DNA from: Lolium rigidum
Lineage: Eukaryota; Streptophyta; Magnoliopsida; Poales; Poaceae
Reading direction: 5' to 3'
NCBI RefSeq assembly: GCF_022539505.1
Contig: NC_061514.1
Location: 342,968,644-343,032,643, forward strand
Length of the DNA: 64,000 nucleotides
Part shown: in pieces, positions 1 to 64,000 of the stretch
Layout of the letters: each line of letters starts with the position of its first letter
Numbering within the stretch: the stretch's first letter is position 1
Notes under the pieces: generated by a model
The model's input: the letters and a program-made list of their open reading frames with translations, nothing else
Database searches by the model: none
What the model was told of the DNA's origin: nothing
Position numbers and translations under genes: made by a program

Positions 1-26
1 TAGCCATTAAGATGGGCTCAGTAGTT

Positions 27-758
27 TTAATGATGCACTCGCAAGAAATAGTAGTTGAAGCAAAAGAGAGCATCAAGAAGCAAATTCAAAACACATTTGA
101 GTCTAACATGCTTCCTATGAAAAGGAATCTTGTAAATAAACAAATTCATGAAGCATAGTGCAACAAGCATAGAAAGATAAAACAAGTGCAGCTTCAAGAT
201 TTTCAGCAAAAAGAGAGGTGTTTTAGTAACATGAAAATTTCTACAACCATATTTTCCTCTCTCATAATAATATCCAGTAGCATCATGAGCAAACTCAACA
301 ATATAACTATCAAGTGAAACATTCTTATCATGAGTCTCATGCATAAAATTATTACTACTCCCAACATAAGCATAATCAATTTTATTAGTTGTAGTGGGAG
401 CAAATTCAACAAAGTAGCTATCATTATTATTCTCATCATCAAATATAGGAGGCATATTGTAATCATAATCAAATTTATCCTCCATAAAAGGCGGTACCAA
501 AAGACTACTATCATTATAATCATCATAAATAGGAGGCAAAGTATCATCAAAGAAAATTTTCTCCTCAATGCTTGGGGGACTAAAAATATCATGCTCATCA
601 AAACCAGCTTCCCCAAGCTTAGAATTTTCTATATCATTAGCAACAATGGTATTCAAAGTGTTCATACTAATATGTTCCATGGGTTTTTTAATTTTCGCAT
701 CAAACCATCCATGTCTTAACTCAGGAAATAATTTTAAAAGCTCACTGTTGCTTTCCAT
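27..758 (-). CDS. F1 internal ORF, acidic protein with C-terminal hydrophobic segment
   Basis: A 243-residue ORF, the only coding sequence of the F1 family; function unknown. The N-terminal half is acidic and repeats a PPI(Y/F)DD motif around residues 75-110. A hydrophobic stretch around residues 185-207 could be a membrane helix, followed by a basic segment. It is nearly the same as the ORF at 19569-20306 over its whole length; the C-terminus is two residues shorter. It is unlike Gag, protease or polymerase: no CCHC knuckle and no D-(S/T)-G. The start ATG at 758 lies about 140 bases downstream of the primer-binding site, where gag would normally sit, so it may be a highly diverged Gag or an accessory protein. 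Confidence 0.75.
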   Translation of the reverse strand: MESNSELLKLFPELRHGWFDAKIKKPMEHISMNTLNTIVANDIENSKLGEAGFDEHDIFSPPSIEEKIFFDDTLPPIYDDYNDSSLLVPPFMEDKFDYDYNMPPIFDDENNNDSYFVEFAPTTTNKIDYAYVGSSNNFMHETHDKNVSLDSYIVEFAHDATGYYYERGKYGCRNFHVTKTPLFLLKILKLHLFYLSMLVALCFMNLFIYKIPFHRKHVRLKCVLNLLLDALFCFNYYFLRVHH

Positions 759-896
759 TATGCCAAACTAGTGTAAAACAAGAAACAAAAAGATGCAATT
801 GCAGGATCTAAAGGAAATAGCTTCGAGCACTTACAACGCCGCCGGAAAATAGCTTAGTAGCCGGGATCCGGAGTGTGAGTACCTTTTACCTTTCCT

Positions 897-913
897 CCCC
901 GGCAACGGCGCCA
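897..913 (-). promoter_or_regulatory. Primer-binding site, tRNA-Asp type (F1)
   Basis: On the minus strand the site reads TGGCGCCGTTGCCGGGG, complementary to the 3' end of plant tRNA-Asp including CCA. It lies about 11 bases inside the LTR end rather than the usual 0-5. A degraded repeat of the same motif (ATTTTCCGGCGGCGTTG, minus strand) lies just downstream, near 845-860. Confidence 0.85.
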
Positions 914-924
914 GAAAAATAGCT

Positions 925-2448
925 TGATGTCTACTCACGCTTCTTTTCCTGTAGATAGTGTTGGGCCTCCAAGAGCAGAGGTTTGTAGAACAGCAGCATG
1001 TTTTCCCTTAAGTGGATCACCCAAGGTTTATCGAACTCAGGGAGGAAGAGGTCAAAGATATCCCTCTCATGCAACCCTGCAACCACAAAGCAAGAAGTCT
1101 CTTGTGTCCCCAACACACCTAATATACTTGTCAGATGTATAGGTGCACTAGTTCGGCGAAGAGATAGTGAAATACAGGTGCTATGAATATATATGAGCAG
1201 TAGTAACGGCACCAGAAAATAGCTTGCTGCTACAACTGGCGTGTGGTTGATGGTGGTAATATTGCAGGAAGTACAGATGCAGTAGAACAGTAAACAAGCG
1301 ATGATTGCAGTATTTGGGAACAAGGCCTAGGGATCATACTTTCACTAGTGGACACTCTCAACATTGATCACATAATAAAACCACTCTACACTCTATTGTT
1401 GGATGATGAACACCACTAATTGTGTAGGGCTACAAGAGCACCTCAGTGCCGGAGTTAACAAGCTCCACAACATTCGATGTTCATATTTAATTAACCTTAG
1501 AGTGCAAGATAGATCAACACAATTATACCAAGTACTAACATAGCATGCACACTGTTACCATCACACTATGAAAGGAGGAATAGATCATATCAATACCATC
1601 ATAGTAATAGTTAACTTCATAATCTACAAGAGATCACAATCATAGCATATACCAAGTACTTCATGATGCACACACTGTCAACATTACATCATGGAGGAGG
1701 AAAAGACTACTTTAATAACATCACTAGGGTAGCACATAGATGAATAGTGATACAAAACTCATATGAATCTCAATCATGTAAGGCAGCTCATGAGATCATT
1801 GTATTGAAGTACATAGGAGAGAGATTAACCACATAGCTACCGGTACAGCCCTTAGCCTCGAGGGAGAACTACTCCCTCCTCATGGGAGACGGCAGCGTTG
1901 ATGAAGATGGCGGTGGTGTCGATGGAGATGCCTTCCGGGGGCACTTCCCCGTCCCGGCGGCGTGCCGGAACAGGGACTCCTGTCCCCCAGATCTTGGCTT
2001 CGCGATGGCGGCGGCTCTGGAAGGTTTCTCGTCCCGTGGCTTATTCGTATCGAAGATTTAGGTCAGGGGGCTTCTTATAGGCGAAGAGGCGGAGTCGGAA
2101 GGGTTACGGAGGCGCCACACAACAGGGCGGCACGCCCCCCTCCTGGGTCATGCCAGCCACATGTGTGGGCCCCCTGTGGCCCTCCTCTGGTCCCTCTCGG
2201 GTGTTCTGGAAGCTTCGTGGAATTATAAGATCCTGGGCGTTGATTTCGTCCAATTCCGAGAATATTTCCTTACTAGGATTTCTGAAACCAAAAACAGCAG
2301 AAAACAGGAACTGGCACTTCGGCATCTCGTTAATAGGTTAGTTCCAGAAAACGTATAAAATCATCATAAAGTGTGAACAAAACATGTAGGTATTGTCATA
2401 AAACAAGCATGGAACATCAGAAATTATAGATACGTTGGAGACGTATCA
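925..2448 (-). repeat. F1 5' LTR
   Basis: 1524 bp on the minus strand from TGATACGTCTCCAACG (2448) to ACATCA (925). It aligns throughout with the LTR at 17796-19404, except that the latter is extended at its 3' end by about 90 bp containing another PBS-like copy. A TATA-like CTATAAGAAGCC lies in the promoter region near 2070-2085. ORFs inside the LTR are chance frames. Confidence 0.9.
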
Positions 2449-3478
2449 GTTATCATCCGCACCCCTTCCAGTATTAAGTTGCAAACAACAGACAATTGCA
2501 TTAAGTATGGTGCGTAATGTAATCAACACAAATATCCTTAGACAAAGCATTGATGTTTTATCCCTAGTGGCAACATCACATCCACAACCTTAGAACTTTA
2601 CGTCCATCGTCCAGATTCAATGGAGGCATGAACCCACTATCGAGCATAAATATTCCCTCTTGGAGTCACAAGTATCAACTTGGCCAGAGCCTCTACTAGC
2701 AACAGAGAGCATGCAAGATCATAAACAACACATATATGATAGATTGATAATCAACTTGACATAGTATTCCATATTCATCGGATCCCAACAAATACAACAT
2801 GTAGCATTACAAATAGATGATCTTGATCATGATAGGCAGCTCACAAGATCTAACATGATAGCACAAGAGGAGAAGACAACCATCTAGCTACTGCTATGGA
2901 CCCATAGTCCAAGGATGAACTACTCACACATCAGTCCGGAGGCGATCATGGTGATGTAGAGTCCTCCGGGTGATGATTCCCCTCTCCGGCAGGGTGCCGG
3001 TTGCGATCTCCTGAATCTCCTAAGATGGGATTGGCGGCGGCGGTGTCTCTGGAACTTTCTCCGTATCGTGGCTCTCGGTAATAGGGTTTTTGCAACAGAG
3101 AGTTTAAGTAGGCGGAAGGGCAGAGTCGGAGGAGGCACGGGGGCCCCACACCATAGGGCAGTGCGGCCTCCCCTTGGTCGCACGGCCCTGTGGTGTCGGC
3201 GCCTCGTGGCCCCACTTCATATCCTCTTCGGTCTTCTGGAAGCTCCGTAGAAAAATAAGACCCTGGGCGTTCGTTTCGTCCAATTCCGAGAATATTTCTT
3301 GTGTAGGATTTCTGAAACCAAAAATAGCACAAAACAGGAACTGGCGCTTCGGCATCTTGTTAATAGGTTAGTGCCGGAAAATGCATATAAATGATGTAAA
3401 GTGTGTATAAAACATGTGAGTATTGTCATAAAACTAGTATGGAACATAAGAAATTATAGATACGTTTGAGACGTATCA
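2449..3478 (-). repeat. F2 3' LTR, first 1030 bp
   Basis: It begins at 3478 on the minus strand with TGATACGTCTCAAACG, directly after the polypurine tract, and is cut at 2449 by the F1 insertion. It matches the 5' LTR of the same element (4396-5993). The GC-rich ORFs at 2946-3332 are LTR frames shared by every copy and are not genes. Confidence 0.9.
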
Positions 3479-3898
3479 AGCATCCCCAAGCTTAGTTCCT
3501 ACTCGCCCTCGAGTAGGTAAACGATAACAAGGATAATTTTTGAAGTGACATGCTATCATAATCTTGATCAATACTATTGTAAAGCATATGAGATGAATGA
3601 AGTGATTCGAAGCAATAGAAAGACAATGACTAAACAACTGAATCATATAGAAAAGACTTTTCATGAATAGTACTTTCAAGACAAGCATCAATAAGACTTG
3701 CATAGGAGTTAACTCCTAAAGCAATAAATTCTTAGTAGAAAGTTTTGAAGCAACACAAAGAAAGATATAAGTTTCAGCAGTTGCTTTCAACTTCAACATG
3801 TATATCTCATGGATAATTGTCAACACAAAGTAATATGATGAATGCAAATAAGCAAGTATGTAGGAATCAATGCACACAGTTGACACAAGTGTTTGCTT

Positions 3899-4147
3899 CT
3901 AAGATAGAAAGAAGTAGGTAAACTGATTCAACATAAAGTAAAAGAAAGGCGCTTCACAGAGGTAAGCATGGATTACTATTTTTGTGCTAGAGCTTTTATT
4001 TTGAAAACTTAGAGTCATTTTAGGTTCAGTTTTACTATAAGAATCAAAAATTCTAGACCAAGCTTCTTTAAAACTCTCCTCACCCCCTTGTTTAAAAGTA
4101 AAGATCGATTCCTCAGGTGATAGAGTAGCAGCTACAGGACTAGTCAT
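3899..4147 (-). pseudogene. F2 gag stub fused to 3' noncoding DNA
   Basis: The first ~43 codons after the ATG at 4147 look like the start of a Ty3/gypsy Athila-lineage Gag (SPEESIFTFKQG followed by EAWSRIF). Downstream the frame runs into sequence matching the 3' noncoding region seen at about 16190-16300 in the other F2 element, so most of gag-protease has been deleted. The N-terminus differs from the Gag at 11998, suggesting two F2 subfamilies. Confidence 0.7.
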
Positions 4148-4367
4148 GATAACAAAATAAAGTAAATGCAAGTAACTAATTTATTTGTGTTTTTAATATA
4201 GAGAACGCAAACAAGACAGTAAATAAAATAAAGCAAGTAACTAATTTTTTTTGTATTTTTGATATAGAGAAAGCAAACAAAGAAGTAAATAAAGTAAAGT
4301 AAAGCAAGACAATAACAAAGTAAAGAGATTGGATGTGGGAGACTCCCCTTGCAGCGTGTCTTGATCT

Positions 4368-4384
4368 CCCCGGCAACGGCGCCA
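4368..4384 (-). promoter_or_regulatory. Primer-binding site, tRNA-Asp type (F2)
   Basis: The minus strand reads TGGCGCCGTTGCCGGGG, 11 bases inside the LTR end (AGCTAAATTTC spacer). It is the same spacing and sequence as at 11800-11817. Confidence 0.85.
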
Positions 4385-4395
4385 GAAATTTAGCT

Positions 4396-5993
4396 TCATG
4401 ACGCGTAAAGCACACGCCCGTTGGGAACCCCAAGTGGAAGGTGTGATGCGTACGGCGATGAAGTTTCCCTCGGTAAGAAACCAAGGTTTATCGAACCGGT
4501 AGGAGATGAAGGCCACGTGAAGGTTGTTGGCGGAGGAGTGTAGTGCGGCGCAACACCGGGGATTCCGGCGCCGGCGTGGAACCTGCACAACACAACCAAA
4601 ATACTTTGCCCCAACGTAACGGTGAGGTTGTCAATCTCACCGGCTTGCTTGTAAACAAAGGATTAAATGTATGGTGTGGAAAATGATGTTTGTTTGCAAA
4701 GAACGAGTAGAGAACAATGATTGCGGTAGATTGTATTCACATGTAAAAGAATGGACCGGGGTCCACGAGTTCACTAGTGGTGTCTCTCCAATAAGAAATA
4801 GCATGTTGGGTGAACAAATTACGAGTTGGGCAATTGACAAATAGAGAGGGCATAACAATGCACATACATATCATGATGACTAATATGAGATTTACTCAGG
4901 GCATTACGACAAATTACATAGACCGCTATCCAGCATGCATCTATGCCTAAAAAGTCCACCTTCGGGTTAGCATCCGCACCCCTTCCGGTATTAAGTTGCA
5001 AACAACGGACAATTGCATTAAGTATGGTGCATAATGTAATCAACACAAATATCCTTAGACAAAGCATTGATGTTTTATCCCTAGTGGCAACAGCACATCC
5101 ACAACCTTAGAACTTTCTATCACCGTCCCGCGATTCAATGGAGGCATGAACCCACTATCGAGCATAAATACTCCCTCTTGGAGTCATAAGTATCAACTTG
5201 GCCAGAGCCTCTACTAGCAACGGAGAGCATGCAAGATCATAAACAACACATATATGATAGATTGATAATCAACTTGACATAGTACTCCATATTCATCGGA
5301 TCCCAACAAACACAACATGTAGCATTACAAATAGATGATCTTGATCATGATAGGCAGCTCACAAGATCTAACATGATAGCACAAGAGGAGAAGACAACCA
5401 TCTAGCTACTTCTATGGACCCATAGTCCAAGGATGAACTACTCACACATCAGTCCGGAGGCGATCATGGTGATGTAGAGTCCTCCGGGTGATGATTCCCC
5501 TCTCCGGCAGGGTGCCGGAGGCGATCTCCTGAATCCCCCGAGATGGGATTGGCGGCGGCGGTGTCCCTGGAACTTTTCCGTATCGTGGCTCTCGGTAATA
5601 GGGTTTTCGCGACGGCGAGTTTAAGTAGGCGGAAGGGCAGAGTCGGAGGAGGCACGGGGGCCCCACACCATAGGGCGGCGCGGCCCCCTTGGCCGCTCCG
5701 CCCTGTGGTGTCGGCGCCTCGTGGCCCCACTTCGTATCCTCTTCGGTCTTCTGGAAGCTTCGTGGAAAAATAAGACCCTGGGCGTTCGTTTCGTCCAATT
5801 CCGAGAATATTTCTTGTGCAGGATTTCTGAAACCAAAAACAGCACAAAACAGGAACTGGCGCTTCGGCATCTTGTTAATAGGTTAGTGCCGGAAAATGCA
5901 TATAAATGATGTAAAGTGTGTATAAAACATGTGAGTATTGTCATAAAACTAGCATGGAACATAAGAAATTATAGATACGTTTGAGACGTATCA
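4396..5993 (-). repeat. F2 5' LTR
   Basis: 1598 bp, the same size class as the intact 3' LTRs of the F2 copies (about 1597-1599 bp). The terminal ATCA has mutated to ATGA at 4396-4399. Internal ORFs are not genes. Confidence 0.9.
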
Positions 5994-6857
5994 ACATCCA
6001 ACTCAAATCATAATTCAGTGAACAAGTATTCTGTGAAATATAGCCTAAGAGACCCACATGATGCACACACCTCACCTTTACACACGTGGGACTAGGAGTC
6101 TCCGGAGATCACATAAGTAAAACCCACTTGAATAGCATAACGACATCTAGACTACAAAGCTCATCATATGGATCTCAATCATGTAAGGCAGCTCATGAGA
6201 TCATTGTATTGAAGTACATGGGAGAGAGAGATAAACCACATAGCTACCGGTGAACCCTCAGCCCGAGGGAGAACTACTCCCTCCTCATCATGGGAGTCAG
6301 CAACGGCGATGGAGATGGCGGTGGAGTAGATGGAGATGGCTCTGGGGCTAATTCTCCGTCCCGGCAGGGAGCCGGAACAGAGACTTCTGTCCCCCAGATC
6401 CTCTCTGGATGATGGCGGATGCGACGAAACTTTTCTTGGATGGAGGCTTGTATATCCAAGGTTTTCCCTAGAAGATGTATAAATAGGCGGAGGATTTAGG
6501 TCGGTGGGGCGCCTGGTGGCCCCACACCTACCCTAGGCGGGGGCCAGGTCCAGGCCGCGCCAAGGGTAGGTTTGGGCGCCCCTGCTACGCCTCTTCGAGC
6601 CACCTTCGGACTTCGTCTTCGCTTCGGTAAAATATTGACTTCGGATTTTGATTCGTCCAATTCCGAGAATATTTCCTGTACAACTTTTCTGAAATACAAA
6701 AATAGAAGAAAACAGGGAACTGGCACCGTGGCATCTTGTTAATAGGTTAGTGTCGGAAATCATGTAAAAGTGCAACGAAGTGTAAGCAAAACATATAGCA
6801 ATTGGTGTAAAACAGGCATGGAGCATCAAAAATTATAGATACGTTTGCAACATATCA
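5994..6857 (-). repeat. F5 LTR, promoter-side part
   Basis: On the minus strand it starts at 6857 with TGATATGTTGCAAACGTATC and shares with F1 and F2 the sequence around CGGAATTGGACGAA and the GC-rich promoter block, but it is clearly a separate family. The F2 element (TSD ACATC at 5994-5998) interrupts it and the rest lies off the window. It was inserted into the F3 gag; GGGCT at 6858-6862 would be its TSD. Whether it is a full element or a solo LTR cannot be seen. Confidence 0.75.
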
Positions 6858-9234
6858 GGGCTAAACAAATTGATAATACTATTATACTTGTTGGTTCACC
6901 TGAGTCTAGAGGGGATCCTAGTGATGATCTTGATGAAGCTTTTATAGAACTTGATGATGATTTCATTGATGAATTTCATGCTACTAGTGATCCAAGTGTT
7001 GTTAAAAGTCTTCTTGCAAGACGAGTTGTTAGATATAAATTGTCTACTGATGCTAAGTTTGCCACATCTCTTATAAACATTAGGGATAAGGATTATGATT
7101 TCTCTTTGGATCTATCTTACATATCTATTGTTGAGAAAGAACCTTTTTTGGTACTAAAAATGAAAGTGCTATGAAACATATGAATGAACTATCTACTTTG
7201 AGCAATTTATTCTCTGGTGATATTAAGAAACGCACCTACTTTGTCACTAAAATTTTTCCTTTCTCTTTGAAAGGTGCTGCTAAAATTTGGTATGATAATT
7301 TGTCTCGTGGGTCTATTGATAGTCCTATTGGTTTGGTTAATGCTTTATTTCAGAAATATTTTGCTGATAGTGCTCAACATGCCGCTTTGCAGAACATCTT
7401 TGGCTTTGCACAGATAAAAGGAGAAAAATTGCCTGAATCTTGGGCAAGATTTTTTTTATTTACTTAGAGCACTACCTAGACATCCATTAGCTAAGAATGA
7501 ACTCCTTGATATATTCTATAATGGACTAACTGTTGAATCTAGGACATACCTGGATAGTTGTGCTGGTTGTGTTTTCAGGAAAAGGACTCCTGCTGAAGCT
7601 GAGGAATTATTGGCTAAAATAAGCCAAAATTATGATGATTGGACTACACCTGAGCCGACACCTACACCAACACCAACACCGAAGAAGAGGGGAATGATTG
7701 AATTAAACGATGAAGTGATGAGAGAAGTCAAGAAATCTCTTATGGAAAATGGTGTTAAATCTGAAGATGTGAAGAATCTACCACCTATAGAAGAATTATG
7801 TAAGCTCCACTATTGAGGTACACTCTCTCCAACGTTTTGATAGTAGAGATATTCCCTACTCTAAACCTCCTGATCAATGCTTAGATGAATTTGATAATTA
7901 TATTGTTAAGCAAGATAACTTTAATAGGAGAGTGGAAAATCACCTAATGGAAAATTCTAGAGCTATTAGTAATTTGCATGATACTGTGGAAAGAACCACT
8001 AATGATGTTAAAATACTTGCTAAACATTTTCAAATAGTTCAAACACAAATTCATCAGCTCACTAAAGTGGAAAAAGATTTGCTAGTTAATGCTTCTAGGG
8101 AAAAACATGCTTATGAAATAAGAACTAGAAGTGGTGTTTCTACTCAGGATCCTCTATATCCTGAAGGACATCCAAAAAGAATTGAACAAGATTCTCAACG
8201 AGCTAATGATGCTAGGACTAAATCTAAGAAAAAGAAAAAGAAACATAAAACCGTTGCAGAACCCTTCGAACCTGCTAAAGATCCTAATAGTATATCTATC
8301 TCTCATGCTGAAACTGAAAGTGGTGATGATAAAAGTGATGCTTCTGACAAAGAAGAAAGTGAAAAGGAACCTGAAAAACATACTAAGAATAAAAAGTACA
8401 CAAAGGAAGATTTCATTGCTAATAAACATGGTAGTGAGAAAGAACCTTGGGTGCAAAAACCAATGCCTTTTCCTGATAAGAAACACAAATCAAAAGAGGA
8501 AGAACATTATAATAAATTCTGCGAATGGATGAAATCATTGTTTTTGCAAATTCCTTTGACTGATGCAATTAAATTGCCTCCTTATTCAAAATATATGAAA
8601 GATATTGTATCTAACAAAAGGAAGATTCCAAATGAGGAAATCTCCACTATGATTGCTAACTATTCTTTTAATGGCAAGGTTCAGAAGAAGCTTGGAGATC
8701 CAGGTATGCCCACTATTCCATGCTCCATTAAAAATAATCATGTTAGAACTGCTTTATGTGACTTGGGAGCGGGAGTTAGCGTCATGCCTTTCTCTCTTTA
8801 TAAGAGACTTGATTTATAAAAATTAATACCAACTAGTATATCTTTGCAAATGGCTGATAAGTCTACTACTATTCATGTTGGTATATGTGAGGATGTTCCT
8901 GTTCAAGTTGCTCAAAATTGTATGATATTAACTGACTTTGTCATGCTAGAAAATGTCTGAAGATGATAGTATGTCTATTATTCATGGGAGACCTTTTCTT
9001 AACACTGCAAGGGCTGTTATTGATTGCAATCAAGGAAAAGTAACTTTTAATATTGATGATAAGGAGCACACGGTTTATTTTCCTAAGAAGATTGATAGGA
9101 ATTATGGTCTAAATACCATCAATAACATTGAGACTATTCAAATTGGGAAATTTCATTTGCCTTTGCCAATACCGAAGAAAGAATATCATATTGTGATGGT
9201 TGGGACTATTCCTCTCAAGATTGAGGTAACATGA
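6858..9234 (+). pseudogene. F3 Athila-like gag-protease, broken
   Basis: The reading frame can be followed across the region with breaks. Gag capsid-like sequence (PFSLKGAAKIWYDNL at 7260-7310) is followed by a Pro-Thr repeat at 7650-7680, a long Lys/Glu-rich charged stretch (8220-8410), and a protease-like block CDLGAGVSVMPFSLY near 8755-8800 with IIHGRPFLNTA near 8980. Frameshifts lie near 7145 (T-run), 7455 (eight-T run), 7810 and 8950; an in-frame TAA is at 8817. The protease has D-L-G-A instead of D-(S/T)-G, as is usual in Athila-lineage proteins. The upstream start was removed by the F5 insertion. No reverse transcriptase or integrase follows: after the stop the element goes straight to a noncoding spacer. 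Confidence 0.8.
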
Positions 9235-10016
9235 TCATCTAGTGAAATGCATAGTTTTGTTTCATATGAAATTGCTTTGGTAACAAGACTTGATCAACCT
9301 TGTTAGCAAAGTAATTTTGGATGAATGAAACTATGTCGTCACCTATGGTCTACTTATTAATGTCATATTAGAATGTTTTAGAATTACTGTAGAGTTATTG
9401 TTGGATTTGTTTTTTATCATTTCATAAAAGTTTTTCTGTGAAAGAACCATTTATCAAATTCTGAAAATTGCCCAGAAATAAAGTTTCTCGAAAAATTCCA
9501 GAAAATATCCGCAAAATTTTTACGCACGAAAAGGGGCAGGGAGGCACCTGGGGGAGCCTAGGGGGCCCATAGGCCGTCCACACCATGTGGTGGCGCGGCC
9601 ACCACCCAGGCCGCGCCAAGGCCTGGTGTGGGCCCCCCATGGCACTCCACTTGCTCCCTCCTCTGTCATTATCCTCTCTCACCCGAAAAACACTCACCCA
9701 TTGTTCAAACCCGTGTTCTTGCTCACGAATTTTTGATCTCCTTGTTCAGCCCGTATTTCCTACTGAAATTCGAGCATTTGCTCGCCGGTATGTGACTCCT
9801 CCGATTATCCATGTAGAATTTTGTTTGGTGGAGTATTGCTTGAGTATTTCGCTGTTGTAGGTAACATGTTAAGTGAGCTTGCATGCTTATATTATGCTTA
9901 GATAAGTTGATTTGATGCATGTGTAGTTCTCTTATAAGTCCCTATAGTGTTCTCCTTCATTTTTTTGTCTTAAAATCATTTTTGTGAGGTTTGCTAAAAA
10001 AGCCCAGAGAAGAAGG
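9235..10016 (+). other. F3 spacer with LTR-like promoter block ahead of second ORF
   Basis: No ORF of note. At 9520-9660 there is a GC-rich block with CACACCATGTGG, a perfect 9-bp inverted repeat GGCGCGGCC/GGCCGCGCC (9592-9617) and GTGTGGGCCCC. This wording closely resembles the promoter part of the F1, F2 and F5 LTRs. A T-rich leader follows before the ATG at 10017. It may be an internal promoter and leader for the second ORF. Confidence 0.5.
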
Positions 10017-10273
10017 ATGGACAACCACACCTATGGAGAAATTTTTGAGAGGGAAGCTCCAAGGTTAAGGAGGTCTTCAAGATCATCTACTCAATTTAGG
10101 AAATCTTATAATGAAGATCTAATTGCACCAAGCATTGGTGAGGAAGATGATGGAGATGCACATCCATCCACTTTCCCATGCATTGACTTTATGAGAGATG
10201 CAGGGATCTATGATGATTTCTTGCTCCTTGTTAGCCGGGTTGGGCTAACTACATACATGAACGACGAGAGTAA
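10017..10273 (+). pseudogene. F3 ATHILA-type ORF, piece 1 of 3
   Basis: Starts at ATG 10017 (MDNHTYGEIFEREAPRLRRS) and contains the conserved run DGDAHPSTFPCIDFMRD. It resembles the Athila ORF-1 family protein that sits downstream of gag-pol in Athila elements. The F2 insertion at 10274 (TSD AGTAA at 10269-10273) interrupts it; the frame resumes at 25098 in the sequence NQYALLTKIF. Two basic segments near the N-terminus could bind nucleic acid. The encoded role is unknown; an envelope-like role was proposed for Athila in general. Confidence 0.7.
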
Positions 10274-11788
10274 TGATACGTCTCAAACGTATCTATAATT
10301 TCTTATGTTCCATGCTAGTTTTATGACAATACTCACATGTTTTATATACACTTTATATCATTTATATGCATTTATATTCTCGGAATTGGACGAAACAAAA
10401 GCCCAGGGTCTTATTTTCCACGGAGCCTTCCAGAAGTCCGAAGAGGAAACGAAGAAGAGCCGAGGTGGCCCCACACCACCTGGCGGCGCGGCCAAGGAGG
10501 GGGGCGCGCCGCCCTAGGGTGTGGGCCCCTCGAGCCTCTCCCGACTCTGCCTCTTCGCGCTATTTATTCTCTCTGTCGCGAAAACCCTATTACCGAGAGC
10601 CACGATACGAGAAAAGTTCCAGAGATTCCGCCGCCGCCAATCCCATCTCGGGGGATTCAGGAGATCGCCTCCGGCACCCTGCCGGAGAGGGGAATCATCA
10701 CCCGGAGGACTCTACAACACCGTGATCGCCTCCGGACTGATGTGTGAGTAGTTCATCCTTGGACTATGGGTCCGTAACAGTAGCTAGATGGTTGTCTTCT
10801 CCTCTTGTGCTATCATGTTTAGATCTTGTGAGCTGCCTATCATGATCAAGATCATCTATTTTTAATGCTACATGTTGTGTTTGTTGGGATCCGATGAATA
10901 TGGAATACTATGTCAAGTTGATTATTGATCTATCATATATGTGTTGTTTATGATCTTGCATGATCTCCATTGCTAGTAGAGGCTCTGGCCAAGTTGATAC
11001 TTGCAACTCCAAGAGGGAGTATTTATGCTCGATAGTGGGTTCATGCCTCCATTGAATCTGGGATAGTGACAGAAAGTTCTAAGGTTATGGATGTGCTGTT
11101 GCCACTAGGGATAAAAACACAATGCTTTGTCTAAGGATATTTGTATTGTTTACATTACGCACAATACTTAATGCAATTGTCTGTTGTTTGCAACTTAATA
11201 CTGGAAGGGGTGCGGATGCTAACCCGAAGGTAGACTTTTTAGGCATAGATGCATGCTGGATAGCGGTCTATGTTCTTTGTCGTAATGCCCTAAGTAAATA
11301 TCATATTAGTCATCATGATATGTATGTGCATTGTTATGCCCTCTCTATTTGTCAATTGCCCAACTGTAATTTGTTCATCCAGCGTGCTATTTCTTATTGG
11401 AGAGACACCACTAGTGAACTGTGGACCCCGGTCCATTCTTTTACATCTGAATACAATCTACTGCAATCATCGTTGGCTGCTGTTCTTTGCAAACAAACAT
11501 CATTCTCCACACCATACGTTTAATCCTTTGTTTGCAGCAAGCCGGTGAGATTGATAACCTCACTGTTAAGTTGGGGCAAAGTATTTTGATTGTGTTGTGC
11601 AGGTTCCACATTGGCGTCGGAATCCCTGGTGTTGCGCCGCACTACACTCCTGCACCAACAACCTTCACGTGACCTTCATCTCCTACTGGTTCGATAAACA
11701 TTGGTTTCTTACTGAGAGAAACTTGCTGTTGTACGCATCACACCTTCCACTTGGGGTTCCCAACGAACATGTGCTTCACGCGTTATCA
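10274..11788 (+). repeat. F2 5' LTR
   Basis: 1515 bp, TGATACGTCTCAAACG to GTTATCA. It is about 80 bp shorter than its partner because sequence equivalent to about 16824-16900 is missing (joined near 10372). ORFs within it are chance frames. Confidence 0.92.
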
Positions 11789-11799
11789 AGCTAAATTTC

Positions 11800-11817
11800 T
11801 GGCGCCGTTGCCGGGGA
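11800..11817 (+). promoter_or_regulatory. Primer-binding site, tRNA-Asp type
   Basis: TGGCGCCGTTGCCGGGGA, 11 bases downstream of the LTR end, complementary to the 3' end of plant tRNA-Asp. Confidence 0.88.
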
Positions 11818-11997
11818 GATCAAGACACGCTGCAAGGGGAGTCTCCCACATCCAATCTCTTTACTTTGTTATTGTCTTGCTTTACTTTATTTTTTTTCTG
11901 TTTTGTTTGCTTTCTTTATATCAAAAACACAAAAAAATTAGTTACTTGCATTTACTTTATTTTATTTAGTTTGCTTTGCTTATTTACTATTGCTAAA

Positions 11998-14097
11998 ATG
12001 GGTACTCCTGAGAACACTAAGTTGTGTGACTTCACTAGCACAAATAATAATGATTTCATATGCACACCTATTGCTCCACCTGCTACTACAGCAGAATTTT
12101 ATGAAATTAAACCTGCTTTACTAAATCTTGTTATGAGAGAGCAATTTTCTCGGTGTTAGTTCTGATGATGCTGCTGCCCATCTTAATAATTTTGTTGAAC
12201 TTTGTGAAATGCAAAAGTATAAGGATGTAGATGGGGATATTATAAAACTGAAATTGTTTCCTTTCTCCTTAAGAGGAAGAGCTAAAGATTGGTTGCTATC
12301 TTTGCCTAAAAATAGTATTGATTCATGGACTAAATGCAAAGATGATTTCATTGGTAGGTATTATCGTCCTGCTAAAATTATATCTTTGAGAAGTAGCATA
12401 ATGAATTTTAAGAAATTGGATAATGAACATGTTGCCCAAGCATGGGAAAGAATGAAATCTTTGGTAAAGAACTGCCCTACCCATGGACTGACTACTTGGA
12501 TGATCATCCAAACCTTTTATGCAGGATTAAATTTTTCTTCGAGGAACCTATTGGATTCAGCTACTGGAGGTACTTTTATGTCCATCACCTTGGGTGCCGC
12601 AACAAAGCTTCTTGATAATATGATGATCAACTACTCTTAATGGCACACTGAAAGGACTCCACAAGGTAAGAAGGTAAATTCTGTTGAAGAAACCTCCTCC
12701 TTGAGTGATAAGATTGATGTTATTATGTCTATGCTTGTTAATGGTAGATCTAATGTTGATCCTAATAATGTTCCTTTAGCTTCATTGGTTGCTCAAGAAG
12801 AGCATGTTGATGTGAACTTCATTAAAAATAATAATTTCAACAACAATGCTTATAGGAATAATTTTGGTAACAACTATAGGCCATATCCTTCTAATAATGG
12901 TAATGGTTATGGTAATTCTTTTGATAATTCTTACAACAATAGTAGGAGTGTACCCTCTGGTCTTGAAGCCATGCTTAAAGAATTTATTAGTACACAAACT
13001 GCTTTTAATAAGTCTGTTGAAGAAAAGCTTGGTAAAATTGATGTTATTGCTTCTAAGGTTGATAGTCTTGCTGCTGATGTTGATCTTTTAAAATTGAAAG
13101 TTATGCCTAATGAAACTAAAGATATTAAGTCATTTGCTACAGCAAACGCAATCCAAGTTCGAATTAATGAAAATATTAGATTGATGGCTGAATTGCATGC
13201 TAGGTGGGAGAGAGAAGAAAAACTTGCTAAAGAGAATAATGTAGCTAAAGTTTGGACTATTACCACCACTAGTAATGTTAATGCTTCACATGTTGCTAAA
13301 CCTCCTACTATCAATGGTAAAATAATTGGTGTTGGCAATGTTTCTACTCCTAATACAAAGCGTGCAAAACTGCTTGAAACTGCTGAAACTGTTTGTGATA
13401 AAAGTGCTAATTTTTTTCAAAATATTGGGGACAATGATCCCATTGCTTTAGATCATAATGGTTTAGATTTTGATAATTGTCATATCTCTGAAGTTATTAA
13501 GTTCTTACAAAAACTTGCTAGAAGTCCTAATGCTAGTGCTATAAATTTGGCCTTTACAAAACATATTACAAATGCTCTCATAAAAGCTAGAGAAGAGAAA
13601 TTAAAACTTGAAACTTCTATTCCTAGGAAGTTGGAAGATGGTTGGGAGCCCATCATTAAGATGAAGGTCAATGATTTTAATTGTAATGCTTTATGTGATC
13701 TTGGTGCAAGTATTGCTATTATGCCTAAGAAACTTTATGATATGCTTGACTTGCCACCATTGAAAAATTGTTATTTGGATGTTAATCTTGCTGATAATTC
13801 TATAAAGAAACCTTTGGGAGGATTGATAATGTTCATGTTACGGTTAACAATAACCTTGTCCCCGTTGATTTTGTTGTCTTGGATTTTGAATGCAATGCAT
13901 CTTGTCCTATTATTTTGGGAAGACCCTTTCTTCGAACTGTTGGTGCTATTATTGATATGAAGGAAGGGAATATTAAGTATCAATTTCCCCTTAAGAAAGG
14001 TATGGAACACTTCCCTAGAAAGAGAATGAAGTTACCTTTTGATTCTATTATTAGAACAAATTATGATGTTGATGCTTCATCTCTTGATAATACTTGA
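11998..14097 (+). pseudogene. F2 gag-protease, broken in several places
   Basis: Starts at ATG 11998 (MGTPENTKLCDFTS). The capsid-like region has FPFSLRGRAKDWLLSLP (about 12256-12310). An Asn-rich tract at about 12828-12945 takes the place of a zinc knuckle, and a charged segment with coiled-coil character follows. The protease-like block is CDLGASIAIMPKKLYDM near 13695-13745, with IILGRPFLRTVGAIID near 13909-13955. Breaks: an extra C near 12150 (ends the first frame at 12159), a TAA at 12638-12640, and loss of one G near 13817. The second copy (34636-36480) keeps the frame at 13817, showing that the G loss is private. The product would be a structural Gag with a D-L-G-A protease; there is no polymerase. 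Confidence 0.8.
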
Positions 14098-16684
14098 TTT
14101 ACACTTTCTGCGTCTAGCTGAAAGGCGTTAAAGAAAAGCGCTTATGGGAGACAACCCATTATTTTACTTCTAAATTTTTTGTTTTATATTTGTGTATTGG
14201 AAGTTGTTACTACTGTATCAACCTCTCCTTATCTTTATTTTATTGCATTGTTGTGCCAAGTAAAGTCTTTGATAGTAAGGCTGATACTAGATTTGGATTT
14301 CTGCGCAGAATCAGATTTCTTGCTGTCACGAATTTGAGTATATCTCTCTGTAGGTAACTCAGAAAAATCTGCGAAAAATCATGAGTAATCCTCAGATATG
14401 TACGCAACTTTCATTCAATTTGAGCTTATTCATCTGAGCATGTTAAGTGCCTCGAAAAAATTCGTCTTTACGGACTGTTCTGTTTTGACAGATTCTGCCT
14501 TTTATTTCACATTGCCTCTTTTACTGTGTTGAATTGATTTCTTTGTTCCATTAACCGTCAGTAGCTTTGGGTAATGTCCAGAAGTGTTAGGAATGATTGT
14601 GTCACCTCTGAACATGTGAATTTTTGATTATGCACTAACCCTTTAATGAGTTTGTTTTGAGTTTGGTGTGGAGGGAGTTTTCAAGGGTCAAGAGAAGAGG
14701 ATGATACAATATGATCAAGAAGAGTGAAAAGTCTAAGCTTGGGGATGCCCCCGTGGTTCATCCCTACATATTTCAAGAATACTCAAGCATCTAAGCTTGG
14801 GTATGCCCAAGGCATCCCCTTCTTCATCGACAACTTATCAGGTCACCTCTAGTGAAACTATAATTTTATTCCGTCACACCTTATGTGCTTTACTTGGAGC
14901 GTCTGTATGTTTTTATTTTTGTTTGAATAAAATCGGATCCTAGCATTACTTGTGTGGGAGAGAGACATGCCCCGCTTGTTCATATGAACACTGGTGTTCT
15001 TAGCTTTACTTTTAATGTTCATGGGGAAGGTTGAAAACTGCTTCATTCATTGCTATTTGGTTGGAAACAGAAAATGCTTCATGTGGTATTTGGTATATTG
15101 TCTTGAATAATTTGATACTTGGCAATTGTTTTGAGCTCTCAAATAGATCATGTTTAAGCTCTTGCATCATGTACTTTGAACCTATTAGTGAAGAATTACT
15201 GTAGAGCTTGTTGAAATTTGGTTTGCATGATTGGTCTCTCTAAAAGTCTAGATATTTTCTGGTAAAAGTGTTTGAACAACAAGGAAGACAGTGTAGAGTC
15301 TTATAATGCTTGCAATATGTTCTTATGTAAGTTTTTCTATACCGGTTCATACTTGTGTTTGCTTCAAACAACCTTGCTATCCAAAGCCTTGTACTGAGAG
15401 GGAATGCTTCTCGTGCATCCAAAACCTTGAGCCAAAACCTATGCCATTTGTGTCCACCATACCTACCTACTATGTGGTATTTCTCTGCCATTCCAAAGTA
15501 AATTGCTTGTGTGCTACCTTTAAAACTTCATTCCTTGTCTTCGCAATATATAGCTCATGGGAAAATAGCCTTAAAAACTATTGTGGTAAAGAATATGTAG
15601 CTTATGTATCTTATTTCTTATAAGTTGCTTGCTAAGCGGTAACCATGTTTCTGGGGACGCCATCAACTATTACACTTTTGTTGAATATCATGTGAGTTGT
15701 TATGCATGTTTGTCTTGTCTGAAGTAATGGTGATTTATCATGATTAAATGGTTTGAGTATGCATATTGTTACAGAAGAACATTGGGCCACTAACCAAAGC
15801 CATGCATCATGGTGGAAATTTCAGTTTGGACATTAATCCTCAATCTCTTATGAGAATATTATCTGTTGTTTAATGCTTAAGCATTAAAAGTGGAGTCCAT
15901 TATCTATTTTCTATGTTTTCCCGGTATGGATGTCCTCAAGTTGAGATTTATCAAAAACGAGAAATCAAATGTGATCTATCTCCTTGGACCTTTGTACAGG
16001 TGGAATAGAGGTACCCCTTTGTGACACTTGGTTGAAACATATGTAATGCAATGAGAATCCATGGAAATCCAAGCTAATTAGGACAAGGTGCAAGCACTAT
16101 TGGTATTCGATGCATGAGGCTTGCAACTTGTAGGATGTCTTATGCATAACACATATGAATTATTACTACCGTTGACAAAACTGTTTCTATGTTTTCAAAA
16201 TAAAAAGCTCTAGCACAAAGAGTAATCCCTGCTTCCCTCTGCGAAGGGCCTTTCCTTTACTTTATGTTGAGTCAGTTTACCTACTTCTTTCTATCTTAGA
16301 AGCAAACACTTGTGTCAACTATGTGCATTGATTCCTACATACTTGCTTATTTGCATTCATCATATTACTTTGTGTTGACAATTATCCATGAGATATACAT
16401 GTTGAAGTTGAAACCAACTTCTGAAACTTATATCTTCCCTTGTACTAATTCAAAACCTTCTATTAAGAATTTATTGCTTTATGAGTTAACTCCTATGCAA
16501 GACTTATTGATGCTTGTCTTGAAAGTAATATTCATGAAAAGTCTTTGCAATATGATTCAGTTGTTTAGTCATTGTCTTTACCATTGCTTTGAATCACTTC
16601 ATTCATCTCATATGCTTTACAATAGTATTGATCATTATTATGATAGTAGCATGTCACTTCAAAAATTATCCTTGTTATCGTTTA
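14098..16684 (+). other. F2 3' noncoding region
   Basis: 2.6 kb without a convincing ORF. It contains two polypurine-like copies of CTAAGCTTGGGGATGCC (14733-14750 and a variant at 14791-14808) and is clearly related to the F1 3' noncoding region (20307-22730). It is also present at 36481-39070 in the tandem copy. The 105-residue ORF at 15306-15623 appears in both copies only because they are recent duplicates; I do not call it a gene. Confidence 0.7.
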
Positions 16685-16723
16685 CCTACTCGAGGGCGAG
16701 TAGGAACTAAGCTTGGGGATGCT
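16685..16723 (+). promoter_or_regulatory. Hairpin plus polypurine tract of F2
   Basis: A perfect 8-bp hairpin CCTACTCG/CGAGTAGG with a 4-base loop (16685-16704) is followed by AACTAAGCTTGGGGATGCT up to the 3' LTR at 16724. The G-rich part is the likely plus-strand primer. The same arrangement precedes the F1 3' LTR (22733-22770). Confidence 0.7.
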
Positions 16724-17795
16724 TGATACGTCTCAAACGTATCTATAATTTCTTATGTTCCATGCTAGTTTTATGACAATACTCACATGTTTTATATACA
16801 CTTTATATCATTTATATGCATTTTCCGGCACTAACCTATTAACAACATGCCGAAGCGCCAGTTCTGTTTTCTCGCTGTTTTTGGTTTCAGAAATCCTACA
16901 CAGGAAATATTCTCGGAATTGGACGAAACAAAAGCCCAGGGTCTTATTTTCCACGGAGCCTTCCAGAAGTCCGAAGAGGAAACGAAGAAGAGCCGAGGTG
17001 GCCCCACACCACCTAGCTGCGCGGCCAAGGAGGGGAGCGCGCCACCCTAAGGTGTGGGCCCCTCGAGCCTCTCCCGACTCTGCCTCTTCGCCTATTTATT
17101 CTCTCCGTCGTGAAAACCCTATTACCGAGAGCCACGATACGAGAAAAGTTCCAGAGACGCCGCCGCCGCCAATCCCATCTCGGGGGATTCAGGAGATCGC
17201 CTCCGGCACCCTGCCGGAGAGGGGAATCATCACCCGGAGGACTCTACATCACCATGATCGCCTCCGGACTGATGTGTGAGTAGTTCATCCTTGGACTATG
17301 GGTCCATAGCAGTAGCTAGATGGTTGTCTTCTCCTATTAGGTTATCATGTTTAGATCTTGTGAGCTGCCTATCATGATCAAGATCATCTATTTGTAATGC
17401 TACATGTTGTGTTTGTTGGGATCCGATGAATATGGAATACTATGTCAAGTTGATTATTGATCTATCATATATGTCTTGTTTATGATCTTGCATGCACTCC
17501 GTTGCTAGTAGAGGCTCTGGCCAAGTTGATACTTGTAACTCCAAGAGGGAGTATTTATGCTCGATAGTGGGTTCATGCCTCCATTGAATCTGGGACGATG
17601 ACGGAAAGTTCTAAGGTTATGGATGTGTTGTTGCCACTAGGGATAAAACAACAATGCTTTGTCTAAGGATATTTGTATTGTTTACATTACGCACAGTACT
17701 TAATGCAATTGTCTCTTGTTTGCAACTTAATACTGGAAGGGGTGCGGATGCTAACCCGAAGGTGGACTTTTTAGGCATAGATGCATGCTGGATAG
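16724..17795 (+). repeat. F2 3' LTR, left part
   Basis: Begins TGATACGTCTCAAACG and is interrupted by F1 after GATAG (17791-17795). It continues at 24568. Confidence 0.92.
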
Positions 17796-19404
17796 TGATA
17801 CGTCTCCAACGTATCTATAACTTCTGATGTTCCATGCTTGTTTTATGACAATACCTACATGTTTTGTTCACACTTTATATCGTTTTGATGTGTTTTCCGG
17901 AACTAACCTATTGACAAGATGCCGAAGTGCCAGTTCATGTTTTCTGCTATTTTTGGTTTCAGAAATCCTAGTAAGGAAATATTCTCGGAATTGGACGAAA
18001 TCAACGCCCAGCATCTTATAATTCCACGAAGCTTCCAGAACACCCGAGAGGCACCAGAGGGGGGCCACAGGGCCACCAGACGCCAGGCTGGCGCGGCCAG
18101 AGGGGGGGGCGCCCCCTATTGTGTGGCGCCCCCGTCAGCCTTCCGACTCCGCCTCTTCGCCTATATGAAGCCCCCTGACCTAAATCTTCGATACGAATAA
18201 GCCACGGTACGAGAAACCTTCCAGAGCCGCCGCCATCGCGAAGCCAAGATCTGGGGGACAGAAGTCTCTGTTCCGGCACGCCGCCGGGACGGGGAAGTGC
18301 CCCCGGAAGGCATCTCCATCGACACCACTGCCATCTTCATCAACGCTGCTGTCTCCCATGAGGAGGGAGTAGTTCTCCATCGAGGCTAAGGGCTGTACCG
18401 GTAGCTATGTGGTTAATCTCTCTCCTATGTACTTCAATACAATGATCTCATGAGCTGCCTTACATGATTGAGATTCATATGAGTTTTGTATCACTATTCA
18501 TCTATGTGCTACCCTAGTGATGTTATTAAAGTAGTCTTTTCCTCCTCCATGATGTAATGTTGACAGTGTGTGCATCATGAAGTACTTGGTATATGCTATG
18601 ATTGTGATCTCTTGTAGATTATGAAGTTAACTATTACTATGATGGTATTGATATGATCTATTCCTCCTTTCATAGTGTGATGGTAACAGTGTGCATGCTA
18701 TGTTAGTACTTGGTATAGTTGTGTTGATCTATCATGCATTCTAAGGTTAATTAAATATGAACATCGAATGTTGTGGAGCTTGTTAACTCCGGCATTGAGG
18801 TGCTCTTGTAGCCCTACACAATTAGTGGTGTTCATCATCCAACAATAGAGTGTAGAGTGATTTTATTATGTGATCAATGTTGAGAGTGTCCACTAGTGAA
18901 AGTATAATCCCTAGGCCTTGTTTCCAAATACTGCAATCATCGCTTGTTTACTGTTCTACTGCATCTGTACTTCCTGCAATATTACCACCATCAACCACAC
19001 GCCGTTGTAGCAGCAAGCTATTTTCTGGTGCCGTTACTACTGCTCATATACATTCATACCACTTGTATTTCACTATCTCTTCGCCGAACTAGTGCACCTA
19101 TACATCTGACAAGTGTATTAGGTGTGTTGGGGACACAAGAGACTTCTTGTATCGTGATTGCAGGGTTGCTTGAGAGGGATATCTTTGACCTCTTCCTCCC
19201 TGAGTTCGATAAACCTTGGGTGATCCACTTAAGGGAAAACTTGTTGCTGTTCTACAAGCCTCTGCTCTTGGAGGCCCAACACTGTCTACAGGGAAAGAAG
19301 CGTGAGTAGACATCAAGCTATTTTCTGGCGCCGTTGCCGGGGAACGAAGGAAAGCTACACCATTTCCTCCCTCGTCAACCACGCGCCAGTTCTGGACAGC
19401 ATCA
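17796..19404 (+). repeat. F1 5' LTR, extended form
   Basis: 1609 bp. It contains PBS-like motifs at 19015-19043 and 19315-19344; the functional PBS is the next copy, outside the LTR. GC-rich ORFs around 17919-18380 recur in every F1 LTR and are not genes. Confidence 0.93.
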
Positions 19405-19413
19405 AGTATTTTC

Positions 19414-19430
19414 TGGCGCCGTTGCCGGGA
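19414..19430 (+). promoter_or_regulatory. Primer-binding site, tRNA-Asp type (F1)
   Basis: TGGCGCCGTTGCCGGGA, 9 bases after the LTR end at 19404. A decayed repeat, TTTTCTAGTGCCGTTG, follows at 19472-19496. Confidence 0.8.
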
Positions 19431-19568
19431 AGGAAAGGTAAAAGGCACTCACACGCTGGTCCCAGGTAACTAAGTTATTTTCTAGTGCCGTTGTAAGTGC
19501 TCGAAGCTATTTCCTTTAGATCCTGCAATTGCATCTTTTTGTTTCTTGTTTATCACTAGTTAGGCATA

Positions 19569-20306
19569 ATGGAAAGCAACATGGAGCTTTTTAATCTATT
19601 TCCTGAGTTAAGACATGGATGGTTTGATGCGAAAATTAAAAAACCCATGGAACATATTAGTATGAACACTTTGAACACCATTGTTGCTAATGATATGGAA
19701 AATTCTAAGCTTGGGGAAGCTGGTTTTGATGAGCATGATATTTTTAGTCCCCCAAGCATTGAGGAGAAAATTTTCTTTGATGATACTTTGCCTCCTATCT
19801 ATGATGATTATAATGATAGTAGTCTTTTGGTGCCGCCTGTTATGGAGGATAAATTTGATTATGATTACAATATGCCTCCTATATTTGATGATGAGAATAA
19901 TAATGATAGCTACTTTGTTGAATTTGCTCCCACTATTACTAATAAAATTGATTATGCTTATGTGGAGAGTAATAATTTTATGCATGAGACTCATGATAAG
20001 AATGCTTCATGTGATAGTTATATTGTTGAGTTTGCTCATGATGCTACTGGATATTATTATGAGAGAGGAAAATATGGTTGTAGAAATTTTCATGTTACTA
20101 AAACACCTCTCTTTTTGCTGAAAATCTTGAAGGTGCACTTGTTTTATCTTTCTATGCTTGTTGCATTATGCTTCATGAATTTGTTTATTTACAAGATTCC
20201 TTTTCATAGGAAGTGGGTTAGACTTAAATGTGTTTTGAATTTGCTTTTTGATGCTCTCTTTTGCTTCAACTCTTATTTCTCGCGAGTGCATCATCAAAAT
20301 TGCTGA
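19569..20306 (+). CDS. F1 internal ORF, acidic protein with membrane-like segment
   Basis: 245 residues, intact. Acidic N-terminal two thirds with repeated PPI(Y/F)DD and DSY(F/I)VEFA motifs; hydrophobic stretch at about 187-208, then a basic segment and a second mildly hydrophobic one (about 221-234). Start ATG 19569 is about 140 bases beyond the PBS. It is closely similar to the ORF at 27-758, with scattered substitutions and a one-residue length difference near residue 134, so the frame has been kept in two separate insertions. Function unknown: possible accessory, membrane or highly diverged structural protein of a non-autonomous element. Confidence 0.8.
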   Translation: MESNMELFNLFPELRHGWFDAKIKKPMEHISMNTLNTIVANDMENSKLGEAGFDEHDIFSPPSIEEKIFFDDTLPPIYDDYNDSSLLVPPVMEDKFDYDYNMPPIFDDENNNDSYFVEFAPTITNKIDYAYVESNNFMHETHDKNASCDSYIVEFAHDATGYYYERGKYGCRNFHVTKTPLFLLKILKVHLFYLSMLVALCFMNLFIYKIPFHRKWVRLKCVLNLLFDALFCFNSYFSRVHHQNC

Positions 20307-22732
20307 GCCCATCTTAATGGCTATAAAGAAAGCACTTCTTGGAAGATAACCCATGTTTTTATTTTACTACAGTACTTTTGTTTTATATTTGAGTCTTGGA
20401 AGTTATTACTACTGTAGCAAACTCTCCTTATCTTATTTTATTGCATTTGTTGTGCCAAGTAAAGTCTTTGATAGTAAGGTTGATACTAGATTTGGATTAC
20501 TGCGCAGAAACAGATTTCTTGCTGTCACGAATTTGAGCAATAGTCTCTGTAGGTAACTCAGGAAATTCTGCCAATTTACGTGTGTGATCCTCAGATATGT
20601 ACGCAACTTTCATTCAATTTGAGAATTTTCATTTGAGAAAGTCTGGTACCCCTATAAAATTCGTCTTTACGGACTGTTCTGTTTTGACAGATTCTGCCTT
20701 TTATTTCGCATTGCTTCTTTTGCTGTGTTGGATGGATTTCTTTATTCCATTAACTTTCAGAAGCTTTGTGCAATGTCCAGAAGTGTTAAGAATTATTGTG
20801 TCACCTCTGAACATGTGAATTTTTATTATGCACTAACCCTCTAATGAGTTTGTTTTGAGTTTGGTGTGGAGGAAGTTTTCAAGGGTCAAGAGAGGAGGAT
20901 GATATATGATCAAGAAGAGTGAAAAGTCTAAGCTTGGGGATGCCCCCGTGGTTCATCCCTGCATATTTCAAGAAGACTCAAGCATCTAAGCTTGGGGATG
21001 CCCAAGGCATCCCCTTCTTCATCAACAATTTATCAGGTTTCTTCTCTTGAAACTATATTTTTATTCGGTCACATCTTATGTACTTTACTTGGAGCGTCTG
21101 TGTGTTTTTATTTTAGTTTTGTTATTTTCATTCTCTGAATAAATGCTTGTGTGGGAGAGAGACACGCTCCGCTGGTTCATATGAACACATGTGTTCTTAG
21201 CTTTTAATGTTCATGGCGAAGGTTGAAACTGCTTCGTTAATTGTTATATGGTTGGCAACGGGAAATGCTACATGTGGTAATTGGTAGAATGTCTTGAATA
21301 ATTTGATACTTGGCAATTGTTGTGCTCATAAGGATCATGTTTAATCTCTTGCATCATATACTTTGCACCTATTAGTGAAGAAATACATAGAGCTTGCTAA
21401 AATTTGGTTTGCATGATTGGTCTCTCTAAGGTCTAGATATTTTCTGGTAAGGTGTTTGAGCAACAAGGAAGACAATGTAGATTCTTATAATGCTTGCAAT
21501 ATGTTCTTATGTGAGTTTTGCTGTACCAGTTCATACTTGTGTTTGCTTCAAACAACCTTGCTAGCCTAAGCCTTGTATTGAGAGGGATTACTTCTCATGC
21601 ATCCAAATCCTTGAGCCAAAAACTATGCCATTCGTGTCCACCATACCTACCTACTACATGGTATTTCCCTGCCATTTCAAAGTAAATTGCTTGAGTGCTA
21701 TCTTTAAACACTTCAAAAGTTATTACCTCTTATTTGTGTCAATGTTTTATAGCTCATGAGGAAGTTTGTGGTGTTTATCTTTCAATCTTGTTGGGCAACT
21801 TTCACCAATGGACTAGTGGCTTCATCCGCTTATCCAATAATTTTGCAAAAAGATCTGGCAATGGGGTTCCCAGCCTCGATTAATTAACCTTCACAATTTT
21901 ACAAAAAATAGACACTCCTCCATGGTATGTGACTGTTGGACGGCACCCGAGGATTCGGTTAGCCATGGCTTGAGAAAGCAAAGGTGGGGAGGAGTGTCAT
22001 CTAAATAAAACTAAAATAAAAAGGCACTCCTTCATGGTATGAGATTGTTGGCAGGCACCCGAGGATTCGGTTAGCCATGGTTTGTGAAAGCAAAGGTTGG
22101 AAGGAGTGCCACCCAAAAATAAAAATGTTTCATGGGAGCCGCTCTTTGAAAGTCTGTCTGGCAAGGGGGTTAGAGTGCCCACTACCATTCGTTGACAACA
22201 ACAAACACTTCTCAAAACTTTACTTTTATGCTCTCTTTATGTTTTCAAAATAAAAGCTCTAGCACAAATATAGCAATCAATGCTTCCCTCTTCGAAGGGC
22301 CTTTCTTCTACTTTTTTGTTGAGTCAGTTTACCCACTTCCTTCCATCTTAAGAAGCAAACACTTGTGTTAACTGTGCATTGATTCTTACATACTTGCATA
22401 TTTTCATTTATCATATTACTTTATGTTGGCAATATCCATGAGATATACATGTTGAAAGTTGAAAGCAACCGCTGAAACTTAATCTTCCTTTGTGTTGCTC
22501 CAATGCCTTTACTTTGAATCTATTGTTTTATGAGTTAACTCTTATGCAAGACTTATTGATGCTTGTCTTGAAAGTACTATTCATGAAAAGTCTTTGCTAT
22601 ATGATTCAGTTGTTTAATCATTATCTTTATCATTGCTTTGAATCGCTGCATTCATCTCATATGCTTTACAATAGTATGATTAAGATCATGTTGGTAGCAT
22701 GTCACTTCAGAAATTATCTTTGTTATCGTTTA
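20307..22732 (+). other. F1 3' noncoding region with hairpins
   Basis: No supported ORF. It holds polypurine-like CTAAGCTTGGGGATGCC at 20928-20945 and 20986-21003, a perfect hairpin GGGGATGCC/GGCATCCCC (20994-21014), and two tandem hairpin units at 21911-21998 and 22023-22110. Large parts align with the F2 3' noncoding region. Confidence 0.7.
21911..22110 (+). repeat. Two tandem ~88-bp foldback units
   Basis: Unit 1 (21911-21998) begins GACACTCCTCC and ends GGAGGAGTGTC, its exact inverse. Unit 2 (22023-22110) begins GGCACTCCTTC and ends with GGAAGGAGTGCC, again the inverse. Both share CACCCGAGGATTCGGTTAGC in the loop. The two stems have changed in step (A-T to G-C, C-G to T-A), which looks like compensatory change. 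Confidence 0.75.
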
Positions 22733-22770
22733 CCTACTCGAGGACGAGTAGGAACTAAGCTTGGGGATGT
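22733..22770 (+). promoter_or_regulatory. Hairpin plus polypurine tract of F1
   Basis: CCTACTCG/CGAGTAGG hairpin (22733-22752), then AACTAAGCTTGGGGATGT directly before the 3' LTR at 22771. Confidence 0.7.
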
Positions 22771-24562
22771 TGATACGTCTCCAGCGTATTTATAATTTCT
22801 GATGTTCCATGCTTGTTTCATGACAATACCTACATGTTTTGTTCACACTTTATATCATTTTGATGCGTTTTCCGGAACTAACCTATTGACGAGATGCCGA
22901 AGTGCCAGTTCCTGTTTTCTGCTATTTTTGGTTTCAGAAATCCTAGTAAGGAAATATTCTCGGAATTGGACGAAATCAACGCCCAACATCTTATAATTCC
23001 ACGAAGCTTCCAGAACACCCGAGAGGCACCAGAGGGGGGCCACAGGGCCACCAGACGCCAGGCTGGCGCGGCCAGAGGGGGGGGGGGCGCCCCCTATTGT
23101 GTGGCGCCCCCCTCTGCCTTCCGACTCCGCCTCTTCGCCTATAAGAAGCCCCCTGACCTAAATCTTCGATACGAATAAGCCACGGTACGAGAAACCTTCC
23201 AGAGCCGCCACCATCGCGAAGCCAAGATCTGGGGGACAGAAGTCTCTGTTCCGGCACGCCGCCGGGACGGGGAAGTGCCCCCGGAAGGCATCTCCATCGA
23301 CACCACCGCCATCTTCATCAACGCTGCTGTCTCCCATGAGGAGGGAGTAGTTCTCCAACGAGGCTAAGGGCTGTACCGGTAGCTATGTGGTTAATCTCTC
23401 TCCTATGTGCTTCAATACAATGATCTCATGAGCTGCCTTACATGATTGAGATTCATATGAGCTTTGTATCACTATTCATCTATGTGCTACTCTAGTGATG
23501 TTATTAAAGTAGTCTATTCCTCCTCCATGATGTAATGTTGACGAGTGTGTGCATCATGAAGTACTTGGTATATGCTATGATTGTGATCTCTTGTAGATTA
23601 TGAAGTTAACTATTACTATGATGGTATTGATGTGATCTATTCCTCCTTTCATAGTGTGATGGTAACAGTGTGCATGCTATGTTAGTACTTGGTATAGTTG
23701 TGTTGATCTCAAGGAAAAAAATAGCGCGCTATAACAAAATAGCGTGGGTCTAAAAATACGCTATTAGCATGTTATAGCATGCTATTAACGCGAATAGCGC
23801 CGAAATAGCGCAGCGTCGGCTCTCCAGATATGCTATAGCGTGCTATTAGCGTTGGAATAGCGTGCTATTTTTTTCCATGGTTGATCTATCATGCACTCTA
23901 AGGTTAATTAAATATGAACATCGAATGTTGTGGAGCTTGTTAACTCCGGCATTGAGGTGCTCTTGTAGCCCTACACAATTAGTGGTGTTCATCATCCAAC
24001 AATAGAGTGTAGAGTGGTTTTATTATGTGATCAATATTGAGAGTGTCCACTAGTGAAAGTATAATCCCTAGGCCTTGTTTCCAAATACTGCAATCATCGC
24101 TTGTTTACTGTTCTACTGCATCTGTACTTCCTGCAATATCACCACCATCAACCACACGCCAGTTGTAGCAGCAAGCTATTTTCTGGTGCCATTACTACTG
24201 CTCATATACATTCATACCACTTGTATTTCACTATCTCTTCGCCGAACTAGTGCACCTATACATCTGACAAGTGTATTAGGTGTGTTGGGGACACAAGAGA
24301 CTTCTTGTATCGTGATTGCAGGGGTTCTTGAGAGGGATATCTTTGACCTCTTCCTCCCTGAGTTCGATAAACCTTGGGTGATCCACTTAAGGGAAAACTT
24401 GCTGCTGTTCTACAAACCTCTATTCTTGGAGGCCCAACACTGTCTACAGGGAAAGAAGCGTGAGTAGACATCAAGCTATTTTCTGGCGCCGTTGCCGGGG
24501 AACGAAGGAAAGCTACACCATTTCCTCCCTCGTCAACCACGCGCCAGTCCTGGACAGCATCA
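22771..24562 (+). repeat. F1 3' LTR with MITE insertion
   Basis: 1792 bp; without the 170-bp MITE and its 8-bp TSD it is 1614 bp, equal to the solo LTR of the tandem copy. Ends GACAGCATCA, followed by TSD GATAG. TATAAGAAGC at 23140 is the probable TATA box; the 5' LTR has TATATGAAGC there. Confidence 0.93.
23710..23879 (+). mobile_element. hAT-type MITE, 170 bp
   Basis: Terminal inverted repeats CAAGGAAAAAAATAGCGCGC and, at the right end read inward, CATGGAAAAAAATAGCACGC. It is flanked by an 8-bp duplication GTTGATCT (23702-23709 and 23880-23887). An 8-bp TSD and CA(A/T)GG-type ends are characteristic of the hAT superfamily. The interior is packed with TAGCG/GCTAT-like subterminal repeats and has no ORF. 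All other F1 LTRs in the window carry the empty site. Strand is arbitrary. Confidence 0.92.
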
Positions 24563-24567
24563 GATAG

Positions 24568-25092
24568 CGGTCTATGTTCTTTGTTGTAATGCCCTAAGTA
24601 AATATCATATTAGTCATCATGATATGTATGTGCATTGTTATGCCCTCTCTATTTGTCAATTTCCCAACTGTAATTTGTTCACCCAGCATGCTATTTCTTA
24701 TTGGAGAGACACCACTAGTGAACTGTGGACCCCGGTCCATTCTTTTACATATGAATACAATCTACTGCAATCATTGTTCTCTGTTGTTCTTTGTAAACAA
24801 ACATCATTCTCCACACCATACGTTTAATCCTTTGTTTACAGCTAGCCGGTGAGATTGACAACCTCACTGTTAAGTTGGGGCAAAGTATTTTGATTGTGTT
24901 GTGCAGGTTCCACGTTGGCGCCGGAATCCCTGGTGTTGCACCGCACTACACTCCTTCACCAACAACCTTCACGTGGCCTTCATCTCCTACTGGTTCGATA
25001 AACCTTGGTTTCTTACTGAGGGAAACTTGCTGTTGTACGCATCACACCTTCCACTTGGGGTTCCCAACGAACGTGTGCTTCATGCGTCATCA
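24568..25092 (+). repeat. F2 3' LTR, right part
   Basis: Resumes after TSD GATAG (24563-24567) and ends GCGTCATCA at 25092, followed by TSD AGTAA. ORFs here are LTR frames. Confidence 0.92.
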
Positions 25093-25097
25093 AGTAA

Positions 25098-25679
25098 CCA
25101 ATATGCTTTGCTCACTAAGATTTTTGTTGAGAGTTTTTTTTTAATAACTCTATGTTCAAGCCAACTGTTTCCTTTAAGATCTATAATAAGCCTACTATTA
25201 TGTCCTTGTCGAAATTTTGTGGCATCCTAGGTATTGAGATGACTGGAACATCGAAAAGGATCAAAGACACTCCTGCTGATTTGTTGGAACTTTACCGAGC
25301 GGTGACGAATGATGATGACCGCAGTTCCCAACGTGGCAAGATAAGGAACATTCAAATCCCAGCTATTAGATACTTTACTTATTACCTTGCTACTAGTATT
25401 CTTGGTAGGTAAAATACTAGTAATATTTCTCACTATCATTTGGCTTTTCTAGCTACTTCACTCAATATAGTACTAAGTACAACCTTGGTGCTCTTATTGC
25501 CCGTCGCTTAGCTTCTAGAGGATCCATCTATGGAGGAATTATTGCTGCACATATTATAGTTGCTTTGGATATTCTTGTTAATCCCAATGATGTATTGTTG
25601 GCACCACAGAGACTTGATCTTTCTGCCATGAAAACCCATCAATTTGTTACTGCTGACTCTTGTGCATGAAGTTTGGTTT
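25098..25679 (+). pseudogene. F3 ATHILA-type ORF, piece 2 of 3
   Basis: Continues piece 1: NQYALLTKIFVESF, then DTPADLLELYRAVTNDDDR and IPAIRYFTYYLATSILGR. A one-base loss in a T-run near 25136 shifts the frame; TAA at 25410-25412 and TGA near 25668 are nonsense changes also present in the tandem copy (46608-47463), so they predate the duplication. F4 element 4a is inserted after 25679. Confidence 0.75.
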
Positions 25680-26840
25680 TGTTGCGGTCAGAAACCCACT
25701 GGCGAGCAGCGACGGGCAACACAGTAGAGCCGGGAACAACTTAGGGCTGCAGCTGGCCCTGGTCCCTCCGAGCGACGGCCCGCAAAGCCTCCGGCACGCA
25801 CGTCCGATGCTGGTGCAAGGGCGTGCCACCTGACCTATACCTGGCCAGGAAGGTGATGGAGATGCCTCGCTTAGTTTCCTGCATGGCATACACGTAAACA
25901 TTAAATACGAGCCTCGATCGGCTCTCAGGTCATCCTGTGAATCAGCTCAAAGAGCCGATCCACCCATGATTCGTACGAGGTGTACGAATATATGGTGGTC
26001 CTGCTTGATCAAGATAAAGCTAAAGCGATCTACGACGATTTAGGGTTTTCACCGCATAATCGGATCATCCTACTCACGATTGGGCCTCGCGGCCACGCAC
26101 GGTGATCGTAAGCCGATCCTAGATAGGGCCTAAAAACCAACACGAGGTTGATCCTCGGAACATCCTGTCTAGGACTAGCAAACGACACCCTACGCGCCGC
26201 CGGATCCTCCAACCCTTTGTAAGGCCTAACTATTGCAGATATTAAACTAATCCTTGAAGAACAAGGAGCAACCGTAACGGATCGGATCTACTAAATAATG
26301 ATCAAGCGGGGTGCCGCCCCTACACCTAAGATAGGTGTAAGGGCGGCTAGATGTATAAGGGTTGCACTACGATAGCATATGATACGAAGAACAATGCTAA
26401 CCCTAACACACCTAAGATAACTACGTTGCTCGCCATCAAAAAGGCTTCAGTACGAGCAACGCATGAACAACGAGATAAACTTATGCTGCCTAGATCGCAA
26501 GATGTGATCTAGGCAGCATGATGCTTACCGGATGAAACCCTCGAGACGAAGGAGTTGGCGATGCGCCGAGATTGATTTGTGTTGAACGTTGGTTGTTGTT
26601 TATTTCATAAACCCTAGATACATATTTATAGTCCGTAGACTTTCTAACGTGGGAATAATCCCAACCGTGCACAAGGCAAACTCTAACTAACCGACACATA
26701 ATCTACTATGTTACAGATACACGGGCAAACTAGCCCAAACTTTACATAACAGGCCGATTCACGTATTTCTTCCATGTATATTCTTCAAGTCCATCTTGAT
26801 CGCGGCCTACCTCTAACTTGGTCAAATTCTGGTGATAACA
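25680..26840 (-). repeat. F4 3' LTR (4a)
   Basis: 1161 bp. On the minus strand TGTTATCACC...CAACA. It contains two strong inverted repeats at 26313-26347 and 26483-26519 (see findings) and a TATAAATAT box around 26620-26630 on the minus strand. Confidence 0.93.
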
Positions 26841-27128
26841 CATGCCCCCCTGGTTTTGGAATTGATAATTCCAAAATCACTCTGCTTTTTCTTCGTCGGG
26901 TCATGTCGTGGCAGAGCAGAACCGTTGCAGTATCCTTCATCATGATGCCTTGTCTTCTCAACTTCTCTGCAAGATTTGATAGCCTTAGCACCACTCCCTC
27001 GGAAACTACAATGGCATTAAATCTCCACTAGGCTCCTTCTTTATTTAAATGTGCCGATCGATTAGCCCTCTTCATCCCCTTCCTCCGTTCTAGCTATCGG
27101 CACCGAAAAAACCTCTTTCTCTGTAGCC

Positions 27129-27572
27129 ATGTCTTCTTCTTCCTTCGTCTCCTCCGGCCTCTCTTTCCAATCTTCTTCCTCGAGTGAGCCGATGTCAGAG
27201 TCCGAGTGGGATCTCGACTTCTCGTCAGACGGCGACATGCCCCTGACTGATGGGGAGGACGACCTCCAGTTCCTCATTGAAGGGGAACTGGAGAGCGAGA
27301 GCGAGGATGACCTCCACTCATGGAGGAACCCTACTTCCTCCGATAAAGAGGAAAACGAGGAGGAAGAGGAAGAAGAGGAGGAAGACGACTCCTCCTCCTC
27401 CACCGGGTACCCGCCGGCGAAACGCTTCCGTGCTTGGGCGGATAGTGAAGATGACGATGATGACGAAAAGGAAGAAGCTCCGGCCGAAGGCTGGGGCAGC
27501 GGTGATGAGGAGTTCTCCGGAAGCCGCGCCGGCAGCGGCTACGACGCCGACGACGAGGGCAGCGAGGATTAG
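27129..27572 (+). CDS. Acidic low-complexity protein, antisense ORF of F4
   Basis: 147 residues: Ser-rich N-terminus, then very acidic Glu/Asp tracts (about residues 78-92 and 113-118) with the basic island PPAKRFRAW between them, and a Gly/Ser/Asp-rich end. TATTTAAAT at 27042-27050 could be its TATA box, 80 bases upstream. The homologous ORF in 4b (60048-60521) has the same order of segments with insertions and deletions in the repeats. It is encoded antisense to gag and lies upstream of the PMD gene on the same strand. Function unknown; acidic tracts suggest a chromatin- or RNP-binding role, as inference only. Confidence 0.6.
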   Translation: MSSSSFVSSGLSFQSSSSSEPMSESEWDLDFSSDGDMPLTDGEDDLQFLIEGELESESEDDLHSWRNPTSSDKEENEEEEEEEEEDDSSSSTGYPPAKRFRAWADSEDDDDDEKEEAPAEGWGSGDEEFSGSRAGSGYDADDEGSED

Positions 27573-27927
27573 TAGGATAGGATCAGTAGTATGCGAGCAA
27601 TCGGCTCTTCTTTTGTTCCCCTTTACTTTGAGCAATCGGCTCTTCATTGTAAAAAACCCTCCTTTCGTTAATGAAGAAGTATTTCCCGTCAACTTTTTGC
27701 CGGCAGTCAAAGTCAAACGATCCCCCAAAAGAGCCGATGGCATCGCATCGGTCTCTACCATAAAAGCACGAGTAAGTTCGACCTAGCCGCCCTTCCAAAC
27801 GGTAACCTGCGACCTCCGTCTGAGAAAGCAAACTCAGATCCCCAAATCACCGCCTGAGCAGTTCCACCTCACGACCACCTGCATCCCAGATCTCGACCGC
27901 GCCGCCTGCAACTCTGCAGCGCATCCA

Positions 27928-30900
27928 ATGGCGGAATCATCCAACATCAATGCCATGGTCTCCGACCTGAAGGTAATCCTTAATCTCCTCTGGCCATTCG
28001 AATCGATGTTAGGATCAATAGCAAACACCTGAATTAATGTCTTGTTCCGTTATTGATTTTAGGTTTCAGACATCCTACTGCCACATCCTTCTCTCGCGAA
28101 TTCTATGTGCCTCGGTCCTCGTTCTTCCGAGAGTCCCGCCCTCTTGATCTCATGCGAAGCCAACAGAATCCCCTTCGTGAATCAGAACTTAGATCTGACT
28201 TCCTGGGCCGACTGCCTGCGAGCCTGGCCTAATCCTCCTGAGGGTTGGGTGGCATGGTATACTAGAGTATCCAAAACCCATTATGCCACCTGGGAAGCCA
28301 TAGGGATAGCCGATGCCTTGTCATTATCATTGTCTCCTCTTGAGAAGAATGAAAATATTCTGAAAACCATCGGCTACTTCTGGTCTGACGCACTGAACTG
28401 CTTCATGTTCGGCCATGGCCCCATGACACAAACTCTGCTGGATGTGGCCATGATCACGAGCCTAGACATTGCATCCCCAAGCCCTTCGCATTCAAACCGC
28501 CGAAAGTCCCTTTCACCCCGTCTTCTAAAAAAGAGTGTACCAGATCGGGGTGCCTACCTCAATCGTTATATGAAGACCAAGGGCCCTGTGACAGAGAGAG
28601 AACACACAGCCTTCCTGAATTTCTGGTTGGAGCATTTCATATTTTGTGGCCCATCACTTGCCCCTACCAAGAATTACCTTTCCCTGGCCTATGAACTTGC
28701 CAAAGGCACCCAACTTGGCCTAGGCAAACTGTTTCTTGGAGAGGTCTATCGATCTCTTCAACTGATGTCTGTCAAACTGTTCTCTCAAAAGACAGTTAAA
28801 ACTGGCGGCCCTTGGTGGTTTATTCAGTTATGGGCGCAGCTATATTTTCAGAACCAGATCCCAGACTTCCCACCTTTGACCACCTGCACCTTTCCGGATG
28901 TTAATGGAAAGGATATCCGATGCACCAGCTACGGCCAAGCTTTGTATGGTCTCCCAGGCAGCAGGCTGATCCCTAAGGAAGCAGCAGGGTGGTTCAGGAT
29001 TTTCTTCCAAGGTTTGGACAACCCCCTGTTCTTTCCTTATACTGAATCGGCGAACTTTGAAAACCCAGTCTCCTTTCGATTGGATGACTTTGCCGATGAC
29101 GCTAGCACCCAGCATCTGTATTCTATCATGATCCGTCCTTGCTTCCTCCCTGTTGGCATGAGTACCTCGAACCGGATCATCAAGCCTGGTTATGAGTGTT
29201 ACCAACCAGTAGTGGTAGCCCGTCAGCTTGGCCTCGGGCAGGTGCCTCCACACTTCTTCTTGCATCACCTGACAGCAAGCAGAGCTGAACTGCCTGACAT
29301 CCTTACTGGCCAAAGGTGTTATACCTTTTTTGATGCTTTGGCCATTCCAATTCCCCACGACCTCCGTTTCTCCTTCACCACCGATGGTTTCGAGACTTGG
29401 TGGTCCATGTGGAAGACCCATGTCTTCAGAAGGGCTCTAGGACCGCTGCTGAGACAACTTGATGCCGAGTATGACATCCCTGCAGACCAGGTACCATCAC
29501 TTAAATTTCTTGTAACAGCTTACGGTGATTGTCCGTCACCTGACTCCATCTCCTGGCAGCAACACGATGGCCCGGCTCCCACGCAAGCCGATGGCTCCCC
29601 CTTCGTATTCCTTCCTCCAGCCCCAGTGGTTCTCTTCTCGCCGAGCTCGCCACCCCGAAGAAAGTCATAATGCAGAGTCGGCCGATTTCACCGAAATCGG
29701 CTCCCAAGAGTAAAGCATCTTCGGGGCCAGTTGCCCCCCGAGCCTCGACTCAGGCGAGGACAGCAGTGAGGAAGGTGGCTGCCAGGAAGACTCTGAAGCG
29801 CAAAGCTCTTGCCCAAGAAAGCTTGCATGTAAGTTGGTTCATGTCCTGTCCACATTTATCCACTTTTCTAGTCTTCTGCAACACGCCCGTATTCTTTTCC
29901 ACATCCTTCCACCGAAGAAACCTCCAGTGGGGCCGCAGAATCCAGCCAGAGGAACTCGAGCTCGGGCAACTCCGAGAGGTCCACCACCCAGAGCCAGACG
30001 GCTTCGCCAGCGCCAGCTTCGCCAGCGCCGGCTTCTAAGAAAAGGTCGATTCCTGACCCCCCTGCTCCCCAAGCCCCGACCAAATCGGGGTCGCGCATGA
30101 AGCGTCGATGAGTCAAAAGGGCTCGTAAAAACCCACGAGCTTCTCCATCAAGCCAGGAGGTCTCAAATGTAATTATCTCCCCAGTCACACTTCATGTTAA
30201 CCCATTGTCATTTGGATCGGCTAACCATTTCCTCCTGCAGACCGAAGAAACCTCTAGCGGAGACGTCGAGGAGGTACTGATGCCATCCGCCACCCTAGAC
30301 CGAGCCACCTCGACGATCGCGGCTGACCAAGTAGCTGACCCAGCCAAGTCCACAGAAAAGCCGATTATCACTACATCGGCAGCTCCTCCTACCTTGGGAG
30401 AGGTATACCCCCTTTCCTTGGCTCTATCACTTTCTTCGTTGTATGCTAAACATTTTTTGTTTGCCCTGTCAGGGTTGTGATCTCTCGAGTTTGCTGACGT
30501 TCGATCCAGAATCCATCGAACCAACTACTTCCAAGGCAAGTGGAGAGCCGTGTCCTAGCGCGGTCCGTGGTCCACTCCAGCGTCTCAAGGATCTGCTCTC
30601 TTCATCAATTGAGACCCTGATTGAAAAATCCGAGGAAGTAAGAGGCATCCTCGAAGATATCCAGCCCCATCTCCCTATGATACTGCAAGTGAAGCTCTGG
30701 CCAGCCGTTACTCTACCGGTCTTCAAGTCAAGGGTGCAATCGGCTAGACAAAGGATTACTCTTCGCCACACCCAGCTTCCATTGAGAGCCGATATTACAG
30801 AAAAGTGTCAACGGCTCAACGAGAAGAAGGCTGCTTTGGACGCCAAGACGGACACTTCTGCCCATCGCGCCGAACTCGAGACCCTGCGCAAGGAACTGGA

Positions 30901-31141
30901 GAGCCTTGAAGAGAGGGTCAGGGTGACCAAGCAGCTTATCCAAGACAAGGAAGCCCTTATCTCCCGTTCTCAAGAGGAAGCGAAAGGCCTCACAGCCGAT
31001 CTGAAGACCGATCTGGCTGAAATTCGTACCCTGAGCAGTCAGCTGGTGACGGGTAAAGGTGAGGACGACAAGGCTGAGATCGCCGAGGTGGACCGCATCC
31101 GTGTTGACGCCCTTCTTGCCCTCGGCGCGTTTCTTCAGTAG
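27928..31141 (+). pseudogene. Six-exon PMD/coiled-coil gene, antisense within F4 (copy 4a)
   Basis: Exons by GT/AG signals and alignment with 4b: 27928-27972, 28063-29490, 29560-29828, 29905-30168, 30241-30402, 30473-31141. Exon 2 (476 codons) holds a plant mobile domain (aminotransferase-like PMD), recognised by FMFGHGPM followed by TLLDVAMIT and many spaced Trp. Exons 3-5 encode a Ser/Pro/Lys-rich linker; exon 6 ends in a coiled coil (about 30790-31140). All introns are phase 0 and 69-90 bp. Damage: a compensated shift in exon 2 (about 28485-28545), one base lost in exon 3 (29654 area), acceptor AG lost before exon 4, and a TGA in exon 4 (30109-30111). PMD proteins occur in host silencing factors of the MAIL1/MAIN type and in plant transposons; the role here is unknown. 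Confidence 0.75.
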
Positions 31142-31686
31142 GGCCTTCAGAGACAAATGTTTCGCTGAACTTGATCTTCTAAAGTCGATGACTCTGCTTC
31201 GGCTGTACTTGCTACATTTTTTTTTACTGGCCGATTTTCCACCGGCTCCTAATATTTTATTGCCCATGCGTCTGTCTACCTGATTATGTGCCCCCCGAGC
31301 CGAATCTGTCAGGTTACTGCAGATATCGGCTTTGCGGTTATCGATAGGATTATACCTGAACATCGGCTCTGCAGTCAGGACTAATGCCGATTTCCTTGTA
31401 CCCGCAAGCTGATGTAAACCCATACCCCAGCCTTCCGTCACCCGTTAGCTCGATGCTGAACGCAGGCAAGGATAATACGGGGCGACTGCTGGAACTGGCC
31501 CCTATCTTGATTGTATTGCTCAAAAGAGGCTTACATCTCATTGCGCCAGCCGATGTCTCATCAACGGCTTTCCTTTGTTTGGGGCGCCATACCCTCCAAT
31601 CTCCTTTGTGGTCGACCCTCTTTGTCCAGGGTCCGTCGACCTTTTGCGGCCAGATCAGGCCGCACATTCCTTAGCGCGCATAGGTA
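31142..31686 (-). other. F4 post-gag remnant (4a)
   Basis: Corresponds to 4b sequence around 55150-55290 joined to 56040-56330: on the minus strand, a degenerate end of gag followed by RCKPLLSN-type sequence. The protease-coding part is missing. Several GCCGAT/ATCGGC inverted repeats are present (for example around 31300-31400). Confidence 0.6.
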
Positions 31687-32014
31687 TTACCTTTCAGCTT
31701 CCTCCAAGCCGCGCATTCGCTGAACTCTACGCTTTTGGGAACGGCTGAGTTCATCAGGGCACCACCATGGCCGGTGGTACCTGCCTTCTTTTCTTTCACA
31801 GTCATCTTTTATCCCCTCGAGGTTTTCTTCCGGAGGGGAGTCGGCTTGCTTGTTCTTGGATGGGAGAGGCCCAAACCGTTCAGTAAATACTACGTGGGTG
31901 GGTTCTACGAAGGGAACAGATGAAGTCGGCTTCGAGGATCGCTTGGACCTCGTCATACTTCTTCTTGGGCTCCTCGGTCAAATCCTCGTACGTGACTGGA
32001 GTGCCGTCCGCCAT
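31687..32014 (-). pseudogene. F4 gag remnant (4a)
   Basis: Begins MADGTPVTYEDLTEE at 32014, matching the 4b gag start at 52563, then after ~30 codons jumps to the RFGPLPSKNKQ region that lies some 2.4 kb further on in 4b, and ends in LSRSQKRRVQRMRGLEEAER. The middle of Gag is deleted. Confidence 0.75.
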
Positions 32015-32053
32015 CTCAGACGTAGATGGCGATGTAGTTGATTGTCGAAGATT

Positions 32054-32071
32054 GTCCCACCGGGCGTGCCA
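32054..32071 (-). promoter_or_regulatory. Primer-binding site of F4 (4a)
   Basis: The minus strand reads TGGCACGCCCGGTGGGAC, 5 bases from the LTR end at 32077. Not the tRNA-Asp type; I could not assign the tRNA. Confidence 0.75.
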
Positions 32072-32076
32072 GAATG

Positions 32077-33237
32077 TGTTGCGGTCAGAAATCCACTTGC
32101 GAGCAGCGACGGGCAACACAGTAGAGCCGGGAACAACTTAGGGCTGCGGCTGGCCCTGGTCCCTCCGAGCGACAGCCCGCAAAGCCTATGGCACACACGT
32201 CTGATGCTGGTGCAAGGGTGTGCCACCTGACCTATACCTGGCCAGGAAGGTGATGGAGATGCCTCGCTTAGTTTCCTGCATGGCATACACGTAAACATTA
32301 AATACGAGCCTCGATCGGCTCTCGAGTCATCTCGTGAATCGGCTCAAAGAGCCGATCCACCCATGATTCATACGAGGTGTACGAATATATGGTGGTCCTG
32401 CTTGATCAAGATAAAGCTAAAGCGATCTACGACGATTTAGGGTTTTCACCGCATAATCGGATCATCCTACTCATGATTGGGCCTCGCGGCCACGCACGGT
32501 GATCGTAAGCCGATCCTAGATAGGGCCTAAAAACCAACACGAGGTTGATCCTCGGAACATCCTGTCTAGGACTAGCAAACGACACCCTACGCGCCGCTGG
32601 ATCCTCCAACCCTTTGTAAGGCCTAACTATTGCAGATATTAAACTAATCCTTGAAGAACAAGGAGCAACCGTAACGGATCGGATCTACTAAATAATGATC
32701 AAGCGGGGTGCCGCCCCTACACCTAAGATAGGTGTAAGGGCGGCTAGATGTATAAGGGTTGCACTACGATAGCATATGATACGAAGAACAATGCTAACCC
32801 TAACACACCTAAGATAACTACGTTGCTCGCCATCAAAAAGGTTTCAGTACGAGCAACGCATGAACAACGAGATAAACTTATGCTGCCTAGATCGCAAGAT
32901 GCGATCTAGGCAGCATGATGCTTACCGGATGAAACCCTCGAGACGAAGGAGTTGGCGATGCGCCGAGATTGATTTGTGTTGAACGTTGGTTGTTGTTTAT
33001 TTCATAAACCCTAGATACATATTTATAGTCCGTAGACTTTCTAACGTGGGAATAATCCCAACCGTGCACGAGGCAAACTCTAACTAACCGACACATAATC
33101 TACTATGTTACAGATACACGGGCAAACTAGCCCAAACTTTACATAACAGGCCGATTCACGTATTTCTTCCATGTATATTCTTCAAGTCCATCTTGATCGC
33201 GGCCTACCTCTAACTTGGTCAAATTCTGGTGATAACA
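32077..33237 (-). repeat. F4 5' LTR (4a)
   Basis: 1161 bp, partner of 25680-26840, with the same two inverted repeats at 32710-32744 and 32880-32916. Confidence 0.93.
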
Positions 33238-33242
33238 GGTTT

Positions 33243-33511
33243 ATAGAATGTTGTTTACTGATGGAGATGAAAGAGAATTTCCCCTACCACAACCTAGTTT
33301 GTTTAGTATTTGCAGGATTCCGTGGTCGCGCTCCAAGGAGGAGTTGGACGAACATATGTGCTTGCTTGGATTTTATGAGCAACACCTGGAGGAGGCGGCC
33401 AGCGATGATTACGTCGTGCATTACACCGGGGCATCCTCGAGCTCATACCAGGAGGAAGGTGCCTCTTCATCATATTATGGAGGTGCAACTTCTTGGGCTC
33501 CCTGGGATTGA
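33243..33511 (+). pseudogene. F3 ATHILA-type ORF, piece 3 of 3 (C-terminus)
   Basis: Continues after the TSD GGTTT: YRMLFTDGDEREFPLPQPS, RSKEELDEHM and a Ser/Tyr-rich end SSSYYGGATSWAPWD, stop at 33509-33511. The uninterrupted version is at 47190-47459. Confidence 0.75.
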
Positions 33512-34635
33512 AATCCACTTAGGCCGAAAGCCTAAGCTTGGTGGGAGGAATACCGACATATCACTCATCGATACATCATATTTTGTTGGTACTTTGTATA
33601 TCCATGTTTCGCTTTTTTTGTTCTTGTTTAGTTTATTTCTATAATTTCTCTTTTATTGAATCTTGGAAGTTGTTACTACTTTAATAACATCTACTTAGCC
33701 TATTTATTTCATTTTTATACCAAGGATAGCCTCTAATAGGAAAAGGGGGTAAGAATTGGGGAAGTTGTTGTTTAAAAATAGATTATGTGCAGTTACCATG
33801 AAAATTCGTATAAATAGCTAGAACGGAATTTTAAGACGCCAATTTTTAATCATATGCCCCAGGTAGTTATCTAACTTTCGTTAGTTGAGCACTTTTCGAT
33901 TTGAGCTACAGAACATTTTCAAAAATGTCGATATTTTCCTGCTATTCTAGGTTGGCAGATTTCTGCCACTTTTTGAATTTGTGTGTCTATGTTAGTTTTA
34001 TTTCTTTATGTTGTTCTTGATTTTGTTTCTACTTTCCAAAACACAAAAATACCAAAAATATTTATGTTGTTTTTCTTCATTTTCTTCTTTAGTTTGTTTC
34101 ATTTTCTCGTTATGGTTTGCTATTCGAAAATCCAAAAAGATTTTGCTTTGTGTGTTGATTAAAAATCGAAAACCCAAAAATATTTTTTGTTCTTCTTTGG
34201 TTTTGTAAAGTTGCTACAGGGTTCAGCGGTCTTCTGTGACATCATTGTAGCTTGGTTATAATTTCATATTATTCAATCCACACAAGAGAAGAGCAATAAT
34301 GATGGGCACAACAATTTGAGTTGTGGTGAAAGGCTGGTATGAACTCTATCTGTTTTCATTTTTTTGTAAATATACTCATTTATGTGGACATGCTTAGTTT
34401 GTTTATGTAAGGTGTATGCTACTTAATAATGCTCAGTAGTTTATGCTCTCTCATGATTAGTTCCAATTTACTAATATTAGGTAACATGTCATATAGATGT
34501 TTGCTTGTATTGCTTTATTCATATAACGGTATGACATTGTGGTATCCTCCTCTGAATGTTACATTTGAATCGACTTGGCACATAATTGCGCATGCATATG
34601 ACTAAACAAAATTCAATTAAGCCTTGATGATTTAT
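33512..34635 (+). other. F3 3' noncoding region, copy 1, ends at duplication junction
   Basis: AT-rich, no ORF. It matches 47460-48582. At 34635/34636 it stops abruptly and F2 gag sequence (equal to 12256 onward) begins. Confidence 0.8.
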
Positions 34636-36480
34636 GTTTCCTTTCTCCTTAAGAGGAAGAGCTAAAGGTTGGTTGCTATCTTTGCCTAAAAATAGTATTG
34701 ATTCATGGACTAAATGCAAAGATGATTTCATTGGTAGATATTATCGTCCTGCTAAAATTATATCTTTGAGAAGTAGCATAATGAATTTTAAGAAATTGGA
34801 TAATGAACATGTTGCCCAAGCATGGGAAAGAATGAAATCTTTGGTAAAGAACTGCCCTACCCATGGACTGACTACTTGGATGATCATCCAAACCTTTTAT
34901 GCGGATTAAATTTTTCTTCGAGGAACCTATTGGATTCAGTCTGCTGGAGGTACTTTTATGTCCATCACCTTGGGTGCCGCAACAAAGCTTCTTGATAATA
35001 TGATGATCAACTACTCTGAATGGCACACTTGAAAGGACTCCACAAGGTAAGAAGGTAAATTCTGTTGAAGAAACCTCCTCCTTGAGTGATAAGATTGATG
35101 TTATTATGTCTATGCTTGTTAATGGTAGATCTAATGTTGATCCTAATAATGTTCCTTTAGCTTCATTGGTTGCTCAAGAAGAGCATGTTGATGTGAACTT
35201 CATTAAAAATAATAATTTCAACAACAATGCTTATAGGAATAATTTTGGTAACAACTATAGGCCATATCCTTCTAATAATGGTAATGGTTATGGTAATTCT
35301 TTTGATAATTCTTACAACAATAGTAGGAGTGTACCCTCTGGTCTTGAAGCCATGCTTAAAGAATTTATTAGTACACAAACCGCTTTTAATAAGTCTGTTG
35401 AAGAAAAGCTTGGTAAAATTGATGTTATTGCTTCTAAGGTTGATAGTCTTGCTGCTGATGTTGATCTTTTAAAATTGAAAGTTATGCCTAATGAAACTAA
35501 AGATATTAAGTCATTTGCTACAGCAAACGCAATCCAAGTTCGAATTAATGAAAATATTAGATTGATGGCTGAATTGCATGCTAGGTGGGAGAGAGAAGAA
35601 AAACTTGCTAAAGAGAATAATGTAGCTAAAGTTTGGACTATTACCACCACTAGTAATGTTAATGCTTCACATGTTGCTAAACCTCCTACTATCAATGGTA
35701 AAATAATTGGTGTTGGCAATGTTTCTACTCCTAATACAAAGCGTGCAAAACTGCTTGAAACTGCTCGAAACCGTTTGTGATAAAAGTGCTAATTTTTTTC
35801 AAAATATTGGGGACAATGATCCCATTGCTTTAGATCATAATGGTTTAGATTTTGATAATTGTCATATCTCTGAAGTTATTAAGTTCTTACAAAAACTTGC
35901 TAGAAGTCCTAATGCTAGTGCTATAAATTTGGCCTTTACAAAACATATTACAAATGCTCTCATAAAAGCTAGAGAAGAGAAATTAAAACTAGAAACTTCT
36001 ATTCCTAGGAAGTTGGAAGATGGTTGGGAGCCCATCATTAAGATGAAGGTCAATGATTTTAATTGTAATGCTTTATGTGATCTTGGTGCAAGTATTGCTA
36101 TTATGCCTAAGAAACTTTATGATATGCTTGACTTGCCACCATTGAATAATTGTTATTTGGATGTTAATCTTGCTGATAATTCTATAAAGAAACCTTTGGG
36201 GAGGATTGATAATGTTCACATTATGGTTAACAATAACCTTGTCCCCGTTGATTTTGTTGTCTTGGATATTGAATGCAATGCATCTTGTCCTATTATTTTG
36301 GGAAGACCCTTTCTTCGAACTGTTGGTGCTATTATTGATATGAAGGAAGGGAATATTAAGTATCAATTTCCCCTTAAGAAAGGTATGGAACACTTCCCTA
36401 GAAAGAGAATGAAGTTACCTTTTGATTCTATTATTAGAACAAATTATGATGTTGATGCTTCATCTCTTGATAATACTTGA
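34636..36480 (+). pseudogene. F2 gag-protease, copy 2, 5'-truncated
   Basis: Lacks the first ~86 codons because the duplication junction falls inside the capsid region. Breaks: a missing A near 34903, an extra T near 35031 and an extra C at about 35765 (ends the frame at 35780). The protease half is open from about 35780 to 36480 and keeps the G that copy 1 lost at 13817. Protease-like block CDLGASIAIMPKKLYDM near 36076-36126; IILGRPFLRTV near 36294. Confidence 0.8.
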
Positions 36481-39107
36481 TTTACACTTTCTGCGTCTAG
36501 CTGAAAGGCGTTAAAGAAAAGCGCTTATGGGAGACAACCCATTATTTTACTTCTAATTTTTTTGTTTTATATTTGTGTATTGGAAGTTGTTACTACTGTA
36601 TCAACCTCTCCTTATCTTTATTTTATTGCATTGTTGTGCCAAGTAAAGTCTTTGATAGTAAGGCTGATACTAGATTTGGATTTCTGCGCAGAATCAGATT
36701 TCTTGCTGTCACGAATTTGAGTATATCTCTCTGTAGGTAACTCAGAAAAATCTGCGAAAAATCATGAGTAATCCTCAGATATGTACGCAACTTTCATTCA
36801 ATTTGAGCTTATTCATCTGAGCATGTTAAGTGCCTCAAAAAAATTCGTCTTTACGGACTGTTCTATTTTGACAGATTCTGCCTTTTATTTCACATTGCCT
36901 CTTTTACTGTCTTGAATTGATTTCTTTGTTCCATTAACCGTCAGTAGCTTTGGGTAATGTCCAGAAGTGTTAGGAATGATTGTGTCACCTCTGAACATGT
37001 GAATTTTTGATTATGCACTAACCCTTTAATGAGTTTGTTTTGAGTTTGGTGTGGAGGAAGTTTTCAAGGGTCAAGAGAAGAGGATGATACAATATGATCA
37101 AGAAGAGTGAAAAGTCTAAGCTTGGGGATGCTCCCGTGGTTCATCCCTACATATTTCAAGAATACTCAAGCATCTAAGCTTGGGTATGCCCAAGGCATCC
37201 CCTTCTTCATCGACAACTTATCAGGTCACCTCTAGTGAAACTATATTTTTATTCCGTCACACCTTATGTGCTTTACTTGGAGTGTCTGTATGTTTTTATT
37301 TTTGTTTGAATAAAATCGGATCCTAGCATTACTTGTGTGGGAGAGAGACATGCTCCTCTTGTTCATATGAACACTGGTGTTCTTAGCTTTACTTTTAATG
37401 TTCATGGCGAAGGTTGAAAACTGCTTCATTCATTGCTATTTGGTTGGAAACAGAAAATGCTTCATGTGGTATTTGGTATATTGTCTTGAATAATTTGATA
37501 CTTGGCAATTGTTTTGAGCTCTCAAATAGATCATGTTTAAGCTCTTGCATCATGTACTTTGAACCTATTAGTGAAGAATTACTGTAGAGCTTGTTGAAAT
37601 TTGGTTTGCATGATTGGTCTCTCTAAAAGTCTAGATATTTTCTGGTAAAAGTGTTTGAACAACAAGGAAGACAGTGTAGAGTCTTATAATGCTTGCAATA
37701 TGTTCTTATGTAAGTTTTTCTATACCGGTTCATACTTGTGTTTGCTTCAAACAACCTTGCTATCCAAAGCCTTGTACTGAGAGGGAATGCTTCTCGTGCA
37801 TCCAAAACCTTGAGCCAAAACCTATGCCATTTGTGTCCACCATACCTACCTACTATGTGGTATTTCTCTGCCATTCCAAAGTAAATTGCTTGTGTGCTAC
37901 CTTTAAAACTTCATTCCTTGTCTTCGCAATATATAGCTCATGGGAAAATAGCCTTAAAAACTATTGTGGTAAAGAATATGTAGCTTATGTATCTTATTTC
38001 TTATAAGTTGCTTGTTGAGCGGTAACCATGTTTCTGGGGACGCCATCAACTATTACACTTTTGTTGAATATCATGTGAGTTGTTATGCATGTTCGTCTTG
38101 TCTGAAGTAATGGTGATTTATCATGATTAAATGGTTTGAGTATGCATATTGTTACAGAAGAACATTGGGCCGCTAACCAAAGCCATGCATCATGGTGGAA
38201 ATTTCAGTTTGGACATTAATCCTCAATCTCTTATGAGAATATTATCTCGTTGTTTAATGCTTAAGCATTAAAAGTGGAGTCCATTATCTATTTTCTATGT
38301 TTTCCCGGTATGGATGTCCTCAAGTTGAGATTTATCAAAAACGAGAAATCAAATGTGATCTATCTCCTTGGACCTTTGTACATGTGGAATAGAGGTACCC
38401 CTTTGTGACACTTGGTTGAAACATATGTAATGCAATGAGAATCCATGGAAATCCAAGCTAATTAGGACAAGGTGCGAGCACTATTGGTATTCGATGCATG
38501 AGGCTTGCAACTTGTAGGATGTCTTATGCATAACACATATGAATTATTACTACCGTTGACAAAACTGTTTCTATGTTTTCAAAATAAAAAGCTCTAGCAC
38601 AAAGAGTAATCCCTCGCTTCCTCTGCGAAGGGCCTTTCCTTTACTTTATGTTGAGTCAGGTTACCTACTTCTTTCTATCTTAGAAGCAAACACTTGTGTC
38701 AACTGTGTGCATTGATTCCTACATACTTGCTTATTTGCATTCATCATATTACTTTGTGTTGACAATTATCCATGAGATATACATGTTGAAGTTAAAAGCA
38801 ACTTCTGAAACTTATATCTTCCCTTGTACTAATTCAAAACTTTCTATTAAGAATTTATTGCTTTATGAGTTAACTCCTATGCAAGACTTATTGATGCTTG
38901 TCTTGAAAGTAATATTCATGAAAAGTCTTTTCTATATGATTCAGTTGTTTAGTCATTGTCTTTACCATTGCTTTGAATCACTTCATTCATCTCATATGCT
39001 TTACAATAGTATTGATCATTATTATGATAGTAGCATGTCACTTCAAAAATTATCCTTGTTATCGTTTACCTACTCGAGGGAGAGTAGGAACTAAGCTTGG
39101 GGATGCT
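36481..39107 (+). other. F2 3' noncoding region and polypurine tract, copy 2
   Basis: Matches 14098-16723. The hairpin at 39069-39088 has lost pairing at one position (CTACTCGAGGGAGAGTAG). No gene seen. Confidence 0.75.
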
Positions 39108-40181
39108 TGATACGTCTCAAACGTATCTATAATTTCTTATGTTCCATGCTAGTTTTATGACAATACTCACATGTTTTATATACACTTTATATCATTTATA
39201 TGCATTTTCCGGCACTAACCTATTAACAAGATGCCGAAGCGCCGGTTCCTCGTTTTCTCGCTATTTTTGGTTTCGTAAATCCTACACAGGAAATATTCTC
39301 GGAATTGGACGAAACAAAAGCCCAGGGTCTTATTTTCCACGGAGCCTTCCAGAAGTCCGAAGAGGAAACGAAGAAGAGCCGAGGCGGCCCCACACCACCT
39401 AGCGGCGCGGCCAAGGAGGGGAGCGCGCCGCCCTAAGGTGTGGGCCCCTCGAGCCTCTCCCGACTCTGCCTCTTCGCCTATTTATTCTCTCCGTCGTGAA
39501 AACCCTATTACCGAGAGCCACGATACGAGAAAAGTTCCAGAGACGCCGCCGCCGCCAATCCCATCTCGGGGGATTCAGGAGATCGCCTCCGGCACCCTGC
39601 CGGAGAGGGGAATCATCACCCGGAGGACTCTACATCACCATGATCACCTCCGGACTGATGTGTGAGTAGTTCATCCTTGGACTATGGGTCCATAGCAGTA
39701 GCTAGATGGTTGTCTTCTCCTCTTAGGTTATCATGTTTAGATCTTGTGAGCTTCCTATCATGATCAAGATCATCTATTTGTAATGCTACATGTTGTGTTT
39801 GTTAGGATCCGATGAATATGGAATACTATGTCAAGTTGATTATTGATCTATCATATATGTCTTGTTTATGATCTTGCATGCACTCCGTTGCTAGTAGAGG
39901 CTCTGGCCAAGTTGATACTTGTAACTCCAAGAGGGAGTATTTATGCTCGATAGTGGGTTCATGCCTCCATTGAATCTGGGACAGTGACAGAAAGTTCTAA
40001 GGTTATGGATGTGTTGTTGCCACTAGGGATAAAACAACAATGCTTTGTCTAAGGATATTTGTATTGTTTACATTACGCACAGTACTTAATGCAATTGTCT
40101 CTTGTTTGCAACTTAATACTGGAAGGGGTGCGGATGCTAACCCGAAGGTGGACTTTTTAGGCATAGATGCATGCTGGATAG
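39108..40181 (+). repeat. F2 3' LTR, left part (copy 2)
   Basis: Equivalent to 16724-17795; interrupted after GATAG (40177-40181). Confidence 0.92.
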
Positions 40182-40540
40182 TGATACGTCTCCAACGTAT
40201 CTATAACTTCTGATGTTCCATGCTTGTTTTATGACAATACCTACATGTTTTGTTCACACTTTATATCGTTTTGATGTGTTTTCCAGAACTAACCTATTGA
40301 CGAGATGCCGAAGTGCCAGTTCATGTTTTCTACTATTTTTGGTTTCAGAAATCCTAGTAAGGAAATATTCTCGGAATTGGACGAAATCAACGCCCAGCAT
40401 CTTATAATTACACGAAGCTTCCAGAACACCCGAGAGGCACCAGAGGGGGGGCCACAGGGCCACCAGACGCCAGGCTGGCGTGGCCAGAGGGGGGGGCGCG
40501 CCCCCTATTGTGTGGCACCCCCGTCAGCCTTCCGACTCCG

Positions 40541-43500
40541 TGTCAACACCTGGATTTTTAAGTCCAGATGCCTATTATGCCGTACATCGCAATCCCAGGA
40601 ATAATGTTTTTGCGAGACATAATAGTAAGTAGCATAGAGTCATCATTTATTACAACACATATTGTCTTACAACCATAGATCACATGATCCAATATTACAC
40701 GAATATATTGTTCAACATCACAAATAGTAGCGGAAGCGAAGTAGTAGTGGACGATCTATTCCACAGGCAACGCTTGACGTTAGAAGACGATCCTAGTTAT
40801 CGTAGACGTCCTGTTGCCCTTCATCCTGATACTGGTGCTCTCCTTCATAGTCTGGCATTTGAATAGCCAGGGCAAAGCCATGAGTACTTTTAAAGTACTC
40901 GCAAACTAACTCTACGATAAATACTCATTAAGTGTAAGGGGGTGCTAAGCTCTAGGTTTATTTGCATAAAGCCAAGTTTTTGTTTCATAAATCTTTGGTA
41001 AAAGCCTATATCATGTGCTAGACTAACTCAAGTGGGAACATTAGTGTCATTCCCACAACTCATTATGGTTCACCATAATGTCACCTTTCAATCCACCATT
41101 CATTTCTAGAATCAAAACATTGTAATGATAACGGAGATAGTATGGCCTTTCCAATCGTCCGTAACCGTGGACACGGCTATTCGAATAGGTTTAACACTCT
41201 GCAGAGGTTGTACTCTTGTGCCACAACTTTTGATTACATCCGTCGAGGGTAACCTCGAGTCATCGTAACACAGTACGCGGATCATCAATCGAAACCTTTC
41301 ACTTATATATGCTAGTATGAGCACCTCTCCCCATGAGCTTGGCCTCCCGGTGGAAACCGCAGTCAACCCGGGAACTGCACAGGGCTTGGGCCGTATATTC
41401 ACCTCATTTCAACATCAATCCACAAGTAACGGAGGCAGCCGCAGCGTAACCCCTATGATGTTTGTTCAGAGGGAACCCATACTAAAATACACAAGTTTCT
41501 AGTTAAGCCCTACCCATAATCAGGTATTGTGGGGGTACTTGTATCATTGGAAAGGTATCGCATTCAAACTCAATCATCTATTTTGTCAAAAATCACCATC
41601 TTCTCTTGGTCATATTCACCTTCAAAATCTTTCACTTCAAACCACTTCACAAATGTTCGCATCTAGAGTAGTCAATTTTAATTGCTTAGCACTAGCCACT
41701 ATGTGAAGGGGGTGCTATCTAGCTTTATTTGCTTAGGCTAACTTTGATACTCTTGTTCTAATCTAGACAAGGGAATCATAAATAAGAAGGGTACTTTGAA
41801 ATAAATAAGCAAAAGCAATTGTAAGTAAAAACATGGGATAGGTAATGCATAAAAGTAAAGTGTGATGGTGCCTTTGCTCTTGTAGAGCTAAGCACTTGTG
41901 TTTAGCAAGGGTTAGCTTGCCTTGAGCTGGGTAGTTATCGAAGTTCTCTTCTTCTTCCTGAGAGTAGCCCTCCTCTTCTTGGTATTCCTCGTTACTAGCG
42001 TCTATATACGAATACGAGGTATAAGTACTAAACCAAGCTCACATGCTAAACTAGAGGCACTCAAAAATAGTTCACACACTAGTCCTATCATCAATCAGAC
42101 ATGGCATGGTGGATTATAGGATTGATCTTTATTAGAAAGAAAATAATTTCCTCTCATTATTCCTATTTCTTAGATTTGATATGTAGGTCTTTAAAGGATT
42201 CCATTTCTTTGCATTACTTAATATTAAGATTTAATCTCTCCATATAATAGTAGGGTATGAAATATAGGTTGACCCCAAAGTCAACATTTCATATCTATTA
42301 CATGTGAGTTCAATTTAATAGAAGTGTTACACTTCACATAGTTTTAAAAACTTAGCATTTAAATGAATTAAAAATCTCTAAGTATAATTCTCAAGGGTTC
42401 ATTAGCCTAAGTCATTCCCCCTGGTTATTAGTACTTAGGATCAAAATTTAAATGAGAGGTAATTCTCATATTGGGGTTGAGTTTGAATTCCACTTAAAAA
42501 TGCTCTAGAAATGACTACATAGCCATTTTATTTGATCTAGTCCATGATCATACAAACAACAGGGCTATGTTATTGCATAATCAATTAGAGGACATCATTT
42601 GTGATTTATTAGAGTTGGAATTACTTCAAAATCTATTCTGGTTGATTTTTAAATAAAGTTTGAATGTGTAAAAGTCCCTGTCTTGTCCTTTTTGTCAAAT
42701 TAAATCTATAACGAAAATGGAGATGGGGCCAGTGGCATTGGATGGGTAATTTTATGGGCTTTCCAACGGTATAAAATTTGCTAGATTTGGTTTGGTAGAA
42801 TTTCAACTATTCAATTTTTACTAAACATTCAGCAGAGCAATTTGAATTAAAGAATAAACCAGATTTGAATTTTTGGGCTTGGCGGGAGAAGTAAATGGGC
42901 CGAAACAAGATTCGGCAGCGCTTCGCAGCCCAACACGTGGCTGGCGCGCTCGGGCCGCGCTGACAGGGTGGGGGCCACCTGTCGGTGTCTATTTAAACGC
43001 CGAACCGGTATGTTCTATCTCGACCGTAGGATTAGAGGGAGGATCGACGGTGTGGGAACGTCGTCGTCCCCGGCGGGATTCCGACGAGGGCACGGCGGCA
43101 GGAGGGGGTCGGGGAGCCTACCAGGCCGATGCAGGACTCAGGCAGTATGCGCGGTGAAGGTGTAGTCGATGGGGAAGAGGTTGGGAGCAGCGGCGGCGCT
43201 TGGGGTGGCGCCAATCGTCGACGGTGAGCTGCGTCCCCCGGCGGCTCCGATCTTGAAATTGCTCCTCCTCCGGCGGCAATCGAACGAACTAAGGTGGTGA
43301 GGATGATCAGGGGTGAGAGGGGAGTCGAGTGGTGTGAGAGGAGCTTGTTGGGAGGGCCTCTATTTATAGCGGCGAGGGTGCCGTGGGGTGCTGCAAGGGC
43401 GCGGCCATGGCGTGGCGTTTCCGGCGAGCGAAAGGGCAAGCAAAGGACGGGAGCGTGTAGGCCTTGTCCTGGAGATGCTCAAGGAGTAGCTGGCGCGGCA

Positions 43501-44811
43501 AAAGGGGGATGGGATCGCTCGGGCGCGTGCAATGTCCATCACTGGGCGCGCGGCATCATTTCGTCTCGGGCGCCGGCGACGGTGCAGGGCAGGCACGGGC
43601 GTTCGTCTAGCTCGTAGAGGGTGCAGAGGCGGTGCTCGATGCGGTGCTAGGGATGCAGGGCGAGGACGAGGGCGTGCAAGTGGACGACGTCCTTGCGCGT
43701 CCAGGGCGTGATCACCACGCCGGCTGGCACGTCCTGGAGCGTTTTGGACACGGGCGTTCTGGGCAGGGCCGTGTAAGTCGATCGATCCAGTGGTACGGGC
43801 GTGATCCTTATGTATCATAGATGCTCAAGGACACGAAGAAACGACGAGGGAGTGGCCAGGGAGAGGAGAGCCAAAGGTGGCCGGCATGGCATTGTGTAGC
43901 ATGTTTTAGGGTTTCTCCTCCACTTTTATCAGCCATGCAAGTACTGGGCTAGAGGCAGGGGGTGTAGGGGAGGCTGATGATCACTTTGCCAAAGTGGTCT
44001 AGGTCAAAATCTGGTGGATAATAGCATGTAACAATAATTCTAGAAGCTGCCTGCCACCTGTTCGACAAAATGCCCGCATGAAATTTTATTTTGAAATTTG
44101 AAAAACTCTTTGGTGAAACTCATTTATATAAATATTGTGATGTATTGGTGGTGGTGGCACTCAATTTGGAATTGATTTGCAAGTTTTCAAAATTTGGGGT
44201 GATCTTCTTCTCTCTCTCGGGTTCCTTCTTTGCCCTCTTATTCTGGTCAACCTAGTCAACTTTAGGGAGGGTGGTCAACACCAAAGTTACTCACCTTGAC
44301 ATGGTCTTGGATGACCTGGCTTTAGTTGACCTTGCTTAGTTCAAGATTTGAGAAGTACAGAGGGGTGAAGAGGTGAAGAAAATATTTTTGTGAGATGTGA
44401 CCATTATCACATGTGTGAAGAAAATTTGATTTCTTTTGGTTTGATTCTTGATCCAAGGATGCAAAAGGGTTAGTTTATCACATTGATGCATTTTAGAAGC
44501 AATGGGGCAAGCTAACTTGGCCTTGGTTGAGGATTGGTTATTTTACATAGAGGGTATGTGAGTGAGAGAGGGGTTTTTTCCCAATTTCTTTATTTCTCCC
44601 CAATTTAGGGTTTAGTGAACTTTGTTAGGGTTCACCAAGCAAGGTTTACACATACTATCACTCATCATGGCAATTGCACAAAAGAAATCACTCATATGCA
44701 TTTATCTATATGTGGGCCTATATGCATAAAAAAAGTTTTTGTTAATTGCAAAATTTGAGTTTGGGGAGTTTCTCTTTCTTGTTTATTATTGTTGAAACTT
44801 GAGATATTACA
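40541..44811 (-). mobile_element. F6 solo LTR, 4.27 kb
   Basis: TG...CA ends (plus strand TGTCAACACC...GATATTACA), 5-bp TSD CTCCG at 40536-40540 and 44812-44816. No internal repeat of the ends, so this is one very long LTR rather than a full element. Orientation minus is chosen from TATAAATAGAGG (plus 43361-43368 reversed) and from similarity of its minus-strand start to the LTR beginning at 62829. A GC-rich block (42870-43820) surrounds the promoter; ORFs there look like chance frames. Size suggests a LARD-type family with LTRs over 4 kb. Confidence 0.85.
43361..43368 (-). promoter_or_regulatory. TATA box of F6 LTR
   Basis: Minus strand GCTATAAATAGAGGCCC followed about 30 bases on by a CT-rich stretch (CTCCTCTCACACC), the layout of a plant core promoter with start site near 43335. 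Confidence 0.6.
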
Positions 44812-46077
44812 CTCCGCCTCTTCGCCTATATGAAGCCCCCTGACCTAAATCTTCGATACGAATAAGCCACGGTACGAGAAACCTTCCAGAGCCGCCGCCA
44901 TCGTGAAGCCAAGATCTGGGGGACAGAAGTCTCTGTTCCGGCACGCCGCCGGGACGGGGAAGTGCCCCCGGAAGGCATCTCCATCGACACCACCGCCATC
45001 TTCATCAACGCTGCTGTCTCCCATGAGGAGGGAGTAGTTCTCCATCGAGGCTAAGGGCTGTACCGGTAGCTATGTGGTTAATCACTCTCCTATGTGCTTC
45101 AATACAATGATCTCATGAGCTGCCTTACATGATTGAGATTCATATGAGCTTTGTATCACTATTCATCTATGTGCTACTCTAGTGATGTTATTAAAGTAGT
45201 CTATTCCTCCTCCATGATGTAATGTTGACAGTGTGTGCATCATGAAGTACTTGGTATATGCTATGATTGTGATCTCTTGTAGATTATGAAGTTAACTATT
45301 ACTATGATGGTATTGATGTGATCTATTCCTCCTTTCATAGTGTGATGGTAACGAGTGTGCATGCTATGTTAGTACTTGGTATAGTTGTGTTGATCTATCA
45401 TGCACTCTAAGGTTAATTAAATATGAACATCGAATGTTGTGGAGCTTGTTAACTCCGGCATTGAGGTGCTCTTGTAGCCCTACACAATTAGTGGTGTTCA
45501 TCATCCAACAATAGAGTGTAGAGTGGTTTTATTATGTGATCAATGTTGAGAGTGTCCACTAGTGAAAGTATAATCCCTAGGCCTTGTTTCCAAATACTGC
45601 AATCATCGCTTGTTTACTGTTCTACTGAATCTGTACTTCCTGCAATATTACCACCATCAACCACACGCCAGTTGTAGCAGCAAGCTATTTTCTGGTGCCG
45701 TTACTACTGCTCATATACATTCATACCACTTGTATTTCACTATCTCTTCGCCGAACTAGTGCACCTATACATCTGACAAGTGTATTAGGTGTGTTGGGGA
45801 CACAAGAGACTTCTTGTATCGTGATTGCGGGGGTTCTTGAGAGGGATATCTTTGACCTCTTCCTCCACTGAGTTCGATAAACCTTGGGTGATCCACTTAA
45901 GGGAAAACTTGCTGCTGTTCTACAAACCTCTATTCTTGGAGGCCCAACACCGTCTACAGGGAAAGAAGCGTGAGTAGACATCAAGCTATTTTCTGGCGCC
46001 GTTGCCGGGGAACGAAGGAAAGCTACACCATTTCCTCCCTCGTCAACCACGCGCCAGTCCTGGACAGCATCAGATAG

Positions 46078-46602
46078 CGGTCTATGTTCTTTGTCGTAAT
46101 GCCCTAAGTAAATATCATATTAGTCATCATGATATGTATGTGCATTGTTATGCCCTCTCTATTTGTCAATTGCCCAACTGTAATTTGTTCACCCAGCATG
46201 CTATTTCTTATTGGAGAGACACCACTAGTGAACTATGGACCCCGGTCCATTCTTTTACATCTGAATACAATCTACTGCAATCATTGTTCTCTGTTGTTCT
46301 TTGTAAACAAACATCATTCTCCACACCATACGTTTAATCCTTTGCTTACAGCAAGCCGGTGAGATTGACAACCTCACTGTTAAGTTGGGGCAAAGTATTT
46401 TGATTGTGTTGTGCAGGTTCCACGTTGGCGCCGGAATCCCTGGTGTTGCGCCGCACTACACTCCTTCACCAACAACCTTCACGTGGCCTTCATCTCCTAC
46501 TGGTTCGATAAACCTTGGTTTCTTACTGAGGGAAACTTGCTGTTGTACGCATCACACCTTCCACTTGGGGTTCCCAACGAACGTGTGCTTCACGCGTCAT
46601 CA
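46078..46602 (+). repeat. F2 3' LTR, right part (copy 2)
   Basis: Equivalent to 24568-25092; ends GCGTCATCA followed by TSD AGTAA (46603-46607). Confidence 0.92.
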
Positions 46603-46607
46603 AGTAA

Positions 46608-47463
46608 CCAATATGCTTTGCTCACTAAGATTTTTGTTGAGAGTTTTTCTTTTAATAAATCTATGTTCAAGCCAACTGTTTCCTTTAAGATCTATAATAA
46701 GCCTACTACTATGTCCTTGTCAAAATTTTGTGGCATCCTAGGTATTGAGATGACTGGAACATCGAAAAGGATCAAAGACACTCCTGCTGATTTGTTGGAA
46801 CTTTACCGAGCGGTGACGAATGATGATGACCGCAGTTCCCAACGTAGCAAGATAAGGAACATTCAAATCCCAGCTATTAGATACTTTACTTATTACCTTG
46901 CTACTAGTATTCTTGGTAGGTAAAATACTAGTAATATTTCTCACTATCATTTGGCTTTTCTAGCTACTTCACTCAATATAGTACTAAGTACAACCTTGGT
47001 GCTCTTATTGCCCATCGCTTAGCTTCTAGAGGATCCATCTATGGAGGAATTATTGCTGCACATATTATAGTTGCTTTGGATATTCTTGTTAATCCCAATG
47101 ATGTATTGTTGGCACCACAGAGACTTGATCTTTCTGCCATGAAAACCCATCAATTTGTTACTGCTGACTCTTGTGCATGAAGTTTGGTTTATAGAATGTT
47201 GTTTACTGATGGAGATGAAAGAGAATTTCCCCTACCACAACCTAGTTTGTTTAGTATTTGCAGGATTCCGTGGTCGCGCTCCAAGGAGGAGTTGGACGAA
47301 CATATGTGCTTGCTTGGATTTTATGAGCAACACCTGGAGGAGGCGGCCGGCGATGATTACGTCGTGCATTACACCGGGGCATCCTCGAGCTCATACCGGG
47401 AGGAAGGTGCCTCTTCATCATATTATGGAGGTGCAACTTCTTGGGCTCCTCGGGATTGAAATC
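46608..47463 (+). pseudogene. F3 ATHILA-type ORF, copy 2 (not interrupted by F4)
   Basis: Runs from the F2 TSD through ESFSFNKSMFKPTVSF to TSWAPRD and a stop at 47457-47459. Keeps the frame in the T-run that is broken in copy 1 (25136). Shares with copy 1 the TAA at 46921-46923, a frameshift near 46980 and the TGA near 47179. The N-terminal part is not in this copy because the duplication begins inside F2. Confidence 0.75.
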
Positions 47464-49308
47464 CACTTAGGCCGAAAGCCTAAGCTTGGTGGGAGGAATA
47501 CCGACATATCACTCATCGATACATCATATTTTGTTGGTACTTTGTATATCCATGTTTCGCTTTTTTTGTTCTTGTTTAGTTTATTTCTATAATTTCTCTT
47601 TTATTGAATCTTGGAAGTTGTTACTACTTTAATAACATCTACTTAGCCTATTTATTTCATTTGTATACCAAGGATAGCATCTAATAGGAAAAGGGGGTAA
47701 GAATTGGGGAAGTTGTTGTTTAAAAATAGATTATGTGCAGTTACCATGAAAATTCGTATAAATAGCCAGAACGGAATTTTAAGACGCCAATTTTTAATCA
47801 TATGCCCCAGGTAGTTATCTAACTTTCGTTAGTTGAGCACTTTTCGATTTGAGCTACGGAACATTTTCAAAAATGTCGATATTTTCCTGCTGTTCTAGGT
47901 TGGCAGATTTCTGCCACTTTTTGCATTTGTGTGCCTATGTTAGTTTTATTTCTTTATGTTGTTCTTGATTTTGTTTCTACTTTCCAAAACACAAAAATAC
48001 CAAAAATATTTATGTTGTTTTTCTTCATTTTCTTCTTTAGTTTGTTTCATTTTCTCGTTATGGTTTGCTATTCGAAAATCCAAAAAGATTTTGCTTTGTG
48101 TGTTGATTAAAAATCGAAAACCCAAAAATATTTTTTGTTCTTCTTTGGTTTTGTAAAGTTGCTACAGGGTTCAGCGGTCTTCTGTGACATCATTGGAGCT
48201 TGGTTATAATTTCATATTATTCAATCCACACAAGAGAAGAGCAATAATGATGGGCACAACAATTTGAGTTGTGGTGACAGGCTGGTATGAACTCTATCTG
48301 TTTTCATTTTTTGTAAATATACTCATTTATGTGGACATGCTTAGTTTGTTTATGTAAGGTGTATGCTACTTAATAATGCTCAGTAGTTTATGCTCTCTCA
48401 TGATTAGTTCCAATTTACTAATATTAGGTAACATGTCATATAGATGTTTGCTTGTATTGCTTTATTCATATAACGGTATGACATTGTGGTATCCTCCTCT
48501 GAATGTTACATTTGAATCGACTTGGCACATAATTGCGCATGCATATGACTAAACAAAATTCAATTAAGCCTTGATGATTTATTTTCCCTCAGAGTTCTTG
48601 TATTACTTTTATGCTTCTGTTAGTTTTGTTCTGTCGCAAGCATGATTATGATAGTTATTGCTTTCCTGATTGTCGGTTCCCAGTCTATTGCTAGCCTTCA
48701 CCTGTACTGAGTATGATCTACTCGTGCATCCAAATCCTAAAAACCAAAGTAATCCAATTGTGTCCACCACATCTACCTACTAGCATCATTGCTATTCCAA
48801 GTATATTCATCATGTTTTTATTCCTCTTCCAAATTAAATGTTGTCGTGAGAAAATTAGTTAGTAAAGCCCTCACGAACTTGATGGCACATTTACTTTCTT
48901 GCACTTAATAAACTTGAGCCATTGTGACTATCTTATGTAGATTATATGCTTGCAAGTTGTAAGTTGGGAGTTAGCACAACCATACTTTCATGGGGCACGC
49001 TTTCAACATTGAACTTATTCTTATCTAGTTGATATCATGTTCTTTTGTTTATGGATGCCTATCGATGCGAAATAGAGAAACTTGTAAGTCCATGGAGTTT
49101 GTATATGTGTTAGAGAAACGTTGGGCCCCTAACCTAAGCCATGCATCATTCATGGTGGAAGTTTACAGCATTCCCTAGTGAGCATTCTATGAAGCATCTT
49201 CAATAAAAAGCTATACCCATAGTAAAGAAAATGATTGCTGAGATGCTCACTGTCTGTTTGTCTTGTCATTTTGGTGTTGGATTAATCTTATATGAAAGGG
49301 TACTTCCG
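47464..49308 (+). other. F3 3' noncoding region
   Basis: No gene seen. Up to 48582 it matches 33512-34635; beyond that it is unique in the window, with weak similarity near 48700-48790 to the F2 3' noncoding region (around 15400-15480). Confidence 0.65.
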
Positions 49309-49935
49309 TTGCTTTCAACTTAATACTGAAAGGGGTGTGGACGCTAACCGGAAGGTGGATTTTTAGTCATAGACGCAGTTGGATTACGGTCTATGTATCA
49401 TGTTGTAATGCCCAAACGAATCTCATAGTAGTCATCTTGATATGTACTATCTCTATTCTGTCAATTTCCTAGCTGTAATTTGTTCACCCAACATGCTATT
49501 TATCTTTATGGAGAGACACCACTAGTGAACTGTGGACCCTGGTCCTTTTCCTTTACACTGATAAATTCAACCACTGCAATCTTGTTATGTTTACTTACTG
49601 CAAGCTCTGTTCTCTTTAATTACTGTAAACATCTCCTTCCACTCGATACATTTAATCATTTGTGTTCAGCAAAACCGGTGAGATTGACAACCTCACTGTA
49701 AGTTGGGGCAAAGTATTTTGGTTGTGTTGTGTGCAGATTCCACGTTGTTGCTGACGCTGGTCGTGCGGCGTGCGCCCTGCCGCTAGTCAGCAAGCAAGAC
49801 CTTCAGAAGTCACACCTTTATCCTACTGGTCGATTAAACCTTGCTTCTTAACGAGGGAAAACTTGCTGATGTGCTCATCATACCTTCCTCTTGGGGTTCC
49901 CCAACGCTGTGAAGTCTACGCTATGAGCACCATCA
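49309..49935 (+). repeat. F3 3' LTR remnant
   Basis: Resembles the second half of the F2 LTR (AACTTAATACTGAAAGGGGTG, GGAGAGACACCACTAGTGAA, CGGTGAGATTGACAACCTCACTG) and ends GAGCACCATCA. The promoter half is missing. It is the right boundary of F3 against the LINE. Confidence 0.7.
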
Positions 49936-51342
49936 GTCTCCCACCTGATTCCAGGGGGAATCACGCATCTCCAATACGCGGATGACACGATTATTATGGT
50001 TCAGGATGACAATGAACAGCTGGCTAATCTTAAGTTCATTTTAATGTGCTTTGAGGACATGTCGGGCCTAAAGATCAACTATCACAAATCGGAAGTGATC
50101 TTCATGGGGAGATGACCGGAGAGACACCAAAGGGTTGCCGACCAGCTAAAGTATAAACTTGGGGAATTCCCATTCATTTTCCCGGGGTTACTAACTTCGG
50201 ATATGAGCCTGACCACGGAGCAGTGGTTGTTCCTGGTTAGGAAGCTGGCTGCTAGAGTGGAACCTTGGTGGGGCAAGTTTATGTCGTTAGGGGGACGACT
50301 GATCCTGTCCAACTCCTACTTAGATAATTTACCAACATCCGCGATGGGTTTATTCTTGCTACAAGATGGCATTAACGCAAAGTTTGATTCTCATAGAGCA
50401 AGGTTCTATTGGGAAGGGGTGGGCCCCAAGAGGAAATTGCACCTCATGAATTGTCCGACGGTTTGTAGACCAAAAGATTGCGGGGGGATGGGGATTGTTA
50501 ACTCAAGGTTGATGAACGTTGCGCTTATGCTTAAATGGGTGTGGAAGCTGTATCAGGATGGTAACTTATCAATGCTAAGTACACTAACTTGGCTAATATC
50601 TTTGCGGCTACGGGGCTGAGGGGCTAACTATTTTGGCGTAGCCTTCACAAAGTGAAGCACCTATTTAAGTTAGTTGCCAGACACTCTACGGGATGGGTGA
50701 CGCACTAGCTTCTGGATGGATCATTGGGCGGGGGATACGCCGCTAAAAGACAGATACCCGGGGTTGTTCAACATCACCCTCTCACAGATGGACTCGGTGG
50801 CTCAGATCTGTAGTAGTGTGGAGCTGGTGCGTTACAGGAGACAATTGGACCAGGATTTGGCAAGAGCTCACCAGGAGCTGCAGCCGCTGATTGAGGCGGC
50901 CGCTCTCTCGGAGGGTCAAGACAGGGTGTCTTGGTCTCTGGAGGGAGACGGGATGTTCTCTGTCAAGTCTATGTACGCGCGACTGTCGCCAAGGGGCAAC
51001 TATAGCGCACTTCAAGGACATATGGGCAACTAAGGTTCTGCTAAAGATCCACATCTTCTCTTGGTATCTCGTCCTTGACTGGCTTCCGTCCAATATTCTA
51101 TCGAGACATGGACCAGGCAACGGGAACTCTGCTCTTTGTGGGGAGCTAGAGACTGTGGACCATATCTTCTTTAATTGATTGTTGGCCAGATTTTTCTGGA
51201 CCATTTCTCGGCAGATTCTTGGGTGTAGTTGGTGTCCTTCCTCGTTCCCGTAGTTCTTTGTGATTATTTCTAACTTTGCGGGTAGAGCTAGGCGAACAAT
51301 CTGGTGCCTCTTTCTGGCACAATCTTGAACGTTATGGCTGAC
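49936..51342 (+). pseudogene. LINE reverse transcriptase, C-terminal part, and zf-RVT region
   Basis: Frame begins mid-protein: VSHLIPGGITHLQYADDT with the catalytic YADD at 49975-49986, then GLKINYHKSEVIF, the thumb region, and MSLGGRLILSNSYL (50278-50320). Further on are zf-RVT-type features (CGELETVDHIFFN, about 51138-51177). Frameshifts and stops are numerous (TGA 50113-50115; shifts near 50620, 50700, 51030). The upstream half would lie to the left of F3, outside the window. It is interrupted by 4b at 51343 and continues at 61971. Confidence 0.85.
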
Positions 51343-52501
51343 TGTTATCACCAGAATTTGACCAGATCAGAGGTGGGCCGTGATTAAGATGGGCTTGAAG
51401 AATACACACGGAAAATATACGTGAATCGGCCTTGTACAAGAAGTTTGGGCTAGTTTGCCCGTGTATCTGTAAATATAGTAGGATACGTGTCGGTTAGGTA
51501 GAATTTGGCTCGTACACGGTTGGGATTATTCCCACGTTAGAAAGTCTACGGACTATAAATATGTATCTAGGGTTATTGAGAAAAACAACAATCACGTTTA
51601 TCACAAACCAATCTAGGCGCATCGCCAACCCCTTGTTTCGAGGGTTTCTTCCGGGTAAGCATCATGCTGCCTAGATCGCATCTTGCGATCTAGGCAGTAT
51701 ACGTTTATTCGTTGTTCATGCATTGCTCGTGCTGAAGCCTTGTTGATGGCGAGCAACGTAGTTACCATAGATGTGTTAGGGTTAGCATTGTTCTACCGTG
51801 TCATATGCTTTTGTCCATGCAACCCTTAGACGTCTAGCCGCCTTTACACCTATCTTAGGTGTAAGGGCGGCACCTTGCTTAATCATTATTTAGTAGATCC
51901 GATCCGTTATGATTGTTCCTTGTTCTTCAAGGATTAGTTTAATATCTACATAGTTAGGCCTTGCAAACGGGTTGAAGGATCCAGTAGCACGTAGGGTGTA
52001 GTTTGCTAACCCTAGACAAGATGTTCCGGGGATCAACTTCATGTTGGTTTTTAGGCCTTGTCTAGGGTTGGTTTATTATCACCGTACGTGGCTGCCGAGC
52101 TCAATCACGCGTAGGATGTTCCGATTATGTGGTGAAAACCCTAAATCGTCGTAGGTCGTTTTAGCTTTATTTTGATCAAGCAGGACCACCATGTGATCGT
52201 AGACCTCATACGAATCATGGGTGGATCGGCTCCTTGAGCCGATTCACGGGAAAACCTGAGAGCCGATCGAGGCTCGTATTTAATGTTTTCGTGTATGCCA
52301 TGCAGGAAACTAAGCGAAGCAAATCCATCACCTTCCTGACCAGGTATAGGTCAGGTGGCACGCCCTTGCACCAGCATCGGACGTGCGTGCCGAGGCTTTG
52401 CGGGCCGTCGCTCGAGGGACCGGGGCCAGCCACAGCTCTGAGTTGTTCCCGGCTCTACGTGTTGCCAGCCGTTGCTCGCCGGTGGGTTTCGGACGCCAAC
52501 A
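51343..52501 (+). repeat. F4 5' LTR (4b)
   Basis: TGTTATCACC to CGCCAACA. TATA box TATAAATA at 51554-51561. Hairpins at 51664-51700 and 51837-51871 lie downstream of the TATA box, so within the transcribed leader. Confidence 0.94.
51554..51561 (+). promoter_or_regulatory. TATA box of F4 LTR
   Basis: GGACTATAAATATGTATC; the same word is in all four F4 LTRs (3' LTR of 4b at 61018-61025). Confidence 0.65.
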
Positions 52502-52506
52502 CATTC

Positions 52507-52524
52507 TGGCACGCCCGGTGGGAC
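52507..52524 (+). promoter_or_regulatory. Primer-binding site of F4 (4b)
   Basis: TGGCACGCCCGGTGGGAC, 5 bases after the LTR end. The tRNA is not assigned. Confidence 0.78.
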
Positions 52525-52562
52525 CGTCTTCGACATCAACTGCATCGCCATCTACGTCTGAG

Positions 52563-55500
52563 ATGGCGGAAGGTACTCCAGTCACGTACGAGGATCTGAC
52601 TGAGGAGCTCAAGAAGAAGTATGACGAGGTCAAAGCTATCCTCGAAGCCGACCTCATCGGCTCCTTCTAGAGGACCCGCTCACACGGCATCAGGTGGAAA
52701 GGGTTCTCACCTGAAGGCGCGCTCGATGGAGTGGACCTGTCTACCCCTTCAGAAGAACGCACCAGGTCTCTGCGTCAGGAGATCAATTTCATGGTAGCTC
52801 ATTCGCTACACCGCCATTCTGAGAGCCTGGTGAACATTTTGGAGCGTGTCGCCCTTCGGGTGATCCAGGAAATCGTGAGGCATCAGTACTCTCTGTCAGG
52901 ACCTGCTCTAGGGACTCACCAAGGAGAGCTACCACTCCAGTCCCGACCACCGCTGCCGTTCGCGCTGGCAGCACCAGAAGTGCCGAGTTCACCGGCATTC
53001 ATCGTCTACAAGATCGGTGGTGATCCTAGTGATTACCAATTCTTGTATGAGGCACCCAAGGAGATCCCGCACGGATACGCGTGCACATACGTGCCAGACT
53101 GCAGTAACTGGGAACTCACGAACCAGACTGCAACAGCAGGGACTTCTGGGACAGCAGGAGGAGCTTCTGGCTCAGATCTTGAGAAGCAGACGTGGCTAGC
53201 TAAGTATGCCACTCCGACGAACCTCCAAAGCTCAACTCCTGCAGCTGGCTCAGATCGTGAGAAGCAGACGTGGCTAGCTAAGTATGCCACCCCAACAAAC
53301 CTCCAAAGCTCAACTCCTGCAGCTAGCTCAGAGCTTGAGAAGCAAGCGTGGCTGGCTAAGTATGCTACTCCAGCGAATCTTCAGAGCACGACTCCTGCAG
53401 CCAGCACCGCGGATCAGATCAGTACAATCTTGAGAGACCAGTTCGGCATGGTACCGAAAAGGAGGGCAATCGGCTATTTCAAGCCGTACCCCAACGAGTA
53501 CGATTTGATCCCATTACCACCCAAATATCGGCTCCCTGAATTCTCCAAGTTTAGCGGGTCAGATGGCTCCAGCTCAATCGAGCATGTGAGCCGATATTTG
53601 GCGTAGCTGGGCATGATCTCAGCATCAGATGAACTACGCGTGAGGTTCTTCGCACAGTCCCTCACAGGATCGGCTTTCGGGTGGTACACATCGCTGCCAC
53701 CAGACTCAATCCGGACTTGGAAGCAGTTGGAAGAACAGTTCCACATGCAGCATCACTCGGAGGCTTCCGAGGCCGGCATTGCCGATCTAGCACAAGTACG
53801 ACGAAGCGCGGAGAAACGAGTGTCGAATACATCCGGCGCTTCGGGACCATTAGGAACCGATGCTATTCGGCTCGTTTGACCGAAAAAGAAGCGAGCCGAG
53901 TTGGCGGTGGTGGGTCTCGCATCGCCGATCAAGGATATGGCTTCCCAAGCGGACTACCCTTCACCGGCGCATATGGTTCGGAAGCCGTCATTGTATGAAC
54001 AGCGCCACCCAGAGTTGTACCAGGACAAATTCAAGCGCGCAGTAGTCCTGGTTGAGGCAGATGAAGATGAAGGCTCTGCGGGAGATCAAGAGGTAGCAGT
54101 TGCTGAATGGACTCGGGGGGCAAGCCCCGTGTCCTGCAAATGGGTTAAGCCACAAGGTCCTCCAAGAGGGTTTGACTTCGACGTGACCAAAGCTGAGAAA
54201 ATTTTCGACCTCTTACTCAAGGAGAAGCAACTAAAGTTACCCGAAGGCCTCAAAATCCCCACGGCACAGGAGCTGAACGGAAAGCCATACTGCAAGTGGC
54301 ATAACACGTTCACCCATACCACCAACGACTGCAGGGTGTGGCATCAGCAGATCCAAATGGCGATAGAACAAGGGCGTCTAATTTTCAACCAGTACGCCAT
54401 GAAAGTCGACACACACCCCTTCCCCGCCGTTAACATGGTGGAGTACGCTTACCCCGAGGGGTGCCAGCCAGGTTTCTCGTTCAGCATCAACATGGTCGAG
54501 TCTGGGCACCAGTCTGGTAAGGACAGAGGCGAGGGCAGCCGCTCTCGTAGCAAGGACAAAGAGGAAGCCGTTCCACGCGATCGGCTCCGACACGATGGCA
54601 AGCGCTACATCACAGAGGGAGAAGTGAAGAATGTGCGATATCAACGACCTCTCTCTGATCATCTCCTCAACAAGTATGTGAGTCAGTACGACCATCGCCA
54701 GCGATACAATGACGACGACGAAGGAGATCGTCTGGCTAGCAGAGACGCCAGGAGACATCGTCGGCATGATCACGACGAGGAGAGATATGAGCGCCATACC
54801 AAGGAAAGGTCAAGAGAGCAAGACGACGTGGACAAGCACTGGGACTGTCCCTTCTTCAAACACTGCTGGGATTCAGGGATGAGCCGATTGCCTACAATCG
54901 GCAACTGCCCAGAATGTAGACAGAAGAAGAAGGGTGCAGGAGACGTGTTAGTGTTCAAACGTCTAGGGCCTCTCCCATCTCGGAACAAGCAAACTGAGTC
55001 CTCTCGGGTAGAAGATCTCGAGGAGTTAGAAGATGACGATGAAGAAGAAGAAGATAAGTACCACCGGCCAAGGTGGTGCCCTGATGGACTCAGCCGTTCC
55101 CAGAAGCGTAGGGTTCAGCGACTACGTGGCTTGGAGGAAGCCGAAAGGTTATACCTGCAAACAATAAGGAAGGCGCGGCCTGATCTGGCCGCGAAAATTC
55201 AGCGAACTCTGGACGAAGAGGGTCGGCCACAAAGGAAAGAGTGGCGCCCCAAACAAAGGAAAGCCGATGATGAGACATCGGCTGGCACAAACATGGTGTT
55301 CATCCTTCCAGCGGAGTTTTGTGCTCCAGGATTAGACGAAGCACCTGTGGCACAACTTGACTGTGGCCCACGGCCAGTTATTTTTGAGAAGCCACGAGAA
55401 AGAAGCTACAGACACCTGAAGGCCCTGTACTTACGAGGTTATATCAATGGGCAGCCTGTCAACAAGATGCTGGTGGACACCGGAGCGGCAGTCAACATCA

Positions 55501-55943
55501 TGCCATACTCCATGCTACGTCGGTTGGGACGCTCTAGCTCGGATCTGATCAAGACCAACGTTACACTGAGCGATTTCAACGGCCAAGCATCTGAAGCACA
55601 AGGTGTTCTGAACGTGGATCTGACCGTAGGGAGGAAAACCATCCCTACAACATTCTTCATCGTCGACAGCAAGAGCACCTATGCTGTCCTGCTAGGGAGA
55701 GATTGGATCCACACCAACTGTTGCATCCCATCCACGATGCACCAATGTTTAATACAGTGGGATGGAGATGAAGTAGAGGTCATCCACGCAGATGACTCAG
55801 CCGAGATTTCAACGGCTGGCATGAACGTTTGGGAGGCGGCAGGCGAAGAGCCACTCTCAGGCATCACTTTGGACGACTGCGAGTACATCGACGTGACAAA
55901 AAACGGGGTGAGGCTGGTCTTATCCACCGGCCTGACCGTGTAA
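52563..55943 (+). pseudogene. F4 gag-protease
   Basis: Start ATG 52563 (MAEGTPVTYEDLTEELKKKY). Near 53170-53400 three ~17-residue repeats containing EKQ(T/A)WLAKYATP. Capsid-like region around 53610-53760 (FFAQSLTGSAFGWYTSLP). Zinc-binding-like CKWHNTFTHTTNDC (54291-54332) and a second Cys set (CPFFKHC ... CPEC, about 54847-54920), then an RS/RE-rich charged stretch. Protease motif DTGAAVNIMPYS with the catalytic Asp codon at 55476, and LLGRDWIH near 55690. Two in-frame TAGs (52668 and 53604) and a shift near 53790-53900 disrupt Gag; 53901-55943 is open for 680 codons. Gag would build the particle and the protease would cleave it. Confidence 0.85.
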
Positions 55944-56498
55944 CAAGAGCAAAGGCTATGGACACACGTGGCGAGGCCGATCCCTGCGATCGGCCCCAAA
56001 AAATAAAAAGTGATGATCTTGTCTCAAGCATGTCACGTAGTTATAGTAAAGCACGAACAAGGTGTAAACCTCTTTTGAGCAATGCAGTCAAAATGGGGGC
56101 CGATTCCGGCAATCGGCCCATATTATCCTCGCCATACGTTTTGCCTGTGTTCAGTGTCGATCTAACAGGTGACGGGAAGCGAAGGTATGGGCTTACATCA
56201 GCTGATGAGCTAGAAGAAGCCTGCCCATGTTCAGGTATAAGTTCTTTGGACAATTGCAGAGCCGATATCTGCAGTAACCTGACAGATTCGGCTCGGGGGG
56301 CACCTAATCAGATGAACATGTGTGCGATACATGGGCAGTAAAATGTGGGGGCCAATAGAAAAATCGGCCAGTAAAAAAAACAGTATACAAGTACAGCCGA
56401 TGCAAAGACATCGACTTCAGAATAAAAAGCCGATGCACAGCCATCGACTCTAGAGGTACGAGTTCAGCAAAACATTTATCAGTTTACACAAAGAGGCT
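55944..56498 (+). other. F4 intergenic segment with GCCGAT hairpins
   Basis: Between the gag-protease stop and the tail of the antisense gene. Perfect inverted repeats GGCCGAT/ATCGGCC (55976-55996) and GGCCGATT/AATCGGCC (56098-56118); near-perfect ones around 56350-56450. No gene. Its equivalent in 4a (31142-31500) is partly deleted. Confidence 0.6.
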
Positions 56499-59400
56499 CT
56501 ACTGAAGAAACGCGTTGAGGGCATGAAGGGCGTCAGCACGGATGCGATCTACCTCGGCGATCTCAGCCTCGTTGTCCTCGTCTTTGCCCGTCACCAACTG
56601 ACTGCTCAGGGCACGAATTTCAGCCAGATCGGTCTTTAGATCGGCTGTGAGGCCCTTTGCTTCCTCTTGAGAGCGGGCAATAAGGGCTTCCTTGTCTTGG
56701 ATAAGCTGCTTGGTCACCCTGACCCTCTCTTCAAGGTTCTCCAGTTCCTTACGCAGGGTCTCGAGTTCGGCACTATTGGCAGAAGTGTCAGTCTTGGCGT
56801 CTAAGGCAGCCTTTTTCTCGTTGAGCCGTTGACATTTGTCTGCAATATCGGCTCTCAACGGGAGCTGGGCGTGGCGAAGGTTAATTCTTTGACGAGCCGA
56901 CTGCACCCTTGTCCTGAAGACTGACAGAGTCACAGCTGGCCAAAGCTTCACCTACAGTGTCACCGAGAGATGGGGCTGGATGTCTTCGAGGATGCCCTTG
57001 ACTTCCTCGGGGTTTTCAACCAGGATCTCAACTGAGGAGGAGAGCAAAGCCTTGAGACGCTGGAGTGGACCATGGACCGTGCTAGGACTTGGCTCTTCAC
57101 CTGCCTTGGAAGTAGCTGGTTCGATGGATTCTGGATCGAACGTCAGCAAGCTTGAAAGATCACAACCCTGGCAGACGAACAAGAACATCATTAGTATACA
57201 GCAAAGAAAAGGGTAGAGCCTGGAGAGAGGAGTGTACCTCTCCCAAAGTGGGAGGAACAGCCGATGTTGTGACGATCGGCTTTTCCGTGGGCTTGGCTAG
57301 GTTGGCCACTTGGTCAGCCACGCTCGTTGAGGTTGCTAGGTCTAGCGTGGCGGATGGCATCAGTACCTCTTCAACGTCCCCACTAGAGGTCTCATTAGTC
57401 TGCAAAGGAAATGGTGAGCCGATCCGAGTAGCAATGGGACGGCATGAAATATGAACCAGTAAAGTAATTACATTTGAAACCTCCTGGCTTGGCGAGGAAA
57501 CTCGGGGGTCTTTGCGAGCCCTTTTGACGCATCGACGCTTCACGCGTGACCCTGTTTTGATCGGAGCTTGGGGAGCAGCAGGCTCGGGAGTCGACCTTTT
57601 CTTAGAAGCCGACGCTGGCGAGTCCGTCTGGCTCTGTGTGGTGGATCTCTCGGAGTTGCCCGAGCTCGAGTCCCTTTGGCTGGACTTTGCTTCCCCGCTG
57701 GAGTTCTCTTCGGTGGAAGTCTGTAAAAAGAAGTACAAGCATGTTGCAAAAGATTGGGAAGGCAGATAAATGTGGCCAAGGCACAAGTCAGCTTACGTGC
57801 AAGCTTTCTTGGGTAGGAGCTTTGCGCTTCAGGGTCTTTCTGGCAGCTACTTTCCTCACTGCCTTCCTCGCCTGGATTGAGGCTCGGGGGGCAACTGGCC
57901 CCGGGGATGCTTTACTCTTGGGAGCCGATTTCGGTGAAATCGGCTGGCTCTGCATTATGACCTTCTTCAGGGGTGGCGAGCTCCGGCAGAAGAGAAACAC
58001 CGGGGCTGGTGGAAGGAATTCGAAGGGGGAGCCATCGGCTTGCGTGGGCTCTGGGCCATCTTGTTGCTGCCAGGAGATAGAGCCAGGTTATAGACAGTCA
58101 TCATGAGCCGTGGCAAGGAATTTATAAGTAATGGTACCTGGTCTGCAGGGGCGTCATATTCGGCATCAAGTTGCTTCAGCAATGGTCCTAGAGCTCTTCT
58201 GAAGGCATGGGTCTTCCACATGGACCACCAAGTCTCGAAACCATCGGTAGTGGTGGTGAAACGGAGGTTGTGGGGAATTGGAATGGCCAGAGCGTCAAAA
58301 AAGGTATAGCGCCTTTGGCCAGTAAGGATGTCAGGCAGTTCAGCTCTGCTTGCTGTCAGGTGGTGGAGAAAGAAGTGTGGGGGCACTTGCCCGAGACCAA
58401 GCTGCCGGGCTACTACCACCGGTTGGTAAGACTCATAACCAGGCTTGATGATCTGGTTTGAGGTACTTATGCCAACTGGGAGAAAGCAAGGACGGATCAT
58501 GATAGAGTACAAGTGTCGGGTGCTAGCGTCATCGGCAAAGTTGTCCAACCGGAAGGAGACTGGGTTCTCAAAGTTCTCCGATTCAGTATAAGGAAAGAAC
58601 AGGGGGTTGTCTAAGCCCTGGAAGAAGATCTTGAACCACCCTGCTGCTTCCTTAGGGATCAGCCTGCTGCCTGGGAGGCTATACAGAGCTTGGCCATAGC
58701 TAGTGCATCGGATCTCCTTCCCATTAGCATCTGGGAAGGTGCAGGTGGCCAAAGGAGGGAAGTCTGGGATCTGGTTCTGAAAGTACAGCTGAGCCCATAA
58801 CTGAATAAACCACCAGGGGCCTCCTGTTTTAACTGTCTTTTGGGAGAACAGTTTGACAGACATCAGTTGAAGAGATCGATAGACCTCTCCAAGGAACAAT
58901 TTTCCAAGGCAAAGTTGAGTGCCTTTGGCGAGTTCATAGGCCAGGGAAAGGTAATTCTTGGTTGGGGCGAGTGAAGGACCACAGAATATGAAGTGCTCCA
59001 ACCAGAAGTTCAAGAAGGCTGTGTGTTCTCTCTCTGTCACAGGGCCTTTGGTTTTCATGTAACGTCTGAGGTAGGCACCCCAGCTTGTACACTCTGTTTT
59101 GGAGGAAAGGGTGAAAGGGACCTTTGGCAGCTTGAAGGCAGAGGGGCTTGAGGATGCAATGTCTAGGCCTGTGATCATGGCCACGTCCAGCAGGGTTGGT
59201 GTCATGGGGCCATGGCCGAACATGAAGCAGTTCAGTGCATCAGACCAAAAGTAGCCGATGGTTTTCAGAATGTTGTCATTCTTTTCAAGAGGAGACAATG
59301 ACAATGACAGAGCATCAGCTATCCCTATAGTTTCCCAAGTGGCATAATGGGTTTTAGACACTCTATTATACCATGCCACCCAACCCTCTGGAGGATTAGG

Positions 59401-59700
59401 CCAGGCTCGCAGGCAGTCGGCCCAGGAAGTCAGATCTAAATTTTGGTTCACAAAGGGGATTCTGTTGGCCTCGCATGAGATTAAGTGAGCGGGACTCTCG
59501 GAAGAACGGGGGCCTAGACACATAGAATTTGCGAGAGAAGGATGCGGCAGCAGGATGTCTGAAACCTAAAATTAATAACGGAATAGGACATTAACTCAGG
59601 TGTTTGCTGTTAATCCAAGCATTGATTCGAATGGCGAAAGGCGGTTAAGGATTACCTTCAGACCGGAGACCATGGCGTTGGCGTTGGATGATTCCGCCAT
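56499..59700 (-). pseudogene. Six-exon PMD/coiled-coil gene, antisense within F4 (copy 4b)
   Basis: Exons on the minus strand: 59700-59656, 59565-58138, 58066-57797, 57720-57472, 57399-57238, 57167-56499; each intron is GT...AG, 70-90 bp, phase 0. Exon lengths 45, 1428, 270, 249, 162 and 669 are all multiples of three, about 940 codons in total. Exon 1 begins MAESSNANAMVSGLK. Exon 2 is the plant mobile domain (FMFGHGPM, TLLDVAMITGLDI). Exons 3-4 are Lys/Arg/Ser-rich and may be nuclear-targeting; exon 6 ends in a coiled coil (ELETLRKELENLEERVRVTK). One TAG at 56954-56952 truncates the coiled coil; otherwise the spliced frame is open. Because the gene is antisense to the element RNA, its introns survive retrotransposition. 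Confidence 0.8.
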
Positions 59701-60047
59701 TGGATGTGCTGTGGAGTTGGGACGGCGCGGTCGAGATCTGAGATGCGTGTGGCCAAGAGTTGGAGCTGCTCGGGCGGCGATTTGGGGATCTGAGTTTGCT
59801 TTCTCAGACGGAGGTCGCAGGTTACCGTTTGGAGGGGCAACTGGGTTGGCCTTACTCGTGTTTTATGGTAGAGGCCGATGCGATGCCATCGGCTCTTTTG
59901 GGGTTATTTGACTTTGACTATCGGCAAAAATTGATTGGGAACACTTCTTCATTAATAAAAGGGGATTTTTACAATGAAGAGCCGATCGCTCAAGAAAGGA
60001 GGAACAAAAGAAGAGCCGATTGCTCAGGAACTACTAATCCTACACTA

Positions 60048-60521
60048 CTAATCCTCGCTGGCCTCGTCGTCGGCATCATAGCTGCCGTCGGCGCTGCTTC
60101 CGGAGAGTTCCTCGTCGCTGCTGCCCCAACCCTCGGCCGGAGCTTCTTCCTCCTCGTCATCATCATCGTCTTCGCTGTCCGCCCAAGCGCGGAAGCGCTT
60201 CGCCGACGGATACCTAGTGGAGGAGGAGTCATCCTCCTCTTCCTCCTGTTCCTCCTCTTCTTCCTCTTCTTCTTCTTCCTCCGCCTTGTCAGAGGAGGTG
60301 GGGTGCGCCCAGGAGTGGAGGTCGTCCTCGCTCTCGCTCTCCAGCTCCCCTTCGATGAGGAACTGGAGGTCGTCCTCCCCATCGGTCAGGGGCAGGTCAC
60401 CATCGGACCCGACGAGGGCCTTGGGTGGGCCATCTGGCACGAAGTCGAAGTCCCACTCTTGCTCACTCGAGGAAGAAGATTGGAAAGAGAGGCCTGATGA
60501 GACGGAGGAGGAGGAAGACAT
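60048..60521 (-). CDS. Acidic low-complexity protein, antisense ORF of F4 (4b)
   Basis: 157 residues from the ATG at 60521, chosen because it matches the 4a start; an in-frame ATG 32 codons further up is not conserved. Ser-rich start, Glu tract (about 60240-60290), basic island AKRFRAW, Asp tract and Gly/Ser/Asp-rich end. Same strand as, and upstream of, the PMD gene. Function unknown. Confidence 0.6.
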   Translation of the reverse strand: MSSSSSVSSGLSFQSSSSSEQEWDFDFVPDGPPKALVGSDGDLPLTDGEDDLQFLIEGELESESEDDLHSWAHPTSSDKAEEEEEEEEEEEQEEEEDDSSSTRYPSAKRFRAWADSEDDDDDEEEEAPAEGWGSSDEELSGSSADGSYDADDEASED

Positions 60522-60789
60522 TGCTACAGGGAAAGAGGGTTTTTTGGTGCCGATGGCTAGAACAGAGCAAGGGGGTGAAGAGGCAAATTGTTCGGCACAG
60601 TTAAATAAGGGGAGCATAGTGGAAATTTAATGCCATTACAGTTTCCGAGGAAGTGATGCTAAAGCTATCAAATCTTGCAGAGAAGTTGAGAAGGCAAGGC
60701 ATCATGATGAAGAATACTGCGACGGTTCTGCTCTGCCACGACATGACCCGACGAAGAAAAAGCAGAGTGATTTTGGAATTATCAATTCC

Positions 60790-60806
60790 AAAACCAGGGG
60801 GGCATG
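60790..60806 (+). promoter_or_regulatory. Polypurine tract of F4 (4b)
   Basis: AAAACCAGGGGGGCATG immediately precedes the 3' LTR at 60807. The equivalent in 4a is the complement of 26841-26857. Confidence 0.7.
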
Positions 60807-61965
60807 TGTTATCACCAGAATTTGACCAGATCAGAGGTGGGCCGTGATTAAGATGGGCTTGAAGAATATACACGGAAAATTTACGTGAATCGGCCTTGTA
60901 CAAGAAGTTTGGGCTAGTTTGCCCGTGTATCTGTAAATATAGTAGGATACGTGTCGGTTAGGTAGAATTTGCCTCGTACACGGTTGGGATTATTCCCACG
61001 TTAGAAAGTCTACGGACTATAAATATGTATCTAGGGTTATTGAGAAAAACAACAATCACGTTCATCACAAACCAATCTAGGCGCATCGCCAACCCCTTGT
61101 TTCGAGGGTTTCTTCCGGGTAAGCATCATGCTGCCTAGATCGCATCTTGCGATCTAGGCAGTATACGTTTATTCGTTGTTCTTGCGTTGCTCGTGCTGAA
61201 GCCTTGTTGATGGCGAGCAACGTAGTTACCATAGATGTGTTAGGGTTAGCATTGTTCTACCGTGTCATATGCTTTTGTCCATGCAACCCTTAGACGTCTA
61301 GCCGCCTTTACACCTATCTTAGGTGTAAGGGCGGCACCTTGCTTGATCATTATTTAGTAGATCCGATCCGTTATGATTGTTCCTTGTTCTTCAAGGATTA
61401 GTTTAATATCTACATAGTTAGGCCTTGCAAACGGGTTGAAGGATCCAGTAGCACGTAGGGTGTAGTTTGCTAACCCTAGACAAGATGTTCCGGGGATCAA
61501 CTTCATGTTGGTTTTTAGGCCTTGTCTAGGGTTGGTTTATTATCACCGTACGTGGCTGCCAGGCTCAATCACGCGTAGGATGTTCCGATTATGTGGTGAA
61601 AACCCTAAATCATCGTAGGTCGTTTTAGCTTTATTTTGATCAAGCAGGACCACCATGTGATCGTAGACCTCATACGAATCATGGGTGGATCAGCTCCTTG
61701 AGCCGATTCACGGGAAAACCTGAGATCCGATCGAGGCTCGTATTTAAAGTTTACATGTATGCCATGCAGGAAACTAAGCGAAGCAAATCCATCACCTTCC
61801 TGACCAGGTATAGGTCAGGTGGCACGCCCTTGCACCAGCATCGGACGTGCGTGCCCAGGCTTTGCGGGCCGTCGCTCGAGGGACCAGGGCCAGCCGCAGC
61901 TCTGAGTTGTTCCCGGCTCTACGTGTAGCCAGCCGTTGCTCGCCGGTGGGTTTCGGACGCCAACA
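60807..61965 (+). repeat. F4 3' LTR (4b)
   Basis: Partner of 51343-52501; hairpins at 61128-61164 and 61301-61335; followed by TSD CTGAC. Confidence 0.94.
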
Positions 61966-61970
61966 CTGAC

Positions 61971-62380
61971 TAGAAATAAGCTTACAATGGAGGCTAAGCT
62001 CATCAGGCACCCGACTAACATCTTATTTAAAACTTTGTTTTGCTTGCAGCAGTGGCTCGTCTTGGCAAAACCCTGGACCATCCCTGGCTTAGGTGGGTGA
62101 TTGACGAACTCACACGCATGCATGCCCTACACCTGCCAAAGGAAACCTAAAGTTTGGTGCATGAATAGATGATCGTGATGGAGGCGTTTTGGCACTTTCT
62201 GTAGTGTATGGGCTTTCGGTATGTTAGGAAAGGCCGACCCCATTTTTGAGTTGTTTTGCTGCTACCTCTGGCTAAGCTATACGATGCAGCATGTAATGAC
62301 TATGTTTGAAACCTGCAAGGCTTTATTAATTTAAATTTGGACAGTACAGTACCTTTTATCTAAAAAGAAGAGAAAAGGCT
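61971..62380 (+). pseudogene. LINE 3' end
   Basis: Resumes the LINE after 4b: TRNKLTMEAKLIRHPTN, LFKTLF and QQWLVLAKPW, with a TGA at 62098-62100, then about 250 bp of 3' UTR ending CTTTATTAATTTAAATTTGG and CTAAAAAGAAG near 62380, a likely worn A-rich tail. The exact end is uncertain. Confidence 0.7.
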
Positions 62381-62828
62381 TCAGGCCGAATGCAAGAAAA
62401 TGTCGAGCTCTAAGCCCATCTCCAACGGGGCGACATATCGTTTCGTTTGCGTTCGCGCGATCGAAAAATGCGTCTGCACCCTTTGCGGATGATGTGCGGT
62501 CGCGCCGAGCGTCCTCCTTTTCTTACCTGGTCCCGCACGTCAGGGGCAGATAAATTGACTGTGCGGATTTGCTTCCTCTTCCCCTTCTTTAGTGCCCTAG
62601 TGCGACACCACCACCACCCCAACCCCGCCGCACCACTGCAGTACACGCCTTCTGCTCGGGCCTCGCCGCGCCGGAGAACAGAATCTGAGTCGGGTTGGTT
62701 CTGTGGCGCATCTGTCGCGTGTTTGGGGGTCAAACATCTGTCGATTGCGCTGCCCGGCATCGCCGCCCACGACCTGTTCGATCAATTGCACCAGTAGTTT
62801 TCTTACTGATCTTTTGGGCGCTATTGTG
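62381..62828 (+). other. GC-rich unassigned segment
   Basis: CpG-rich block with overlapping short ORFs on both strands (longest 116 codons each way at 62410-62797), none with a recognisable domain. It could be a captured promoter or gene fragment, or part of another transposon. It ends exactly where the LTR at 62829 begins. Confidence 0.4.
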
Positions 62829-64000
62829 TGTAACACCCCAAATTTCAAAACAAAGAGAAAATGAATTTCCTTTTTCCAAAAATGAGAACCAACAAAAACT
62901 TTTCTTAAATAGAGTGCTATGCTTAATGCTCATACCTATTACTTGTGTTTTTACCATAATGAGTGTTATTATGCTTAGGTGATAAAATTTAAAACCCTAA
63001 AGTGATCAAGTGAATATCACAAACCAAATAAAATTAAAAGAGAAAGAAATCAAATAAGAGAAACCCTAAACCCTAACCTTCTCAAAAATACTTTGGATCT
63101 ATTTTGAGAAAACCCAAAATAAAGAAAAAGGCATATGTGGGCATATAGCCCTAATATGGAGATTTTGAACTCTACCTTTCTTACTTTGCTAAATGGTGGT
63201 GAACCATGGCAAAAATTACTAAACCCTAAACCTCGTCCATCTGGTCATAAATCTTTGAAAAATAAAATAAAAAGAAAAGATCTTATTTAAGAAAAAGGCA
63301 TATGCAAGCCTATGGATACTCTTTGAAAATAATGAGTTTTGTTTTGTCTACCTTGAGTAGATGAATTGAAATACCTCAACACACTCAACAAAGCACTTAC
63401 CCACCAATTCAAGTGAGAAACAAAATAAAATCAAACATATGCATAGAGGCATATGTGGCACTTAGCCAAATTATCAAATCTTGACCTATCCACCTCCATT
63501 GCCTCAAAATGGTTTGAACTTTTCACCTAACTCAATCTAACACCAAATAAACCTCACTCTTGTCAAAATGAAGCAAAGAAAACTAAAAGAATAAAAGTTA
63601 GAAATTCACAACACCCTCACATATGGCTTATGCCATTTTTATAAATTTTGACCCTAGACCAATTTGGTCTTCAACATTAGTTGAATAATATTACTAAACA
63701 CTTATTACAACTTTTGGAATCAAAGAAACACAAATCAAATGATTTTCAAACTCAAATTGTGCTCACATATGATAATGGTCAAAACTGCCAATTATAGTCT
63801 GATCACTACTTTGAGCCCCTGCAATTCAAAATTTTCAAACTAAACCTTGCTAACTCTTTGCACCTCATCCAAGACAACATCAAGGTGAACACTTTTTGTA
63901 AAGATCACCATGTCAAATTCATCCTAGATCAAATGCTATGCTCATCCAAAGTTGGAACATTTTATCATATTCAACAATCTCACACTTAGCAATTTTTGCA
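62829..64000 (+). repeat. LTR related to F6, first ~1.17 kb, cut by window edge
   Basis: Begins TGTAACACCCCAAATTTC. Compared with the minus-strand start of F6 (TGTAATATCTCAAGTTTC) it shares the AT-rich wording and several landmarks in the same order: GGCATATGTGGGCATATAG-like words, CACATATGATAATGGTCA and CATCCAAGAC followed by CATCAAGGTGA. It is a different subfamily, not the same copy. No gene. Confidence 0.6.

What the first reader, a model, noticed from the sequence alone, without database searches (positions are those of the whole stretch)
56499..59700. Retrotransposon carrying a six-exon PMD/coiled-coil gene in antisense, introns intact
In 4b all five introns have GT/AG ends, are 70-90 bp and phase 0, and all six exons are multiples of three. 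In 4a (27928-31141) exon lengths 1, 2, 5 and 6 are identical (45, 1428, 162, 669) and intron lengths are 90, 69, 76, 72 and 70 against 90, 71, 76, 72 and 70. Only the antisense orientation lets introns survive the RNA step. Extra antisense ORFs, some PMD-like, are known from Tat-lineage elements. What I have not seen described is this fused PMD plus basic linker plus coiled-coil protein with conserved introns. PMD proteins of the MAIL1/MAIN type act in host silencing, so a counter-silencing role is conceivable but unproven.
Basis: partly seen in the sequence, partly recalled or inferred. Interest (0 to 1): 0.85.

Follow-up and report, generated by a model that had tools for sequence, protein, structure and literature searches.

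The report
Retroelement's antisense DNA-binding gene
A jumping element in a grass genome carries, on its opposite strand, a conserved gene with introns whose predicted protein shape resembles a known plant anti-silencing protein that grips DNA, and the element itself is peppered with one short DNA word that could be the protein's docking site.

Summary
In detail: a six-exon antisense gene with GT..AG phase-0 introns. In 30 copies examined (of 89 scored in this genome), 141 of 150 introns keep GT..AG, dN/dS is 0.075 (PMD exon) to 0.37, and 15 of 30 show no lesion over the part held. The PMD exon's donor position appears conserved in relatives, rice and Panicum among them. The PMD + coiled-coil fusion is not new (many rice and ryegrass entries carry PMD + DUF1409), antisense accessory ORFs are known from Retand/Grande elements, and counter-silencing by TE-encoded PMDs is proposed in print.

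Best reading: a VANC-like system in an LTR retrotransposon, the antisense PMD protein binding GCCGAT across its own element. Binding and expression are untested.

The parts
51343..52501 (+). 5' LTR of element 4b (TSD CTGAC directly before it), 4 GCCGAT sites
60807..61965 (+). 3' LTR of element 4b (TSD CTGAC directly after it), 2 GCCGAT sites
52671..53606 (+). gag ORF piece (sense; named by position before the protease ORF)
   Evidence: no Pfam family above cut-off
53880..55943 (+). gag-protease ORF (sense); aspartic protease PF13975; no reverse transcriptase found
59656..59700 (-). antisense gene exon 1 (45 nt, start codon)
58138..59565 (-). antisense gene exon 2 (1428 nt), plant mobile domain PF10536; predicted VANC21-like fold
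57797..58066 (-). antisense gene exon 3 (270 nt), basic linker pI 10.8
57472..57720 (-). antisense gene exon 4 (249 nt), basic linker pI 10.4
57238..57399 (-). antisense gene exon 5 (162 nt), acidic
56499..57167 (-). antisense gene exon 6 (669 nt), probable coiled coil; in-frame TAG at 56952-56954
   Evidence: coiled coil rests on sub-cut-off Pfam matches and names of relatives, no coiled-coil predictor was run
60048..60521 (-). second antisense ORF, 157 aa, pI 4.05, upstream of the PMD gene
59874..60020 (-). 5 GCCGAT sites, including an inverted pair next to a TATA-like stretch, just upstream of the antisense gene (promoter inferred)
57924..57944 (.). inverted GCCGAT pair inside exon 3
57260..57280 (.). 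inverted GCCGAT pair inside exon 5
27928..31141 (+). copy 4a of the antisense gene (broken), inside element 25680-33237 that lies in the other orientation
27129..27572 (+). copy 4a of the acidic antisense ORF, 147 aa

Best explanation
It is an accessory gene of an apparently non-autonomous LTR retrotransposon family (LTR - gag - protease - antisense PMD gene - antisense acidic ORF - LTR). Antisense orientation protects its five introns during the sense-RNA step, because on the sense strand they are not introns. SHOWN: gene structure, purifying selection on all exons, conservation of intron ends, a VANC21-like predicted fold, and GCCGAT sites dispersed through the element and kept above background at the DNA level. 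INFERRED: the spliced protein is made and enters the nucleus; its PMD binds GCCGAT, probably as a coiled-coil-joined dimer on the inverted pairs; binding across LTRs, gag and its own promoter counters silencing or tunes transcription of all copies in trans, in the manner of VANC on VANDAL elements.
Confidence: 0.5

Rival explanations
1. GCCGAT is not the PMD protein's site. The pairs are RNA hairpins of the genomic RNA (packaging or dimerisation), or sites for gag or a host factor; the PMD protein does something else in the nucleus.
For: Convergent pairs can form stems of at least 6 bp with 6-9 nt between the hexamers; the next base outside is complementary in 33 and the next base inside in 25 of 42 distinct sequences. 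Sites occur in LTR, gag and antisense exons alike.
Against: Most sites are not in close pairs: 8 of 41 neighbour steps in 4b are inverted pairs within 20 bp, and single sites in exon 2 are kept in 0.97-1.0 of 29 other copies. The one protein here with a DNA-binding-like fold is the PMD protein; gag and the acidic ORF were not modelled.
Confidence: 0.22
2. The protein is a decoy for the host MAIN/MAIL1-PP7L silencing pathway, interfering by protein contact rather than by reading DNA.
For: Shares the PMD with MAIN/MAIL1 (and papers); counter-silencing by TE-encoded PMDs already proposed (PMC8616336); MAIN and MAIL1 interact with each other and with PP7L (PMC8616336 and PMC7156037, passages).
Against: Does not explain the dispersed, conserved word. 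Gypsy PMDs (clades A1/A2) are reported as separate from host PMD-C (PMC5418596, passage); the clade of this PMD was not tested and no host PMD was compared here.
Confidence: 0.15
3. The antisense transcript itself is the functional product (double-stranded RNA regulation) and coding is incidental.
For: Suggested as one option for antisense ORFs in PMC7264820 (passages).
Against: dN/dS of 0.075-0.37, codon periodicity in the antisense frame and conserved splice ends.
Confidence: 0.03
4. A host gene recently captured by one element, now decaying.
For: Both window copies are broken.
Against: 89 places at 92% or more identity were scored out of 5755 first-look candidates, 69 of 89 without a stop in the exon 2 match; relatives in rice and Panicum.
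Confidence: 0.02

Closest known systems
VANC proteins of VANDAL (MULE) DNA transposons in Arabidopsis (VANC21, VANC6)
   Same: TE-encoded; predicted fold matches VANC21-DNA structure 9lnj; element rich in one short word, as with VANC targets.
   Different: LTR retrotransposon, antisense six-exon gene, no detectable sequence similarity to the solved VANC21, word dispersed and in coding sequence rather than in non-coding tandem repeats; binding and unsilencing untested.
Antisense additional ORFs (aORF-3R) of Grande (gene23), RIRE2 and Retand elements
   Same: Antisense gene between gag/pol and 3' LTR (PMC7264820 passages, PMC11963269 parts 1-3 of 5). Grande's has its own promoter and a nuclear protein; both are only presumed here.
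   Different: PMD instead of TRP28 (PF04195): no PF04195 match at E up to 10 in the 23 proteins scanned. The term 'intron' does not occur in PMC7264820, and I saw none in the parts of PMC11963269 that I read.
PMD-A proteins of Ty3/gypsy elements, including PMD + DUF1409 proteins annotated in Oryza
   Same: Same domains; some rice entries are named 'retroelement' or 'Ty3-gypsy subclass'; PMD-A1/A2 described as exclusively Gypsy-encoded (PMC5418596); PMD in 57% of Ogre elements (PMC6317226).
   Different: Antisense arrangement, conserved introns and GCCGAT sites are shown here for this genome only; DNA of the rice elements was not available. DUF1409 in the window itself is only a sub-cut-off match in 4a (E 0.086).
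MAIN/MAIL1 host silencing proteins
   Same: PMD domain.
   Different: Host PMD-C clade (PMC5418596); no coiled-coil fusion known to me (recalled); not compared directly here.

Membership tests
Plant mobile domain (PF10536) | Pfam match above curated cut-off | tested here: met
   88.2 bits (4b) and 84.9 bits (4a) against cut-off 34.9
LTR retrotransposon insertion | Paired LTRs and target-site duplication | tested here: met
   both elements
LTR retrotransposon insertion | Primer-binding site complementary to a tRNA | tested here: inconclusive
   the same sequence follows the 5' LTR in both elements; no tRNA was matched to it
Retand-type element with antisense aORF | Antisense conserved ORF between gag/pol and 3' LTR | tested here: met
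   (12 of 12 copies, all found through the PMD)
Retand-type element with antisense aORF | RT of the Retand clade | not testable with these tools
   no RT among the 4b ORFs scanned, and no pol-sized gap in the long copies that keep gag-protease
Retand-type element with antisense aORF | TRP28 domain (PF04195) in the antisense ORF | tested here: not met
   no match at E up to 10 in exon 2 and 22 relatives, nor at E up to 1 in the window ORFs (which do not cover exon 3 of 4b in frame)
VANC | VANC21 DNA-binding fold | tested here: met
VANC | Detectable sequence similarity to the solved VANC21 | tested here: not met
   no PDB sequence match at E up to 10 with profile or single sequence
VANC | Encoded by a VANDAL-type MULE | tested here: not met
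   LTR element with gag-protease
VANC | Short motif repeated in its own element | tested here: met
   GCCGAT counts; that the protein binds it is not tested
VANC | Sequence-specific loss of DNA methylation | not testable with these tools
   no methylome or expression data

The most novel reading that the evidence does not exclude
Plant mobile domains are a sequence-specific DNA-binding family with the VANC fold. Grass LTR retrotransposons carry an antisense, intron-protected PMD gene plus GCCGAT target sites spread over the whole element, silent codon positions included, forming a trans-acting anti-silencing system; the host MAIN/MAIL1 silencing proteins would then be the domesticated or opposing counterparts that read DNA directly.
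Probability: 0.4. Interest if true: 0.92.

Novelty: new variant of a known kind. Interest (0 to 1): 0.82.

Why it matters
The function of the plant mobile domain is described as unknown (PMC8616336), and so is that of antisense ORFs in plant retrotransposons (PMC7264820). A VANC21-like fold plus a defined candidate target word turns both questions into a simple binding assay. It would extend sequence-specific anti-silencing from DNA transposons to LTR retrotransposons, and would offer a reason why a fraction of the genes that need MAIN/MAIL1 share a promoter motif (the 'DOWN' motif, PMC7156037, passage).

Tried and rejected
Novel fusion protein: rejected, since PMD + DUF1409 is common in rice and ryegrass entries. 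Link to TRP28 through a shared C-terminus: two C-terminal searches, which reach close relatives only, listed no PF04195 protein among 83 and 108. Relatives in IMG/VR: none confirmed. The genome-contig scan did not run (alignment not conserved enough). Viral structure library: nothing significant. Foldseek's PDB rows (E 3.8 or worse, TM at most 0.14) are noise. Eight other PMD loci of the genome (L001-L008, 4 kb each) hold 0-1 GCCGAT and show no clear word of their own. Script one search had an orientation error and is superseded. Searches ended with an error; 38's codon-position counts, printed before it, are used.

Controls wanted but not obtained: genome-wide counts of direct pairs, divergent pairs and wider spacing (the machine did not answer).

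Literature: 10 searches. Among the rows listed I saw no paper on an antisense PMD gene with conserved introns, on GCCGAT sites in retroelements, or on a PMD-VANC fold link. Listings were capped (10 of 133 papers; an either-or query, 15 of 64,040), so this is weak evidence of absence.

Full report
WHAT IS THERE. The window lies in a 2.44 Gb genome with seven very large contigs. Its closest protein matches are Lolium multiflorum entries, so a ryegrass is inferred; the tool names no species. Element 4b spans 51343-61965: LTRs of 1159 nt with 19 differences and TSD CTGAC. A primer-binding site after the 5' LTR and a G-rich tract before the 3' LTR are named by position only. Of its sense ORFs, one matches aspartic protease and none a reverse transcriptase; gag is named by position. 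On the opposite strand lie a six-exon gene (56499-59700) and a second ORF of 157 aa, pI 4.05 (60048-60521). Copy 4a sits in element 25680-33237, in the other orientation, with TSD AAACC and most of gag deleted.

THE OBSERVATION. Both copies are broken, which was not reported: 4b by a stop in exon 6; 4a by a compensated frameshifted stretch in exon 2, a frame loss in exon 3, a lost acceptor in intron 3 and a stop in exon 4.

IS IT A GENE? Differences between 4a and 4b, summed over exons, fall 62/51/200 on antisense codon positions; introns show no consistent pattern. dN/dS is 0.158 over all exons and 0.08 in exon 2, although each insertion is only about 0.65 My old by its LTRs at an assumed rate of 1.3e-8; so selection acted in the active lineages before insertion. 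An exon-2 protein search of the own genome gave 5755 first-look candidates; 89 were scored, all at 92% identity or more, and 69 of 89 have no stop in the match. Thirty of the 89 were held with 1.5 kb flanks, the best matches, 4b itself included. Introns 1-5 keep GT..AG in 29, 28, 28, 29 and 27 of 30; exons 1-5 keep a length divisible by three in 30, 30, 27, 29 and 25 of 30; 15 of 30 show no lesion over the part held, exon 6 being cut in all. Over 435 pairs dN/dS is 0.26, 0.075, 0.19, 0.34, 0.37 and 0.30 for exons 1-6; introns differ by 0.18-0.31 (intron 5 over 403 pairs). Choosing the best exon 2 matches biases exon 2 downward; exons 3-6 were not selected on.

DEEPER CONSERVATION. Twenty-three relatives from metagenome-type sources (all such rows among the 120 listed) look like unspliced ORFs. 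One stops short of the exon 2 boundary. Of the 22 that reach it, 18 have valine (a GTN codon, as a donor would give) exactly at the first intron position and 4 within two residues. What follows is mostly unlike the exon 3 protein, but three read through a short in-frame intron and resume with the exon 3 sequence. The 23 are 33-95% identical to 4b in exon 2. Rice database models, presumably spliced, and the Panicum hallii model continue from the same place with different sequence.

ANATOMY IN OTHER COPIES. In 12 long copies the PMD gene is antisense to LTR and gag in 12 of 12 (one has LTR but no gag match). All were found through the PMD, so its presence is not evidence. The acidic ORF is detected in 7 of 12, and copies that keep gag-protease leave no room for pol before the PMD gene. 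The family therefore appears non-autonomous. Five copies with two LTRs date to 0.33-0.51 My at the same assumed rate.

THE WORD GCCGAT. The word was found and VANC named as a possible model (notebook) before the fold result. GCCGAT occurs 42 times in 4b (3.95 per kb; 6.9 expected from trinucleotides) and once in the 45.8 kb of window outside both copies; 4a has 33. Other words are also strongly over-represented elsewhere in the window (CGCCGCC, ACGTATC), so number alone is not the argument. One-mismatch neighbours are near expectation (best 11 against 5.9). In coding parts the word falls in several reading frames, so it is a nucleotide feature. In the 12 long copies it is 416 in 98.5 kb against 4 in 21.4 kb outside.

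PAIRS. In 4b, 8 inverted pairs lie within 20 bp against 1.55 at random (maximum 7 of 5000), 7 convergent and 1 divergent (the LTR pair), and none in the same orientation; in 4a there are 3 against 1.37 (maximum 6), not above chance. Over the 12 long copies there are 75 against 17.9 (maximum 29 of 300); convergent steps of 30 bp or less are at 12-15 bp in 55 of 61 and divergent ones at 13 bp in 17 of 19. These are homologous copies and not independent; the divergent ones are probably the one LTR pair repeated. Genome-wide AGCCGATN{6,9}ATCGGCT occurs 20,903 times against 4 for the reversed control; this counts all families, not only this one.

CONSERVATION OF SITES. 22 of 31 sites of 4b are kept in 4a against 45.7% of other hexamers (p 0.006, LTR sites counted in both LTRs). 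By part, counting LTRs once: exons 9 of 9, LTR 4 of 4, intron 1 of 1, gag 1 of 2, but non-coding only 6 of 13 against 0.43 background, so in this pair the signal is carried by exons and LTR. Across 30 copies, exon sites are kept at 0.86 (8 of 9 sites; the ninth lies where too few copies reach) against 0.55, and third codon positions inside sites are less diverse (0.098, n 17, against 0.242, n 876; p 5e-4). Across the 12 long copies, where the best alignment covers them, sites in LTR, gag-protease and non-coding parts are kept in 169 of 210 cases against 0.42-0.57 for other hexamers; the three gagA sites were not covered. Five sites lie between the acidic ORF and the PMD start, the nearest pair beside a TATA-like stretch. 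Promoter function there is inferred.

HOW IT PROBABLY WORKS. Antisense transcription from an internal promoter, splicing, and a protein of about 940 residues (in the spliced 4b frame, counted across its stop): PMD, basic linker (exons 3-4, pI above 10), probable coiled coil (weak evidence). The PMD reads GCCGAT; the coiled coil would join two PMDs, matching the inverted pairs. Binding across the element in trans would counter silencing or regulate both strands. Only the anatomy, selection, fold prediction and motif statistics are shown.

WHAT IS KNOWN. PMC7264820 (passages) reviews antisense ORFs of Grande, RIRE2 and Retand; function unknown, Grande's protein nuclear. PMC11963269 (parts 1-3 of 5) finds antisense TRP28 ORFs in 97% of Retand clusters. 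PMC6317226 (passages and one section): PMD in 57% of Ogre elements. PMC5418596 (passages): PMD-A1/A2 clades exclusively Gypsy. PMC9289625 (passages): PMD the most frequent non-canonical domain, DUF1409 in Oryza Gypsy consensuses. PMC8616336 (passages): TEs may produce PMDs as counter-silencing. PMC5735166 (abstract and passages): VANC. PMC7156037 (passages): MAIN/MAIL1/PP7L and the DOWN motif. Also PMC6419827 and PMC6123737 (passages). The fused protein and the general idea are thus known or proposed; the VANC-like fold of the PMD, the dispersed word and the conserved antisense introns are what I did not see described in the searches listed under Tried and rejected.

VERDICT. Real, maintained and more interesting than reported, though for a different reason: not the fusion, but a probable DNA-reading protein together with its candidate target sites.

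Noticed in passing
51343-61965 and 25680-33237: GCCGAT/ATCGGC dispersed through both elements, 42 and 33 sites, 1 in the rest of the window; in 4b 8 inverted pairs 13-15 bp apart.
   Followed up: yes
60048-60521 and 27129-27572: Second antisense ORF, very acidic (pI 4.05), present in 4a and 4b and detected in 7 of 12 other copies. Function not studied.
   Followed up: partly
25680-33237: Element 4a has lost most of gag yet has its own LTRs, TSD and both antisense genes; several other copies are similarly short, suggesting a second-order non-autonomous form.
   Followed up: partly
53167-53401: Three 78-bp tandem repeats inside the gag ORF piece of 4b, in frame since 78 is a multiple of three.
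   Followed up: no
24900-25680 and 46384-46923: Two stretches that look nearly alike by eye and encode the same protein; a 4a LTR begins directly after the first. Not identified.
   Followed up: no
L001-L008: Other PMD loci of the genome with 271-306-bit matches and open frames of 459-1530 aa, unlike this family; they may be host PMD genes or other TEs.
   Followed up: no
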